From: Nitrobacteraceae bacterium AZCC 1564
GTDB taxonomy: Bacteria; Pseudomonadota; Alphaproteobacteria; Rhizobiales; Xanthobacteraceae
DNA length: 64,000 nt
Direction of reading: 5' to 3'
Assembly: GCA_036924835.1 (NCBI GenBank)
Contig: JBAGRR010000001.1
Span: forward strand, 62,001-126,000
A model generated the notes under the pieces. That model searched no databases. It was not told where the DNA came from and saw only the letters and a program-made list of their open reading frames with translations. How positions within the stretch are numbered: the stretch's first letter is position 1; the number at the start of each line of letters is the position of its first letter. Shown here in pieces: positions 1 through 64,000 of this stretch. Position numbers and translations under genes: made by a program.

Positions 1-17
1 ACCGGTGAGGTGAGGGC

Positions 18-656
18 ATGATCGGTCCCGCACTTTTCTTCTATCTCTTCGCCTGCGTGTGCTTGGCATCGGCGGTCATGGTCGTGACCGCGCGCAATCC
101 CGTGCACTCGGTGCTGTTCCTGATCCTCGCGTTCGTCAATGCGGCCGGGCTATTCATGCTGCTCGGGGCAGAATTCCTGGCGATGATCCTGGTGGTCGTC
201 TACGTCGGCGCCGTCGCGGTGCTGTTCCTGTTCGTGATCATGATGCTCGACGTAGACTTTGCTGAGCTGCGGCAGGGCTTCATCGAATTCCTGCCTGTCG
301 GTCTTTTGATCGGCGCGGTGTTCCTGGCGGAGCTGCTGTTGGTCGCGGGCGGCTGGGCGATCAACCCGGCCATTACCAAGGCGATCACGGCGCCCATTCC
401 GGGGAATGTCAGCAACACCGAAGCGCTGGGCCTCGTGCTCTATACGAAGTACCTGCCTTACTTCCAACTGGCCGGTCTTGTCTTGTTGGTCGCGATGATC
501 GGCGCCATCGTGCTGACCCTCCGCCACAAGCCGAATATCAAGCGCCAGAGCATTCCGGTGCAGAACGCACGGACCAAGCAGGCTGCGATGGATGTGCGCA
601 AGGTACCGTCGGGGCAGGGCCTTCAGGACGCAGATGCCGGGGAGTGGGTGCGATGA
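18..656 (+). CDS. nuoJ: NADH-quinone oxidoreductase subunit J (complex I)
   Basis: Membrane subunit of proton-pumping NADH:quinone oxidoreductase, part of the link between the quinone arm and the antiporter-like subunits. The 212-residue product has five predicted hydrophobic segments in the first 170 residues and a polar C-terminal tail, the usual NuoJ layout. The ATG at 18 follows a purine-rich GGTGAGG stretch. Bases 6-8 (TGA after CGG) are probably the stop of nuoI, which lies outside the window. Its own stop overlaps the nuoK start (ATGA at 653-656), so the two are translationally coupled in the nuo operon. Confidence 0.97.
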
Positions 657-961
657 CGATCGGTCTTGGTCACTATCTCGCGGTCGCCGCCATCCTGTTT
701 ACGATCGGCATTCTCGGTATCTTTCTGAACCGCAAGAACGTCATCATCATTCTGATGTCGGTCGAGCTCATTCTGCTCGCCGTGAATATCAATCTCGTGG
801 CGTTCTCGGCGTTTCTCAATGACATCGTCGGGCAGGTCTATGCGCTGATCGTGCTGACGGTTGCTGCCGCTGAGGCTGCGATCGGACTTGCTGTGCTTGT
901 GGTGTTCTTCCGCAATCGTGGATCGATCGCGGTCGAGGACATCAATCTGATGAAGGGCTGA
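653..961 (+). CDS. nuoK: NADH-quinone oxidoreductase subunit K
   Basis: Small MrpC-like membrane subunit of complex I with three transmembrane helices in 102 residues, the normal length. The conserved glutamates expected in helices 2 and 3 are present, in the segments [10 protein letters not shown] and [10 protein letters not shown]. The ATG at 653 is preferred over a GTG at 644 because the protein then begins MTIGLGHYL, as in relatives, and overlaps the nuoJ stop by four bases. The stop overlaps the nuoL ATG at 961. Confidence 0.97.
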
Positions 962-3042
962 TGGGGACAATGATTCAGGCTATCGTTTTCCTGCCGCTCA
1001 TCGGCGCACTGATCGCAGGTGCGATCGCGCTTGTTGGCGCACATGGCCGCAACCCGAGCGGCGACGAGATGGATCATGCCCACGGGCATGACGTACACGC
1101 CCATGCCGCGCATGGCGATCACGGTCACGGCCATGATGACCATGGTCACGACGATCACGGTCCGGTCGAGCCGCCAGCCATGGGCTCGAGCGCCGCTGAA
1201 ATTGTGACCACGACGCTGCTGCTGATCTCGGCAGCACTGTCATGGATGACCTTCGTCGATGTCGGCTTCATGCACCATGATGCACGCATCCAGCTTTTCC
1301 AGTGGATCGGCTCGGGTGATCTGATCGTGAACTGGGCGCTGCGGGTCGATACCTTGACCGCCGTGATGCTGGTGGTGGTGACGACGGTGTCGTCGCTCGT
1401 GCACCTCTATTCGATCGGCTATATGCACGAAGACCCGAACCGTCCGCGGTTCATGGCCTATCTCTCGCTGTTCACCTTCGCGATGTTGATGCTGGTGACG
1501 GCGGACAATTTGGTGCAGCTGTTCTTCGGCTGGGAAGGCGTGGGCCTCGCGAGCTATCTGCTGATCGGGTTCTGGTTCCAGAAGCCTTCGGCCAACGCTG
1601 CGGCGATCAAGGCGTTCGTCGTCAACCGCGTCGGCGACTTCGGCTTTGCGCTCGGTATCTTTGCCATCTTCATGCTAGTGGGCTCGACCGACTTCGAGAC
1701 GATCTTCGGCAACGCGCCGGGGCTCGTCGGCAAGACCATCCATTTCTTCCATTGGGACGTAGATGCCCTGACGCTGACCTGCCTGCTGCTGTTCATGGGC
1801 GCGATGGGCAAGTCCGCGCAGTTCCTGCTGCACACCTGGTTGCCGGACGCGATGGAAGGTCCGACCCCGGTGTCGGCCCTCATTCACGCCGCGACGATGG
1901 TTACTGCCGGTGTATTCATGGTGGCGCGCCTCTCGCCGCTGTTTGAACTTGCGCCGAACGCGAAGGCCTTCGTGATGTTCATCGGTGCCACCACGGCCTT
2001 CTTTGCGGCGACGGTCGGTCTTGTGCAGAACGACATCAAGCGCATCGTTGCTTACTCGACCTGTTCGCAGCTCGGCTACATGTTCGTGGCGATGGGGGCG
2101 GGTGCTTACTCGGTCGGTATCTTCCACCTGTTCACCCACGCCTTCTTCAAGGCGCTGCTGTTCTTGGGCTCCGGCTCGGTGATCCATGCGATGCATCACG
2201 AGCAGGATATCCGTAAGATGGGCGGCCTGAAGGACCGGATCCCGTACACGTTCGTCGCAATGACCATAGGGACACTCGCGCTGACGGGTTTCCCGCTCTT
2301 TGCGGGATATTTCTCCAAGGACGCGATCATCGAGTCGGCGTTCGTCGCGCACAACCCGTTCGCCCTCTACGCGTTCCTCGCGACGGTGATCGCGGCCGGC
2401 CTCACCTCGTTCTACTCATGGCGTCTGGTCTTTAAGACTTTCTTTGGCGAGCCGCATGATCGGCATCATTACGAGGCTGCGCATGAGAGCCCGTGGACGA
2501 TGATGGTGCCGCTTGCCGTGTTGTCGGCCGGCTCGATCCTTGCGGGTTACCCGTTCAAGGACCTATTCGCTGGACATGGCATCGAGGAGTTCTTCCGGGA
2601 TTCGCTGAAGATGGCTCCACACATCATTGAAGAGATGCATCACATTCCGGAATGGATTGCCTACCTGCCGACCGTGATGATGGCTATCGGCTTCCTCGTC
2701 TCCGTGCTGTTCTATATCAGCTGGCCGTATCTGCCAGTCGAGCTCGCGAACCAGCATCAGGGCCTGTATCAGTTCCTGCTGAATAAGTGGTACTTCGACG
2801 AGCTGTACGAGACGATCTTCGTTCGGCCAACGAAGTGGCTCGGACGCTTCCTCTGGAAGAAGGGCGATGGCTTTGTCATCGATGGCTTCGGTCCTGACGG
2901 CGTATCAGCCCGCGTGCTCGACGTGACGCGAAACGTCGTGCGGCTGCAGACCGGTTATCTCTATCACTATGCCTTTGCCATGCTGATCGGCGTCGCCGGC
3001 CTGATCACCTGGTTCATGTTCGGTCTTGGGGGCCAACAATGA
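961..3042 (+). CDS. nuoL: NADH-quinone oxidoreductase subunit L with histidine-rich loop
   Basis: Distal antiporter-like subunit of complex I that translocates protons and carries the long lateral helix. The 693-residue product has the proton-conducting core ([33 protein letters not shown]) and the C-terminal helix region. Between the first membrane helix (residues 5-25) and the next (from about 78) lies a polar loop in which residues 39-66 contain twelve histidines mixed with Asp and Gly. E. coli-type NuoL lacks this insert. ATG 961 overlaps the nuoK stop; a second ATG at 970 is an equally possible start. The stop overlaps nuoM. Confidence 0.97.
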
Positions 3043-4550
3043 CGACTTGGCCCATTCTCTCTGTAGTTACGTTCCTGCCGGTTCTCGGCGCTCTGCTGGT
3101 CTACCTTCTTGCGAGGGGTAAAGATGAAGCGGCCGCGCGGAATGCGCGCTGGATCGCGCTCTGGACCACGATCGTCACCTTTGCAGTGTCGCTCATTCTG
3201 GTGGCGCGGTTCGATTCGTCTCAGACCGGCTTCCAGTTCGCTGAGAAGGCCCCGTGGCTCGCGGGCACGATCAACTACCACATGGGTGTTGACGGCATTT
3301 CATTGCCGTTCGTCATCCTGACAACGGCGTTGATGCCGTTCTGCATCCTGGCGAGCTGGAAATCGGTCCAGCTCCGGGTACGCGAATACATGATGGCGTT
3401 TCTGCTCCTGGAAACGCTGATGATCGGCACGTTCTCCGCGCTCGATCTCGTGCTGTTCTACCTGTTCTTCGAAGGCGGCCTCATCCCGATGTTCCTGATC
3501 ATCGGCATCTGGGGCGGCCCGCGCCGGGTCTACGCCAGCTTCAAGTTCTTCCTCTACACGTTCCTTGGCTCGGTGCTGATGCTGCTGGCCATCATGGCGC
3601 TGTACTGGAACGCGGGGACGACCGACATTCCGACCCTGATGCAGACGGCCGTGCCGCGCAACCTGCAGACATGGGCGTGGCTGGCGTTCTTCGCATCCTT
3701 CGCCGTCAAGATGCCGATGTGGCCAGTGCACACCTGGCTGCCGGACGCACACGTCGAGGCGCCGACGGCGGGTTCGGTCGTGCTGGCGGCGATCCTGCTG
3801 AAGATGGGTGGCTACGGCTTCCTGCGCTTCTCGCTGCCGATGTTCCCGCTCGCCTCGCACGACTTCGCGCCGCTGATCTACACGTTGTCGGTGATCGCGA
3901 TCGTCTACACATCGCTCGTTGCGCTAATGCAGGAAGACATCAAGAAGCTGATCGCGTACTCATCTGTCGCGCACATGGGCTTCGTGACTATGGGCATCTT
4001 TGCGGGCACGACGCAGGGTGTTGCAGGAAGCGTTTTCCAGATGGTGTCGCACGGCATCGTGTCCGGCGCGCTCTTCCTCTGCGTCGGCGTTATCTATGAT
4101 CGGATGCATACGCGCGAGATCAAGGCTTATGGTGGCCTGGTCAATCGCATGCCGCTGTATGCGTTCGTCTTCATGTTGTTCACGATGGCGAACGTTGGCT
4201 TGCCCGGTACATCCGGCTTCGTCGGTGAATTCCTGACACTGATCGGCACGTTCAAGGTCAGCATCCCGACCGCCACTGTTGCAACGCTCGGCGTGATCCT
4301 CTCGGCGGCTTACGCGTTGTGGCTTTACCGCAAGGTCGTGTTCGGCGTGCTGGACAAGCCATCACTGGCGAGCGTCAAGGACATGACGCTGCGCGAGGTC
4401 GTTATCTTCACACCGTTCGTGATCCTCACAGTGCTGCTCGGTGTCTATCCGAAGCCGGTGCTGGATATGTCGGCAGCGTCGGTGCAGCACGTCGTTACCA
4501 ATTTCAACACAGCAGTTACCGCCGTGAAGGCGGCGGCGCTGGTTCACTAA
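3039..4550 (+). CDS. nuoM: NADH-quinone oxidoreductase subunit M
   Basis: Middle antiporter-like subunit of complex I, 503 residues, with about 14 transmembrane helices. The conserved proton-channel glutamate is seen in [18 protein letters not shown]. The lysine region is in [19 protein letters not shown] and the loop histidine in [14 protein letters not shown]. The start overlaps the nuoL stop by four bases (ATGA at 3039-3042). It is followed after 22 bases by nuoN in the same operon. Confidence 0.97.
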
Positions 4551-4572
4551 GCAACGGGCAGGACAGGACGTT

Positions 4573-6006
4573 ATGGCTTTCGACGTTTCAGGCTACTCGC
4601 TGCTCCCGGTCATACCGGAACTGGTGCTCGCGATCGGCGCCATGGCGCTGTTGATGCTTGGCGCATTCCGCGGTCAACAGACAACGCCGATGGTGACCGG
4701 AATTGCGGTGATCCTTCTCGTTGTTACAGGTGTTCTTGTGTTTTGGCTGCCCGCCGGCAAGCTCACCACGTTCGGCGGCAGCTTCGTTGTCGACGACTTT
4801 GCACGCTTCCTGAAGGTCCTTGCGTTGATCGGTTCGGCCGTCACGTTGATCCTGTCGCGCAGCTACCTCGCCGAGCAGGCCAAGATTTTCGAGTATGCGG
4901 TGCTGGTGTTGCTCTCCACCGTTGGCATGATGGTGCTGATCTCGGCGGCCGACCTGATCATGCTCTATCTCGGCCTCGAACTGATGAGCCTCGCGTTGTA
5001 CGTCGTCGCAGCCAGCCATCGCGACAACACCAAGTCCACGGAAGCGGGACTGAAGTATTTCGTGCTCGGCGCATTGTCGTCCGGCATGCTGCTCTACGGC
5101 GCGTCGCTGATTTACGGTTTCACCGGCACTGTGAGCTTTGCAGGCATCGCAGCGGAAGCGAAGACTGGCAGCATCGGCATCCTGTTCGGCATCGTGTTCC
5201 TGCTCGCCGGCCTCTGCTTCAAGGTTTCGGCGGTGCCGTTCCACATGTGGACGCCTGACGTTTATGAGGGCGCTCCGACCCCTGTGACGGCGTTCTTTGC
5301 ATCGGCTCCCAAGGTTGCGGCGCTTGCAGTGTTTACGCGTGTCACGCTGACCGCCTTCCCAGGCATTGTGCCGGAATGGCGGCAGATCGTCGTCTTCGTC
5401 TCCATCGCATCCATGGCGCTCGGATCGTTCGCCGCCATCGGTCAGCGCAATATCAAGCGCCTGATGGCTTATTCGTCGATCGGTCACATGGGCTTCGCGC
5501 TGGTTGGTCTGGCCGCCGGCACCGAGCAGGGCGCACAGGGCGTGCTGGTCTATATTACGATCTATGTGGCGATGACGCTTGGCGCGTTCTCCGTCATCCT
5601 CGCCATGAAGCGGAACGGTCAGGCTGTGGAGAGCATCAGCGATTTCGCAGGCCTTTCCCGCACCAATCCGCTGCTGGCATTCGCCTTCGCGATGCTGCTG
5701 TTTTCGCTGGCCGGCGTGCCGCCGCTCGCGGGCTTCTTCGGCAAGTTCTACGTCTTCCTGGCCGCGATCCAGTCGGGTCTGTTCGCACTCGCCGTGATCG
5801 GCGTGCTGACCAGTGTCGTGGGCGCTTTCTACTACCTGTCCATCGTCAAGGTGATGTACTTCGACGAGCCGGCAGGCGCGGTCGAGCCCATGGGTGCCGA
5901 ATTGGGGACAGTGCTGACAATCGCCGGCGCGTTCAACCTGCTGTTCTTCGTCTATCCGGCGCCGCTGGTCAGCGCAGCGACCGTCGCGGCGAAGTCCCTG
6001 TTCTGA
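4573..6006 (+). CDS. nuoN: NADH-quinone oxidoreductase subunit N
   Basis: Third antiporter-like subunit of complex I, 477 residues, with the family signatures LGLELMSLALYV, CFKVSAVPFHMWTPDVYEG and LMAYSSIGHMGFAL. It closes the nuo block. The ATG at 4573 has a GGACAGGACG purine run just upstream. The stop is one base before the birA start, so transcription probably continues into the downstream genes. Confidence 0.97.
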   Translation: MAFDVSGYSLLPVIPELVLAIGAMALLMLGAFRGQQTTPMVTGIAVILLVVTGVLVFWLPAGKLTTFGGSFVVDDFARFLKVLALIGSAVTLILSRSYLAEQAKIFEYAVLVLLSTVGMMVLISAADLIMLYLGLELMSLALYVVAASHRDNTKSTEAGLKYFVLGALSSGMLLYGASLIYGFTGTVSFAGIAAEAKTGSIGILFGIVFLLAGLCFKVSAVPFHMWTPDVYEGAPTPVTAFFASAPKVAALAVFTRVTLTAFPGIVPEWRQIVVFVSIASMALGSFAAIGQRNIKRLMAYSSIGHMGFALVGLAAGTEQGAQGVLVYITIYVAMTLGAFSVILAMKRNGQAVESISDFAGLSRTNPLLAFAFAMLLFSLAGVPPLAGFFGKFYVFLAAIQSGLFALAVIGVLTSVVGAFYYLSIVKVMYFDEPAGAVEPMGAELGTVLTIAGAFNLLFFVYPAPLVSAATVAAKSLF

Positions 6007-6007
6007 G

Positions 6008-6814
6008 ATGGCGTTTGCGCTCGGTCCACGGGCCAGGTCTCAGGGATACCGTCTCACGGCGTTCGACAGTATCGGTTCGACCAATACCGAAGCGCTGGAG
6101 CAGGCGCGAAACGGAGAGCGCGGACCACTTTGGTTGGTCACGGACCTGCAGACAGCAGGCCGTGGTCGCCGTCAGCGGGCCTGGATATCACCCCGGGGAA
6201 ATCTTGCGGCAACCGTCGTCGAAACGATGGACGTACAGCCCGCTGTCGCGGCAACATTGGGTTTTGCCGCAGGGCTCGCGCTTGAAGCGGCGTTGCAGGC
6301 AGTGAGCTTGGAATCCGTGATGCGCTCGGGTGGATCAGCAGTCAGTTATCGTTTGAAGTGGCCGAACGATGTCCTGGCGGGTGGGGAGAAGCTGTCTGGC
6401 ATCTTGCTGGAGGCCGAGACTGTCAGCGGCGGGCTGGCTGTTGCCGTCGGCATGGGCACGAATATCGTCGCCTCTCCGGAAGGGACGCAGTATCCGACAA
6501 CATCGCTGTCGAAGCTTGGGGTGAATGCCAGTGCCGGCGATCTCTTCATGGCGCTCTCCGACTCATGGGCTGAACTCCGAGGCATTTGGGATAACGGAAA
6601 AGGGTTTGCTGAGATTCGCCGCCTTTGGCTGGAGCGTGCCGCGGGCCTTGGCGAGACGGTTTCGATCCAGTCGAACGACACGGTCATCGAAGGCACCTTC
6701 GAGACGATTGATGAGGCAGGCTGCATGATCGTGGCGGGTCGCGACGGCAGGCGCAGGCCGATTGCCGCCGGAGACGTTTATTTCGGCTCCACCAAATCGT
6801 CGGGGGCTGCCTGA
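6008..6814 (+). CDS. birA: Biotin--[acetyl-CoA-carboxylase] ligase
   Basis: Catalyses ATP-dependent attachment of biotin to the carrier protein of acetyl-CoA carboxylase and other biotin enzymes. The 268-residue protein is a group I ligase without an N-terminal DNA-binding domain, so it should not act as the bio operon repressor. Visible motifs are the biotinyl-AMP loop GRGRRQRAW (about residues 53-61) and the catalytic KWPNDVLAGGEKLSGILLE block (about 117-135). A small C-terminal SH3-like domain follows. It sits between nuoN and rnj with one-base spacing on each side, a common order in this group. Confidence 0.94.
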   Translation: MAFALGPRARSQGYRLTAFDSIGSTNTEALEQARNGERGPLWLVTDLQTAGRGRRQRAWISPRGNLAATVVETMDVQPAVAATLGFAAGLALEAALQAVSLESVMRSGGSAVSYRLKWPNDVLAGGEKLSGILLEAETVSGGLAVAVGMGTNIVASPEGTQYPTTSLSKLGVNASAGDLFMALSDSWAELRGIWDNGKGFAEIRRLWLERAAGLGETVSIQSNDTVIEGTFETIDEAGCMIVAGRDGRRRPIAAGDVYFGSTKSSGAA

Positions 6815-8484
6815 TGGCGCGGCCTGACGAACTGATGTTTGCGCCGCTCGGCGGCATCGGCGAGATCGGCATGAACCTGTCGATCTACGGCCTTGGCAAT
6901 CGTCAGCAGCGAAGCTGGCTCGCGATTGATCTCGGCGTATCGTTCGGCACCGAGGAGCATCTTCCCGGCATCGATGTGATGATGCCGGATATCCGCTTCC
7001 TCGTGACCGAGCGGAAAAATCTTATGGGTCTTGTGCTGACGCACGCCCATGAGGATCATTTCGGTGCGATCATCGATCTGTGGCCGCAACTGCAGTGCCC
7101 GATTTACGCAACGCAGTTCAGTGCGGCGCTGTTTGAAGCCAAGTGCGCGGCTGAACGCAATCCGCCGAAAATCCCGGTAACGGTTGTTCCGTCCGGCGGC
7201 CGGATCGACATTGGTCCATTCAACGTCGAATTCATCCCCGTCGCGCACTCCATTCCGGAGTCCCACGCACTTGCGATCCGCACGCCTGTGGGAACGGTGC
7301 TTCACACCGGCGACTGGAAAATCGATCCGACGCCGATCATCGGCAAGCCGACGGACGAGAAGCGCCTGCGCGAACTGGGCGACGAAGGCGTGCTGGCGAT
7401 GATCGGGGATTCGACCAACGCCGTCCGCGAGGGGCGCTCGCCGTCCGAGCGCGAGGTCGCCAAAAGCATTGAGGAATTGATCAAGGCCGCGCGTGGACGT
7501 GTGGCAGTGACCACGTTTGCCTCCAACGTCGCTCGCGTTCGCGCCGTGGCAGAAGCCGCGAAAGCCGCAGACCGTGAGGTCGTGCTGGTGGGACGCGCGA
7601 TGGAGCGTGTGGTGCAGGTTGCGCGCGAGACTGGCTATCTGGATGGCTTGCCGAATTTCCGCGGCTCCGATCTCTACGGACATTTTCCGCCTGACAAGGT
7701 TCTGGCGCTGTGCACCGGAAGCCAGGGCGAGCCTCGCGCGGCATTGGCCCGCATCGCGAACGACGATCACCCGCAGGTGACGCTCAACAAGGGCGACACG
7801 GTGATTTTCTCCTCGCGAACCATTCCAGGCAACGAGAAGGCGGTCGGATCGATTATCAACAAACTGATCATGCAGGGCGTGGAGATCATCACGGACCGCA
7901 CGCACCTTGTGCACGTCTCGGGTCATCCGCGGCAGGATGAGCTCCGCGATATGATCTCATGGGTGCGGCCTCAATTGCTGATCCCGGCCCATGGCGAAGC
8001 TCTGCATTTGTCGGAGCACGCCAAGCTCGCGCGTGCCTGCGGCGTGCCGAAAGTGCTGATCTGCAAGAACGGCGATCTGGTTCGGTTGGGACCGGGAGAT
8101 CCCGCGATTATCGACGAGTTGCCCGCAGGGCGCCTCTACAAGGATGGCAACCTGCTGGAAGACGAGCAGGCCCGCGCTGTTGTCGAGCGACGGCGCATGG
8201 CATTCTCCGGTTGTGCTTTCGTCGCGATCGCAATGACGGACAAAGGCGAACTGGCTGACGATCCGGAAGTTGATCTCGCGGGTATTCCGGAAAAGAATGC
8301 GGACGGTGAGGATATCGCCGACGAGATTTTCGACCTCGTGGTCTCAACCGTCGAGAATCTGCCGCGTGCGCGGCGCAGAGATCCTGACGCTGTGGCGGAA
8401 TCCGTACGGCGTGCGGTGCGAGCCGGGATCAATGAGCAATGGGGCAAGAAGCCGCTTTGCTATGTTCACGTATTGATGGTCTGA
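6814..8484 (+). CDS. rnj: Ribonuclease J family metallo-beta-lactamase fold RNase
   Basis: Cytoplasmic RNase with 5'-to-3' exonuclease and endonuclease activity, acting in rRNA maturation and mRNA decay. The 556-residue product begins with the metallo-beta-lactamase domain; the zinc motif HAHEDH is at residues 77-82. The beta-CASP region follows (GDSTNAVREGRSPSE, then the LCTGSQGEPRAAL and VSGHPRQDEL motifs), then a C-terminal domain. The start codon overlaps the birA stop (TGATG). The tight spacing with mce downstream suggests one transcription unit. Confidence 0.94.
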   Translation: MARPDELMFAPLGGIGEIGMNLSIYGLGNRQQRSWLAIDLGVSFGTEEHLPGIDVMMPDIRFLVTERKNLMGLVLTHAHEDHFGAIIDLWPQLQCPIYATQFSAALFEAKCAAERNPPKIPVTVVPSGGRIDIGPFNVEFIPVAHSIPESHALAIRTPVGTVLHTGDWKIDPTPIIGKPTDEKRLRELGDEGVLAMIGDSTNAVREGRSPSEREVAKSIEELIKAARGRVAVTTFASNVARVRAVAEAAKAADREVVLVGRAMERVVQVARETGYLDGLPNFRGSDLYGHFPPDKVLALCTGSQGEPRAALARIANDDHPQVTLNKGDTVIFSSRTIPGNEKAVGSIINKLIMQGVEIITDRTHLVHVSGHPRQDELRDMISWVRPQLLIPAHGEALHLSEHAKLARACGVPKVLICKNGDLVRLGPGDPAIIDELPAGRLYKDGNLLEDEQARAVVERRRMAFSGCAFVAIAMTDKGELADDPEVDLAGIPEKNADGEDIADEIFDLVVSTVENLPRARRRDPDAVAESVRRAVRAGINEQWGKKPLCYVHVLMV

Positions 8485-8503
8485 AGTCGCGCGGAGAACA
8501 ATC

Positions 8504-8908
8504 ATGCTGGGTCGGCTGAATCATGTTGCGATCGCGGTAAAGGACGCCGAGAAGGCGGCGCGAATTTATGGCACGGCGTTTGGCGCGAACATCTCGGCTG
8601 CAGTGCCGCTGCCTGAGCACGGCGTCATCACGGTGTTTGCAACGTTGCCAAACACTAAGATCGAGTTCATCCAGCCGCTCGGGGACAACTCGCCGATTGC
8701 GAAATTTCTCGAGCGCAATGCCGACGGCGGCATTCATCACGTCTGCTACGAGGTGCCGGACATCATTGCCGCGCGCGATACGCTGATCGCGGAGGGCGCA
8801 CGCATCCTTGGCGATGGCAATCCGCGGATCGGCGCGCACGGCAAGCCGGTGCTGTTTCTTCATCCGAAGGATTTTTCCGGCGCGCTCGTCGAAATCGAAC
8901 AGGCCTGA
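8504..8908 (+). CDS. mce: Methylmalonyl-CoA epimerase
   Basis: Interconverts (2R)- and (2S)-methylmalonyl-CoA in propionyl-CoA and ethylmalonyl-CoA metabolism. The 134-residue product has the two-module glyoxalase/VOC fold. It starts with MLGRLNHVAIAVKD (first metal His in LNHVAIAV), carries the second His in GGIHHVCYEVPD and ends with HPKDFSGALVEIEQ. A GGAGAA ribosome site precedes the ATG. It follows rnj by 19 bases. Confidence 0.95.
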   Translation: MLGRLNHVAIAVKDAEKAARIYGTAFGANISAAVPLPEHGVITVFATLPNTKIEFIQPLGDNSPIAKFLERNADGGIHHVCYEVPDIIAARDTLIAEGARILGDGNPRIGAHGKPVLFLHPKDFSGALVEIEQA

Positions 8909-8914
8909 GCCACG

Positions 8915-9190
8915 ATGGCCTACACGATCTCAACCATGTTCGCGATCTACTTCGTCCTGTGGTGGGTCGTGTTGTTTTTGACATTGCCGTTCGGGGTGCG
9001 CAGTCAGCATGAGGAAGGCGAGGGCGCTCCCGGGACTGATCCCGGTGCGCCGGTGATGCCGCGCATGGCGCGCAAGCTGCTCTGGACCACACTCGTCTCG
9101 GCGGTGCTTTTCGCTGCGGGCCTGGCGGCGCAGAAAGCCGGTTATCTGACCGTCGATAACCTCAGCAAGCTGATGGGCATTCCGCTTTAA
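8915..9190 (+). CDS. DUF1467 family small membrane protein
   Basis: Product of 91 residues with two hydrophobic helices (about residues 5-25 and 48-72), the first containing the YFVLWWVVLFLTLPFGVRS motif typical of DUF1467. The middle stretch holds HEEGEGAPGTDPGAPVMPRM, a short polar loop. Function is unknown; the gene is commonly found next to mce and proS in Rhizobiales. It starts seven bases after the mce stop and is probably the last gene of the nuo-to-mce run. Confidence 0.88.
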   Translation: MAYTISTMFAIYFVLWWVVLFLTLPFGVRSQHEEGEGAPGTDPGAPVMPRMARKLLWTTLVSAVLFAAGLAAQKAGYLTVDNLSKLMGIPL

Positions 9191-9212
9191 TCACCCAACC
9201 GCGAATAAAAAA

Positions 9213-9234
9213 GAGCAGGGCCAAAGCCCTGCTC
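9213..9234 (-). terminator. Intrinsic terminator reading leftwards
   Basis: Nine-base perfect stem GAGCAGGGC / GCCCTGCTC with a four-base loop. On the minus strand it is followed by six T residues and then ATT, as expected for a rho-independent terminator. On the plus strand the downstream bases are A rich, so it is a poor terminator for the DUF1467 gene. It most likely ends transcripts coming from the TonB receptor side. Confidence 0.7.
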
Positions 9235-9279
9235 AAAAATTGTGTCGACCCTATTTCCCCGAATAAGTTGGATCTATCC

Positions 9280-9465
9280 TTAGTTGACCGGGGCGACGCT
9301 GCTTTTGCGCGCCAGGGACTCCTCCCGAGACTTGGACCACCAGATGATGCGGCGAAAAAAACGCACCTGTCTGACGTCAAATTTGTAACTCAGTGATTTT
9401 GAGTTGTCACCTTTTTCGGCAATAAATGTCCATTTTTGCGGCATTGCACAATCGTCGAAAATCAC
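9280..9465 (-). CDS. Possible small basic protein, unrecognised
   Basis: A 61-codon frame starting with GTG at 9465, with a weak TGGGG ribosome site upstream. It ends 46 bases before the leftward terminator at 9213-9234. The product is basic, has a WW/RR-rich centre (RFFRRIIWWSKSREES) and no recognised domain. The surrounding 300 bases are lower in GC than the core genes. An internal ATG at 9444 is an alternative start. It could also be non-coding sequence left after decay of the neighbouring receptor copy. Confidence 0.3.
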   Translation of the reverse strand: MIFDDCAMPQKWTFIAEKGDNSKSLSYKFDVRQVRFFRRIIWWSKSREESLARKSSVAPVN

Positions 9466-9526
9466 GAAAACCCCACATAATCACGGGTTTTCGCGAAATG
9501 CATCTGGTATACCAGCGAAAGATTTC

Positions 9527-9688
9527 TTACCACCTGACTTTCAGGCCGGCATAAACCGCGCGACCAGTGCCCGGCTCGAACAGCGGTGAGGTCGGATTCG
9601 CCTGGTTGATGATGCTGGCGCTCGCGATGTACGCCTTGTTCGCGATGTTTCGGGCTTCGAGGAGAGCGAGTATTTTCCGCTATCGTCC
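9527..9688 (-). pseudogene. Remnant 3' end of a second TonB-dependent receptor
   Basis: Reading right to left, this stretch encodes a receptor C-terminus with LEARNIANKAYIAS, then SPLFEPGTGRA, then YAGLKVRW and a TAA stop. It closely parallels the end of the intact receptor gene next to it (VEARNIANTAYIAS, SPLFEPGTGRA, YAGMRVRW). The GKYS motif lies upstream, but one base is missing between it and LEARN, so the frame is broken. Homology stops at about 9688, and the intact gene's stop is at 9714. This is best explained as the leftover of a tandem paralogue. Confidence 0.85.
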
Positions 9689-9713
9689 AATGGCGGGAGC
9701 TTCTCAATTTGTA

Positions 9714-11894
9714 TTACCAGCGCACTCTCATCCCTGCGTAGATCGCTCGCCCGGTCCCTGGTTCGAATAGTGGTGATGAGGCGTCCGCGAGCTTTGTAAT
9801 GCTGGTGCTGGCGATATATGCGGTGTTCGCGATGTTGCGCGCCTCGACATAGAACGAGTACTTGCCGTCGTCGACACCAGCCTTCAGACCCCAAATGGCG
9901 TAAGCCGCCGTGGTGACAGTGTTGAAGTTATCAACGTAGTAGGCCTGCGGCACCCACTCAATGTTCGGACCGATATAGAAGCCATTGGCATGCTTGTAGA
10001 GGACTTCGCCACGCAAGAAGTGGCGAGGTGCGCCGGGCAACTGATTGTTGCCGAACGTTGGATCATTATCGAAGCGGAAGTCATTGAAGGTATAAGCGAG
10101 ATTGACCCACACCTTGTCGCCGTCGGGGACGTTCGTAAAGATGTTCTTGAGCACCGCAACCCCGAGCCCCGCCTCAATGCCTTGATGAACGGTACGATCA
10201 GCATTGACGACGTTACACTGGCCGGGATTTCCGTACATGCATTGCAGTTCGTTCTTGATGTTGGCTCGATAGGCCGCGAGCTCCCACGTGAGATCCGGGC
10301 GCTGCCCACGCGTGCCAATCTCATAGGTCGTCGCGATCTGTGGTTGGATCAGATAGAACGGAATTGCAGGCGCTGCCGAACTTTCGCCGAAGCTCGGCAC
10401 CTCGGCACTGCGCGAGATGTTGGCGAAACCCTGCCAGGTCGGATCGATATCCCACAGGAGGCCGACCTTCGGGCTCCAAATGTTGAACTCGGTCGAACCG
10501 CTCGATGTTGCGCCGAAGCGGGCAATTCGATCTCGTGTCGCATAAAGGAATTGCGTGCCGCCGATCGCTGCAACATTAGGCAGGAAATAGAACGAATCCT
10601 CGATATAGGCGGACGTATTCTTCGATTTGTCGAGGGATGAAGATAGAAGCGCGCCCTTATACCCGCCGACGTTAGCGTACTGTTTGTTGTCGATATCACC
10701 ATCGAGCACATATACGCCAGCGACGAGACGATTGCGAAAACCGTTTATGATCCGATCATCGGTCGCCTTCGCGAATCCACCATAGTCCTTGTACTGATAA
10801 TCAAGCCATTGGAAGATCGGGTGCATCAAGTGGCGATCGACAGCGAACGCTCCGAACTCGACAGTGGTTGAATCGAACCGAACTGTTGTCTTGTTCGCGA
10901 TCCGCCCGGAATCGATGTTGCGCTGCTGATCGTTGATGACGTTCCCCGGCGCTGCTGTCGCCGGAGATGTGAGGGCCGATGCTCTCGTTACAGAGCCCGG
11001 AATGCGTTGGCGAATGTCGTTGGCGTTGATGTAGAAACGCGTCTCGAAATCCGGCGAGAACTGGTAGCCGATGTTGCCGCTGGCGCGGGTGCTGTGGCCA
11101 TAGCTGTGATCGCGAAAACCTTCCGCGGCTTGGTTGGACGCCGTGAAAAATGCGTCCCATGGACCATTGACGCCGCCGACGCTTCCTTGAAAGCGGCGAT
11201 AGTTAAATGAGCCCATATCGATAGCGGCAGTATTAATGCCGCCTACGTCACGCCCCGTGGGCGTTACGAAGTTGATCGCGCCGCCGAGGGAATTCGCGCC
11301 GAACCTGAGCGCGTTCGCCCCCTTCCAGACCTCGACATATTTGTAGGCTGTTGGATCGATTTCCTGAAAATCGCCATAGCCGTCGGACGTATTGATCGGA
11401 ATTCCATCCATATAGAGCTGAACTCCGCGCAGGTGGAAGTTGCGCGAAAGGCTCGAGCCGCGGATGGACAGGCGGGTGTCGTCGCCCCATTTCGGTTGAG
11501 CAAACACGCCGGGGACATATTCGAGGACGTCCTTAATCGTGGCTGCGACAGAACTGTATTTATAGTCCTTGGCCGCGACCACATCGACGCCGCCGGGTGT
11601 TTGCTGAATCTGTTGCCGCGCCTGCTCGGCGGTTTCCGATCCAATCGGCGGGGGCGCTGTCGAGGTCATTGCCGGGGCCGGTGTCGAAGGAGAGGTGGCT
11701 GGCTGCGCACCAGAGGTTCGGGTGGTGCGGGGCTGCCTCGTTGTCTCGACATCAATGGTTGGCAGGGTCTGAGTGGCGGTCTGTGCGGTCGCGGACATAA
11801 CCGAGACCAGCAAAAGGACGGACGCGCACGAGAGGCGTTGTGTTGTTGTGTTGTGCAACGCCGAGCGTCGCAACCACGGATACACGGGTAACAT
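9714..11894 (-). CDS. TonB-dependent outer membrane receptor
   Basis: Outer membrane beta-barrel importer driven by TonB. The 726-residue precursor has an N-terminal export signal ending near MSATAQ (about residue 37), then a candidate TonB box LPTIDVET. A Pro/Thr-rich linker is followed by the plug domain (DVLEYVPGVFAQPKWGDD, LSIRGSSLSRNFHLRGVQLY). The barrel ends in an aromatic residue (VRW), as expected for outer membrane assembly. The substrate is not readable from sequence. A DUF2946 gene lies just upstream on the same strand, and DUF2946 genes often accompany metal-related receptors, so a metal complex is a reasonable guess. Confidence 0.92.
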   Translation of the reverse strand: MLPVYPWLRRSALHNTTTQRLSCASVLLLVSVMSATAQTATQTLPTIDVETTRQPRTTRTSGAQPATSPSTPAPAMTSTAPPPIGSETAEQARQQIQQTPGGVDVVAAKDYKYSSVAATIKDVLEYVPGVFAQPKWGDDTRLSIRGSSLSRNFHLRGVQLYMDGIPINTSDGYGDFQEIDPTAYKYVEVWKGANALRFGANSLGGAINFVTPTGRDVGGINTAAIDMGSFNYRRFQGSVGGVNGPWDAFFTASNQAAEGFRDHSYGHSTRASGNIGYQFSPDFETRFYINANDIRQRIPGSVTRASALTSPATAAPGNVINDQQRNIDSGRIANKTTVRFDSTTVEFGAFAVDRHLMHPIFQWLDYQYKDYGGFAKATDDRIINGFRNRLVAGVYVLDGDIDNKQYANVGGYKGALLSSSLDKSKNTSAYIEDSFYFLPNVAAIGGTQFLYATRDRIARFGATSSGSTEFNIWSPKVGLLWDIDPTWQGFANISRSAEVPSFGESSAAPAIPFYLIQPQIATTYEIGTRGQRPDLTWELAAYRANIKNELQCMYGNPGQCNVVNADRTVHQGIEAGLGVAVLKNIFTNVPDGDKVWVNLAYTFNDFRFDNDPTFGNNQLPGAPRHFLRGEVLYKHANGFYIGPNIEWVPQAYYVDNFNTVTTAAYAIWGLKAGVDDGKYSFYVEARNIANTAYIASTSITKLADASSPLFEPGTGRAIYAGMRVRW

Positions 11895-11951
11895 GGAAAG
11901 GTTCTCACCAGACGAATTGACGAAAAAGCGGGCGCACGAAGGCGCAGGTCG

Positions 11952-12332
11952 TCAAGCGAGGTGAGGAGGGCCGCGGGGCTGGTGGTCGTCGACCGTGAGC
12001 GGGGCGACGAAAGGCTGGGTGGGAGGGGCTTCGTAGAAGATATTGAACGCGATCCGGATCGCGAGCGCCGGAGGTGGCGGCGGCAGATCGGCCATCGCGG
12101 CACCGGACACGCACAACGGGCAATGGATGATCGGCTTGGCCGGATTGCCACTGTCGTCAGTGGCTTGACCCGACGAGCTGCCGTTCAGGCAGAGCTCATG
12201 GAGCGCGTTCAGCTTGAGCGGGGAGATCGAGGCGAGAAGCGTGCTGGTCAGCATCAGGTTGAAGACGAGCGCGTAGGCTGCGACGAGCGCCGCCAACCGA
12301 CCAATCTTCTTGATGCGCGACGAAAGGGTCAC
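11952..12332 (-). CDS. DUF2946 family protein
   Basis: Product of 126 residues with an N-terminal membrane or export segment (about residues 10-35), then the family features ALHELCLNGSS and HCPLCVSGAA with paired cysteines. A Pro-rich tail follows. The GTG at 12332 has a GAGG ribosome site eight bases upstream. The gene is 57 bases before the TonB receptor start and probably co-transcribed with it. Function is unknown; the CPLC motif suggests metal binding or redox chemistry in the periplasm. Confidence 0.8.
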   Translation of the reverse strand: MTLSSRIKKIGRLAALVAAYALVFNLMLTSTLLASISPLKLNALHELCLNGSSSGQATDDSGNPAKPIIHCPLCVSGAAMADLPPPPPALAIRIAFNIFYEAPPTQPFVAPLTVDDHQPRGPPHLA

Positions 12333-12515
12333 TGCTTCAACCTCAAACCTGTCCGTTTGTTAACATGACCGCCAAAGGGCGGAAAGCGAGATTTGGCCCT
12401 ATAACTGCCGCAGCCACCGGCTTTCACTTGTGTTTTCACAGCCGATCCGGTTTGACTACACCCACCCAACTCCACCCCGATTCCGATAGTTTCGAGCCAA
12501 AGTCAGAGTACCCCC

Positions 12516-13835
12516 ATGCGACTCACGCGCTTCTTTTTGCCCATCCTCAAGGAGACGCCAAAGGAGGCCGAGATCGTGTCGCATCGCCTGATGCTGCGCG
12601 CCGGCATGCTGCGTCAGGAGGCCGCCGGTATTTATGCCTGGCTGCCGCTTGGCTTCCGGGTGCTCAAGAAGATCGAGAAGATCGTCCGCGAGGAGCAGGA
12701 CCGGGCAGGCGCCATCGAGCTTCTGATGCCGACGCTCCAGCTTGCGGATTTGTGGCGGGAGAGTGGACGCTACGATGCCTATGGGCCGGAAATGCTGCGC
12801 ATCCAGGACCGGCACAAACGCGAGCTTCTGTACGGGCCGACCAACGAGGAAATGATCACGGAAATCTTCCGTGCTTACGTGAAGTCTTACAGAAGCCTTC
12901 CGCTCAATCTCTATCATATTCAATGGAAATTCCGCGACGAGCAGCGTCCGCGCTTCGGCGTGATGCGCGGCCGCGAATTTCTCATGAAGGACGCTTATTC
13001 CTTCGATGTGGATGAGGCTGCGGCGCGCTTGTCCTACAACCGGATGTTCGTGGCTTACCTGCGCACATTTGCGCGCATGGGCATCAAGGCCATCCCGATG
13101 CGGGCGGAAACCGGGCCGATCGGCGGTGACCTGTCGCATGAGTTCATCGTGCTGGCGGAGACCGGCGAGTCGGCGGTGTTCTGCAACAAGGACGTGCTGG
13201 ACCTGCCGATCCCTAGCGCGGATGTCGACTACAGCGGCGACCTCACGCCCATTATCAAGCAGTGGACCGAACTCTATGCGGCGACAGAGGATGTCCACGA
13301 TCCTGCGCGCTATGATCGCGAAGTCCCCGAAGACAAGCGGGTTCAGACCCGCGGCATCGAGGTGGGGCAGATCTTTTACTTCGGCACGAAGTATTCGGAC
13401 ACTATGAAGGCAATGGTCAATGGTCCGGACGGCACCGAACAACCCATCCATGGCGGGTCGTATGGTGTCGGTGTGTCGCGTCTGGTTGGTGCGATCATCG
13501 AAGCCTGCCACGACGAGAACGGCATCAAGTGGCCGGAGGAGGTAGCACCATTCCGCGTTGCGATCTTGAACCTGAAGCAGGACGATGCGGCGACGGGCGA
13601 GGCTTGTGAGAAGTTCTACAAGGCGCTGACCGCTAAGGGCGTTGATGTTCTCTACGATGACACCGACCAGCGGCCGGGCGGCAAGTTCGCGACCGCCGAT
13701 TTGATCGGCATTCCATGGCAGGTGTTGATCGGTCCGCGCGGATTGGCTGAAGGTAAAGTTGAGATCAAGCGCCGCAGCGATGGCTCACGCGAGTTCATGA
13801 GTCTCGACGACGCAATCAACCGTTTCGTGCACTGA
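12516..13835 (+). CDS. proS: Prolyl-tRNA synthetase, short alphaproteobacterial type
   Basis: Class II aminoacyl-tRNA synthetase that charges tRNA-Pro. The 439-residue length is that of the alphaproteobacterial form, which lacks the large editing insertion found between motifs 2 and 3 in E. coli ProS. Visible motifs include the [13 protein letters not shown] region, motif 2 ([20 protein letters not shown]) and motif 3 ([14 protein letters not shown]). The anticodon-binding domain occupies roughly the last 100 residues. It is divergent from DUF2946; 183 bases separate the two starts. Confidence 0.95.
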
Positions 13836-13919
13836 TTTATATTTGGTGCTGTCGCAGTTGCTGTAGCACCTGACTAGAATTAGCCCGATTCGTGTGAAAA
13901 TCCGGACCATGGAACAGAC

Positions 13920-15188
13920 ATGAGCGAGCCAGTTCGGACCCGACCCTTTGCGCCCTTCGAGTGGCTGCTGTCGACCCGCTACCTGCGGGCGAGGCGCAAG
14001 GAAGGATTTATTTCGGTCATCGCAGGCTTTTCATTTCTCGGCATCATGCTCGGCGTCGCGACGCTGATCATCGTGATGGCGGTGATGAACGGCTTCCGGA
14101 AGGAATTGCTCGACAAGATTCTCGGTCTCAACGGTCACCTGCTTGTTCAGCCTCTGGAATCGCCACTGACTGACTGGCGCGACGTTGCCGAGCGGATCAG
14201 CGCTGTGGACGGCATTCGGCTGGCTGCGCCGATCGTCGAAGGACAGGCGCTTGCATCATCACCGTTCAATGCCTCCGGCGTTCTGGTGCGTGGCATCCGG
14301 TCGGACGACCTGAACAAGCTCACCTCGATTGCGAAGAACATCAAGCAAGGCACTCTCGAAGGCTTCGATGAGGGGCAAGGCGTTGCCATCGGCCGCCGCC
14401 TCGCGGATCAGTTGTCGTTGCGTGCCGGTGACAGCATCACGCTGGTTGCGCCGCGGGGCGCGATCACCCCGATGGGCACTACGCCGCGGATCAAACCCTA
14501 CAAAGTGGCGGCCGTCTTCGAGATCGGCATGTCCGAGTACGACTCGGCATTCGTTTTCATGCCGCTGGCTGAGGCGCAGGCCTACTTCAACCGCGCCAAT
14601 GACGTGACGTCGATCGAGATTTACACCAACAATCCCGACAAGGTGGACAGCTTCAGGAAGGCCGTCACCGAGGCGGCGCAGCGGCCGATCTTCCTTGTGG
14701 ACTGGCGCCAACGCAACTCCACCTTCTTCAATGCGCTTCAGGTCGAGCGGAATGTGATGTTCCTGATCCTGACGCTGATTGTTCTGGTGGCCGCGCTCAA
14801 CATCGTGTCTGGCCTCATCATGCTGGTGAAGGATAAAGGCAGCGACATCGCCATACTTCGGACCATGGGCGCCAGCCAGGGCTCGATCATGCGGGTGTTT
14901 CTGATCACGGGCGCCGCAATCGGGGTAGTGGGCACGCTGGTCGGATTTATCCTGGGGCTCGTGATCTGTTTGAACATCGAGTCCATCAGGCAGTTCATTT
15001 CCTGGCTCACCAACACGGAGTTGTTCTCCCCCGAGCTTTATTTCCTCTCCAAGCTGCCGGCCGAGGTCGACGTTGGAGAAACCGCTGCGGTCGTGATCAT
15101 GGCGCTCAGCTTGTCATTCCTGGCAACGCTGTACCCGTCATGGCGGGCGGCTCGGCTCGATCCCATTGAAGCCCTCAGGTACGAGTGA
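13920..15188 (+). CDS. lolE: Lipoprotein-releasing ABC transporter permease (LolC/LolE family)
   Basis: Inner membrane permease that extracts lipoproteins from the inner membrane and hands them to LolA. The 422-residue product has one N-terminal transmembrane helix (about residues 25-50), a large periplasmic MacB-like core domain, and three helices in the last 150 residues, as in LolC/LolE. The C-terminal [18 protein letters not shown] motif is the hallmark of the family. Only one permease gene is present, as is usual in alphaproteobacteria. The stop overlaps the lolD start (GTGA at 15185). Confidence 0.93.
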
Positions 15189-15895
15189 GCACTGGGATGG
15201 AGCAAGAGGAGAAGGAAGTTCCGGTTGTTTACCTGCATGACGTCCACAGGCGCTACAAGCAGGGTGAGGGCACGCTGACGATCCTCGACGGCGCCACGTT
15301 GGCGCTGTGGGAAGGGCAATCCGTTGCACTCGTTGCGCCGTCAGGCACTGGAAAGTCCACCCTCCTGCACATCGCCGGTCTGCTTGAACATGCCGATGAA
15401 GGCGAGGTTTATATTGGCGGTGCTGCCACATCGAGCCTTACCGACGCGCAACGCACGCAGATCCGCCGCACTGACATCGGCTTCGTCTATCAATCGCACC
15501 GGCTGTTGCCGGAGTTCTCTGCGCTTGAAAACGTGATGTTGCCGCAGATGATCCGCGGTTTGTCACGCAAGGAAACCGTGAAGCGTTCCCAGGAAATCCT
15601 TTCGTATCTGGGGTTGTCCGAGCGCGTGACCCACCGGCCTGCCGAATTGTCCGGTGGCGAGCAGCAGCGCGTAGCGATCGCGCGCGCGGTCGCCAATGCA
15701 CCGCGTGTTTTGCTGGCCGACGAACCAACCGGAAATCTCGATCCACACACATCGGATCACGTCTTTCAGGCACTGATGCAACTCGTGCGGGCGACGGGGG
15801 TGGCGATGCTGATCGCGACCCACAACATGGAGCTGGCCGCGCGAATGGACCGGCGGGTGTCCATCCAGGAGGGCAAGGTCGTCGAGCTCGACTGA
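15185..15895 (+). CDS. lolD: Lipoprotein-releasing ABC transporter ATPase
   Basis: ATP-binding subunit partnering the upstream permease. The 236-residue product has Walker [10 protein letters not shown] (about residues 48-56), the Q-loop region [16 protein letters not shown], the signature LSGGEQQR, Walker [12 protein letters not shown] and the H-loop ATHNMEL. The GTG at 15185 overlaps the permease stop; an ATG at 15197 is also possible. Confidence 0.94.
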
Positions 15896-15998
15896 GCCAA
15901 ACGAGTATTGAAAACCTACGCTTCTTCAATAGCTTGGCGCCTCTTAAGAATCTGTTAAGTCAGTTGCTTCGCTGCGCTCCGGGCTTGCTTGACTTCGA

Positions 15999-16031
15999 GA
16001 ACAAAAAAAGAACAATGTTCTTATTATGTTC
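15999..16031. promoter_or_regulatory. Two LexA (SOS) boxes in mirror arrangement
   Basis: GAAC-N7-GAAC occupies 15999-16013 and GTTC-N7-GTTC occupies 16017-16031, separated by AAT. Each matches the alphaproteobacterial LexA consensus (GTTC-N7-GTTC or its complement), and the pair forms a 33-base imperfect palindrome. It lies 16 bases before the start of the 32-codon gene at 16048 and 273 bases before dnaE. Identification is by consensus match; binding is inferred. Confidence 0.75.
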
Positions 16032-16047
16032 TTAGTGGAGTCGATCC

Positions 16048-16146
16048 ATGTTGAAGACATTCGTTGAAGAAGCTGCAGCGCTGGCCTCGGTTGTGCTGTT
16101 CGTCGGGATGATTGCGATCTGGGCGCAGGTCATTCCTCAGCTCTAA
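16048..16146 (+). CDS. 32-residue single-pass membrane peptide, putative SOS gene
   Basis: ATG at 16048 with GGAG seven bases upstream; stop TAA at 16144. The peptide begins MLKTFVEEAAALAS and continues as one hydrophobic helix ending near AIWAQVIPQL, so it should be a single-pass inner membrane protein with a short N-terminus. It lies directly behind two LexA boxes and ahead of dnaE. Size, membrane helix and LexA control resemble SidA, the 29-residue SOS division inhibitor of Caulobacter. That parallel is by features only, not by alignment. Confidence 0.72.
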   Translation: MLKTFVEEAAALASVVLFVGMIAIWAQVIPQL

Positions 16147-16304
16147 ATCCCTTGAGGCTGGGGAAAAGGATGATGAGCCCGTTTGTCGGCGTCTTGAACG
16201 TGGACACCTGCAGGTCGAGGCACCACCATCGACCCTGATGAGTCGCTCTGTTTCATCGCCGCTGAGGTGAGGGAGCAGGGTTCTTCCAAAGATTGCAGGT
16301 TGCC

Positions 16305-19300
16305 ATGTCGAACGTCGCACCACCGAAATTAGCCGGATCGGACGCAGGATTCGTGCATCTGCACGTCCATTCCGCTTATTCGTTGCTGCAGGCGTCGATC
16401 ACCATCGCGAAGCTGGCTGAATTGGCAAAGGCCGATCATCAACCGGCGCTGGCGCTGACCGATAACGACAACATGTTCGGTTCGCTGGAGTTCTCCGAGA
16501 AACTGGCGGGGTCCGGCATCCAGCCGATCACTGGTTGCTCGCTGGCGGTTGATTTCGGTGACCAGGATCCCAATGCCCGTAACGCGTTAGCTCCGGCGCG
16601 CATCGTCCTGCTTGCGATGCGCGAGGAGGGTTATCGCAGCCTCATGCGGCTGAACTCCCGGGCGTTTCTTGAAACGCCCACCAACGAGGCTGTGCACATC
16701 AAGATTGAATGGCTGGAGGGTGAGAGCGATCACTTGATCGCACTCACTGGCGGCGCGGAAGGGCCGGTGGCTCAGGCCATCATTGCCGATCAGCCGGCCT
16801 TGGCAGAGGCACGGTGCGACAGGCTCGTGAAGCTGTTCGGTGATCGCCTGTACATCGAACTGCAACGCCACGGCCTCGATAGCGAGCGCAAAAGCGAAGC
16901 CAGCTTGATTGACCTTGCCTATGCCAAGGGGCTGCCACTGGTCGCGACCAACGCGCCGCATTTTGCCAGCACCGACGATTATGAAGCGCACGATGCCTTG
17001 CTCTGCATCGCCGGCGGCAGGCTGGTGTCAGATACCGACCGTCACCAACTCACTCCCGATCACCGGTTCAAGTCACGCGCCGAAATGGCAGTGCTGTTTG
17101 CGGATCTGCCTGAGGCGCTAGCTTCGACAGTTGAGATCGCGCGGCGCTGCGCGTTCCGTCCGAGAACGCGCAAGCCGATCCTGCCGCGCTTTACGGTCGG
17201 AAGCGACAATGCGGCGGATGCGGAAGCGGCGGAAGGCGCCGAGCTGCGCCGTCAGGCCGAGGAGGGATTGAAGCGCAGGCTTACTACGCATGGCCTGTCG
17301 CAAGGGGCGACTGAAGAGACCTACAGCAAGCGTCTCGCCTTCGAACTCGATGTTATTACCCGAATGAACTATTCGGGTTACTTCCTGATCGTGTCGGACT
17401 TCATCAAGTGGGCCAAGGCGCAGGGCATTCCCGTAGGCCCGGGCCGCGGTTCGGGCGCAGGCTCGCTGGTTGCGTATGCGCTGACCATTACCGATCTTGA
17501 TCCGATCCGCTTCGCTTTGCTGTTCGAGCGCTTCCTCAATCCAGAACGCGTGTCGATGCCGGACTTCGACATCGACTTCTGTCAGGACCGGCGCGGCGAA
17601 GTGATCCGCTATGTGCAGGAGCGCTACGGCCGCGATCAGGTTGGGCAGATCATTACATTCGGTACGCTGCAGGCGCGCGGCGTGTTGCGCGATGTGGGCC
17701 GCGTGCTGCAGATGCCGTACGGGCAGGTGGATCGCCTGACGAAACTCGTACCGCAGAATCCGGCTGCGCCGGTGACTCTTGCGGCGGCAATCGAGGGCGA
17801 GCCGAAACTCCAGGCATTTCGTGACGAAGATCCGGTGGTCGCGCGCGCATTCGACATTGCGCAGCGTCTCGAAGGTCTGACGCGCCACGCCTCAACTCAC
17901 GCCGCAGGCATCGTGATCGGCGATCGGCCGCTGAGTGAACTGGTGCCGATGTATCGCGATCCGAAATCGGACATGCCGGTCACGCAGTTCAACATGAAAT
18001 GGGTTGAGCCTGCCGGACTGGTGAAGTTCGACTTCCTCGGCCTGAAGACGTTGACAGTGCTGGACGTCGCCGTGAAGCTCTTGAAGCAACGTAACGTTCA
18101 CGTCGATCTCGCGACGCTGCCGCTGGACGACAAAGAGAGCTACGAAATGCTGGCGCGCGGCGAAACGGTCGGCGTGTTCCAGGTGGAAAGTCAGGGCATG
18201 CGGCGCGCGCTCATCGACATGCGACCCGACCGTTTCGAGGACATCATCGCACTGGTGGCATTGTATCGCCCAGGTCCGATGGCGAACATCCCGACTTATT
18301 GCGCCCGCAAGCATGGCGATGAGGAGCCTGACTATCTCCACCCAATGCTGGAGCCGATTCTGAAGGAAACCTTCGGCGTCATCATCTACCAGGAGCAGGT
18401 GATGCAGATCGCGCAGGTGATGGCCGGCTACTCGCTGGGCGACGCCGACCTGCTGCGGCGCGCCATGGGTAAGAAGATCCGTGCGGAGATGGAAAAGCAG
18501 CGCGAGATCTTTGTCGCGGGTTCGGTCAAGAACGGCATCGCTAAGGGGCAGGCGGAGACGATCTTCGAATTGCTCGCGAAGTTCGCCGACTACGGCTTCA
18601 ACAAGAGCCACGCTGCGGCCTACGCGCTGGTGTCGTATCAGACCGCCTACATGAAGGCGCACTATCCGGTGGAGTTCATCGCAGCATCCATGACGCTCGA
18701 TATGAACAACACCGACAAGCTATCCGAATTCAGGGCCGAGGCGCAGCGCCTCGGCAAGAAGGTCGAACCGCCATCGATCAACCGTTCCGGTTCGACATTC
18801 GAGGTCAGCGGCGACACCATTTACTACGCATTAGCTGCGCTCAAAGGCGTTGGCAGTCAGGCCGTGGATATGATCGTGGAAGCGCGGCGCGAGGGCATGT
18901 TCACGTCACTTGCGGATTTCGCCTCAAAGGTGAATCCGCGGGCGATCAATAAGCGCGTGCTTGAAAGTCTGGCCGCTGCCGGTGCTTTCGACACTCTTGA
19001 TCCCAACCGCGGACGTGTCTTCGCAGGTGCCGACGCGATCCTCGCCGCGTGTCAGCGCAGTCATGAAGCGTCCACGTCGGGACAGAACGATATGTTCGGC
19101 GGTATGGCGGACGCGCCGAGCATTGTATTGCCGAACATCGAGCCATGGCTGCCCGCGGACCGGCTGAGGCGCGAATACGATGCGATCGGCTTCTTCCTGT
19201 CGGGCCATCCGCTCGATGATTACGCAACAGCGCTGAAGCGTCTACGCGTGCAATCGTGGAGTGAATTCTCACGCGCAGTGAAAAGCGGTGCGACAGCCGG

Positions 19301-19835
19301 CCGTGTTGCGGCCACGGTCGTCTCGCGTATGGAGCGCCGGACCAAGACCGGCAACAAGATGGGCATCATCGGTCTGTCAGATCCAACCGGGCACTTCGAA
19401 GCTGTGCTATTCTCTGAAGGGCTTGCACAGTATCGCGATGTGCTGGAGCCAGGCTCTGCGGTGCTGCTGCAGCTCGGAGCTGAACTGCAGGGTGATGACG
19501 TCCGCGCGCGCATTCTCCACGCGGAGCCGCTGGACGATGCGGCCGCTAAAACCCAAAAAGGTCTTCGCATTTTCGTGCGCGATGACAAGCCGCTCGACTC
19601 GATCGCTAAACGGCTTGAGAGTCACCAGACATCGGCGCCGAGCAGCTCAAACGGAATTCCGACTGTGCGGTCCGCACCGATGCAGCCGGGCGGCGACGGC
19701 GAGGTGACGCTGATCATGTTGCTCGACCTGCAGACGGAAGTGGAAATGAAGCTGCCCGGCCGGTTCCGCGTCTCGCCGCAGATTGCGGGAGCCTTGAAGG
19801 CTGTCACCGGCGTGGTGGACGTTCAGACGCTTTAG
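16305..19835 (+). CDS. dnaE: DNA polymerase III alpha subunit
   Basis: Catalytic subunit of the replicative polymerase. The product has 1176 residues from the ATG at 16305. The N-terminal PHP domain starts with HLHVHSAYSLLQ. The palm contains GPGRGSGAGSLVAYAL and the catalytic aspartates in PDFDIDF (residues 419-425). The finger and beta-binding regions follow, with an HhH segment (YYALAALKGVGSQAVDMIVEA begins it) and an OB domain near residues 995-1075. Length and motifs fit the main replicative DnaE1, not the error-prone DnaE2. An upstream TTG at 16293 is less likely as the start. Confidence 0.96.
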   Translation: MSNVAPPKLAGSDAGFVHLHVHSAYSLLQASITIAKLAELAKADHQPALALTDNDNMFGSLEFSEKLAGSGIQPITGCSLAVDFGDQDPNARNALAPARIVLLAMREEGYRSLMRLNSRAFLETPTNEAVHIKIEWLEGESDHLIALTGGAEGPVAQAIIADQPALAEARCDRLVKLFGDRLYIELQRHGLDSERKSEASLIDLAYAKGLPLVATNAPHFASTDDYEAHDALLCIAGGRLVSDTDRHQLTPDHRFKSRAEMAVLFADLPEALASTVEIARRCAFRPRTRKPILPRFTVGSDNAADAEAAEGAELRRQAEEGLKRRLTTHGLSQGATEETYSKRLAFELDVITRMNYSGYFLIVSDFIKWAKAQGIPVGPGRGSGAGSLVAYALTITDLDPIRFALLFERFLNPERVSMPDFDIDFCQDRRGEVIRYVQERYGRDQVGQIITFGTLQARGVLRDVGRVLQMPYGQVDRLTKLVPQNPAAPVTLAAAIEGEPKLQAFRDEDPVVARAFDIAQRLEGLTRHASTHAAGIVIGDRPLSELVPMYRDPKSDMPVTQFNMKWVEPAGLVKFDFLGLKTLTVLDVAVKLLKQRNVHVDLATLPLDDKESYEMLARGETVGVFQVESQGMRRALIDMRPDRFEDIIALVALYRPGPMANIPTYCARKHGDEEPDYLHPMLEPILKETFGVIIYQEQVMQIAQVMAGYSLGDADLLRRAMGKKIRAEMEKQREIFVAGSVKNGIAKGQAETIFELLAKFADYGFNKSHAAAYALVSYQTAYMKAHYPVEFIAASMTLDMNNTDKLSEFRAEAQRLGKKVEPPSINRSGSTFEVSGDTIYYALAALKGVGSQAVDMIVEARREGMFTSLADFASKVNPRAINKRVLESLAAAGAFDTLDPNRGRVFAGADAILAACQRSHEASTSGQNDMFGGMADAPSIVLPNIEPWLPADRLRREYDAIGFFLSGHPLDDYATALKRLRVQSWSEFSRAVKSGATAGRVAATVVSRMERRTKTGNKMGIIGLSDPTGHFEAVLFSEGLAQYRDVLEPGSAVLLQLGAELQGDDVRARILHAEPLDDAAAKTQKGLRIFVRDDKPLDSIAKRLESHQTSAPSSSNGIPTVRSAPMQPGGDGEVTLIMLLDLQTEVEMKLPGRFRVSPQIAGALKAVTGVVDVQTL

Positions 19836-19945
19836 CGGCGTCCTCCCGCGATCATCGAAGGGTGCTGTCGCGAGAGCTTCGGGCTTGCGACATTGCGTCG
19901 CGATATGCGGCGCTGATGTGTTCTACCTTGTTATAACTGTGTTTC

Positions 19946-19960
19946 GTTCAAACTCTGTTC
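19946..19960. promoter_or_regulatory. LexA-type box upstream of the caspase-like gene
   Basis: The sequence is GTTC-AAACTCT-GTTC, an exact GTTC-N7-GTTC match to the alphaproteobacterial SOS box. It ends 47 bases before the ATG at 20008, in the only gap between dnaE and the caspase-like gene. The match has eight fixed positions, so a chance hit somewhere in 64 kb is possible. Its intergenic, promoter-proximal position makes regulation plausible. Confidence 0.6.
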
Positions 19961-20007
19961 ATGCGAGGAGGAATCGACTTCGCTGAGGATTGAATAGGAC
20001 TCGTCTC

Positions 20008-22329
20008 ATGCGCGGAATTGTCAGACTTTTGGGTGTCGCGACACTTTTGCTCTTTGTTGCCGGTGTTTCGGCATTGCACGCGCAGGAGCAGGAGAAGCGC
20101 ATCGCACTGGTCATCGGCAATGGCAACTACGCGAATTCACCTCTCTCGACCGCCGCCAATGACGCAGGCCTGATCGCGCAGACACTGCAGGCCGCGGGCT
20201 TTGATGTTGTCGGCGCGCGCGACCTCGATGGCGAAACCTTGCGACAGACGTTCCGCGATTTCATCAAGAAAGCGCAATCGTCCGGATCGGGAACCGTGGC
20301 TTTCGTCTATGTTGCTGGATACGGCGTGCAGCTGGCGGGCGAAAACTATTTCATGCCCGTCGACGCCAATGCGCAGCGTGACACGGACATTCCGGTCGAG
20401 GGGCTGCGCATCGCCGATTACATGCGCCAGCTCTCGGCGTTGCCGCTGAAGACGACAGTGTTTGTCCTCGATGCTGCGCACACCCATCCCTTTGGGAAGG
20501 AAGGTCAGCCGTTGGCTGGCGGTCTTGCGCTGATCGAGCCTGAGCCGAAGAGTCTCGTGGCATTCAACGCGACACCCGGAACTGTGGGGCCGAATGAGAC
20601 CGGATCGTATGGCGCCTATGCGCAGGCTCTGGCGGAAATGATCCGTGCCGGGGGCATCGACTTGCCCGAAGTGTTCAATCGCGTGCGCCTGCGCGTAAAT
20701 GAGGTGACCAAGGGCGCCCAAGTGCCGTGGGACGCGCAAAAGCTCGAGGGACAATTCCTGTTTTTTGAGCGTGCGTCGGATGCGCCGGTCGTGGCTGCGG
20801 ATCAGGATGCGGCCCAACGGTCAAAGCCCATTCGAGAGATGGACGCGAGGGATGCATATATAGCAGCGCTCGAACGAGACACGCTGGCCGATTACGAAGC
20901 CTTTCTCGCTGCGTTTCCGGACGATCCGATGGCGAAGCGGGTGAGGGCGATCGTTGCTGCGCGTCGCGAGGCCATTACGTGGCGGCGAACGTACAAAGCC
21001 GATACGTCGCAAGCTTACTGGTCGTACCTTAAACGCTATCCGCGCGGCCCGCATGCGGCCGATGCGCGCCGCCGGCTCGCCATCCTTGCAGCCGCGACTG
21101 AGCCGCCGCCGACCTTCGACGAGTATGCCTATGATGTGCCACCTCCGCCGCCAGACGAACTCGCCTATTTCGACCAGCCAGTGCTGATGTTCGGCGATCC
21201 GGTCTACGATTTTGCGCCGCCACCACCGCCTGCAGTGTTTTTCCTGCCGCCGCCGCCAGATGATTTCGTCACCCTGGAGCCGCCGCTTGTGGTGGACAGC
21301 GGCATCTTCTACCTGCCTCAACCGGTATTTGTGCCTATCCCGGTCTTCGTCCGTCCGCCGGTTTATGTGCGACCGCCGATCAATCGTTTCCTGTTCAGGA
21401 ACATCCACAATCGGGAGGTCATCAACACCATCATCAATCGCGGGCCGCCACCCGGGGCGGGCGGCGGGTTCACGCCGGTTCCCCGCGGAAACGTGGCGGC
21501 GGCTCTGCAACGGCCTGCATTACAACGACCTGCATTTGCTCCCGGCCTACCGCCGTCGGCAACGCGCAGGGCCAATCTGATCCGCCAGGGTCGAGTGGCG
21601 GCTCCGGCCGGGGTCATCCCCGGTCGCGGCCGGCCAGGTGGTCCGGGCCAGCCGGCAGCGATTGGCGCCCGTCCTGGTCAGGCACTTCCTGGGCAGCCGG
21701 CTGCTCCCAATGCCGCTGCTCCCAACGTCAATGTGAGGCCTGGTCAGCCCTTGCCTGGCGCTGACAGGCGGCCGCCTGTTCCTGGGGTCGCTGCTCAGCC
21801 GCCCGCAGCAGCGGGACGCGAGGGCCAGCGACCCGATCGCGGCGCGCGCGGTCCAAATGCAGGCGCCGCTCCCGGTTCCAGACCCGATGTGCAGCAATTT
21901 GACCGGCGCCGGGGCGGGCCGAACGGTCGACCTTCACCACAGCTCCAGGCACAACCTCGGGCCCAGCGCCCGGCTCCGCAGCAGCGTCCTCAAGCCACTC
22001 AGCGTCCTCAGATCCAGCGGCCAGCGCAAGCTGCGAGACCACAGATGGCGCCCAGACCGCAGCCGCAAGTCCAGCGGCCAGCGATGGCTCCGCGGCCCCA
22101 AATGGCACCTCGTCCTCAAATGGCACCTCGTCCTCAGATGGCGCCGCGTCCGCAGATGGCTGCTCCTCGTCCGCAGATGGCTCCGCGCCCTCAAATGGCG
22201 CCGCGTCCGCAGATGGCTGCTCCTCGTCCGCAGATGGCTCCGCGCCCTCAAATGGCGCCGCGGCCGGCAGCTCCCGCACGCCCGGCGGCTCCGGCGGCTC
22301 CGGCGGCGCGAAGGCTTCCGGGCCAGTAA
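20008..22329 (+). CDS. Secreted caspase-fold (peptidase C14-like) protein lacking the catalytic dyad
   Basis: Precursor of 773 residues from the ATG at 20008 (AGGAC ribosome site upstream; a TTG at 19990 is an alternative). It has a signal peptide ending at ALHA (residue 25), then a caspase-like p20 domain at about residues 29-260 (KRIALVIGNGNY, then NDAGLIAQTLQAAGFDVV). The catalytic His block reads YVAGYGVQ, with Tyr105 in place of His. The Cys block reads LDAAHTHPF, with Ala157 in place of Cys. Both catalytic residues are therefore gone while the fold motifs remain. A helical region (about 285-370) and a long Pro/Arg/Ala-rich tail with MAPRPQ repeats follow. Probably a periplasmic scaffold or sensor; function unknown. 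Confidence 0.88.
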   Translation: MRGIVRLLGVATLLLFVAGVSALHAQEQEKRIALVIGNGNYANSPLSTAANDAGLIAQTLQAAGFDVVGARDLDGETLRQTFRDFIKKAQSSGSGTVAFVYVAGYGVQLAGENYFMPVDANAQRDTDIPVEGLRIADYMRQLSALPLKTTVFVLDAAHTHPFGKEGQPLAGGLALIEPEPKSLVAFNATPGTVGPNETGSYGAYAQALAEMIRAGGIDLPEVFNRVRLRVNEVTKGAQVPWDAQKLEGQFLFFERASDAPVVAADQDAAQRSKPIREMDARDAYIAALERDTLADYEAFLAAFPDDPMAKRVRAIVAARREAITWRRTYKADTSQAYWSYLKRYPRGPHAADARRRLAILAAATEPPPTFDEYAYDVPPPPPDELAYFDQPVLMFGDPVYDFAPPPPPAVFFLPPPPDDFVTLEPPLVVDSGIFYLPQPVFVPIPVFVRPPVYVRPPINRFLFRNIHNREVINTIINRGPPPGAGGGFTPVPRGNVAAALQRPALQRPAFAPGLPPSATRRANLIRQGRVAAPAGVIPGRGRPGGPGQPAAIGARPGQALPGQPAAPNAAAPNVNVRPGQPLPGADRRPPVPGVAAQPPAAAGREGQRPDRGARGPNAGAAPGSRPDVQQFDRRRGGPNGRPSPQLQAQPRAQRPAPQQRPQATQRPQIQRPAQAARPQMAPRPQPQVQRPAMAPRPQMAPRPQMAPRPQMAPRPQMAAPRPQMAPRPQMAPRPQMAAPRPQMAPRPQMAPRPAAPARPAAPAAPAARRLPGQ
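22138..22251 (+). repeat. 57-base tandem duplication in the caspase-like gene
   Basis: Two identical 57-base units (22138-22194 and 22195-22251), in frame, each encoding three MAPRPQ/MAAPRPQ-type motifs. Further less exact units extend on both sides. The identity at third codon positions points to a recent duplication. Confidence 0.9.
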
Positions 22330-22537
22330 AAGGGGCGGGCGCGCCGTGAAAGGGAAGGCTCGAAAGCGGCTGGAATCGCTTGCTTAACAGCGGCCGGCTG
22401 GTTATAAGCCGCGCATCTCACACGGAAACATGGCTCTCAAAGGCCGTCCGGTGGCAAGCCGGGCCGCAAGGCAATTCTGCTTTGAAGGCGCGTAATTGCT
22501 CACACGTTTCCGGAGGAACCAACCGGAGAATACATCT

Positions 22538-23533
22538 ATGGCGCTACCTGAATTTTCTATGCGTCAGCTTTTGGAAGCTGGCGTTCACTTCGGCCACCAG
22601 GCTCACCGATGGAATCCGAAGATGGCGGATTACATCTTCGGTGCCCGCAACAACATCCACATCATCGACCTCGCCCAGACTGTGCCGATGCTTCATCGTG
22701 CGCTGCAGGCTGTCAGCGACACCGTTTCGAAGGGCGGTCGTATTCTGTTCGTCGGCACCAAACGCCAGGCCCAGGATGGCGTGGCGGAAGCTGCGAAGCG
22801 CTCCGCGCAGTACTTCGTCAACTCGCGCTGGCTCGGCGGCACGCTGACCAACTGGAAGACCGTCTCCGGTTCGATCAAGCGTCTGCGTCAGCTCGACGAG
22901 ATGCTCAACTCGGGCGAGAGCGCCCAATACACGAAGAAAGAGCGCCTGACGCTGCAGCGCGAGCGCGACAAGCTCGACCGCTCGCTCGGCGGCATCAAGG
23001 ACATGGGCGGCTTGCCCGACCTGATCTTCGTGATCGACACCAACAAGGAAGACATCGCGATCCAGGAAGCCCAGCGGCTCAACATCCCGGTCGCCGCGGT
23101 TGTCGATACCAATTCCGATCCGAAGGGCATCACCTACGTGATCCCGGGCAATGACGATGCTGGTCGCGCGATTTCGCTGTACTGCGATCTGATCGCTCGC
23201 GCAGCTATCGACGGCATCTCTCGCGCTCAGGGCGATGCTGGCATCGATATCGGTGCGCTGGCCAACCCGACGCCGGAAGCCGTAGCGTCTGCGAAGTCGG
23301 ATGGCTTCCAGGGGCTTGCCGGTCCGCGCGGTGTGGCTGACGACCTCAAGAAACTGACCGGCGTGTCCGGCGCGATCGAGAAGAAGCTGAACGATCTCGG
23401 CGTCTTCCACTTCTGGCAGATTGCCGAACTCGACCACGATACCGCCCATCAGATCGGCGAAGCAGTCGGTCTGCCGGCACGTGCCGATGGCTGGGTCGCA
23501 CAGTCCAAGGCGCTCACCGCGGAAGCGGAATAA
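22538..23533 (+). CDS. rpsB: 30S ribosomal protein S2
   Basis: Small-subunit ribosomal protein, 331 residues, starting [20 protein letters not shown] at the ATG with a CGGAG site upstream. The S2 core covers residues 1 to about 225 ([16 protein letters not shown], then [17 protein letters not shown]). About 100 extra C-terminal residues follow, a helix-hairpin-helix-like extension ([19 protein letters not shown]) common in Rhizobiales S2. It is the first gene of the rpsB-tsf-pyrH-frr cluster. The 208 bases before it hold no gene. Confidence 0.96.
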
Positions 23534-23662
23534 GCGGTAAAACGATCTCGCGGGCGGGTCACCCGGCCGCGATATTTCCAGAGTAGAAAATCCTGCGCGT
23601 CGATCCCGGCATGCCAGCATTTCGCTGTGCCGCACGGCCCGCACAGGCAAAGGACATCCACG

Positions 23663-24586
23663 ATGGCAACGATCACAGCAGCAATGGTCAAGGATCTGCG
23701 CGAAAAGACCGGCGTAGGCATGATGGATTGCAAGCAGGCTCTTAACGAGACCAATGGCGATATGGAAGCGGCGATCGACTGGCTGCGCAAGAAGGGGCTT
23801 TCGAAGGCCGCCAAGAAGGCAGGCCGCGTTGCTGCGGAAGGTCTGATCGCGGCTGTCGTGTCCGACAACAAGGGCGTCGTCGTCGAGGTGAACTCCGAGA
23901 CCGACTTCGTTGCCCGCAACGAGCAGTTCCAGGGTCTCGTCAAGATGATAGGTCAGGTCGCCATCAAGGCCGGCGCCGATGTCGAGGCGATCAAGGCTGC
24001 CAAGGTCGGCGATATTACCGTCGAGCGCGCCATTCAGGACGCGATCGCAACCATCGGCGAGAACATGACGCTGCGCCGTGCGGCTTCGCTCTCGGTTAGC
24101 AATGGCGTGATCGCCAGCTACGTCCACAACGCCGTGATCGATGGTCTCGGCAAGCTCGGCGTGATCGTGGCCCTCGAATCCACTGGCTCGAAGGACGAAC
24201 TGGCTGCGCTCGGCCGCCAGATCGCGATGCACGTTGCGGCTTCCAACCCGCAGGCACTCGATGCCGCGAGCCTCGATTCGGAAGTGGTGCGCCGCGAGAA
24301 GGAAGTTATGGCGGATAAGTACCGTCAGCAGGGTAAGCCGGACGCGATGATCGAAAAGATCGTCGAATCGGGCCTGAAGACCTACTACAAGGAAGTGACC
24401 CTGGTGGAGCAGGCATTCATTCACGACAGCTCCAAGAGCGTTGGACAGGCTGTGAAGGAAGCCGAAGGTAAAGTTGGCGCGCCTATCAAGCTTGCTGGAT
24501 TTGTGCGTTATGCTCTCGGTGAGGGAATCGAGAAGCAGGAATCGGACTTCGCTGCTGAAGTCGCAGCCGCTGCCGGGCAGGGCTGA
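23663..24586 (+). CDS. tsf: Translation elongation factor Ts
   Basis: Guanine nucleotide exchange factor for EF-Tu, 307 residues. Visible are the N-terminal domain ([19 protein letters not shown]) with the TDFV motif in SETDFVARN, which inserts into EF-Tu, and the two core subdomains. The ATG at 23663 has AAAGGA upstream. It is separated from rpsB by 129 bases and from pyrH by a repeat element. Confidence 0.96.
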
Positions 24587-24630
24587 CGACACGGCGCATC
24601 GGCCGGAACGCTGCTCTGGAATGCGCTCAA

Positions 24631-24709
24631 CTAGTGCGGTGGGTCTGACGTTCGTATCGGTATTAGCTGCAAGTCCATCATACGAACATCAGATCCAAAA
24701 CCGCACTAG
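24631..24709. repeat. CTAGTG palindromic repeat, unit A1
   Basis: Long imperfect inverted repeat: the left arm begins CTAGTGCGGT and continues to GACGTTCGTAT; the right arm mirrors it from ATACGAACATC to ACCGCACTAG. Arms are about 27-30 bases with a loop of about 22. It belongs to the same family as the units around glnS. It lies 45 bases after the tsf stop and could act as a terminator or mRNA stabiliser. Confidence 0.85.
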
Positions 24710-24722
24710 GTTCATACTTTTG

Positions 24723-24752
24723 CTAGTGTCCCTTAGGTTCTGACATTCGTAG
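24723..24752. repeat. CTAGTG repeat, half unit A2
   Basis: One arm only, starting CTAGTGTCCCTTAGG and ending CATTCGTA. It is 13 bases after unit A1, the same spacing seen between complete units elsewhere. The partner arm is absent, and the pyrH start follows 30 bases later. Confidence 0.7.
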
Positions 24753-24781
24753 TCGAGTGAGCGAGACAGGGCGATCGCATT

Positions 24782-25498
24782 ATGGGTGAACCGGCTTACC
24801 GACGAGTCGTTATCAAACTCTCCGGCGAATATCTTGCCGGGGAGCAGGCGTTCGGAATTCATCAACCGACGATCGACCGTATCGCTGGCGACCTGATCAA
24901 GGCGCGTGAGCTAGGCGTCGAAATCGCTGTTGTGGTCGGCGGCGGCAATATCTTTCGCGGTGTGGAAGTCTCGTCCCGCGGCGTCTCGCGAACCACGGGC
25001 GACACCATGGGAATGCTCGCCACGGTGATGAATTGCCTGGCGCTGGAATCCGCGTTGGGCCGTAAGGGCCAGTCCGCGCGCGCACTATCCGCATTTGTCA
25101 TGCCGCAGGTCTGCGAGTTGTTCACGCGGGGTGTCGCTCACCGATATTTGGCCGAAGGCCGGATCGTCCTGCTCGCGGGCGGTACCGGAAATCCCTATTT
25201 TACCACTGATACGACCGCGGTCCTTCGGGCGGCGGAGATCGGCGCCCAGGCGGTGCTGAAGGCCACCAATGTTGATGGCGTCTACAGTGCCGACCCGAAA
25301 AAGGACAAGGCCGCGATCCGGTTCGAACGCCTGAGCCATTCGCAGGCTGTCGAAGGTGGTTATAAGGTAATGGATGCGACGGCCTTCGCGCTTGCCCGGG
25401 AAACGTCATTGCCTATCATCGTTTTCTCGATTGCAGAGCCTGGGTCGATCGGTGCGATCCTGAGCGGAAAGGGCAAGGGGACGATCGTCGCCGGTTAA
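24782..25498 (+). CDS. pyrH: UMP kinase
   Basis: Converts UMP to UDP in pyrimidine nucleotide synthesis; cytoplasmic hexamer. The 238-residue product has the amino-acid-kinase fold: [15 protein letters not shown] at the start, the [10 protein letters not shown] motif, the [18 protein letters not shown] region, and [16 protein letters not shown]. It is in the conserved rpsB-tsf-pyrH-frr order. Confidence 0.96.
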
Positions 25499-25609
25499 GA
25501 GATGGCATGATCTCCGAGGCAGTCTCGAAAAAGATCGTGCGCAAACAAGAAGATACACGGCACAGCTCATCCTCGATCAGCGTGTCGGATAAAGAAGGAG
25601 CAGCATCGC

Positions 25610-26173
25610 ATGACGGCCGGGAATTATGATCTCAACGATTTGAAGCGTCGCATGGAAGGCGCGGTCAATTCGTTGAAGCACGAGCTGGGCGGATTGCGTA
25701 CCGGACGTGCTGCAATTTCGATGCTCGAACCGGTGCAGGTGGAAGCCTATGGCAGCCACATGCCACTCAACCAGGTCGCGACGGTGAGCGTGCCTGAGCC
25801 GCGGCTATTGTCGGTTCAGGTCTGGGACAAGTCGATGGTCAAGGCCGTCGAGACCGCGATCGTCAATTCCAACCTTGGCCTCAGCCCGGCCACGGAAGGA
25901 CAGGTGATCCGGTTGCGCATTCCTGAACTCAACGAAGAGCGCCGCAAGGAACTGGTGAAGGTCGCGCACAAATATGCGGAAGCTGCGCGTGTTGCGGTTC
26001 GTCACGTTCGCCGTGACGGTCTTGATATCGTCAAGAAGCTCGAAAAGGATCATAAGATCTCCGAAGACGACCAGGAGCGTTTTTCGGGTGATGTCCAAAA
26101 GGCGACCGACGCCACCATCGCTGACATCGACAAGCTGCTGGCCACCAAGGAAAAAGAAATTCTCACCGTTTAA
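25610..26173 (+). CDS. frr: Ribosome recycling factor
   Basis: Splits post-termination ribosomes together with EF-G. The 187-residue product has the two-domain RRF pattern, including the [20 protein letters not shown] segment and [19 protein letters not shown]. An AAGGAG site precedes the ATG. The 111 bases after pyrH contain no gene. Confidence 0.96.
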
Positions 26174-26184
26174 GAGCTTCCTCG

Positions 26185-26943
26185 ATGTCCAATGGCGCCA
26201 TGCCCAAGAGCGATGGACCGGCTAGAGCCGGCGGGCCGCGGCATGTTGCGATCATCATGGATGGCAATGGCCGATGGGCCGCGGCGCGTGGCCTTCCGCG
26301 CGCCGAAGGACATCGCCGTGGCGTCGAAGCCTTGCGGAGGGTCGTGCGCGCATCGCACGAACTCGGCATTTCGTACCTGACGATTTTCTCGTTCAGCTCG
26401 GAAAACTGGTCGCGGCCTGCGAGCGAGATCGGTGATCTGTTCGGCCTGTTGCGACGTTTCATCCGCAATGATCTTGCAACGTTGCATCGCGACGGTGTGC
26501 GCGTGCGGATTATCGGCGAGCGCACAGGCCTCGAGCCTGATATCTGCGCATTGTTGAGTGAAGCCGAGGATCTGACCCGCAACAACGATCGCCTGACGCT
26601 TGTTGTCGCGTTTAACTATGGATCGCGGCAGGAGATCGCCAGTGCGGCGCAACGGCTCGCGCGGGAAGTCGCGGAGGGAAAACGTGATCCGTCAACGATC
26701 ACGGCGGAGGTTTTGGGACAGCATCTCGATGCGCCGGATATTCCAGATCCGGATCTGATTATCCGCACCAGCGGCGAGCAGCGCCTGTCGAACTTCCTGA
26801 TGTGGCAGGCCGCTTACAGCGAGCTGGTGTTTGTGCCTGTTCATTGGCCCGATTTCGATAAAGCGGCGCTCGAAGGTGCGATTGCCGAATACGCGACTCG
26901 CGAACGCCGTTTCGGTGGCTTGGTCGCGAAGACCGGATCGTGA
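26185..26943 (+). CDS. uppS: Undecaprenyl diphosphate synthase (cis-prenyltransferase)
   Basis: Builds the C55 isoprenoid carrier for peptidoglycan and O-antigen synthesis. The 252-residue product has the family signatures [14 protein letters not shown] (catalytic Asp), the SSENWSRP motif and [16 protein letters not shown]. It begins 11 bases after frr, and its stop overlaps the cdsA start. Confidence 0.95.
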
Positions 26944-27797
26944 GCGGCGTGACGCCGGACACCTCACCAATGACGCCAAATGTACCCCGGGGCGCGAGCA
27001 ATTTGTTCATGCGCGTTGTTGCGGCGCTGGTACTGGCGCCGCTCACCATCGCGATTGCCTGGATTGGTGGCTGGTTGTGGCTGCTGCTGGTGATGGCTGC
27101 AGCCGCTTTGCTGTACTACGAATGGCTCATGATTGTCGGCGCCTCCCGCAACTGGCCGGTCGTCGGTGTGGGAGTGGCTGCGCTGATGGCGGCAGCTCTG
27201 TTGCTCGCGCTTGGGAAGCCCGGTCTGATGCTGACGGTTCTGGCGGTTGGCCTGGTTCTGTCGGGGGGGCTCGCGCAAGAACAGCGCTGGTGGACATCGA
27301 GCGGGCTCGCTTACGCCTCCGCAGCGCTTGTCGCAGCCGCGCTGGTGCGTTTCGATCCCAGTATTGGCCTCGTCGCGCTGATGTTCGTTTTTCTCGTGGT
27401 TTGGGCGACAGACATTGGCGGTTACTTTGCCGGGCGCGGCATCGGCGGGCCGAAGCTTTGGCCGCGTGTCAGCCCCAAGAAGACCTGGGCCGGAGCAATC
27501 GGCGGACTGGTTTTGAGCCTGGTGATCGCCGCGGCTTTCGCGCTTCTCGGCTTTGGCCGGATGTTTCCGTTACTCGTGCTCGGAACGGTGCTGTCGGTGG
27601 TATCGCAGCTTGGCGATCTGTTTGAGTCCGCGATCAAGCGTCGGTTCGGCGTCAAGGATTCGAGCCAGATCATTCCCGGTCATGGTGGATTGCTGGATCG
27701 GCTTGATGGTTTCGTTGCGGCGATTGTTTTTGCCGCGTTAATTGGCTTTATGCGCGGCGGCCTTGATGGCGTCGGTCGCGGTTTCATGGTTTGGTGA
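26940..27797 (+). CDS. cdsA: Phosphatidate cytidylyltransferase
   Basis: Inner membrane enzyme making CDP-diacylglycerol from phosphatidate and CTP for phospholipid synthesis. The 285-residue product has about seven to eight membrane helices and the family motifs [13 protein letters not shown] and [20 protein letters not shown] followed by [14 protein letters not shown]. The start overlaps the uppS stop (GTGA at 26940). Confidence 0.94.
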
Positions 27798-27801
27798 TGT
27801 G

Positions 27802-29025
27802 ATGAATGCTGTTCCCCTCAACAAGAATCAACACGCGCTCACGAAGGATCGTGTCGTCACGATTCTCGGTGCGACCGGCTCCATTGGTCAGAGCACGGTT
27901 GATCTTGTGCGACGTTCGTCGGGCAAGTTTCGCGTCGAAGCGCTAACCGCGCATAGCAACGTCGTGGAGCTGGCCAAGCTTGCACGCGAGCTGAACGTGA
28001 AGTTTGCCGCCGTTGCCGATGAAAAATGTTACGGCGATCTGAAGGACGCGCTTTCCGGGTCCGGCATTGAGGCCGGGGCAGGCGAGGAAGCTCTCGTCGA
28101 AGCCGCGTTGCGCCCGGCTAATTGGGTGATGGCTGCGATGAGCGGCGCCGCCGGCCTCAAACCCGCGATGGCTGCCGCTGGCCGTGGTGAGGTGGTGGCG
28201 CTGGCGAACAAGGAATGCCTTGTTTGCGCCGGCGAAGTTTTTATGCGGCATGCCTCCGCTAACGGTGCGACGGTCCTACCGGTCGATTCCGAGCACAACG
28301 CATTGTTTCAGGCGATGGGTGCGGGGCGCCGTGAAGATCTCGTGCGCGTCATCCTGACCGCGTCGGGAGGGCCTTTCCGCTCAGCAACGTTGGCGCAGAT
28401 CGAGAACGCGACCGTCGAGCAGGCGCTCAAGCATCCGAACTGGAGCATGGGCCGAAAAATCACCATCGATTCGGCGACCATGTTCAACAAGGCGCTCGAA
28501 ATCATCGAAGCGTTCCATCTGTTCGAGTTGAAGGCTGATCAGATCGATGTCCTGGTGCATCCGCAATCCATCATTCATGGGTTGGTCGAATTCTCCGACC
28601 GCTCGGTCGTCGCGCAGATGGGGGCGCCCGACATGCGCACGCCGATCGCGCACTGTCTTGCGTGGCCCGAGCGGATTGATGGTCCGGCCAATAGGCTCGA
28701 TCTCGCGCAGATCGGTCAGTTGACTTTTGAGGCGCCAGATCCGGTCCGTTTCCCGGCACTGCGTCTGGTGCAGGAAGCATTGGTTGCGGGCGGCGCTGCC
28801 CCGACTATCTTAAACGCCGCAAATGAGGTGGCGGTGGCTGCCTTCCTTGACCGGAAAATCGGCTTTGGCGGTATTTCCCGGCTGGTCGAAGCAACCATGA
28901 ATGCCATGGCACGCCAAGGCGTCACCAAGGCGCCGGCCAGTGCGGACGAGGCACTGAATATTGACTATAATGCGCGAAATGTCGCGGCCACTCTTGCACC
29001 TGAATTAGCCTTAAAGGCATCCTAA
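27802..29025 (+). CDS. dxr: 1-deoxy-D-xylulose 5-phosphate reductoisomerase
   Basis: NADPH-dependent enzyme of the MEP isoprenoid pathway, feeding UppS upstream in the operon. The 407-residue product has the nucleotide-binding [14 protein letters not shown], the [11 protein letters not shown] motif, the DSEHNALFQ metal site and [20 protein letters not shown] 27802 is chosen because the protein then begins MNAVPLNKN; longer in-frame starts would overlap cdsA. Confidence 0.95.
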
Positions 29026-29071
29026 ATTATTGGGGACCGCGTTTTCAGACTGGCCGGTGAGGGATTCAATT

Positions 29072-30238
29072 GTGGACTTTTTTCTCCATAGTTTCAGTGC
29101 GTTGAGCCATGGCCTGATTGGCTACATTGTCCCGTTCTTATTCGTTCTCACCATCGTCGTCTTCTTTCATGAGCTCGGGCACTTTCTCGTCGCGCGTTGG
29201 GCCGGCGTCAGGGTGTTAACGTTCTCGCTCGGTTTCGGCCCGGAGCTCTTTGGGTTCAACGATCGCCACGGCACGCGCTGGCGCGTCTCGGCGATTCCGC
29301 TCGGCGGCTATGTCAAATTTTTCGGCGACGATTCGGAGGCGAGCACGCCGTCCTCCGAAGCGCTGACCAAGATGACTGATGAGGAGCGCAAGGTCAGCTT
29401 CCACGGCAAGAAGGTTGGTCCGCGCGCTGCCATCGTTGCAGCGGGGCCAATTGCGAACTTCCTTTTGGCCATCGTTATTTTCGCGGCGCTGTTCACGTTC
29501 TTTGGCAAGCCGAACCAGAGTGCGCGCGTCGACACCATTCAGGAAAACAGCGCGGCAGCGACCGCTGGCTTCAAATCCGGCGACGTCGTGACGGCGATCG
29601 ATGGCAAGGCCATCGAGAATTTCACCGATATGCAGCGGATCGTGAGTTCCTCCGCTGGAGTCCCGATGACGTTCACGGTCAAACGCGCCAAGGAGGCCGT
29701 GACCCTGCACGCAACACCGGAACTGCGTGAAGTGACGGATCACTTTGGTAACACGCATCGGATGGGCGTGCTCGGCATCACCCGGGCGACGTCGCCCGAA
29801 GATGCGACAGCTGTTCAGCGTGTCGATCCGGCAACTGCGGTGTGGCTCGGCGTCAAGGAAACCTGGTTCGTTGTGGATCAGACCCTGTCCTATATCGGCA
29901 AGGTTCTTGTGGGCCGCGCCAGCACGGACCAGATCGGCGGCCCGGTGCGAATCGCTCAGATCTCTGGACAGGTCGCGACCCTCGGTCTCGTGCCTCTCAT
30001 CCACCTGGCAGCGGTGCTTTCAGTCTCAATCGGCCTGCTCAACCTGTTTCCAGTGCCGCTCTTGGATGGTGGACACCTTTTGTTCTACGCGGTCGAGGCC
30101 CTGAAGGGCAGCCCGATGTCCGATCGATCGCAGGAGTTTGGCTTCAGGGTGGGGCTGGCGCTGATTCTGATGTTGGTAGTCTTTACGTTCTATAATGACG
30201 TGCACCAGGTTCCGTGGCTCAAGAATCTGCTTGGATAA
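29072..30238 (+). CDS. rseP: RIP metalloprotease RseP (site-2 protease family)
   Basis: Inner membrane zinc protease that cleaves anti-sigma factors and remnant signal peptides. From GTG 29072 the product has 388 residues. The zinc site HELGH is at residues 33-37 in the first membrane helix. A PDZ domain spans about residues 120-215 (SAAATAGFKSGDVVTAIDGK). The second metal motif lies in NLFPVPLLDGGHLLFY. GTG 29072 has an AGGGA site; TTG 29030 and GTG 29057 are alternatives. The position before bamA is typical. Confidence 0.93.
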   Translation: MDFFLHSFSALSHGLIGYIVPFLFVLTIVVFFHELGHFLVARWAGVRVLTFSLGFGPELFGFNDRHGTRWRVSAIPLGGYVKFFGDDSEASTPSSEALTKMTDEERKVSFHGKKVGPRAAIVAAGPIANFLLAIVIFAALFTFFGKPNQSARVDTIQENSAAATAGFKSGDVVTAIDGKAIENFTDMQRIVSSSAGVPMTFTVKRAKEAVTLHATPELREVTDHFGNTHRMGVLGITRATSPEDATAVQRVDPATAVWLGVKETWFVVDQTLSYIGKVLVGRASTDQIGGPVRIAQISGQVATLGLVPLIHLAAVLSVSIGLLNLFPVPLLDGGHLLFYAVEALKGSPMSDRSQEFGFRVGLALILMLVVFTFYNDVHQVPWLKNLLG

Positions 30239-30388
30239 ACGTGGCCGATCAGCAACGTCTTGTTGGGAAATTGGAATTGCGCTGCGAAAGGGCGTTTGCC
30301 CGCTGATTAAAATTAGCTACAAGCGGGCAACAAGTGGGAATCTCCCGGCTGGAATCAGTCGGCAAGGAATGACAAGGGCGCCTGGCGC

Positions 30389-32890
30389 ATGATGTTTGGA
30401 TTGCGAGTGCTACGGGGTGGCTTGGCCGCCGCCCTCATCATGTGTGCTTTGCCTGTTGCGGCAGTTACGACGGCGTCGTTCGTGTCGTCCTCAGCGTCTG
30501 CCCAGACCGTTTCGTCTATTGGCGTCGAGGGGAACCGGCGTATCGAGGCCGATACCATCCGCTCCTATTTTAAGCCTGGCCCTAGCGGCCGCCTCGACAG
30601 CGTGCGAATCGACGACGGCCTAAAGGCGCTGATCGAGACTGGGTTGTTCCAGGACGTAAGGATTAACCAGGCTGGTGGCCGGCTGGTGGTTGTGGTCGTC
30701 GAAAACCCGGTGATCAACCGGGTGGTCTTCGAAGGCAACAAGAAGGTCAAAGACGAGCAGTTGCAGGCGGAAGTGCAGTCCAAGGCTCGCGGCACTCTGT
30801 CCCGCGCCATGGTCCAGTCTGACACCCAGCGCATCTCCGAAATCTATCGCCGCAACGGGCGCTACGACGTTCGTGTCGAGCCGAAAATCATCGATCAACC
30901 CAACAACCGCGTCGACTTGGTATTTGAGATTACCGAAGGCCCGAAGACCGGCGTCAAGGTGATCGAATTCGTCGGAAACCAAGCTTATTCGTCCTATCGT
31001 TTGAAGGACGTGATCAAGACCCGCGAATCTAACTTCTTGAGCTTTCTCGGGGGCAACGACGTCTACGATCCGGACCGTGTCGAGGCCGATCGTGACATGC
31101 TGCGTCGCTTCTATCTGAAGAACGGTTACGCCGACGTCCAGATCGTCGCCGCGTTGACTGAGTATGACCCCGCGCGCAGCGGCTTCATCGTGACCTTCAA
31201 GATCGAAGAAGGCCAGCAGTACCGCGTGGGTTCAGTGGAGTTCCAGTCCTCCATTCCTAATCTCGACGGCAGTTCGTTCCGCAGTCTGTCGCGCGTCAGC
31301 GTCGGCTCGGTCTACAACGCCGAGGCGGTCGAGAAGTCCGTTGAAGAAATGACGATCGAGGCCTCTCGCCGTGGCTATGCGTTCGCGACGGTGAAGCCGC
31401 GCGGCGATCGTAACTTCGAGGCGCATACCGTTTCGATCGTCTTCGCGGTGGAAGAGGGCCCGCGGACTTATATCGAGCGAATCAACGTTCGCGGCAACAC
31501 GCGAACCCGTGACTACGTCATCCGCCGCGAGTTCGATATTTCGGAAGGTGACGCCTACAATCGCGCGCTGGTTGATCGTGCTGAGCGTCGCCTGAAGAAT
31601 CTCGACTTCTTCAAGTCGGTGAAGATTGGGACGGAACCGGGATCTTCGAACGATCGCGTTGTGCTCAACGTTGACGTCGAAGAAAAGTCCACCGGCGACT
31701 TCTCGGTCTCGGGCGGTTACTCGACTGCTGATGGTCTGTTGGGTGAAGTCAGCGTGTCCGAACGCAACCTGCTTGGCCGCGGCCTGTTTGCAAAGGCGTC
31801 GGTTCAGTACGGCCAGCGCACGCAAGGCTATGCATTGTCATTCGTCGAGCCGTATCTGCTGGGTTACCGCGTGGCTCTGGGCCTCGACCTCTATCAGCGC
31901 AAACAGCTTGCCTCGAGCTACGTGTCGTATGACAGCGAGACACTGGGCTTCAGCCCGCGCCTCGGCTTCCAGTTGCGCGAAGACCTGAACCTGCAGCTGC
32001 GTTATTCGATCTCGCGGCAGAAGATCACGCTGCCGGACTATCTGACGAACTGTCAGAATAATAATCCCGGTCTGAATTATTTCCCCACGCCAGCGTTTAT
32101 CGCCGGCGGCGGCCCTACGGGATCAATTCCCGGTGCGACTCATAGCGGACCGTTCGATGCGAACCTCGGCGGCAACAACTGCTTCGTGGATGGCGAGGCG
32201 TCGCTTGCGGTCCGTAAGGAACTGGCGAGCGGCCAAGCTCTGACCTCTGCAGTCGGCTATTCGCTGGCCTACAACACCCTCGATAATAACAAGGATCCAA
32301 CCACTGGTATCCTCGCTACCCTCAATCAGGACTTCGCGGGCGTTGGTGGTGACGTGAGCTACCTCAAGACGACCGGTGACATTAAGGCCTACACGCCGAT
32401 CGTTGCTGATATCGTCGGCTTGCTGCACCTGCAGGGTGGTATCCTGAATCAGACGGGCAAAGACATCCGCATGCTGGATCACTTCCAGATGGGTCCGAAC
32501 CTGGTTCGTGGCTTTGCTCCGCTGGGTATTGGCCCGCGGGATATCACACCGGGTACCTATAACGACGCCCTTGGCGGCACGAAGTATTGGGGTGCATCGG
32601 TTGAGCTGCAGATGCCGTTCTGGTTCCTGCCTAAGGAGATCGGCTTGAAGGGCGCTGTCTTCGCGGATGCCGGTTCGCTGTTCGACTACAAGGGGCCGAC
32701 CTGCTGGAACGTGACCAACGAATGTCTGACCGTCGGTGCGGATGATGGATTGGTTCGTTCGTCGGTTGGTGTCGGCTTGATCTGGCAGTCGCCGTTCGGA
32801 CCGCTGCGTTTCGACTACGCCGTCCCGGTCACGAAGAGCAAGAACGACGTGGTTCAGGAATTCCGGTTCGGCGGCGGTACGTCGTTCTAA
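30389..32890 (+). CDS. bamA: Outer membrane protein assembly factor BamA
   Basis: Core of the beta-barrel assembly machine. The 833-residue precursor has a signal peptide ending near ASAQ (about residue 33) and five POTRA domains (about 34-430; the first starts VSSIGVEGNRRIEADTIRSY). A 16-stranded barrel follows with the VRGF lid motif (in NLVRGFAPLGIG), and the chain ends in Phe. It follows rseP after 150 bases that include a hairpin (TTGCCCGCT / AGCGGGCAA). Confidence 0.96.
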   Translation: MMFGLRVLRGGLAAALIMCALPVAAVTTASFVSSSASAQTVSSIGVEGNRRIEADTIRSYFKPGPSGRLDSVRIDDGLKALIETGLFQDVRINQAGGRLVVVVVENPVINRVVFEGNKKVKDEQLQAEVQSKARGTLSRAMVQSDTQRISEIYRRNGRYDVRVEPKIIDQPNNRVDLVFEITEGPKTGVKVIEFVGNQAYSSYRLKDVIKTRESNFLSFLGGNDVYDPDRVEADRDMLRRFYLKNGYADVQIVAALTEYDPARSGFIVTFKIEEGQQYRVGSVEFQSSIPNLDGSSFRSLSRVSVGSVYNAEAVEKSVEEMTIEASRRGYAFATVKPRGDRNFEAHTVSIVFAVEEGPRTYIERINVRGNTRTRDYVIRREFDISEGDAYNRALVDRAERRLKNLDFFKSVKIGTEPGSSNDRVVLNVDVEEKSTGDFSVSGGYSTADGLLGEVSVSERNLLGRGLFAKASVQYGQRTQGYALSFVEPYLLGYRVALGLDLYQRKQLASSYVSYDSETLGFSPRLGFQLREDLNLQLRYSISRQKITLPDYLTNCQNNNPGLNYFPTPAFIAGGGPTGSIPGATHSGPFDANLGGNNCFVDGEASLAVRKELASGQALTSAVGYSLAYNTLDNNKDPTTGILATLNQDFAGVGGDVSYLKTTGDIKAYTPIVADIVGLLHLQGGILNQTGKDIRMLDHFQMGPNLVRGFAPLGIGPRDITPGTYNDALGGTKYWGASVELQMPFWFLPKEIGLKGAVFADAGSLFDYKGPTCWNVTNECLTVGADDGLVRSSVGVGLIWQSPFGPLRFDYAVPVTKSKNDVVQEFRFGGGTSF

Positions 32891-32917
32891 GCCGGGTTTA
32901 GATGGATTTCGCAGCAG

Positions 32918-32952
32918 AGCGGGTATTGGCTATGGATCGGCCGATACCCGCT
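32918..32952 (+). terminator. Hairpin after bamA
   Basis: Thirteen-base stem AGCGGGTATTGGC / GCCGATACCCGCT with one G-T pair and a nine-base loop, starting 28 bases after the bamA stop and followed by the T-rich TTAGTTGTTGT. Probably an intrinsic terminator or attenuator, although the T run is interrupted. Confidence 0.55.
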
Positions 32953-33026
32953 TAGTTGTTGTATAACCAAGGTTTTTCTGCCGAGCCGAACCCGGATGAT
33001 GTGCGGAAAAGCCTTACATCGAGACA

Positions 33027-33067
33027 CAAGTCCTGCTGATTTGACAGGCTCATATCAGCAGGACTTG
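33027..33067 (+). terminator. Second perfect hairpin between bamA and lpxD
   Basis: Fourteen-base perfect inverted repeat CAAGTCCTGCTGAT / ATCAGCAGGACTTG around a 13-base loop, followed by GCATTTTCC. It is 69 bases before the lpxD start. It could be a terminator or an mRNA processing and stability element between the bamA and lpx sections. Confidence 0.5.
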
Positions 33068-33135
33068 GCATTTTCCGTCAGCGAGTTGAGGATCACGTCG
33101 CGGGAAAGTGGTTTTCCCTCATCGCGGCGGGTGAA

Positions 33136-34221
33136 ATGACGCAGCCCACGTTCTTTAAACGCCCTCAGCCCATAACGCTGGCGGATTTAGCGACGCTGAC
33201 CGGAGCACAGTTGGCCGACGTCTCGCTCGGCGGGCGTGTGGTCACGGGAACAGCTTCGCTCGACCGGGCGGGGCCAATCCATCTGACATTCTGTGAGCAG
33301 AAAAAATACGCCGACCAGCTGGCGCGGACCCAGGCGGGGGCCTGTCTGGTGAACGAGCTGCTGGAACCATCCGTTCCGTCGCATGTGGCGGTTCTGCGGG
33401 TTGCTAACCCGTATCGCGCGTTTATCGGGGCGATGCGGCAGCTTTATCCGGACGCGTTACGGCCGGCTTCGTCCTTCGACAACAGCCAGATCTCGCCCTC
33501 CGCCGTGGTTCATCCGACGGCTTGGCTCGAAGAGGATGTGGTGGTCGACCCACTGGCCGTCATCGGGCCGGACGTGGAGATCGGTTCGGGGACGGTGATC
33601 GGTGCCGGCGCAGTGATCGGGGCGGGGGTCCGGATCGGGCGCGATTGCAGCATTGGAGCATCTTCAACCGTCCTTTGCGCACTGATTGGCAATGAGGTCA
33701 TCATCCATCCAGGCTGCCGGATCGGTCAGGATGGATTTGGCTATATGCCAGGAGCCAAGGGCCACCTTAAAATCCCGCAGACCGGACGAGTAATCATCCA
33801 GAACGCCGTCGAAATCGGCGCCGGTACCACGGTTGACCGAGGTGCCCTGAACGACACGGTGATCGGGGAAGGCAGCAAGATCGACAATCTGGTCCAGATC
33901 GGTCACAACGTGATCATTGGGCGGAATTGCATCGTTGTCAGCCAGAGCGGCATCGCGGGCAGTTCTACACTTGGCGACGGCGTCGTTCTTGGAGCGCGCA
34001 TCGGCGTGAGCGACCATGCGACGATTGGCGACGGCGCGCAGATTGCGGCGCGCAGCAGCGTCGTCGGTGAGGTGCCCGCCGGAGCGAAGTGGGGCGGGTC
34101 GCCGGCCAAGCCGATCAAACAGTTCTTTCGCGAATTGTTCGAGGTCGAACGGCTGGGCCGGGAAGGAAGTCAGAAAACGAAATCGAAGCCGTCCGCTGCG
34201 GGCGATAAGGGGCAGACATAA
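33136..34221 (+). CDS. lpxD: UDP-3-O-(3-hydroxyacyl)glucosamine N-acyltransferase
   Basis: Third step of lipid A synthesis, adding the N-linked acyl chain. The 361-residue product has an N-terminal uridine-binding domain (residues about 20-110) and a left-handed beta-helix of hexapeptide repeats ([20 protein letters not shown]). The catalytic His lies in [12 protein letters not shown] helical C-terminal tail follows. The stop overlaps the fabZ ATG. Confidence 0.95.
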
Positions 34222-34679
34222 TGGAAGCGCAGGCGCCAATCACCATCGAAGCGGTCGACATCGCGACGATTCTCAAAACATTGCCGCATCGCTATCCATT
34301 TTTGCTGATCGATCGGGTGATCGACGTTCGCAGCGATTTCAGCGGCATCGGCATCAAGAACGTCACAATCAACGAGCCCCAGCTTGCCGGTCACTTTCCT
34401 AATCGTCCGATCTATCCGGGCGTCTTGATGATCGAAGGCATGGCGCAAACGGCGGGCGTTATCGGTATGCTGTCTACTGAGACGGATCGGCCGACAGCCG
34501 TGTATTTCCTGACCATCGACAAGTGCAAATTCCGCAAGCCCGCGGGGCCTGGCGATGTCATACACTACCACATGAAGCTCATCACGCGCCGCAAGGAGAT
34601 GTGGTGGTTTCACGGAGAGGCGCGTGTCAACGGCAAGATTGTCGCTGAAGCCGATGTCGGCGCCATGCTGGCGGATTAA
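34221..34679 (+). CDS. fabZ: 3-hydroxyacyl-[acyl-carrier-protein] dehydratase
   Basis: Hotdog-fold dehydratase of type II fatty acid synthesis. The 152-residue product has the catalytic His in [13 protein letters not shown], then [20 protein letters not shown] containing the catalytic Glu. It lies between lpxD and lpxA as in most Gram-negatives, balancing hydroxyacyl-ACP use between fatty acid and lipid A synthesis. Confidence 0.96.
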
Positions 34680-34808
34680 AAAGGTCATAGCTGAAAAACG
34701 AATAAGTCTTTGGTCATCATGCGTAACAATTCATGACCACATGACGTGTCTTGCATCGCCTAAGTGTAGAGGCGATGTTCGCATGAAAGAGACTGACAAG
34801 AGGAGTTG

Positions 34809-35639
34809 ATGAGCAAGATCGATCCAACGGCGCGGATTGAAGACGGTGCAATAATTGGAGACGGCGCTTCGATTGGGCCTTATTGCATCATTGGACCGAA
34901 TGTAACGATTGGTCCTGGCACGAAGTTGGTGTCGCACGTCAATGTTGCTGGCCACACGACTCTCGGCGCTGAGTGTGTTGTACATCCGTTCGCTTCGCTG
35001 GGGACGCCGCCGCAAGATCTGGGCTATCGGGACGAGCCAACCAAGCTTGAGATAGGCGATGGGTGCGTCATACGCGAAAGCGTAACGATGAATGTCGGCA
35101 CGGTGAAAGGCGGAGGAATTACGCGTGTCGGCAGCCGCGGTTTTTTCATGGCCTACTCCCATGTCGGACACGATTGCATCGTCGGCGACAACGTGATTTT
35201 CGCGAACAGTGCAACGCTGGGCGGGCATTGTGAGATTGGCGATTTTGTCTATTTTGGCGGACTATCCGCGGCTCACCAATTTGTTCGTATTGGAAGCCAG
35301 GCCATGATCGGCGGCGTTTCCGGCCTTCGCCATGATGTCATTCCTTACGGTCTGGCGAGCGGCCAGTTCGCTCACCTCGAGGGATTAAACGTTGTCGGCA
35401 TGCGACGCCGAGGGTTTACGCATAAGCGACTTCAGGTCGTGCGCGAATTTTATCAAAAGCTGTTTCATGGCAACGGAATTTTCGCTGAGCGCCTTGAGGC
35501 TCTTCGGCCGATGGCAAGTGCTGATCCGGCAATCGCGGAGATCTTGGCTTTCATCGGAGACGGCATCAAACGCCCGCTCTGCATGGCCCACAACAATCCC
35601 AACAAACCCACAGAACGCTCCAACCTCAATTCCGTATGA
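34809..35639 (+). CDS. lpxA: UDP-N-acetylglucosamine acyltransferase
   Basis: First step of lipid A synthesis. The 276-residue product is a hexapeptide-repeat left-handed helix (GDGASIGPYCIIGPNVTIG) with the catalytic His in MAYSHVGHDCIVGDN and a C-terminal helical domain. ATG 34809 is used; the in-frame TTG at 34806 is next to it. AAGAGGAG lies immediately upstream with short spacing. The 129-base gap from fabZ has lower GC and a small hairpin (CATCGCC / GGCGATG), so lpxA may have its own promoter. Confidence 0.95.
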   Translation: MSKIDPTARIEDGAIIGDGASIGPYCIIGPNVTIGPGTKLVSHVNVAGHTTLGAECVVHPFASLGTPPQDLGYRDEPTKLEIGDGCVIRESVTMNVGTVKGGGITRVGSRGFFMAYSHVGHDCIVGDNVIFANSATLGGHCEIGDFVYFGGLSAAHQFVRIGSQAMIGGVSGLRHDVIPYGLASGQFAHLEGLNVVGMRRRGFTHKRLQVVREFYQKLFHGNGIFAERLEALRPMASADPAIAEILAFIGDGIKRPLCMAHNNPNKPTERSNLNSV

Positions 35640-36490
35640 CCACGGCTTCCGCGATATCCGCAACTGTTGGCATCGTTGCCGGAAGCGGCGTATTGCCGTT
35701 TTCAGTTGCGGAGTTGCTGCAGGCGCGGGGGATCAAGCCGTTTATCTTTGCAATCCGCGGTTTCTGCGATCCTGCTCAGGTTGAGCGCTTTCCTCACCAC
35801 TGGGTGGCGCTCGGCCAAGTTGGACGGCTGACGCGTCTCATGCGCGCCGAAGGGTGCAGGGACATCGTCTTCATCGGCGGTTTGGTACGTCCTGCTTTGT
35901 CGGAAATTCGCCTCGACTTCGGTACGCTGCGCGCGATACCGGCGATCGCATCTGCGCTGCGCGGCGGTGATGATCATCTTTTGTCGGGCGTCAGCCGTAT
36001 CTTTGAGCGTCACGGCATTCGCGTGGTCGGCATCCAGGATGTCGCGCCTGAACTGCTGATGCCGGAGGGCACCATCACGCGACGAACACCCGACGAGAAC
36101 GAGACGGCGGATATCGCCAAGGGCCGCGATCTGATGCGCGCTTTAAGTCCGTTCGATGTCGGTCAGGCGGTCGTCGTCATCGACGGTCATATCGTTGCCA
36201 TTGAGGATATCGAAGGCACTGATGGCTTGCTGGCGCGGGTCGCGCGTCTGCGGGCGGAAGGACGCATACGCGCCAAGCCTGGGCGTGGCGTGTTGGTCAA
36301 GATGCCGAAAACCACACAGGATCTGCGCTTCGATCTTCCAACGCTCGGCCCCAAGACCATCGAGGGCGTTATTGCGGCGGGGCTCGCCGGCATTGGAATC
36401 GTCGCGGGACGCACCCTTGTCGCTGAGGCACACGTGATGACTGCGAAGGCTGATCAGGCAGGTGTTTTCGTCATCGGGCTGCCTGCGTGA
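35636..36490 (+). CDS. lpxI: UDP-2,3-diacylglucosamine pyrophosphatase LpxI
   Basis: Hydrolyses UDP-2,3-diacylglucosamine to lipid X, the alphaproteobacterial replacement for LpxH. The 284-residue DUF1009 protein starts with VGIVAGSGVLPFSVAELLQ and has KGRDLMRALSPFDVGQAVVV and AIEDIEGTDGLLARV, typical of LpxI. The start overlaps the lpxA stop, and the stop overlaps lpxB. Confidence 0.94.
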   Translation: MTTASAISATVGIVAGSGVLPFSVAELLQARGIKPFIFAIRGFCDPAQVERFPHHWVALGQVGRLTRLMRAEGCRDIVFIGGLVRPALSEIRLDFGTLRAIPAIASALRGGDDHLLSGVSRIFERHGIRVVGIQDVAPELLMPEGTITRRTPDENETADIAKGRDLMRALSPFDVGQAVVVIDGHIVAIEDIEGTDGLLARVARLRAEGRIRAKPGRGVLVKMPKTTQDLRFDLPTLGPKTIEGVIAAGLAGIGIVAGRTLVAEAHVMTAKADQAGVFVIGLPA

Positions 36491-37662
36491 TGCCGGAGCG
36501 CACAGCCGCACCACGACGTGTATTTCTGATCGCGGCCGAAGAGTCAGGCGATCGACTCGGCGCAGGCTTGATGAAGGCTCTCCGGGCTCGCCTCGGTTCG
36601 AATGTCGAGTTCGCTGGCATCGGCGGTCATCGCATGGCCGAGCAGGGGCTAACCTCCCTGTTTCCAACCGAAGAGCTCTCGATCATTGGTCTGGCTGCGA
36701 TCCCAAAGCGGCTACCACTGATTCTGCGCCTCATCCGCGAGGCGACCGACGGTGTGCTCAATGCACATCCCGATGTGTTGGTGATCATCGACAGTCCCGA
36801 CTTTACCCATCGCGTGGCACGGCGGGTCCGCGCCCGTGATCCGTCAATCCCGATCGTGGATTACGTGTCGCCCACGGTATGGGTCTGGCGGCCGCACCGG
36901 GCCAAGGCCATGCGCGCCTATGTTGATCATCTCTTGGCAGTCCTACCATTCGAGCCCGAAGTCCACCGCAAGCTCCACGGCCCGCCATGCTCCTACGTCG
37001 GCCATCCGCTCCTTGAGGACCTTGATGTTCTCCGGCCGGGTGCGGACGAGCTTGCGCACCGTTCGGCATCGCCTCCGCTGCTGCTGGTCCTGCCTGGAAG
37101 CCGCCGCAGCGAGATCAAGCGCAACATGGTGGCGTTCGGTGAAACGCTGCGTTTGCTCCGTTCGCAGGATGTCGCATTTGAACCGGTGTTGCCGACTGTG
37201 CCGCATCTGCTCGAAAGTGTCCGCGCGGCAGCCGCAGACTGGCCCGTTCAGCCGAAGATCCTCGTCAGCGACAGTGACAAGAAAGCTGCATTCCGTTCGG
37301 CCCGCGCAGCTTTGGCGAAGTCCGGCACCGTGACGCTGGAGTTGGCACTCGCCGGCGTGCCGATGGTGACGGCCTATCGTGTGACGCCGGTCGAAGCGTT
37401 TATCGCGCGCCGCGTCATCCGGACGTCGTCGATCATTCTCGTAAACCTGATCCTAGACGAGAACGTCATTCCAGAATTTCTGCAGGAAGATTTCACCCCA
37501 GAAAATCTCGCCAAAGCCTTGAAGGATGTTTTGGGCGATACGCCTGCGCGCCAACGCCAGATCGACGCGTTCGCTCGTCTGGAAGACATCATGTCCACTG
37601 ATGGCAAACGTCCCAGCGAGCTCGCGGCGGAAGGGGTGATCGCGTTCTTCCGATCTGCTTGA
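36490..37662 (+). CDS. lpxB: Lipid-A-disaccharide synthase
   Basis: GT19 glycosyltransferase joining lipid X and UDP-diacylglucosamine. The 390-residue product has an N-terminal LIAAEESGDRLGAGLMKAL motif, the IDSPDFTHRVARRVR segment, YVSPTVWVWRPHRAK, and the C-terminal donor-binding part LAKSGTVTLELALAGVPMV. ATG 36490 overlaps the lpxI stop (TGATG). It is the last gene of the envelope cluster and is followed by a strong terminator. Confidence 0.95.
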   Translation: MPERTAAPRRVFLIAAEESGDRLGAGLMKALRARLGSNVEFAGIGGHRMAEQGLTSLFPTEELSIIGLAAIPKRLPLILRLIREATDGVLNAHPDVLVIIDSPDFTHRVARRVRARDPSIPIVDYVSPTVWVWRPHRAKAMRAYVDHLLAVLPFEPEVHRKLHGPPCSYVGHPLLEDLDVLRPGADELAHRSASPPLLLVLPGSRRSEIKRNMVAFGETLRLLRSQDVAFEPVLPTVPHLLESVRAAAADWPVQPKILVSDSDKKAAFRSARAALAKSGTVTLELALAGVPMVTAYRVTPVEAFIARRVIRTSSIILVNLILDENVIPEFLQEDFTPENLAKALKDVLGDTPARQRQIDAFARLEDIMSTDGKRPSELAAEGVIAFFRSA

Positions 37663-37689
37663 TAGAGCGACTGGATATCCAAAAAGAAA

Positions 37690-37710
37690 GGCCGGTGCGG
37701 TGCACCGGCC
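37690..37710. terminator. Bidirectional intrinsic terminator between lpxB and gltA
   Basis: Perfect nine-base stem GGCCGGTGC / GCACCGGCC with a three-base loop. An A-rich run precedes it and TTTTTATTT follows, so it has a U-tract in both directions and serves the convergent lpxB and gltA. Confidence 0.93.
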
Positions 37711-37734
37711 TTTTTATTTCGAGATACGGATCGA

Positions 37735-39039
37735 TTACTTGCGCTTGTCCATCTCAATGTAGTCGCGGCGGGTTTCACCCGAGTAAAGCTGGCGCGGACG
37801 GCCAATCTTCTGCTGCGGATCCTGGATCATTTCGCTCCACTGGCTGATCCAACCCACTGTGCGCGCAACGGCGAACAGCACCGTGAACATCGAGGTCGGG
37901 AAGCCCATCGCCTTCAGCGTGATGCCCGAATAGAAGTCGACGTTCGGGTAGAGCTTGCGCTGGATGAAGTATTCGTCGTGCAGCGCGATCTTCTCAAGCT
38001 CCATGGCAACGTGGAGGAGCGGATCGTTCTGGTGACCAGTTTCCGCCAGCACCTTGTGGCACATCTGCTGCATGATCTTCGCGCGCGGATCATAGTTCTT
38101 GTACACGCGATGGCCGAAGCCCATGAGGCGGACGTTGCTGTTCTTGTCCTTCACCTTGGCGATGAATTCAGGAATCTTGTCGACCGTGCCGATCTCCGCA
38201 AGCATCTGCAGCGCGGCTTCGTTCGCACCGCCGTGAGCAGGGCCCCAGAGGCAGGCAATGCCGGCGGCGATACACGCAAACGGATTGGCTCCGGACGAGC
38301 CCGCGATACGCACAGTCGAAGTCGATGCGTTCTGCTCGTGATCGGCGTGAAGGATGAAGATCTTGTCCAGAGCTTCCGCCATCACCGGATTGATCTGGTA
38401 CTCCTCGCAAGGTACCGCAAAGCACATGTGCAGGAAGTTCGCCGCGAACCCGAGCGAGTTCTTCGGATAAACGAAGGGCTGGCCGACATTGTATTTGAAG
38501 GCCATCGCTGCAAGGGTCGGGATCTTTGCGATCATGCGCATGGAGGCAATCATGCGCTGATTGGGATCGTTGATGTCCGTGGAGTCGTGATAGAACGCGG
38601 CGAGGGCGCCGACCGATGCCACCATAACGGCCATGGGGTGAGCGTCGCGGCGGAAGCCCTGGAAGAAACGGGCCACCTGCTCGTGCACCATCGTATGACG
38701 GGTCACGCGGTTGTCGAAGTCTTCTTTCTGCGCCTTGGTCGGCAGCTCGCCGTACAGCAGCAGATAGCAGGTCTCGAGGAAGTCACCCTTCTCGGCGAGT
38801 TGCTCGATGGGATAACCGCGATAGAGCAGAACGCCTTCGTCACCATCAATGTAGGTGATCTTCGACTCGCAGCTTCCGGTCGAGGTGAAGCCAGGGTCGT
38901 AAGTGAACATTCCTGTCTGGGCGTAAAGCTTGCCGATGTCGATGACATCCGGCCCCACGGTGCCGCTCAATATCGGGAAATCGACAGTCTTCCCTTCGAC
39001 CGTCAACGTTGCTTTTTTGGCGTTGGTTTTTGCATCCAT
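37735..39039 (-). CDS. gltA: Citrate synthase
   Basis: Condenses acetyl-CoA and oxaloacetate at the entry of the TCA cycle. The 434-residue product is the hexameric type II form. Catalytic residues lie in [14 protein letters not shown], in the [12 protein letters not shown] motif, and in [15 protein letters not shown]. It lies downstream of gltX on the same strand with 173 bases between them that contain no gene. Confidence 0.97.
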
Positions 39040-39212
39040 CGTGAAGTCCCCGATGAGAGTGTTGGGCAGGGCTGCACCTACGCACCATATGGCGACGCAG
39101 GCGCTTTATTCCAGAATTGGCGCCCGAATGGGTAGCTTATTGCCGTGTGCGCTGCAAGATCGCCCGTACCCGACCAAAGTTCGGGCAGCCCTGCGTTATC
39201 GTTTATTGCTCC

Positions 39213-40631
39213 TTAAGCTTGGTCTTGTAGGCGATTCAGGCAAGTCTCCCGGCCGAGAACGCCGAGGACGTCAAAAATGCCCGGAGAAGTGGTGCGTCCG
39301 GTTAATGCCACACGCAGCGGCTGGGCGATTGCACCGAGTTTAAGTCCGTTTTGCTCAGCGAATTCGCGCATGGCAGCTTCGGTGGTCGTGGCATTCCACG
39401 GATCCACTTTCTCCAGCGCGGCGCGGAGCTTCACAATCAGTTGACGCGTCTCCGGCGTGAGCAACGCCGCAGCCTTTGGCTCGAGCGGCAGCGGGCGATC
39501 GGCAAAGATGAACTTCGCGCTGTCGATCAACTCGACCAGCGTCTTGGCGCGCTCCTTGAGATCCGGCATGGCCTGGAGCAACTGAGCGCGGGTTTGGTCA
39601 TTTAGCTTGGCCTGGATGGCCTCGCCTCCGGGGAGAAACATCAGCACATCCTCGAAGCTTGCCAGGAGAGCCTTGTCGTTGGCGTGCCGGATGTAATGAC
39701 CGTTCAGGTTCTCCAGCTTTGCAAAATCAAACCGCGCGGCCGAGCGTCCAATCGCAGGGAGGTCGAAGGCCTCGATCATTTCCTGCGTCGAGAAGATTTC
39801 CTGATCGCCGTGGCTCCAACCGAGCCGCACGAGATAGTTGCGCAGCGCCTCTGGCAAGTACCCCATCGCGCGGTAGGCATCGACGCCGAGCGCGCCGTGA
39901 CGCTTGGATAGCTTCGATCCATCGGGACCATGGATCAGCGGGATATGGGACATGACCGGGACATCCCATCCAAGAGCATCGTAAATGTGCTTTTGGCGTG
40001 CGGCATTGATGAGGTGGTCATCGCCGCGAATGATATGCGTGACGCCCATGTCGTGATCGTCGACCACGACCGCGAGCATGTAAGTCGGGGTTCCGTCGGA
40101 GCGCAGCAGCACCAGATCGTCAAAATTCTCGTTCTGCCAGACCACGCGCCCCTGAACCTGGTCGTCGATCACGGTTTCTCCGGTCTGGGGCGCCTTGAGG
40201 CGGATTACCGGTTTGACGCCAGCAGGCGCTTCGGACGCGGCACGGTCGCGCCAGCGTCCGTCATAGCGCATGGCGCGGCCTTCCGCCTTCGCGGCGGCTC
40301 GCATCTCCTCTAACTCCTGCGGGCTGGCGTAGCAGTAATAGGCATTGCCCGCGGCGAGGAGCTGTTCGGCGACTTCGCGGTGCCGCGCAGCGCGGGCGAA
40401 CTGATAGATGGTCTCGCCATCCCAATCGATGCCGAGCCATTTCAGGCCGTCGAGAATGGCTCCGATCGCGGCTTCGGTGGAACGCTCCCGGTCGGTGTCC
40501 TCGATCCGGAGCAGCATCTTGCCGCCGCGGCCGCGCGCATAGAGCCAGTTGAACAAGGCCGTTCTGGCACCTCCGATATGCAGGAATCCGGTCGGCGAGG
40601 GCGCGAAGCGGGTGACAACGGGTTGGGTCAT
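39213..40631 (-). CDS. gltX: Glutamyl-tRNA synthetase
   Basis: Class I synthetase charging tRNA-Glu, 472 residues from the ATG at 40631. The HIGH-type motif is in [20 protein letters not shown] and the KMSKS-type motif is KLSKRHG. The frame stays open another 61 codons upstream, but that sequence is unlike GltX and is rejected. The C-terminal all-helical anticodon-binding domain is complete. Confidence 0.96.
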
Positions 40632-40822
40632 GGAATGGTCAATCGGCCTTTCAGGAGAACTTTTGCGGGCGTGTATCACAACGGCAGAAATCTGCCACGA
40701 GAATGGTGGTCTATACAGAAATGGGCTGCGCTGACCTACGCGGGTGTGATGCCCGGAACCGGCGGTAGAAGGTCTTGGTCCGGCACTTGGCGTGGCCCCC
40801 CAGATTTGGCACATAGGCGCTC

Positions 40823-40893
40823 GTGTGGTGGTTCAGAAGTTCGCTTCATTTTCTCCGCGCACCTTCAAGCGAACTTCTGAACCTAAACCACGC
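40823..40893. repeat. Palindromic repeat unit B1
   Basis: Inverted repeat with inner arms GGTTCAGAAGTTCGCTT / AAGCGAACTTCTGAACC. The outer parts are GTGGT and ACCAC; the CTAGTG ends are degenerate here. First of four units in the 532-base gap between the gltX and glnS starts. Confidence 0.8.
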
Positions 40894-40970
40894 TAATGCC
40901 GCGGATTTGAAGTTCTTCAGCTTGAAGCCGCAAGCTCGATGAAGAACTTCAAATCCAAAAGCGGCACTAG
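40893..40970. repeat. CTAGTG palindromic repeat, unit B2
   Basis: Starts CTAATGCCGC and ends GCGGCACTAG. The inner arms are GGATTTGAAGTTCTTCA / TGAAGAACTTCAAATCC around a loop of about 20 bases. The same arm sequence recurs in unit C2 on the other side of glnS. Confidence 0.85.
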
Positions 40971-40983
40971 AATCATAAAGTTG

Positions 40984-41059
40984 CTAGTGTCCCTTTGATT
41001 CCGAAGGTCGCATCCGAGCCGGCCGCAAGTCTGTGCGAACTTCGGAATCGGGACGCTAG
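40984..41059. repeat. CTAGTG palindromic repeat, unit B3
   Basis: Starts CTAGTGTCCCTTTGATTCC and ends GGGACGCTAG. The inner arms carry the GATTCCGAAG-TCGCA core and its mirror TGCGAACTTCGGAATC, matching unit C1. A 13-base spacer (AATCATAAAGTTG) separates it from B2. Confidence 0.87.
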
Positions 41060-41072
41060 AATCATAGGCTTG

Positions 41073-41147
41073 CGAGTGTCCTTTCGAATCCGAAGTTCGC
41101 GACAGAGGTCGCTGCACGATGAGGCGAACTTCGGATTCAGGACACCC
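41073..41147. repeat. CTAGTG palindromic repeat, unit B4
   Basis: Starts CGAGTGTCC. The inner arms are GAATCCGAAGTTCGC / GCGAACTTCGGATTC and the unit ends GGACAC. A 13-base spacer (AATCATAGGCTTG) follows B3. The unit ends 16 bases before the glnS ATG, so it lies within or next to the glnS leader. Confidence 0.85.
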
Positions 41148-41163
41148 GCTTGAAAGGTAAACA

Positions 41164-42836
<1,673 letters not shown>

Positions 42837-42840
<4 letters not shown>

Positions 42841-42912
42841 TGTCCCGATTCCGAAGTTCGCACAGGCTTGGGGCTTGCTCGGATGCGAACTTCGGAATCA
42901 AAGGGACACTAG
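42837..42912. repeat. CTAGTG palindromic repeat, unit C1 (contains the glnS stop)
   Basis: Starts CTAGTGTCCCGATTCC and ends AAAGGGACACTAG. The inner arms are GATTCCGAAGTTCGCA / TGCGAACTTCGGAATC around a loop of about 22 bases. The glnS stop codon TAG at 42838-42840 lies inside its first four bases. Confidence 0.88.
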
Positions 42913-42926
42913 GAAGCCTATAATTT

Positions 42927-43004
42927 CTAGTGCCGCTTTTGGATTTGAAGTTCTTCAGCGAGCTTGCGGTTTCACTCGGAAGAACTTCAAATCCGCGGCA
43001 CTAG
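42927..43004. repeat. CTAGTG palindromic repeat, unit C2
   Basis: Starts CTAGTGCCGC and ends GCGGCACTAG. The inner arms are GGATTTGAAGTTCTTC / GAAGAACTTCAAATCC, the same type as B2. It is 14 bases after C1 and 84 bases before comEC. Confidence 0.88.
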
Positions 43005-43088
43005 CGGATATTCCGCATCCGTTCACGGTTCGCTCCGCCGGTTCCTCGGGTAGCATTCTGCCCGAGGAATGTGCGGGGGTAGGGTGGC

Positions 43089-45374
43089 GTGGCGTCCAGG
43101 TTGGATCAGGATGAGCGGCGCGCGCAGGGCCGGGTAACCACCTGGCCTGCGCACAATCCGGCGTTGCCCGCCGCGGCCGCTCCTTTCGGTGTCAGTTTCT
43201 GGACCAATTTCGCATTGGTTCTGCGCACGTGGCTTCGTGCGGAGGCTGGCCCGGGCCGGTTGTTGCCCTGGGTGCCGGTCGCATTTGGCGCCGGCATCGC
43301 GGCCTACTTCGCCGCCGAGCGGGAGCCGGTGGCATCGGTTACCGCTGTTGTCGCGTTAGCGCTCTGTGTGGCTGCGTATGTCGCGCGCAAGCATCGAGCT
43401 TTTCCGGTGATAGTGCTCGTCGCAGCGGTCGCCGCCGGCTTTGCTACGGCCACGCTCAGGACAGCGCGCGTCGCGCATGAGGTGCTTGCGGCTCCCGTTT
43501 TCTCTGTTGCCATCAAGGGATTTGTCGAAACTCGTGAGGAGCGCGAACGCACGGATCGTTTCATTCTGCGCGTGGAGGAGATGGACGCACCACGCAACCA
43601 CACCAAACTCGAACGTGTTCGGCTGTCCGTCAAGAAGGGTACGGCACCTGCCGTCGGCAGCTTCGTTGAGCTGAAGGCGCGGCTGTTACCACCACTATCG
43701 CCGTTGCGGCCGGGTGCTTACGATTTTGGGCGCGATATGTATTTCCAAGGCATCGGCGCGTCGGGTTTCGTGATGGGAGCGATCAAGACCATCGAGCCAC
43801 CGCGCGCGGCCGGGATGTACCTTCGATACACAACCGCGATGCAGGACATGCGCGACGCGATCGATAGCCGAATACGCACCGTGCTGAGCGGAGACTCGCG
43901 CGCTATTGCAACAGCACTTCTCACCGGACGGCGTGATGCCATTTCGGGGCCGGTGAATGACGCGATGTTCATTTCCGGTCTTGGCCATGTGCTGTCGATT
44001 TCCGGCTATCACATGGCAGTCGTTGCCGGAGTCGTGTTCTTCGTCGTGCGTGCGCTGCTCGCACTGTTTCCGCCTCTGACTGTCACATTTCCGATTAAGA
44101 AATGGTCCGCGGCTGCGGCACTCGTTGCGGCGGCCTTTTATCTGCTCTTGTCGGGAGCGGAAGTCGCGACACGACGATCCTTCTTCATGACGGCGGTGGT
44201 GCTGATCGCAGTCATGGTCGATCGCCGGGCGGTGACATTCCGGACGCTCGCGGTCGCTGCGATGATTGTACTTGCCGTGACGCCCGAGGCGCTCGTTCAT
44301 CCGAGCTTTCAGATGTCTTTCGCGGCCACGCTCGGGCTTGTCGCTCTTGTTCAGGTCGGCATGCCGAATCTGTTTGCTGCGCCGGACAATTCGCGAGTCG
44401 CACGCGCTGCTCTGTGGGGCGCGCGCGAGGTGGTGGTGCTGGCTTTAGCATCACTCATCGCGGGGCTTGCGACGATGCCTTACGCGGCATTCCACTTCCA
44501 TCGCATCACGCCTTATGGCGTGCTAGCAAATCTCGCGGCTATGCCGATCGTGTCGGCGCTCGTCATGCCCGCTGGATTGTTCGGATTGCTCGCCATGCCA
44601 TTTGGATTTGATGGCGTGTTCTGGCGAGCGATGGATTTCGGCATCGGCTGGATGATTACAGTGTCGCAGTGGGTTGCGGCACTTCCCGGCGCCATCGGCC
44701 GCATGGCGGCATTCGGAACCGGACCGTTGCTCGCCATGAGTGCCGGCATCATCGGCATGGGATTGCTACGCTCGCCGTTGCGCTGGGCCGGAGCAGGGCT
44801 TGTGGCGATCGCGACAGTCTGGACGGTTACGGCAACTCAGCCGGACATCCTTGTTTCGAGTGACGGCCATACCGTAGGCGTCCGCGGCAAAGACGGGCAG
44901 CTCCGCTTGATGCAAACGCGCAAGGACGCCTTCATCGTGCGTGAATGGCTGACGGCGGATGCTGATGCGCGAGCCGTAGGCGAGGCTTCAACATCGGAGG
45001 GCGTATCGTGTGACGAAGCGGGTTGCGTTGTTCAGGCCGGCGACGGAACTTTTGTCGCGCTGAGCCTGTCGTCGGAAGCCTTTGCGGATGACTGCATACG
45101 CGCGGCTGTCATCGTGACGACACGGCAGGCGCCATCCGATTGCAAGGCTCTGGTGCTCGATCGGAACACCCTGCAAAGACAAGGAACGCTTGCACTCTAC
45201 AGAACGCAAAGCGGTTACAGCATGACTGCTGCCAAACCGCGGGGCACAGATCGCCCCTGGTCGCCTGCTGTGCCCGAGGTTGAGCCGGAAGCTCAAACAT
45301 CGAGGTCAACCGCAGCCCGGCCTGTGCCCGTAGACGCTACTCCGGCAGAGACCGATCTGCGGCCAGACGACTGA
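43089..45374 (+). CDS. comEC: ComEC/Rec2 family competence-type membrane protein
   Basis: Putative inner membrane channel for single-stranded DNA uptake. The 761-residue product has N-terminal membrane helices (about residues 45-110), a DUF4131 region, then the Competence domain (GHVLSISGYHMAVVAGVVFF) with many helices to about residue 580. The C-terminal part is soluble and has no obvious metallo-beta-lactamase metal motif, as in other Rhizobiales ComEC. Start GTG 43089. It is convergent with lexA, with an 11-base gap. Confidence 0.9.
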   Translation: MASRLDQDERRAQGRVTTWPAHNPALPAAAAPFGVSFWTNFALVLRTWLRAEAGPGRLLPWVPVAFGAGIAAYFAAEREPVASVTAVVALALCVAAYVARKHRAFPVIVLVAAVAAGFATATLRTARVAHEVLAAPVFSVAIKGFVETREERERTDRFILRVEEMDAPRNHTKLERVRLSVKKGTAPAVGSFVELKARLLPPLSPLRPGAYDFGRDMYFQGIGASGFVMGAIKTIEPPRAAGMYLRYTTAMQDMRDAIDSRIRTVLSGDSRAIATALLTGRRDAISGPVNDAMFISGLGHVLSISGYHMAVVAGVVFFVVRALLALFPPLTVTFPIKKWSAAAALVAAAFYLLLSGAEVATRRSFFMTAVVLIAVMVDRRAVTFRTLAVAAMIVLAVTPEALVHPSFQMSFAATLGLVALVQVGMPNLFAAPDNSRVARAALWGAREVVVLALASLIAGLATMPYAAFHFHRITPYGVLANLAAMPIVSALVMPAGLFGLLAMPFGFDGVFWRAMDFGIGWMITVSQWVAALPGAIGRMAAFGTGPLLAMSAGIIGMGLLRSPLRWAGAGLVAIATVWTVTATQPDILVSSDGHTVGVRGKDGQLRLMQTRKDAFIVREWLTADADARAVGEASTSEGVSCDEAGCVVQAGDGTFVALSLSSEAFADDCIRAAVIVTTRQAPSDCKALVLDRNTLQRQGTLALYRTQSGYSMTAAKPRGTDRPWSPAVPEVEPEAQTSRSTAARPVPVDATPAETDLRPDD

Positions 45375-45385
45375 GATCATCCAGC

Positions 45386-46093
45386 TTAGTACTTCCGGTA
45401 AAGCCCGATCAGCTTGCCCTGGATGCGCACGCGGTTCGGCGGGAGAATGCGGACCTCGTAAGCCGCATTGGCTGGCTCCAGCGCGATCGAAGCGCCACGG
45501 CGCCGAAACCGCTTGAGTGTGGCTTCTTCCTCATCGATGAGCGCCACAACAATGTCACCGGTATCCGCGCTTTCGTTGCGCTGAATGAGCACGGTGTCGC
45601 CGTCGAGAATACCTGCTTCCACCATAGAGTCGCCGCGGACCTCCAACGCGTAGTGTTCGCCGGTGCCGAGCATATCGGGTGGGACGCTGATGGTGTGGCT
45701 GCGGGTCTGCAGCGCCTCAATGGGCGTACCGGCGGCGATTCGGCCCATGACAGGCACAGCCACCGGAAAGCTCGACTCGTCCTCGCTGGTCGATGGCGTG
45801 CTGGTGCGGATCTTGCCAAGATTGCCTTCGATGACGCTGGGTGTGAAGCCGCGTCGCGTGTTGCCGCCGTTGGCGCCAAGTTCAGGGAGCTTGATGACCT
45901 CGATGGCGCGGGCGCGATTAGCGAGGCGCCGGATGAAGCCTCGTTCCTCCAGCGCGGTAATCAGACGGTGAATGCCGGACTTGGAACGCAGATCCAGCGC
46001 ATCCTTCATTTCGTCGAAGGAGGGAGGAACCCCGGCCTCTTTCAGCCGCTCATTGATGAACCGCAAAAGCTCATACTGTTTGCGCGTCAGCAT
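45386..46093 (-). CDS. lexA: LexA repressor (SOS response regulator)
   Basis: Represses DNA-damage genes and self-cleaves when RecA is activated. The 235-residue product from ATG 46093 (GGGGAG site seven bases upstream) has an N-terminal winged helix (residues 1-65, starting [17 protein letters not shown]). The cleavage site is Ala121-Gly122 (in [10 protein letters not shown]). The Ser156 / Lys194 dyad lies in RGDSMVEAG and EEATLKRF. Upstream in-frame codons to 46144 are not needed. It is presumably autoregulated through the box at 46188. Confidence 0.97.
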
Positions 46094-46187
46094 CTGAATG
46101 CTCCCCAAATATCCCGTGATCGGAGTGGCTCGTTGTTCTTTCATTTCAAGCGAGTCACTCGAAACAAATCATGAACGAACACTATAT

Positions 46188-46202
46188 GTTCCATATGTGT
46201 TC
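46188..46202. promoter_or_regulatory. LexA box upstream of lexA
   Basis: GTTC-CATATGT-GTTC, an exact GTTC-N7-GTTC site 95 bases upstream of the lexA ATG in an AT-rich promoter region. Two further GAAC motifs at 46173 and 46177 lie next to it. Autoregulation of lexA is the rule in this class, so this site anchors the consensus used for the other boxes in the window. Confidence 0.85.
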
Positions 46203-46452
46203 TGCAATCGTTAATTTTAGGTCAACGGAGCAAAGAACCTAATTATCCGCCACAGATGGAACTGAGTCTTCCAAGTGGCCTAAAATGGGACTTTCAAAAT
46301 CGATTTGAGTCTATTTTTCAAATAGCGGCGAGTCTGATGGCATGAACCTTGGCTTGGAGCGAAAGCCATCCGTCAGCCAAGCCGGCAAGTCGGGGTTGGC
46401 TTGAATTTAGCTTTAAACGCTGGGCAGCGGTCAAGCCGGACCGTTACCGTCG

Positions 46453-47271
46453 TCAGGTCCCCACCTTCAGTTCCGAGACCAACCCGCGCAGCGCAGCGAT
46501 TGTGCTCAGCGCGACGATCCGCCCCGTGCGCGGATTTTCCGAAGGAATGTTCTCGATCGTCATGCTGAATTGCGCGCTGTCAGAGTCGACGTCAATCCGA
46601 TGCGTGTTGCGCTTGAGCGACGGGTCGGCCCAGATCTCCAGACGCGTGCGGTCCGGTCCGATGCCGGCGAGGCTGAGCGCCGCCGCCACGTTGACGTTGG
46701 CGGGAAATCCGCGCGCGCCATCACGCGCGGAGCCTTCGAACACTTTCAATGGCGCACTCAGATTTCGCACCGAAATGCCCCGCTCGACGAGATAGGGCGC
46801 GCCGTCGAGGCCGGCAGGAGGCTTGCGGGTGACCATTGTCACCGAACGGATCTCGCCCTCGGCTGCCGCGCGCACGGCATCGAGACCGATCAATGCGCCG
46901 GTCGGTACCAGGATGCGCGCGCCGCTCTCGCGTGCCCGCTCAACGAGATCCCAATTTTCCAACAGCTGCCCAACGCTGAGCGGCATGAACAGACGCGCCC
47001 GCGCGATGGTCGCGGCTGCAACCGTCCGAAACAGATCAGGCGGCAGGCCCTCTACAACCACATCGCAATGCTCCGCGAGTTCCTCCAGCGTCGAGATGGG
47101 CACGTTGGATTCTAGCTTCAGACTGTGACGTGCCTTTGCGGGATCGCGCACGGATACGGTGGCGAGGGCGAGCCCCGGGATACCAGCTTGGAGACGGCGT
47201 GCAACTTCGAGGCCGACCGCGCCGAGACCGGCAAGACCGACCCGCAGGGGTAACTTCCGCGAAACGCTCAA
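46453..47271 (-). CDS. nadX: Aspartate dehydrogenase family protein
   Basis: NAD(P)-dependent oxidoreductase converting L-aspartate to iminoaspartate, or acting on a related amino acid. It has a Rossmann motif GLAGLGAVGLEVARRL near the start, the GARILVPTGALIGLDAV segment and the family motif GFPANVNVAAALSLAGIG. TTG 47271 has an AAGGGA site; a longer start TTG at 47325 is possible. It is divergent from the transporter genes at 47376, and the two may share a substrate pathway. No nadA or nadC is nearby, so an NAD biosynthetic role is not shown. Confidence 0.85.
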   Translation of the reverse strand: MSVSRKLPLRVGLAGLGAVGLEVARRLQAGIPGLALATVSVRDPAKARHSLKLESNVPISTLEELAEHCDVVVEGLPPDLFRTVAAATIARARLFMPLSVGQLLENWDLVERARESGARILVPTGALIGLDAVRAAAEGEIRSVTMVTRKPPAGLDGAPYLVERGISVRNLSAPLKVFEGSARDGARGFPANVNVAAALSLAGIGPDRTRLEIWADPSLKRNTHRIDVDSDSAQFSMTIENIPSENPRTGRIVALSTIAALRGLVSELKVGT

Positions 47272-47375
47272 CTCAATTCCCTTGGCATCCTGAACCGGCA
47301 ACTTATAGTCGGGAGCAACCGGCAAAGCCTAGCGCAACAAGAGCCGGCTTACAAAATATCCATAGGGAGAGAGCG

Positions 47376-48365
47376 ATGATGTCCAAGAACCGGAGGTTTC
47401 CGGCGGGCGCCTTGCGAGCCCTTGTCATCTCCGCAAGCGCTGCTCTAGTCGTCGCGGCGGGAAGCGCCTTCGCGGCACCTTACCCCGAACGGCCCATCAA
47501 GTTGATCGTGCCGTGGGCGGCTGGCGGCGATACCGACAGCATCTACCGGGTTTTCGCCCAGTTGTTGCAGAAGCAACTCGGCCAGCCTGTGATCATCGCC
47601 AACGTGAGCGGCGCGTCGGGCACCGTGGGCGAGCGCGAGGCTTCAAAGGCTACGCCGGATGGCTACACGATCTTTGCACCCCACGATTTCGTTCATTCGG
47701 TCTATTTCGCCGGATTGACGGACATCAAATACGACAAGGCCTTCGATCCCATCTGCCTGGTGTCGGCGACACCGTCGGTGATCACGGCGAGCGCGAAGAC
47801 ACCATGGAAGACGTTCAAGGAGATGGTAGCGGACGCCAAAGCCCATCCCGGCGCGATTACCGCCGGAGCCTCACTCGGCTCCACCAGTCAATATTCCATT
47901 GCGCTGATGGCGAAGGCCGTCGAGATCAAGCTCAAATACGTTCCTTATGACGGCACAGCCGAGCGCATGAACGCGCTGCTCGGTGGCCATATCGACCTTG
48001 CGGATTCAAACCTCACGCAGAAGGCCAAGGTCGACGCCGGCCTGCTCAAATTCCTTGCCATCATGAGCGAGAAGCGCAGCCCGGAATTGCCGAACGTGCC
48101 GACCCTGAAGGAACTCGGCTATGACGTGGATTATGCGGTCAATCGCGGCCTCATGGTCCCGAAGGATGTACCGGCGGAAATCCAGGCGAAGCTGGAATCG
48201 GCTTGCGCGGCGGCGACCAAGGAATCTGAGTTCGCCAAGGCGATGAAGTTGCAGGGCACCGAAGTCCGTTATTTGGCCAGCAAGGACTATGCCGCCTTCC
48301 TGAAGAAGGAGGATGCCAAGACCAAAGAGCTCACAAGGGAGCTCGGCCTGTTGAAGCGCGAATAA
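47376..48365 (+). CDS. tctC: Tripartite tricarboxylate transporter substrate-binding protein (Bug family)
   Basis: Periplasmic binding protein of a TTT-type importer. The 329-residue precursor has a signal peptide ending near GSAFA (about residue 35), then YPERPIKLIVPWAAGGDTDS, the typical Bug start, and later GASLGSTSQYSIALM. The ligand is not readable; dicarboxylates, tricarboxylates or amino acids are possible. A GGGAGAGAG site precedes the ATG. It is followed by TctB and TctA with overlapping starts. Confidence 0.9.
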   Translation: MMSKNRRFPAGALRALVISASAALVVAAGSAFAAPYPERPIKLIVPWAAGGDTDSIYRVFAQLLQKQLGQPVIIANVSGASGTVGEREASKATPDGYTIFAPHDFVHSVYFAGLTDIKYDKAFDPICLVSATPSVITASAKTPWKTFKEMVADAKAHPGAITAGASLGSTSQYSIALMAKAVEIKLKYVPYDGTAERMNALLGGHIDLADSNLTQKAKVDAGLLKFLAIMSEKRSPELPNVPTLKELGYDVDYAVNRGLMVPKDVPAEIQAKLESACAAATKESEFAKAMKLQGTEVRYLASKDYAAFLKKEDAKTKELTRELGLLKRE

Positions 48366-48853
48366 TGCTCACGCGCGATGGCGTGGCGGGGCTTGTCTGC
48401 CTCGCCGTTAGTATTTGGCTGTTGCTGCTCACGCGTGGGTTGCCGCCGGCGATCATGGTGCCGATCGGCCCGGCGTTCTATCCGCGCGTAGTGCTGTTGA
48501 TTCTGGCAGCGTTGAGCCTCGTACTGATCGGGCTTGACGTTGCCACCGCAGCGCAACGCCGCGCCGCAATCGCTACAGCTCCCGAAGCCGTCGAACCTCC
48601 GCCCAATTACCGGCTGGTGCTTGCTACCTTTCTTGAGTTCGGGCTCTACATCGTGCTCCTGCCGGAGCTCGGCTTTCGCCTTGCCACGTTCGTATTTGTT
48701 CTGGCGCTGCAGATCACGCTGGACTTGCCGCGTTCGTGGAAGCGGTGGAGTCTCGCTGTCATTGTCGCCCTCGCGACGTCGTTCGTATGTTATCTGGTGT
48801 TCGAGGACTACCTGTCGGTGATCCTGCCGCGCGGATCCTGGAGCGGGCTGTGA
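48365..48853 (+). CDS. tctB: Tripartite tricarboxylate transporter small membrane subunit (TctB family)
   Basis: Product of 162 residues with four hydrophobic helices (about residues 7-25, 35-55, 83-105 and 125-150), matching the TctB fold. It pairs with the large TctA channel. The ATG overlaps the preceding stop (TAATG) and its stop overlaps the TctA start (GTGA). Confidence 0.88.
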   Translation: MLTRDGVAGLVCLAVSIWLLLLTRGLPPAIMVPIGPAFYPRVVLLILAALSLVLIGLDVATAAQRRAAIATAPEAVEPPPNYRLVLATFLEFGLYIVLLPELGFRLATFVFVLALQITLDLPRSWKRWSLAVIVALATSFVCYLVFEDYLSVILPRGSWSGL

Positions 48854-50382
48854 ATCATTACGAATTGCTTCTCACCAATCTCGAAACGATTTTGCATCTG
48901 AAATATCTGGTGCCGTTGATCTTAGGCACGATTGCCGGTGTCATTGGCGGCGCGTTGCCCGGCGTCACCATAACCATGACCGTGATCATGGTGTTGCCGT
49001 TCACCTTCGGGCTCGATCCGCTGCAGGGGCTGGCGGCGATGATCGGCGTGTACACCGGCGGATCGGCAGGCGGCTCGATCACCGCCAGTCTGATCGGAAT
49101 TCCAGGAACCCCGTCCGCCGTTGCCACCACATTCGACGGCTATCCGATGACGCGGAATGGCCAGCCGGGTCGCGCGGTCTGGGTCGGCGTCTGGTCGGCT
49201 TTTCTTGGCGGTGTCCTCGGCGGCCTTTTCCTGATTGAGCTCACCGGCGTCTTCGCTTCGATCGCATTGCAGTTCGGGCCGTGGGAATTCTTCTCGCTTT
49301 TCATTTTTGCCCTGTCGATGGTAGCCGGACTGGTCGGCAAGTCGGTCACGAAAGGACTGCTGTCGGGAGCGATCGGCCTCGTCGTCACCGTGATCGGCCC
49401 TGATCCCATTCTTGGGACCCAGCGGCTGACGATGGGTTTTGACTTTCTCGAAGGGGGACTCGACTTTCTGCCGGTCCTCATCGGCATTTTCGCTTTCGCG
49501 CAGCTGATGCCGGATGTCGAGCGGATCGGACAGGAGAGCACGCAAGAACGCGTGACGCATCGGTTAAGCCTGAAGGTGTCGCAGTTTGCCGCCCTGTGGG
49601 AAATCATCAGCCGGCCCTTCCTGCTGGTGTGGTCAACGCTGATCGGCGTGCTCATCGGTATCCTGCCGGCGATCGGCGGCAGCGCCGCCAATATCATGGC
49701 CTACGATCAGGCGAAAAAATTCTCTCGCCATCCGGAAAAGTTCGGCACCGGGATTCCCGAGGGCATCATCGCCTCGGAATCATCGAACAATGCCAATGTC
49801 GCCGGATCGCTGATGATGATCATGGCGTTCGGCATTCCCGGCGATGCGGTCACTGCCGTGATGATGGGAGCACTGACGATCCACGGCATCCAGCCCGGCC
49901 CGTTGTTTATCTCGCAGCATCCCGATGTCGCCTATGGAATATACGGCGCCTATATCGTTTCGCTGCCGCTGATGGTGCTGGTAATCTGGATCGGTTCGCG
50001 CGCCTGGCTGCGTGTCATCATCATGCCGAAGTCGATCCTGATCCCGATCATCCTTGTGCTCTCGGTCATCGGCGCCTATGCGCTCGGTAACAGCATGAAC
50101 GATGTTTACGTCCTCGCGCTGTTCTGCGTCATCGGCTACGCCATGGTGAAGGCCCGCATCCCGCTGGCGCCACTGATCCTGGGGGTGGTGCTCGGGGATG
50201 CGATCGAGTCGAATCTGATCCGCGCTGTCTCGACCGACCCGGATCCCTGGCAGTTTATCACGCGGCCGATCTCCGGACTTCTGCTCGTTGCCTCGGTCGC
50301 CTCTATCGTTTTCGCGTTTTGGCAGCATCGCCGGGAACGCCTCCGGCTGGCCGCTACGCAAGAAGAAGACACCGACTTCTAA
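48850..50382 (+). CDS. tctA: Tripartite tricarboxylate transporter large permease (TctA family)
   Basis: Sodium- or proton-driven permease, 510 residues with about 11-12 helices. The conserved TctA motifs GALPGVTITMTVIMVLPFTF, YTGGSAGGSITASLIGIPGT and PEGIIASESSNNANVAG are present. GTG 48850 is chosen because it overlaps the TctB stop and matches the family N-terminus; the open frame extends further upstream without support. Confidence 0.93.
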   Translation: MNHYELLLTNLETILHLKYLVPLILGTIAGVIGGALPGVTITMTVIMVLPFTFGLDPLQGLAAMIGVYTGGSAGGSITASLIGIPGTPSAVATTFDGYPMTRNGQPGRAVWVGVWSAFLGGVLGGLFLIELTGVFASIALQFGPWEFFSLFIFALSMVAGLVGKSVTKGLLSGAIGLVVTVIGPDPILGTQRLTMGFDFLEGGLDFLPVLIGIFAFAQLMPDVERIGQESTQERVTHRLSLKVSQFAALWEIISRPFLLVWSTLIGVLIGILPAIGGSAANIMAYDQAKKFSRHPEKFGTGIPEGIIASESSNNANVAGSLMMIMAFGIPGDAVTAVMMGALTIHGIQPGPLFISQHPDVAYGIYGAYIVSLPLMVLVIWIGSRAWLRVIIMPKSILIPIILVLSVIGAYALGNSMNDVYVLALFCVIGYAMVKARIPLAPLILGVVLGDAIESNLIRAVSTDPDPWQFITRPISGLLLVASVASIVFAFWQHRRERLRLAATQEEDTDF

Positions 50383-50746
50383 TTCATTGTCGAGGAGGCT
50401 GCCGCGCCGAACTGCCGCTCGCAAACTGCAGCCGTTTGCCTCGCGCCGACGCGCTGTCAGCTTTAGCGTTTTCTTCAGCAAACGCAGACGACTCGGCGCT
50501 ATTCGAAAAAGAGACTCACTCTTGTTCCAGAAGCAGACTCAAACTCATTTGGAAAAACTCATTTTATAAGGGGTGAACAGACTCAGTTCTATCTGCGGCG
50601 CATACCCATTCGCGGAAGAGCTGAATCCGCGAAGCGCAGCACAACGGCCGGCAACGGCGCAATGAGCAGACGAGACGGGGGGACGAGAGGCGGACAGGAA
50701 ACGTTTGAGTTCATGCGAGTGGGGTATCTGAGTCTCAAGCTGTCGT
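50383..50746. other. Non-coding gap between tctA and the WD40-cytochrome gene
   Basis: 364 bases between the ends of two convergent genes, with no supported gene. It contains a direct repeat AAACTCATTT (twice, around 50537-50563) and several GACTCA words, in sequence of lower GC than its surroundings. No clear terminator was found. Confidence 0.5.
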
Positions 50747-52093
50747 TCACCGCCTCGTCGCGCGCTCGAGAAACTGCACCAGCGCTTTGCGGTCTGCATC
50801 CGAGCCGATGGTTTGTTCGGGCATTTTTGTGCCAGGCGTATAGGCCGCAGGGCCGATTTCGAAAAGCTTCGAGACTGTCTCGGGCGTCCAGACGATATCG
50901 AGTTTCTTCAGCGGCTCGGAGAAATTGTAGCCTGGCAAGGTCGCGATCCTCCGCCCGAAAATTCCCGACAGCGTCGGGCCGGCCTTGTTGCCCTGATCTG
51001 GGGAAAGCGTGTGGCAGGCGACGCATGCGCGAAAGATTTCCGCGCCACGGTCACCTGCGTAAGCGGCAAGCGTGTCGTTCGGGCTTTCCTGAATGGTCGC
51101 TCCGATAGGCTCGCCTGTGAGAGCGTTCCAACGCCGGATCATGTTATCGGCGCCGCCGGTCAGCAGCGTGCTGCTGTCCGGCATGAACGCCACTGACCAC
51201 ACTGGAAGTCCCGGCCCGACCAGCCTGCGGGCAAGCTTGCGCGTCTTGCGATCAATGATTGCGACCGATCCGCGAATATCTGCTGCTGCGAGTAGCGCGC
51301 CGTCCTTCGATATGGCCATTGCAATCACTGGATTCGGCGCGGCGGCCACCTCGCTCGCAAGCTTGCCTGTGCGGTCAAGGAAATAGACTTTTCCGTTCGC
51401 ACCGGCGGTGGCGATCTCGCCGTCATCGGCTACCGCGACGGAATTGAGCGGCACGGGCAGGGTGACGATCGATGGCGAAGCAAGGGTGTCGAGAGGCCAG
51501 ATACGGAGTGTCAGGTCGTAGCTGACGCTGACGAGTGTCTTTCCGTCAGCGCTGAATGCTATTCCATTGACGTTCTGCGTGTGCCCCTCGAGCACGCGCG
51601 CCGTTCCACCGGTGAGAGGCCAGAGGCGTACGGTATGATCCCATGCTGCGGAGGCGAGAACTGATCCATCTGGCGATAACGCAAGCGCAACGATCGGCGC
51701 GGTATGGCCTTCGAACACGGTATCGGGCTGTTGCTTGCCGGGAGTCCAAATCGCGATGCGGCCGTCGGCGCCTGCCGTCACGGCGCGGCCGTCCTTGAGG
51801 AGGGTTGTTGCGTTGACGGCGTCGGCGTGAAACCGCAGAACCTGTTCGGCAATGTCGCGGCTGAGTGACCAGCGGATCGCGCTGCTGTCGAAACTTCCCG
51901 AGAGCAGCGTCTGTCCATCGGTAGAAATCGACAGCGCACGAACGGGGCCGCCGTGGCCCCGTAACTGCGCGTCGGCAGGTGCAGCATTGAGCGCACCAAT
52001 GAGCACGCCGATCACGAGAGGCAAGCGCAGTCGATAGCTCCTGCTGGTGCGGCCAATGTCTGGCACTGAGGGTTCCCTCGAAGGCCTATCCAT
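50747..52093 (-). CDS. WD40 beta-propeller fused to a C-terminal c-type cytochrome
   Basis: Precursor of 448 residues with an N-terminal signal or anchor (about residues 22-43). It continues with about seven WD40-type repeats (SISTDGQTLLSGSFDSSAIRW, LSPDGSVLASAAWDHTVRLW, FSADGKTLVSVSYDLTLRIW and others). A single-heme cytochrome c domain covers about the last 100 residues (CVACH heme motif, later Met ligand candidate in PGTKMPEQ). It should act in the periplasm as an electron carrier held on a propeller scaffold. The partner is unknown, and no oxidase gene is adjacent. Confidence 0.88.
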   Translation of the reverse strand: MDRPSREPSVPDIGRTSRSYRLRLPLVIGVLIGALNAAPADAQLRGHGGPVRALSISTDGQTLLSGSFDSSAIRWSLSRDIAEQVLRFHADAVNATTLLKDGRAVTAGADGRIAIWTPGKQQPDTVFEGHTAPIVALALSPDGSVLASAAWDHTVRLWPLTGGTARVLEGHTQNVNGIAFSADGKTLVSVSYDLTLRIWPLDTLASPSIVTLPVPLNSVAVADDGEIATAGANGKVYFLDRTGKLASEVAAAPNPVIAMAISKDGALLAAADIRGSVAIIDRKTRKLARRLVGPGLPVWSVAFMPDSSTLLTGGADNMIRRWNALTGEPIGATIQESPNDTLAAYAGDRGAEIFRACVACHTLSPDQGNKAGPTLSGIFGRRIATLPGYNFSEPLKKLDIVWTPETVSKLFEIGPAAYTPGTKMPEQTIGSDADRKALVQFLERATRR

Positions 52094-52203
52094 CCGCGTA
52101 AAGTGTATCGAAACATTGAAATCATGGTCGATAAACCGGGAGAAAATACGATCGTTTGATGCGCTCGTTGATGCAGGGGCCTGATGGTCGGATCGGAATG
52201 TGG

Positions 52204-53091
52204 TCAGGCGAAGTAGCGGATCTTGCCCGCCGGCGAGGTGTCGTAGCCGGAAAGATCTTTCGCGCGTTGTTGGAAGAGGGGCTGCGAAATGAAGTTCACT
52301 AGCGCTTGCAGCGCGGGCTTGAAATATGAGCGCTGCCGCATCACGAGATCAAAATTTTCCCAGAGCAGCGGAAGAAAATCGAGATCGGCCGCTTTGGCGG
52401 CCGCTCGTGTCGCGATACCGCAATCGGCGCGTCCGGCGCGGATCGCTGTGGCGAGGTCAGGTCCGGTCAGGCACGGCGGATCGATGCGGCGCAGATCCTT
52501 CAGCTTCGCGCCATGCTGTTTGAGAAGTTTATCAAGCAGCATTTGTGCGCCGGCGCCTGGTTGCCTGATAGCCACAGTGGCACCTGACTTCAGAACATCA
52601 GCGATGCCTGTCAGGTTCTTCGGGTTTCCCGGTTGGAGCAGGAGCCCCTGTTCACGCCGGACGAATCCGACCAGCACAGCATCGTGCAGACCGGCCATCG
52701 TGCGCACAGCAGCGACATTGGCATCACCGTCCTGCGTGTCTTCTTCGGCATGAAAATGGATCGCAGCGGCTATCGCCTCCGCGCGCAGGACGCGGCTAAC
52801 GCCGTTCTCGGTCCCTTCAACAAGCGTTGCAAGGCCGGAGCCGGATTCGCGCAGGCTCCACTCGAGCAGCCCATCCTGACTTCCACCGACGATCAAAGGC
52901 GCATCGGCAGGAGCCATACCCGCGGGTCGCATCAATCCTGACAAGACCCAGCGATCAAGCGCTTCACGCGGGAAAAGCCACTTGCCCGTCACCTTGGTGC
53001 AGGGGATCGCGCCCTCGGCCACCAGCTCGTAGAGCTTGCGCTCTCCGAGTCGAAGGTACTCCGACGCCTCGTTCGTGGTCAGCAGATCCAT
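52204..53091 (-). CDS. Helix-turn-helix regulator with periplasmic-binding-like domain
   Basis: Product of 295 residues. Residues 1-55 form an excisionase/MerR-type helix-turn-helix (LLTTNEASEYLRLGERKLYE and KWLFPREALDRWV). Residues about 75-290 match the PBP-like domain found fused to such DNA-binding heads in molybdate/tungstate regulators. The gene is divergent from the tungstate permease; 87 bases separate the two starts. It is therefore the likely metal-responsive regulator of that transporter. Start ATG 53091; the frame stays open far upstream, but only as antisense of the transporter genes. Confidence 0.88.
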   Translation of the reverse strand: MDLLTTNEASEYLRLGERKLYELVAEGAIPCTKVTGKWLFPREALDRWVLSGLMRPAGMAPADAPLIVGGSQDGLLEWSLRESGSGLATLVEGTENGVSRVLRAEAIAAAIHFHAEEDTQDGDANVAAVRTMAGLHDAVLVGFVRREQGLLLQPGNPKNLTGIADVLKSGATVAIRQPGAGAQMLLDKLLKQHGAKLKDLRRIDPPCLTGPDLATAIRAGRADCGIATRAAAKAADLDFLPLLWENFDLVMRQRSYFKPALQALVNFISQPLFQQRAKDLSGYDTSPAGKIRYFA

Positions 53092-53155
53092 CCTGCATTT
53101 ATATGCATATTTTTGTTTATTTTCAATTGATTGACATTCCTGGAAAATATGCAGG
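53092..53155. promoter_or_regulatory. Putative operator/promoter between the regulator and tupB
   Basis: AT-rich segment with CCTGCAT at 53092-53098 and its mirror ATGCAGG at 53149-53155, plus an extra TATGCATATTTTT copy. Reading leftwards, TTGAAA (53126-53121) and TATAAA (53103-53098) are 17 bases apart, a good promoter for the regulator. That would place its transcript start almost at the ATG. Binding by the adjacent regulator is inferred. Confidence 0.5.
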
Positions 53156-53178
53156 ACAAGGCATGTGGAGGAAAAACC

Positions 53179-53871
53179 ATGCTGGATGGAGCAAGTGCCT
53201 GGCAACTGATCATGAACGGCGATGCGGTGCTCTTCGCCATTGTGCGATTGTCGCTGGCCATCAGCCTTTCCGCGGTTGCGCTCGCGGCGATTATCGGCTT
53301 GCCGCTTGGCGCGTTGCTCGCGCTGCTGCGCTTCCCTGGGCGGAACGCGATCGTGGTGCTCGTGAATGCTTTCATGGGTCTGCCGCCCGTGGTGGTCGGT
53401 CTCGCGGTCTATCTGTTGCTGTCGCGCTCCGGACCGCTTGGCGAGCTCGGCGTTCTGTTTACACCAGGCGCGATGGTCATCGCGCAGGCGATCTTGATCG
53501 TGCCGATTATCGCCGCCCTGACGCGCCAAACGATTGAGGATCTGTGGATCGAATATCGCGACGAACTGTCGGCGATGGATGTCGGTCCGTTTGGTCGCAT
53601 AACGACGCTGTTGTGGGATGCGCGCTTTAGCCTGCTCACCGCACTGCTTGCGGGGTTTGGGCGAGCGGCTGCGGAAGTTGGCGCGGTTATGATTGTCGGC
53701 GGCAATATAGACGGCTTCACCCGCACCATGACGACAGCGATTGCGCTGGAAACGTCGAAAGGAAATCTGCCCCTTGCGCTCGGCCTGGGCATGATCCTGG
53801 TCGCAATCGTTCTTGCGATCAACGCAGCGGCATGGGGCGCGCGGGTCTGGTCCGAACGGCAGGCGGGATGA
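53179..53871 (+). CDS. tupB: Tungstate-type ABC transporter permease
   Basis: Inner membrane permease, 230 residues, with five to six helices and the ABC permease loop EYRDELSAMDVGPFGRITTL. FGRAAAEVGAVMIVGGNI is typical of TupB. ATG 53179 has a GGAGGA site seven bases upstream; an in-frame upstream start at 53131 lies inside the operator. The stop overlaps the tupC start (ATGA). Confidence 0.9.
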   Translation: MLDGASAWQLIMNGDAVLFAIVRLSLAISLSAVALAAIIGLPLGALLALLRFPGRNAIVVLVNAFMGLPPVVVGLAVYLLLSRSGPLGELGVLFTPGAMVIAQAILIVPIIAALTRQTIEDLWIEYRDELSAMDVGPFGRITTLLWDARFSLLTALLAGFGRAAAEVGAVMIVGGNIDGFTRTMTTAIALETSKGNLPLALGLGMILVAIVLAINAAAWGARVWSERQAG

Positions 53872-54596
53872 CGATGCGGGCACCGGCAACCGATCTTCCC
53901 GTTGTCTTCGATCACGTCACGGTGCGCACCGGCGCTACGACCATCCTCGATCGTCTCGCGCTGACCTTGACGTCTGGTGCACCGACGCTTGTCGTCGGAC
54001 CGAACGGCGCGGGCAAAAGCACATTGTTGCGCCTATGCATGGGGCTGACGGAGCCGACCGAAGGCCGCGTCACCTGGGGCGGGCGTACAGACGTCAAGCC
54101 GACCCGCCGCGCGTTCGTATTCCAGCGGCCGGTGATGCTGCGCCGGACGGCTGCGGCCAACGTCGCCTATGGGCTGACTCACGCGGGTTATCCACGCGAT
54201 AAGCTGGCGACACGCACGGCTGAGCTGCTCGAGCGCGTGGGCCTGTCAGACTTGGCCATGCGACCCGCGCGCCGGCTGTCCGGTGGCGAACAGCAACGAC
54301 TGGCACTGGCGCGCGCTTTGGCGCGTGATCCTGAATTGCTTCTGCTCGATGAGCCGACTGCAAGTCTCGATCCCGCAGCGACGCGCGGTGTCGAGGAGAT
54401 CGTTCGCAGTGCTGCACAATCCGGGATCAAGATCATCATGGCATCGCACGACCTCGGCCAGGTGCGACGGCTTGCCGGTGATGTCGTCTTCATGGTGCGC
54501 GGCACGGTGCGCGAACAGACGCCGGCTGAAGATTTCCTGAAGAATCCGTCGACGCCAGAGGCCGCGGCCTTCGTGCGCGGCGACCTCGTTGTTTGA
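53868..54596 (+). CDS. tupC: Tungstate-type ABC transporter ATPase
   Basis: ATP-binding subunit, 242 residues. Visible are Walker A VGPNGAGKST, the Q-loop FQRPVMLRRTAAANV, signature LSGGEQQR, Walker B LLLLDEPTASLD and the H-loop ASHDLGQV. It has no C-terminal molybdate-binding domain, which fits the Tup type better than ModC. It starts inside the tupB stop and precedes tupA. Confidence 0.9.
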   Translation: MTMRAPATDLPVVFDHVTVRTGATTILDRLALTLTSGAPTLVVGPNGAGKSTLLRLCMGLTEPTEGRVTWGGRTDVKPTRRAFVFQRPVMLRRTAAANVAYGLTHAGYPRDKLATRTAELLERVGLSDLAMRPARRLSGGEQQRLALARALARDPELLLLDEPTASLDPAATRGVEEIVRSAAQSGIKIIMASHDLGQVRRLAGDVVFMVRGTVREQTPAEDFLKNPSTPEAAAFVRGDLVV

Positions 54597-54616
54597 ACTG
54601 AGAAGGGGGATACGTC

Positions 54617-56341
54617 ATGAAACGCCAGTTCGCTGCTTTGTCCTTCGCGCTCTCCCTGTTCGCGGCGGTGTCCGCAACGCCCGCTTCCGCGCAGGACAAA
54701 TCCATTGTCGTCGCCTCAACCACATCGACGCAGGACTCCGGCTTGTTCGGTCACATCCTGCCTTTGTTCAAAGCCAAAACCGGGATCGAGGTGAAGGTGA
54801 TCGCGCAAGGCACGGGCCAAGCGCTGGATACCGCGCGGCGCGGTGATGCGGATGTCGTTTTCGTCCACGCCAAGCCGCAGGAAGAAAAGTTCATCGCTGA
54901 AGGGCACGGCGTGAAGCGCTTCGATGTCATGTACAATGACTTCGTCCTCATCGGACCGAAGAGCGATCCCGCGGGCGTTGCTGGATCGAAGGACATTGTC
55001 GCCGCTCTGAAAACCATTCAGGCGAAAGCGTTGCCATTCGTCTCGCGTGGCGACAAATCCGGCACCCATGCGGCTGAACTGGCATTGTGGAAGCAGGCGG
55101 GCATCGATATCGAGAAGGCGAAGGGCCCATGGTATCGAGAGATCGGTCAGGGCATGGGGGCCGCACTCAACACGGCTGGTGCGATGAATGCCTATGTCCT
55201 TTCCGACCGCGGCACCTGGCTCTCCTTCAAGAACCCCGGTGAGCTTGTGATTGCGGTCGAGGGTGACAAGCGATTGTTCAACCAGTATGGCGTCATCCTC
55301 GTGAACCCGGAGAAACATCCTTCGGTCAAGAAATACCTCGGCCAGAGCTTTATCAACTGGTTGCTCTCATCCGAGGGCCAAGCCGCGATCGCAGCCTATC
55401 AGATCAACGGCAAACAACTGTTCTTTCCGAATGCTGAGAGAAATCTGGACGCGCAATCCAAGCGACAGGCTTATTTTTTTGGCACGCAATCGCCGTCGCG
55501 CAGCCGCAATCTACTCGATCACGATGCGCGGCGCGGGTTTGCTCGCGACGCCGGTGGTGATCGACATCCAGAGCTGGCGCGCGATATCGATGTAGTGTTT
55601 TGCGTGAACACTTTCTGGGGCGATCGCGACGATCGGGCGTCCGTCGTCCGTCGTTTGGCGGATTGCCATATCGAGCGGAATCTCACCGAGGAAAGGAATG
55701 CCGCGCTTCTCTGCTTCAAGCCGCGCACCGCCGTGGCCGAAGATCGGTGTGACACGGTTACAGGCTGGGCAACAAAAACTGGACATGTTTTCGATGAGTC
55801 CCAGCAGCGGGACATTGACCTTCCTAAACATCTCGATGCCGCGCCGCGCGTCAGTCAATGCGATGTCCTGCGGCGTCGAGACGATGACCGCACCTGCGAG
55901 TGGGGTCTGCTGCGCCATGGTCAGTTGCGCATCGCCGGTACCTGGCGGCAGGTCGACGACGAGAATGTCGAGATCTTTCCAGGCGACCTCGCGCAGCATC
56001 TGCCGGATGGCAGCAATGACCATCGGCCCGCGCCAGATCATGGCGATGTCTTCCTCGACCAGAAAGCCGATCGACATCAGTTGGACGCCGAAGCGCTCCA
56101 TCGGCTCGAGCATGCGTGGACCCACAAGGCGCGGCTTTCCGCGCACGCCGAACATCCTGGGTTGCGAAGGTCCGTAAATGTCGGCGTCAAGAAGACCGAC
56201 CTTCAATCCCAGCGCGGCAAAGCCGAGGGCGAGATTGCACGAGACCGTCGATTTGCCCACACCGCCCTTGCCGGAGGCTACGGCGATGATGTGTTGGACG
56301 CCAGGAACTCCCGCGGGCTTTGTTGTTGCAGGTGCTCCTGA
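54617..56341 (+). CDS. tupA: Tungstate-binding protein TupA with abnormal C-terminal read-through
   Basis: The first 275 or so residues are a normal TupA precursor: signal peptide ending at ASAQ (residue 26), then VVASTTSTQDSGLFGHILPL with the TTSTQDSG oxyanion motif, and later SRGDKSGTHAAELALW and GQLLF-type end sequence ending FFPNA. A stop is expected near 55435-55440. A TGA is there (55435-55437) but out of frame, so the frame runs 300 codons further, antisense to mrp. The tail has no recognisable fold and is probably an artefact of a one-base change. The functional part is 54617 to about 55440. Confidence 0.75.
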   Translation: MKRQFAALSFALSLFAAVSATPASAQDKSIVVASTTSTQDSGLFGHILPLFKAKTGIEVKVIAQGTGQALDTARRGDADVVFVHAKPQEEKFIAEGHGVKRFDVMYNDFVLIGPKSDPAGVAGSKDIVAALKTIQAKALPFVSRGDKSGTHAAELALWKQAGIDIEKAKGPWYREIGQGMGAALNTAGAMNAYVLSDRGTWLSFKNPGELVIAVEGDKRLFNQYGVILVNPEKHPSVKKYLGQSFINWLLSSEGQAAIAAYQINGKQLFFPNAERNLDAQSKRQAYFFGTQSPSRSRNLLDHDARRGFARDAGGDRHPELARDIDVVFCVNTFWGDRDDRASVVRRLADCHIERNLTEERNAALLCFKPRTAVAEDRCDTVTGWATKTGHVFDESQQRDIDLPKHLDAAPRVSQCDVLRRRDDDRTCEWGLLRHGQLRIAGTWRQVDDENVEIFPGDLAQHLPDGSNDHRPAPDHGDVFLDQKADRHQLDAEALHRLEHAWTHKARLSAHAEHPGLRRSVNVGVKKTDLQSQRGKAEGEIARDRRFAHTALAGGYGDDVLDARNSRGLCCCRCS

Positions 56342-56362
56342 ATACGAATGGGGAATGGACAA
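55511..56362 (-). CDS. Mrp/ApbC-family iron-sulfur carrier ATPase
   Basis: P-loop NTPase of the Mrp/NBP35 family that delivers Fe-S clusters. The 283-residue product has the deviant Walker A SGKGGVGKST, the LLDADIYGPSQPRM motif, VVDLPPGTGDAQLT, and the cluster-binding CPAC near residue 200. The N-terminal MIP18-like domain of full-length Mrp is absent. The start is TTG 56362, supported by a CAGGAG site six bases away. It is next to the Fe-S-rich gene at 56400, so it may serve the formate dehydrogenase system. Confidence 0.9.
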   Translation of the reverse strand: MSIPHSYSGAPATTKPAGVPGVQHIIAVASGKGGVGKSTVSCNLALGFAALGLKVGLLDADIYGPSQPRMFGVRGKPRLVGPRMLEPMERFGVQLMSIGFLVEEDIAMIWRGPMVIAAIRQMLREVAWKDLDILVVDLPPGTGDAQLTMAQQTPLAGAVIVSTPQDIALTDARRGIEMFRKVNVPLLGLIENMSSFCCPACNRVTPIFGHGGARLEAEKRGIPFLGEIPLDMAIRQTTDDGRPIVAIAPESVHAKHYIDIARQLWMSITTGVASKPAPRIVIE

Positions 56363-56399
56363 GCAGATCTCCTGATCGTGCGTGCGCCGACGCGTCCGT

Positions 56400-58439
56400 T
56401 CACTGCGATCCGGACGGATCGTTCTTCTTGGCTTCGCGCGCTCGCAAGTAGTCCTCAGTCGACATCACAGGCGGGCGCTGTGGCGCGCCATGCGGATCAA
56501 AACTCTCATTCATCACGGCCTCGACGCGGCAATCAGCACACATCTTGATGACATCCAGCCGTCGCGCGTTCGCGCCCTGGAACATCCAGTGCTTGTCCTC
56601 GAGTTTCGACAGCACACGTTCGATCGAGCTTCGGGTTCCGAATGGTGTGCCGCAGACGATGCAATGGAAGGGCTCTTCTTCCTTGAGCACGCGCAGCGGC
56701 TCATCCCAGGCCTGGAAATCGAGGCGTGGCTCTAGGGTAATGACATCCTCTGGACATGTGGATTCACAGAGCCCGCACTGAACGCAAAGGCTCTCGGTAA
56801 ACCGCAACATGGCACGGTCGGGGTTGTCGGAGAGCGCGTGTGTGGGACATGCGGTCACGCAAGCATGGCAGAGCGTGCAGCCTTCGACATTCAAGTGCAC
56901 ACTGCCGAACGGCGCGCCGGGGGCGAGCGGGACAACGTCAACAGGCGAGGGGGATGCACGATGCAACTCGCGGAACGTCGTCTCCAGCACACCGCGTTTC
57001 GCGCCGCGCGGAATAAAACTCGCGGGGCTTTCGGTCGCAATGCCTCTGGGCATGGCATCGAGCAGCGCACGGAGCTGATCGGGATCGTCGGTCTCAATCA
57101 CGCGGACGACGCCTTCGCCGAAACCGAGCGCGGCAACGATCGTGCCTGACATCTCTGCAGCGCGGCCGAGTCCTGCGATCTCATGTCGGGGCCGCGCCCG
57201 CGTGAGGAGCGCAACGCCTGCGCCGCCATAGGCAAACACGCCAGCAATGGATTCCGGCCCAACCTGCGTGGTCTCGTTGACGCGCACCGGGAGAACATTT
57301 GCCGGCAACCCGTCGCCGAACCGGGCGAGTGCATCAATCAGCGGCTCGCCATGATCGCCGTCATGGAACAACACGACGGCGTTTTCTCCGCCGGCCTTGC
57401 GATATGTTTGCAGCAAGGTCCGCAATCGTCGCATCAGCGCGTCGGCGCTTGGCAGCGAATAGGACGCAGCTCCGGTCGGACATACCGATGCGCACGATCC
57501 GCAGCCCGCACACACGTTGGGATCGATGGCGACGGCATCGCCGTTTGGTGTGATCGCGCCCGTCGGGCACCGATCGAGGCAGCGTGTGCAGCCGGTGATG
57601 TTGGAGCGGGAATGTGCGCAGAGCGATTCCTCAAAATGGATGAAGCGCGGCTTGTCGAAGGTGCCGACGAGGTTTCCTGTATCAGCAATCGCCCTCTCGA
57701 CGGCGGCGCGGTCGCGGGGATCGGCGCGCACATAGCCGGGCCGCAATTCGTGAGCCGGAAACAGCGGCAGGCCACCACTGAGATCAAGAATGAGATCACA
57801 CGTGGATGTCGCGCCGTTGTGAGCGGCGCCGAACAATAACTTGCTGCGAGAGGATGGCGAGGGGATCGCGTAGTCGTCGATCGTGAGTTCGAATTTCCCG
57901 AGATACCCGCGCGCATTGCGGATCGTGCCCTGCAGGACCGGAAATTCGTTGACTGCACGCGGCGTCACGTCTTTTGGCTTGGTGAGAAGGACTGTGATGT
58001 CGAGGCGGTCGGCAAGACGCTTGGCCGCATCCACAGCAACATCGTCGCAGCCATAGATCAGCGCAACGCCGCCGCTCTCGAGCGTCACCAGCGAGATCGG
58101 AGGCATCTCTTCCGAAGCCGCTGCGATCAACGCCGCGACCTTCGGCCCTGCCGCTTCGGCATCCTTGGACCAGCCGCCGGTTTCGCGAATATTGACGAAG
58201 GTGAGAGGAACTTGCGGAAAATCTTCGGCGACTTCCTTGAACCGCGGAGCTTCCTGCGTGCAGGCCACCGTGATCTCTGCGCCCTCGGCCAATGCGGCTT
58301 TGAATTTGTCGAGCTCCAGACCGCAAAGCTGGTTCGCCTGCGTCATGCTTGCCGTACAGCCGCGCCCGATTGCCGCCGCGTCGAGCGGCATGGTCTTTTC
58401 GCAACTGCAAATCAGAAGGCGGGACTTTGAACCACTCAT
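56400..58439 (-). CDS. Large 4Fe-4S ferredoxin-type protein of the formate dehydrogenase island
   Basis: Product of 679 residues from ATG 58439. It starts SRLLICSCEKTM and has two ferredoxin-type pairs. One is near the middle (CTRCLDRCPTGAI, CAGCGSCASVCPTGA) and one near residues 530-590 (CTLCHACVTACPTHA, CVQCGLCESTCPEDV). A CIVCG...CADC zinc-ribbon-like tail follows. It could carry four cubane clusters. The family occurs with formate dehydrogenase genes in Bradyrhizobium relatives; its role (electron transfer or enzyme maturation) is not established. It ends 37 bases before mrp, and the two are probably co-transcribed. Confidence 0.88.
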   Translation of the reverse strand: MSGSKSRLLICSCEKTMPLDAAAIGRGCTASMTQANQLCGLELDKFKAALAEGAEITVACTQEAPRFKEVAEDFPQVPLTFVNIRETGGWSKDAEAAGPKVAALIAAASEEMPPISLVTLESGGVALIYGCDDVAVDAAKRLADRLDITVLLTKPKDVTPRAVNEFPVLQGTIRNARGYLGKFELTIDDYAIPSPSSRSKLLFGAAHNGATSTCDLILDLSGGLPLFPAHELRPGYVRADPRDRAAVERAIADTGNLVGTFDKPRFIHFEESLCAHSRSNITGCTRCLDRCPTGAITPNGDAVAIDPNVCAGCGSCASVCPTGAASYSLPSADALMRRLRTLLQTYRKAGGENAVVLFHDGDHGEPLIDALARFGDGLPANVLPVRVNETTQVGPESIAGVFAYGGAGVALLTRARPRHEIAGLGRAAEMSGTIVAALGFGEGVVRVIETDDPDQLRALLDAMPRGIATESPASFIPRGAKRGVLETTFRELHRASPSPVDVVPLAPGAPFGSVHLNVEGCTLCHACVTACPTHALSDNPDRAMLRFTESLCVQCGLCESTCPEDVITLEPRLDFQAWDEPLRVLKEEEPFHCIVCGTPFGTRSSIERVLSKLEDKHWMFQGANARRLDVIKMCADCRVEAVMNESFDPHGAPQRPPVMSTEDYLRAREAKKNDPSGSQ

Positions 58440-58496
58440 GCTTGACGCCCTTGAATTCTTTCCAGGCCGCGCAACTATCTGGCTGTTCACTACATG

Positions 58497-58518
58497 GTGC
58501 CGAATATGTGTTCGGTAC
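58497..58518. promoter_or_regulatory. Candidate operator in the divergent promoter region
   Basis: Imperfect palindrome GTGCCGAA-N6-TTCGGTAC in the 151-base region between the divergent ferredoxin and ligase-like genes. One mismatch breaks the eight-base arms. No known binding protein can be assigned. Confidence 0.35.
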
Positions 58519-58590
58519 AGGCACTTCGGCTACCTTGACCGAGAAAACATAAACTGTCCAACTACAAAGGGCTTAGGGGAAATCGGTCGA

Positions 58591-59346
58591 ATGATGAATT
58601 CGCGTGCCAGGTACGCAGAGGATCCGCTCGATCTGCCTCCGGGCTACACGCTCGTGGCACTTCGCGAGCACGGCGACGCGTTTGCTCATGGCTGCGACAT
58701 TGCCGGCAAAGCCGGTGCCGGAACGCTGGTTTGGGTCCGTCGCTACGATCTGGTCGAGTTTGCCGTCGTGCTTGAGCCGGATGAACCGCTGGCGTCGGCG
58801 CGCCGCGCGTTCTTTGCCGGGATGAATGCGATTGGGGATGCCATTGCGGCCCATTGCCCGCCGGAGCGTCAGGTGGATTTCATCTGGCCTGATACGATCC
58901 TGTTCGATGGTGGCGTGCTGGGTGGCGCGCGACTTGGCTGGCCAAAGGACTGTGGTGAGAGCGATGTACCGGGGTGGCTGGTGTTTGGTGTCATCCTGCG
59001 CGCGGCCGACATGGCGCATGTCGGAGAGGCTGAGGCCGCGGGCGGGGTTGCGCTCCTGAACGAAGGATTTGAGATGGTCGATACGGAAGCGATCATTGGC
59101 AGCTTCGCCCGCCATCTCATGACGGCATTCGATCGCTGGAATGAGCGGGGCTTCGATCCAGTGGCGAGCGACTATCTGGAGAGGCTTTCCAAGGAGAACG
59201 CCGACGAGCGGCGGCGTATCGATGTGAACGGTGATCTCCTCAAAACGACCGCGACGAATGGATCGCTGGCGCGGAACAGTCTTGTTGAGGGCCTCGCGAA
59301 GGTGGCGTGGTATGATCCCGCCTATCGCGCTCCGAAACTGGGATGA
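58591..59346 (+). CDS. Biotin/lipoate A/B protein ligase family protein
   Basis: Product of 251 residues with a BPL/LplA-like fold: a GRG-like region is replaced by DIAGKAGAGTLVWVRRYDL, and the lysine block is DFIWPDTILFDGGVLGGARL. It lies at the head of the DUF6505-DUF6352 set, a conserved neighbour group of formate dehydrogenase in Rhizobiales. The replacement of the usual catalytic KWPND lysine block (here IWPDTI) suggests it may not be a biotin ligase. ATG 58591 or 58594 are possible starts; AGGGGA lies upstream. Substrate unknown. Confidence 0.85.
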   Translation: MMNSRARYAEDPLDLPPGYTLVALREHGDAFAHGCDIAGKAGAGTLVWVRRYDLVEFAVVLEPDEPLASARRAFFAGMNAIGDAIAAHCPPERQVDFIWPDTILFDGGVLGGARLGWPKDCGESDVPGWLVFGVILRAADMAHVGEAEAAGGVALLNEGFEMVDTEAIIGSFARHLMTAFDRWNERGFDPVASDYLERLSKENADERRRIDVNGDLLKTTATNGSLARNSLVEGLAKVAWYDPAYRAPKLG

Positions 59347-59354
59347 GGCGGATC

Positions 59355-59924
59355 ATGAAACTTCCGCGTACCATCAGACTGGATCCGTCGGACGCGTTTG
59401 TGTTTGAGCGCGCTGCCGAGCCTGGCGAATGGGCTGTATCGGGCGCGTTCGTATTCTGGGATTGCGATCCTGCCACGCTCGGGCAGAAACAGCGCGTTGC
59501 GCTGCGGTCCGGCTTTCTTGGTGTCGACAGTCTCGGGTGGTCCACGCTGGCCGTCGTCACTGAAGCGACGGAGGCCGAAAAGTCTGCGATCGTCGAGCGG
59601 CTCGCCGCGCATCTGATCGCGGAGTTCGGCGCGCCGAATATGGAGGTCGCGCGCGCAGCAGCCGAAGAAGAAGTCACCTTCGCGTCCTCGTTGTGCGATC
59701 ATTCGCCTCAGACGATTTTGGCGGTGCAGCGAACCGTTGACGGTGGCGAAATCCGCGAACGCTTCCGTACGCTCAAGCCGCGCGCGACAGAGCCGGGTGC
59801 GGATCGATTGCACAGCCACGCACCCGCCTTTACCTTTCATGAGGTTGAGGGTGACGAGCCAGCCGAGGAGGTTGATCTTCTCGGGCTTCGTGAAACCGGG
59901 CGTATCAAGGCGGACGGACCATGA
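59355..59924 (+). CDS. DUF6505 family protein
   Basis: Product of 189 residues beginning MKLPRTIRLDPSDAFVFERA, then PGEWAVSGAFVFWDCDPATL and FLGVDSLGWSTL. No catalytic motif, signal peptide or membrane helix is visible. ATG 59355 has GAGG six bases upstream; ATG 59343, which overlaps the preceding stop, is an alternative. Function is unknown; the constant company of formate dehydrogenase points to a maturation role. Confidence 0.85.
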   Translation: MKLPRTIRLDPSDAFVFERAAEPGEWAVSGAFVFWDCDPATLGQKQRVALRSGFLGVDSLGWSTLAVVTEATEAEKSAIVERLAAHLIAEFGAPNMEVARAAAEEEVTFASSLCDHSPQTILAVQRTVDGGEIRERFRTLKPRATEPGADRLHSHAPAFTFHEVEGDEPAEEVDLLGLRETGRIKADGP

Positions 59925-60940
59925 GAGAATTCTGGGTCGCTTCGGGTCACCATTTTACGCGTCGTACCGATCACGGCGGGCTGGTTGCGACGCCAGAATT
60001 GATCATGGCCTATCTCGCGCGCCCTGAATTGATGCCGCCCGATGACGCGTGCGATGCCGAGCGCAACCTGCATGCGAGCCTGCTAGCTGACCCGTTTCGG
60101 CCAGTGTCAAAAGCCGACATTGCCGCGCTTGCGGACGCCGATGCGCGCGAGAACTGGACTTTCATAATCGCATTTCGCGATCGGATTCTCGCGGCGCCAT
60201 CGCTTGAGGCGGTGTATGTATCGCTCGCACGCAACGGCGCGAGCGACATGCCGCCGATCTTCCTCTCGCAACTGTGCCATCTGATCCTGCGTAACGCGCT
60301 TGACGGCTGCGACGACCCCTATGTGTTGCGCGCCGCGGAACTTTTCTATCGCAGCCAGAGAGCAACGATTCATGAGGGCTTGCTGCTGCTGGCTGATGCC
60401 GAGGTCGCCGAGGCGCAGTACAACGCGCAACAGGATCTTCATTCGTCGCCGTTGACCGCGATGCTGCATCCGCAAGCGTTCGGCGAAATGGATGTGATGG
60501 ATGACGACAATGCCTGGACCTACTGGTCGCAATCGGATGCGCATGGGATGGTCATGAATCTTGGCGGCAATCCCAAGGCACGAGACGGGTTGAGCCGCGT
60601 GATCGAACGCTGGATCGCTCACCTCCTGGGCGTCGCCGTAAAGGTTGAATCGATCGCGTCGATCGAGGATCGCGATTGGCGTTGGTTTGTCGGCCTCGAC
60701 AGCGAGGGCACCAGAATAGGCAACGCTTTGTGGAACGGCGATGCGCTGGGACCAGACGCTGGAGCGCGGATCGTTGCCTTGATGCGGCTGACCTTCGAAG
60801 ATGCGCACCTTGTCGATGAGCGCGTTGCGGCCAAACCGATCTATCTCATTCTGGCGATGGACGCGGACAAGATGGTGCGTTTGAAGCCACAGAACCTTGT
60901 CGTGGGTTTGCCGCTTTCGTCGGCGGCAAGCGTCGCATGA
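59921..60940 (+). CDS. DUF6352 family protein
   Basis: Product of 339 residues starting MREFWVASGHHFTRRTDHGG, mostly helical and soluble, with a C-terminal half containing DDDNAWTYWSQSDAHGMVMN. Function is unknown. The start overlaps the DUF6505 stop (ATGA), and a broken DUF3305 gene follows after 24 bases, giving the order ligase-like, DUF6505, DUF6352, DUF3305 expected for this island. Confidence 0.85.
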   Translation: MREFWVASGHHFTRRTDHGGLVATPELIMAYLARPELMPPDDACDAERNLHASLLADPFRPVSKADIAALADADARENWTFIIAFRDRILAAPSLEAVYVSLARNGASDMPPIFLSQLCHLILRNALDGCDDPYVLRAAELFYRSQRATIHEGLLLLADAEVAEAQYNAQQDLHSSPLTAMLHPQAFGEMDVMDDDNAWTYWSQSDAHGMVMNLGGNPKARDGLSRVIERWIAHLLGVAVKVESIASIEDRDWRWFVGLDSEGTRIGNALWNGDALGPDAGARIVALMRLTFEDAHLVDERVAAKPIYLILAMDADKMVRLKPQNLVVGLPLSSAASVA

Positions 60941-60964
60941 TTGGCCAGAAACGGGAGGTCAACC

Positions 60965-61332
60965 ATGACAATGACCGAGGCGTCCCGTGAGGTTGGCGTG
61001 GTGCTTCGCCGCCGCGCGATCGACAACCTTGGATCGACCACCATGTGTGGTCGCCGGTGTTAGTTCTCGATGACGTGCCTGCGACTGCGCCGTGGACGGT
61101 GCTGACGCAGGAGTCCGATGCGACATTGTACTATGCAGGCTACGCGACGATTGAACTGTTCCGCGCCGATGCAGCGAAGTAGCGCGACAATCTTGCCGAT
61201 GGTGCTCCCCAGTCGGCGTCAGGCGGTGGAGCGGAGCTTGAGCTGACCAAGGTAACCTTGATCTGGCCCGGGCGGCCGAAAGGAAGAAGATCCAGCGTTG
61301 GAACCGATGCGGCTGGAGACTGTTGCCGTTAA
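60965..61332 (+). pseudogene. Broken DUF3305 gene
   Basis: ATG 60965 with a GGGAGG site starts a DUF3305-like reading (REVGVVLRRRAIDN). The frame shifts near 61028, after which WIDHHVWSPVLVLDDVPATA and APWTVLTQESDATLYYAG continue the family pattern. An in-frame TAG at 61180-61182 follows LFRADAAK, where relatives have a Tyr codon. The sequence after about 61225 is unlike the family. One frameshift, one nonsense codon and a degenerate end make this a pseudogene unless the sequence has errors. Confidence 0.8.
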
Positions 61333-61349
61333 CGACTGGAGGAGATCAA

Positions 61350-61628
61350 ATGCGCATGGTGCTTGCCGCAGTTTGTGTGTTCTGCTCTACGCATTTGGCG
61401 ATGGCGCAAGCTCAGCCGCCAAACAAGCCGTCCGATCCGCTCCAGCAAAGCACTGGGACCACACCACCCGAACCGAAAGGGCAGAAGCAGCCCCAGGGCT
61501 GGACGGGGCCCTTGGAAACAACCACCGGCGGCGCGCCGCCGGAGAGCCCGCAGGGGCAAAGCCCGCCCGGCATGCAGCCCGCGCCGGAGGGATCTTCGAA
61601 AACGGTCGTCGAACCGGATAAAAAGTAG
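61350..61628 (+). CDS. Small secreted proline-rich protein, unrecognised
   Basis: ATG 61350 with a strong GGAGGAG site. The 92-residue precursor has a clear signal peptide (MRMVLAAVCVFCSTHLAMAQ, cleavage after AMA or AQA). A Pro/Gly/Gln-rich chain without cysteine follows and ends EPDKK. No known domain. It lies between the broken DUF3305 gene and the convergent formate dehydrogenase gamma gene; a link to formate metabolism is only positional. Confidence 0.65.
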   Translation: MRMVLAAVCVFCSTHLAMAQAQPPNKPSDPLQQSTGTTPPEPKGQKQPQGWTGPLETTTGGAPPESPQGQSPPGMQPAPEGSSKTVVEPDKK

Positions 61629-61759
61629 GCGCGCGATCCCGCGTTCGGTTCTGCGGCTATATCTTCGCCGTGGCCTTGCTCATTCTCGGCGGTCACCCTC
61701 TATGCTCATCAAGCGGAAACCTGCCGCTATCCGCAACGAGACGCCTAGTGTAAATTCTC

Positions 61760-61882
61760 ATGACATCGCGATTTGGCTGGGAGAACGGCGATGAATCTTT
61801 CGTGTTGGCCGGCGTAGTTTCTGTCGTCGTGGCGGTAGTTGGGGCCGTGGCTCTAAACAGCGTGCAAGAGCCGGTCGCATAA
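61760..61882 (+). CDS. Doubtful 40-codon membrane peptide
   Basis: A 40-codon frame starting MTSRFGWENGDESF followed by a Val/Ala-rich helix and ending NSVQEPVA. A single membrane span is predicted. No convincing ribosome site precedes it. A CTAGTGTAAATTCTC sequence just upstream resembles a decayed arm of the CTAGTG repeat. The opposite strand is also open in more than one frame, so the segment may instead be part of a mobile remnant. Confidence 0.25.
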   Translation: MTSRFGWENGDESFVLAGVVSVVVAVVGAVALNSVQEPVA

Positions 61883-61942
61883 GCCCTTTCAACGACGGGC
61901 GTGCGGCTTTAGCGAACGTGACCTGAGGGCTGGCTTCTTCCA

Positions 61943-62923
61943 CTACTCCGCCGGCTGGGGTCGCGTCTCGTTTGCACCAGTCCGCGCATTTTCCCGTTCG
62001 AGCCAGAGGTTGTGGTGCTCCTTGGCCCAGTTAACATCGACCGTGCCGCTACCCATCGCTTCGAATGCGCCCTCCATCCCGATCGTGCCGATATAGATAT
62101 GCGCGAGCATCACCGCCACAAAAAGCACCGCCACGACAGCGTGGACGATCTGTGCGAACTGCATCCCCTCGATATCTGACAGATAGAATGGGAACATCAG
62201 CACATACCCGGTGGCCGCTACCAAACCTCCGCCGATCACTACGATCCAATAGATTGCCTTCTGGCCGGCGTTAAAACGATAGGCGGGCGGATGATCGTGA
62301 CCAACGATACCGCCACCGCGCTTGAGCCAATCGACATCCACCTTGTTCGGGATATTGCCTGCGATCCACATCAGAAAGATCAGGATGACCCCGATCGTGA
62401 ACGGGAAGCTTACATAGTTATGCGCATACTTTGCCCACTGCGACCATTCGGAAAACGCCTCGTAGCCAATCAACGGCAGGAGCAACGGACGGCCGAAGGT
62501 GATGTTCAATCCGGAAATCGCCAGAACGATGAAGCAGGTCGCGGTCATCCAATGCACGAATCGCTCGAATGCGGTAAAGCGCACGATCGTCCGACCGGAA
62601 CGTCCGCTCTCCAGTCGCACCATGCCGCGGGTGAGATAGAAGATGATCAAGGCCGCAAGCATGCCAACAATGGCGATGCCGCCAATCCAGCGGAGCGTGA
62701 CGTTATGGAATTCTCGCCATTCACGGCCCGCCGGCTGTATGAGGACGCGCGAACGCTGGTCGGGAATACTCACGCGTCCCTGGATCCGATCCAGTTCCTG
62801 CAGAAGCTGTTGTTCCTTGACCGATCTCTCAGTCGGGTTGATCTGCTGGGCAATGGACGGTGAAGCTGCGGATACGAGCATCAGTACCGCGGCGAGCCGA
62901 ATAAATCGTACAAGACGCGCCAT
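61943..62923 (-). CDS. Formate dehydrogenase gamma subunit (cytochrome b)
   Basis: Membrane cytochrome b that anchors formate dehydrogenase and passes electrons to quinone. The 326-residue product has an N-terminal signal or helix (to about residue 26), a periplasmic stretch, and four membrane helices with heme-ligand histidines in RFVHWMTATCF, AKYAHNYVSFP and HAVVAVLFVAVMLAHIYIG. It lies 40 bases after the beta subunit gene and is the last gene of the operon seen here. Confidence 0.92.
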   Translation of the reverse strand: MARLVRFIRLAAVLMLVSAASPSIAQQINPTERSVKEQQLLQELDRIQGRVSIPDQRSRVLIQPAGREWREFHNVTLRWIGGIAIVGMLAALIIFYLTRGMVRLESGRSGRTIVRFTAFERFVHWMTATCFIVLAISGLNITFGRPLLLPLIGYEAFSEWSQWAKYAHNYVSFPFTIGVILIFLMWIAGNIPNKVDVDWLKRGGGIVGHDHPPAYRFNAGQKAIYWIVVIGGGLVAATGYVLMFPFYLSDIEGMQFAQIVHAVVAVLFVAVMLAHIYIGTIGMEGAFEAMGSGTVDVNWAKEHHNLWLERENARTGANETRPQPAE

Positions 62924-62963
62924 AAGTTCCTCCCGATATTGACGCGACGCAAACCGGTCGTTG

Positions 62964-63560
62964 TCAGAATGCGATCGTCTCGCGATAGGCCGTCTTCCAG
63001 CCCCACGCGCCGGAGCCGTAACCGCGCTTCATGACGCGCTCCTTGTAGATCTGGGCAATGATCTCGCCATCGCCTGCAAGCAGCGATTTTGTCGCGCACA
63101 TCTCGGCGCAGAGCGGCAGCTTGCCCTCGGCGAGCCGGTTCGCACCATACTTCGCATATTCCGCCTCGCTTCCGTCGACCTCGGGGCCGCCGGCGCAATA
63201 GGTGCATTTGTCCATCTTGCCGCGCGAGCCGAAATTACCGACTTTCGGATATTGCGGGGCGCCAAACGGGCAGGCGTAGAAGCAATAGCCGCAGCCGATG
63301 CACAGGTCCTTGGAGTGCAGCACCACGCCGTCGGCAGTCGTGTAGAAGCAGTTCACGGGGCAGACAGCCGCGCAGGGCGCATCGGTGCAGTGCATGCAGG
63401 CCATTGTGACCGAACGTTCGCCTGGCTTGCCGTCATTGATGGTGACGACACGGCGCCGGTTGATACCCCAGGGCACCTCGTGCTCGTTCTTGCAGGCCGT
63501 CACGCAGGCGTTGCACTCGATGCAACGGTCGGCGTCGCAGAGAAATTTCATACGTGCCAT
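62964..63560 (-). CDS. fdh3B: Formate dehydrogenase iron-sulfur beta subunit (FDH3 type)
   Basis: Electron-transfer subunit of 198 residues with the cysteine clusters CDADRCIECNACVTACKNEH, CMHCTDAPCAAVCPVNC, CIGCGYCFYACPFGAP and CTYCAGG...CAEMC, enough for four 4Fe-4S clusters. It takes electrons from the molybdenum/tungsten subunit and passes them to the cytochrome b. It starts 12 bases after the alpha subunit stop. Confidence 0.93.
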   Translation of the reverse strand: MARMKFLCDADRCIECNACVTACKNEHEVPWGINRRRVVTINDGKPGERSVTMACMHCTDAPCAAVCPVNCFYTTADGVVLHSKDLCIGCGYCFYACPFGAPQYPKVGNFGSRGKMDKCTYCAGGPEVDGSEAEYAKYGANRLAEGKLPLCAEMCATKSLLAGDGEIIAQIYKERVMKRGYGSGAWGWKTAYRETIAF

Positions 63561-63572
63561 CGTCGTTGCTCC

Positions 63573-64000
63573 TTAAGCCGCCGCGATTTGGCAGAGGGTG
63601 ACTTTGGCCTCCTGCATGCCCGTCGCGGGATCGTATCCGTAAGTCGTGATCGTGTTCGCGCTCTCGCCGAGCACGATCGGATCGGTGCCTTTCGGGTAAT
63701 TGCCACGAAGATCCTTGCCTGCGAACCAACCGCCGAAGTGGAAGGGCATCCAGGCAACGCCCTTGCCGACACGCTCGGTGACAAGCGCCTTCATCCTTGC
63801 CTTGGATTTGTTCTCGGGACCCGTGACCCAGACCCAGCCGCCGTCCCTGATACCGCGCTCGGCGGCATCGGCCGGATTGATCTCGATGAACATGTCCTGC
63901 TGCAATTCGGCAAGCCATGGATTCGTACGAGTCTCCTCGCCTCCGCCTTCATATTCAACCAGACGGCCGGACGACAGGATGAGCGGGAATTGCTTGGCAA
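63573..64000 (-). CDS. Formate dehydrogenase alpha subunit, C-terminal part (5' end outside window)
   Basis: The last 141 codons of a molybdopterin oxidoreductase, the bis-MGD dinucleotide-binding domain: FPLILSSGRLVEYEGGGEET, then NPWLAELQQDMFIEINPADA and GYDPATGMQEAKVTLCQIA. It is the catalytic subunit of formate dehydrogenase. The frame is open through the window edge, so the N-terminal Fe-S and active-site region is not seen and a Sec or Cys ligand cannot be judged. Confidence 0.92.
   Translation of the reverse strand, partial: AKQFPLILSSGRLVEYEGGGEETRTNPWLAELQQDMFIEINPADAAERGIRDGGWVWVTGPENKSKARMKALVTERVGKGVAWMPFHFGGWFAGKDLRGNYPKGTDPIVLGESANTITTYGYDPATGMQEAKVTLCQIAAA

Follow-up and report, generated by a model that had tools for sequence, protein, structure and literature searches.

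A single-helix peptide gene behind mirrored twin LexA-type boxes before dnaE looks like a remote homologue of Caulobacter SidA

SidA of Caulobacter, a peptide that arrests the division of cells with damaged DNA, is the described system that stands closest to the locus studied here. The SidA gene is given as CCNA_02004 in PMC10769358, a correction of its annotated start is described in PMC4117421, and the LexA site of C. crescentus is printed as GTTCN7GTTC in PMC9578287. In C. vibrioides DSM 9893, the 29-residue open reading frame (ORF) before dnaE matched the NCBIfam SidA model (NF033228) over its full length with 72.4 bits against a cut-off of 35, and thus SidA itself sits before dnaE. We searched 17 of 80 named loci, having reached Caulobacteraceae genomes through DnaN, and 16 gave a DnaE match; a SidA-type ORF lay directly 5' of dnaE at all 16 (C. 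vibrioides plus 15 others). These ORFs had 29 to 30 residues, with lengthening by an earlier ATG in five, and 10 of the 16 loci carried an exact LexA box while six lacked one. Our literature search, which was partial in depth, found no report of SidA outside Caulobacter.

In the window (the 64-kb stretch of DNA analyzed here), 409 bases lie between the end of a lolD-like ABC ATPase gene (15185..15895, plus strand; ABC_tran, with best PDB matches to LolD) and the ATG of dnaE, which encodes the replicative DNA polymerase III alpha subunit (16305..19835, plus strand; PHP, DNA_pol3_alpha, finger and HHH_6 domains). The ATG at 16305 was our choice of dnaE start; the listed ORF opens with TTG at 16293. 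Within the spacer follow, in order, TTGACT (15989), GAACAAAAAAAGAAC, AAT, GTTCTTATTATGTTC, GGAG and an ATG (16048) that opens a 32-codon ORF reading MLKTFVEEAAALASVVLFVGMIAIWAQVIPQL (16048..16146, plus strand). A scan of 15880-16320 for sigma-70-like sites yielded a single one, which consists of TTGACT (15989-15994), 16 bases, and AACAAT (16011-16016), with 9 of 12 matches against a mean of 0.2 sites in shuffled sequences, and it is the predicted plus-strand promoter of the peptide gene (15989..16016). Given that this site is the sole candidate, LexA-type box 1 (GAACAAAAAAAGAAC, 15999..16013, GTTC-N7-GTTC on the minus strand) falls inside the promoter spacer, and box 2 (GTTCTTATTATGTTC, 16017..16031, plus strand), its mirror image, falls over the predicted transcription start. 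The initial annotation had described GAAC-N7-GAAC and GTTC-N7-GTTC three bases apart, which is what we read here, with AAT as the three bases. It had also described a 33-base palindrome, which is correct for the mirrored GAAC/GTTC half-sites and fails at 5 of the 33 positions (four in the N7 stretches and one central). The 16 bases that it placed between box 2 and a 32-codon gene with a ribosome site agree with our coordinates, given an ATG at 16048 and a GGAG read at 16037..16040 (plus strand), 7 bases 5' of that ATG. An Rfam search of 15880-16340 returned only a sub-threshold CRISPR-repeat match, which we took as chance. The lexA gene of the same genome also lies inside the window (45386..46093, minus strand; LexA_DNA_bind over its cut-off), and a GAACACATATGGAAC box (46188-46202) stands 94 bases 5' of its ATG. 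On the minus strand, 46177-46202 reads as the lexA box followed by an extra GTTC half-site (GAAC-N7-GAAC-N7-GTTC).

The mirrored pair exceeds what chance would yield, and a single box hardly does. Single boxes numbered six in the window against 2.2 expected, a count reached by 4 of 100 shuffles, and genome-wide the exact GTTC-N7-GTTC box occurred 179 times against 183 for a reversed control. Both counts are close to background, and single-box statistics were dropped as evidence. The mirrored pair at exact spacing occurs at one site in this genome. It was found in 24 of 397 genomes across the order, against 1 of 397 for the reversed control, and these 24 comprise 17 of 19 genomes of the host family, all five of a second family (f22), and two others in which the context differs. 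Within the host family, the exact pair was present in 114 of 198 genomes, against none for the reversed control among the matches listed, and 84 of the 198 lacked it in exact form; within the genus it was present in 12 of 12 genomes, this one included. Among the 30 loci fetched from the peptide search described below, box 1 was kept in all 30, and both boxes, with starts 18 bases apart, in 29, the exception (L029) retaining box 1 only. When 15 loci from the pair search were added, TTGAC preceded box 1 by 4 to 6 bases in 44 of 45 loci, and the three letters between the boxes were A or T throughout those 44. We considered that the boxes and the ORF could be chance features of an AT-rich spacer, a view that gains from the background frequency of single boxes and runs against the conservation of the pair, its spacing, the TTGAC and the frame, and against the reversed-motif and shuffle controls; we regard the family-wide conservation as refuting it, and its probability as negligible. 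Mirrored pairs also occur outside the host family and f22 at L062 (G341) and L061 (G114), without the peptide downstream; a frame of about 400 amino acids follows on one strand of each.

Used by itself as a query, the peptide matched 35 of 61 genomes at E<=1, 33 of them also at E<=2e-4. These 33 were 26 of 29 genomes in the genus (its own included), 6 of 8 in the remaining genera of the family and 1 of 24 in other families. A frame of 32 to 33 amino acids opened in all 30 fetched loci. Among 43 distinct sequences, pairwise differences by codon position numbered 5264, 1814 and 12745, and against the peptide gene of the window dN ranged from 0.01 to 0.29 and dS from 0.17 to 1.4 (one dS was not computable). 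The low dN relative to dS, together with the codon-position bias, indicates that the frame is under selection as a protein, with strong purifying selection. The initial annotation had tied its reading to conservation beyond close strains and to a single membrane helix. Absence of such conservation, which it named as a refutation, was not what we saw: the ORF persists throughout the family at dN values well below dS. AlphaFold2 predicted one helix over residues 2-31 of 32 with a mean pLDDT of 96. Pfam held no family for either the window peptide or C. vibrioides SidA. The names given to protein-database matches were all "hypothetical protein" save for one unreadable entry, and most matches carried no name, so such genes are easy to overlook.

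The place of the peptide gene close to dnaE raises a different reading, in which the boxes place dnaE itself under SOS induction and the peptide serves only as a leader, translated in order to tune dnaE. The DnaE start was visible downstream of the peptide in 28 of 30 fetched loci, that is, wherever DnaE was seen the two genes were close, and the window showed no terminator-like site separating them, so that some read-through into dnaE is possible. Against this, dnaE appears to have a promoter of its own (16201..16244, plus strand), predicted from TGGACA (16201-16206), 17 bases, CACCAT (16224-16229) and a GANTC site (GAGTC, 16240-16244). The same layout, TGGAC[AT]-17-CACC[AG]T (16 in one locus) with GANTC 8 to 11 bases after, was kept in 39 of 45 loci, and we presume from the GANTC-containing arrangement a cell-cycle control of the CcrM/GcrA kind. 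Given this conserved promoter, the peptide is probably what the boxes chiefly control, and dnaE is probably not their main target, as judged from sequence. The amino-acid sequence of the peptide is moreover conserved beyond what the mere act of translation would call for, and its profile relationship to SidA, given below, also speaks against a leader. In genus g74, the four loci that we read (L303-L306) showed no DnaE start within 1.5 kb downstream of the peptide, and TTGAC and one or two LexA boxes (some overlapping) still preceded it; the peptide and the box therefore associate even without dnaE, which is a further argument against a leader that tunes that gene. Taken together, we hold the leader reading to be very unlikely and favor a peptide that is itself the regulated product.

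Two other features of this neighborhood were observed. A conserved GGGGAAAA stretch lies between the peptide gene and the dnaE promoter. Behind dnaE is a gene with a caspase domain (Peptidase_C14; 20008-22329, plus strand), with a LexA-type box of its own, GTTCAAACTCTGTTC, at 19946-19960. Upstream of this gene a box was retained at 17 of 23 loci from the genus and at 18 of 30 overall, against 0 of 30 for the reversed motif. This gene may be an SOS-controlled caspase-like gene.

We took about 900 bases 5' of dnaE from each of 60 order genomes, which represent 51 families and were drawn from the 107 in which DnaE was matched, and from each of 40 genomes of other orders, drawn from 124 such class genomes outside the order, favoring complete genomes and long contigs. 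A locus was counted when a GAAC-N7-GAAC box was followed within 110 bases by an ORF of 20 to 50 amino acids with a strongly hydrophobic stretch. Both elements were found in 28 of the 60 order loci (24 of 51 families) and in 10 of the 40 loci from other orders; the reversed motif gave 0 and 0, and shuffled DNA gave means of 0.02 and 0.01 over 100 rounds. The remaining 32 and 30 loci did not qualify, with looser versions in some, and a box in the other orientation accompanied such an ORF in two order loci and two loci of other orders. The box alone was present before dnaE in 31 of 60 and 11 of 40 loci, respectively, against 0 and 1 for the reversed motif alone. Most loci had one box; the exact mirrored pair was found in the host family and f22, plus two odd cases. 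The peptides share a core consisting of an acidic residue, A, L or F, a near-invariant F and often W. Conserved synteny with dnaE, which the initial annotation had proposed as a check, is thus borne out by LexA-box peptides before dnaE in 24 of the 51 order families sampled. A phylum-wide search with the peptide profile alone matched 31 of 299 genomes. The two listed matches outside the class (G883 and G918) were partial, weak and inside longer frames, and we discarded them as chance.

The sequence of the peptide itself points to SidA. The SidA model was its only NCBIfam match at E<=1 among 18950 models, with 14.5 bits and an E value of 0.026 (residues 8-28 on model positions 7-27 of 29), and the peptide was 31% identical to C. 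vibrioides SidA over the alignment. Formal membership in SidA is withheld, given that the match misses the curated cut-off of 35. We then ran the comparison in reverse, which is the stronger test, with a profile of 28 peptides from the order that included no Caulobacter sequence; we trimmed the peptides to the start nearest the conserved block, and those of f20 and f49 and one from f22 were taken from outside the strict box-plus-ORF list. This profile scored C. vibrioides SidA at 23.1 bits, whereas the maximum was 12.8 among 703 membrane segments, cut as overlapping windows from long reading frames of the window, and 16.7 among 5500 shuffled Caulobacteraceae peptides. Of the 16 Caulobacteraceae peptides, 11 entered this test (the 29- to 30-residue form, with near-duplicates dropped); 10 scored above every membrane segment, and all 11 above their own 500 shuffles. 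Among 10 peptides from other orders, six scored above every membrane segment, and four did no better than the best segment, so that position and box alone support those four. The window peptide thus has about 30 residues, one predicted helix, a LexA-type box, a place before dnaE and a profile relationship, all of which are traits of SidA, and we list 16048..16146 as a SidA-like single-helix peptide gene on the basis of purifying selection, the helix, the sub-cut-off NCBIfam match and the profile link. The guess in the initial annotation of a SidA-like, LexA-controlled membrane peptide gains support from the position of SidA before dnaE in Caulobacter and from these profile scores.

A short single-helix peptide behind LexA boxes could also be an SOS toxin of the TisB/DinQ kind, which would depolarize the membrane to slow growth rather than act as a specific inhibitor of the divisome, and DinQ is described as a toxic SOS-controlled single-helix peptide (PMC3567139). 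A weak consensus test found no minus-strand promoter-like site for an antisense RNA in 15880-16320. Both position and profile tie the peptide to SidA, which is described as acting on FtsW (PMC4211646). We regard a toxin as a very unlikely explanation and a SidA-like mode of action as the best reading of the function of the peptide.

Collectively, our findings suggest that the locus carries a distant homologue of SidA within a sidA-dnaE arrangement passed down by descent. We consider it quite likely that the peptide is a remote homologue of SidA, and predict that it stays silent under LexA repression and, after damage, would halt septum synthesis in the inner membrane, probably via FtsW. We hypothesize that LexA dimers would bind side by side, one between -35 and -10 and the other over the start point, and that LexA on both boxes would shut the promoter and repress it tightly. 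Two boxes could lower the leak, which would be useful if a few molecules of the peptide were harmful. Upon DNA damage, RecA-driven cleavage of LexA would free the promoter, and the released peptide would enter the inner membrane and, in the manner of SidA, arrest septal synthesis, with FtsW its probable target and dnaE presumably read mainly from its own downstream promoter. A broader proposal, which we put forward as speculative and rather doubtful, is that SidA, rather than being peculiar to Caulobacter, is the most familiar branch of an SOS checkpoint that was linked to dnaE in ancestral Alphaproteobacteria. In this lineage it would have become a LexA-programmed cluster in which a mirrored twin operator drives a division-stop peptide, dnaE is read from its own cell-cycle promoter, and a LexA-box caspase-like gene behind dnaE would decide on death if repair fails. 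Given that LexA-box peptides lie before dnaE in many other Alphaproteobacteria, the checkpoint would reach far beyond the single genus from which it is known. Should the peptides prove to be relatives of SidA, a single LexA-driven inhibitor in the membrane could account for the stop in division after damage in many Alphaproteobacteria, symbionts included, and the many natural variants would allow its action on FtsW to be compared. With its fixed 18-base spacing, the mirrored operator also lends itself well to tests of cooperative binding by LexA.

Several described systems bear comparison with this locus. TisB of Escherichia coli is an SOS-controlled single-helix peptide. DinQ of the same species is likewise described as one, and differs in being a toxin with an antisense RNA; to our knowledge, toxins of the TisB/DinQ type have no link with dnaE. 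YneA of Bacillus subtilis and SosA of Staphylococcus aureus are longer proteins. Both are described as SOS-induced membrane division inhibitors, but they belong to another phylum, and the LexA site in those species is given as CGAACN4GTTCG (PMC9578287). DidA of C. crescentus is described as a small single-helix division inhibitor of the inner membrane, but it is set apart by its description as a 71-residue, SOS-independent protein that acts via FtsN (PMC4211646). SidA of C. crescentus (NF033228) resembles the window peptide in its length of about 30 residues, its single helix, its upstream LexA-type box and its place directly before dnaE. It differs in three respects: the operator here is a mirrored twin with fixed spacing, in contrast to the box layout of Caulobacter; lolD lies upstream here, whereas in C. 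vibrioides a different gene appears to occupy the sequence immediately 5'; and the sequence of the window peptide falls below the curated SidA cut-off, with the division block here a prediction. The SidA kind is therefore known, and what is new is a likely remote homologue behind a mirrored twin operator.
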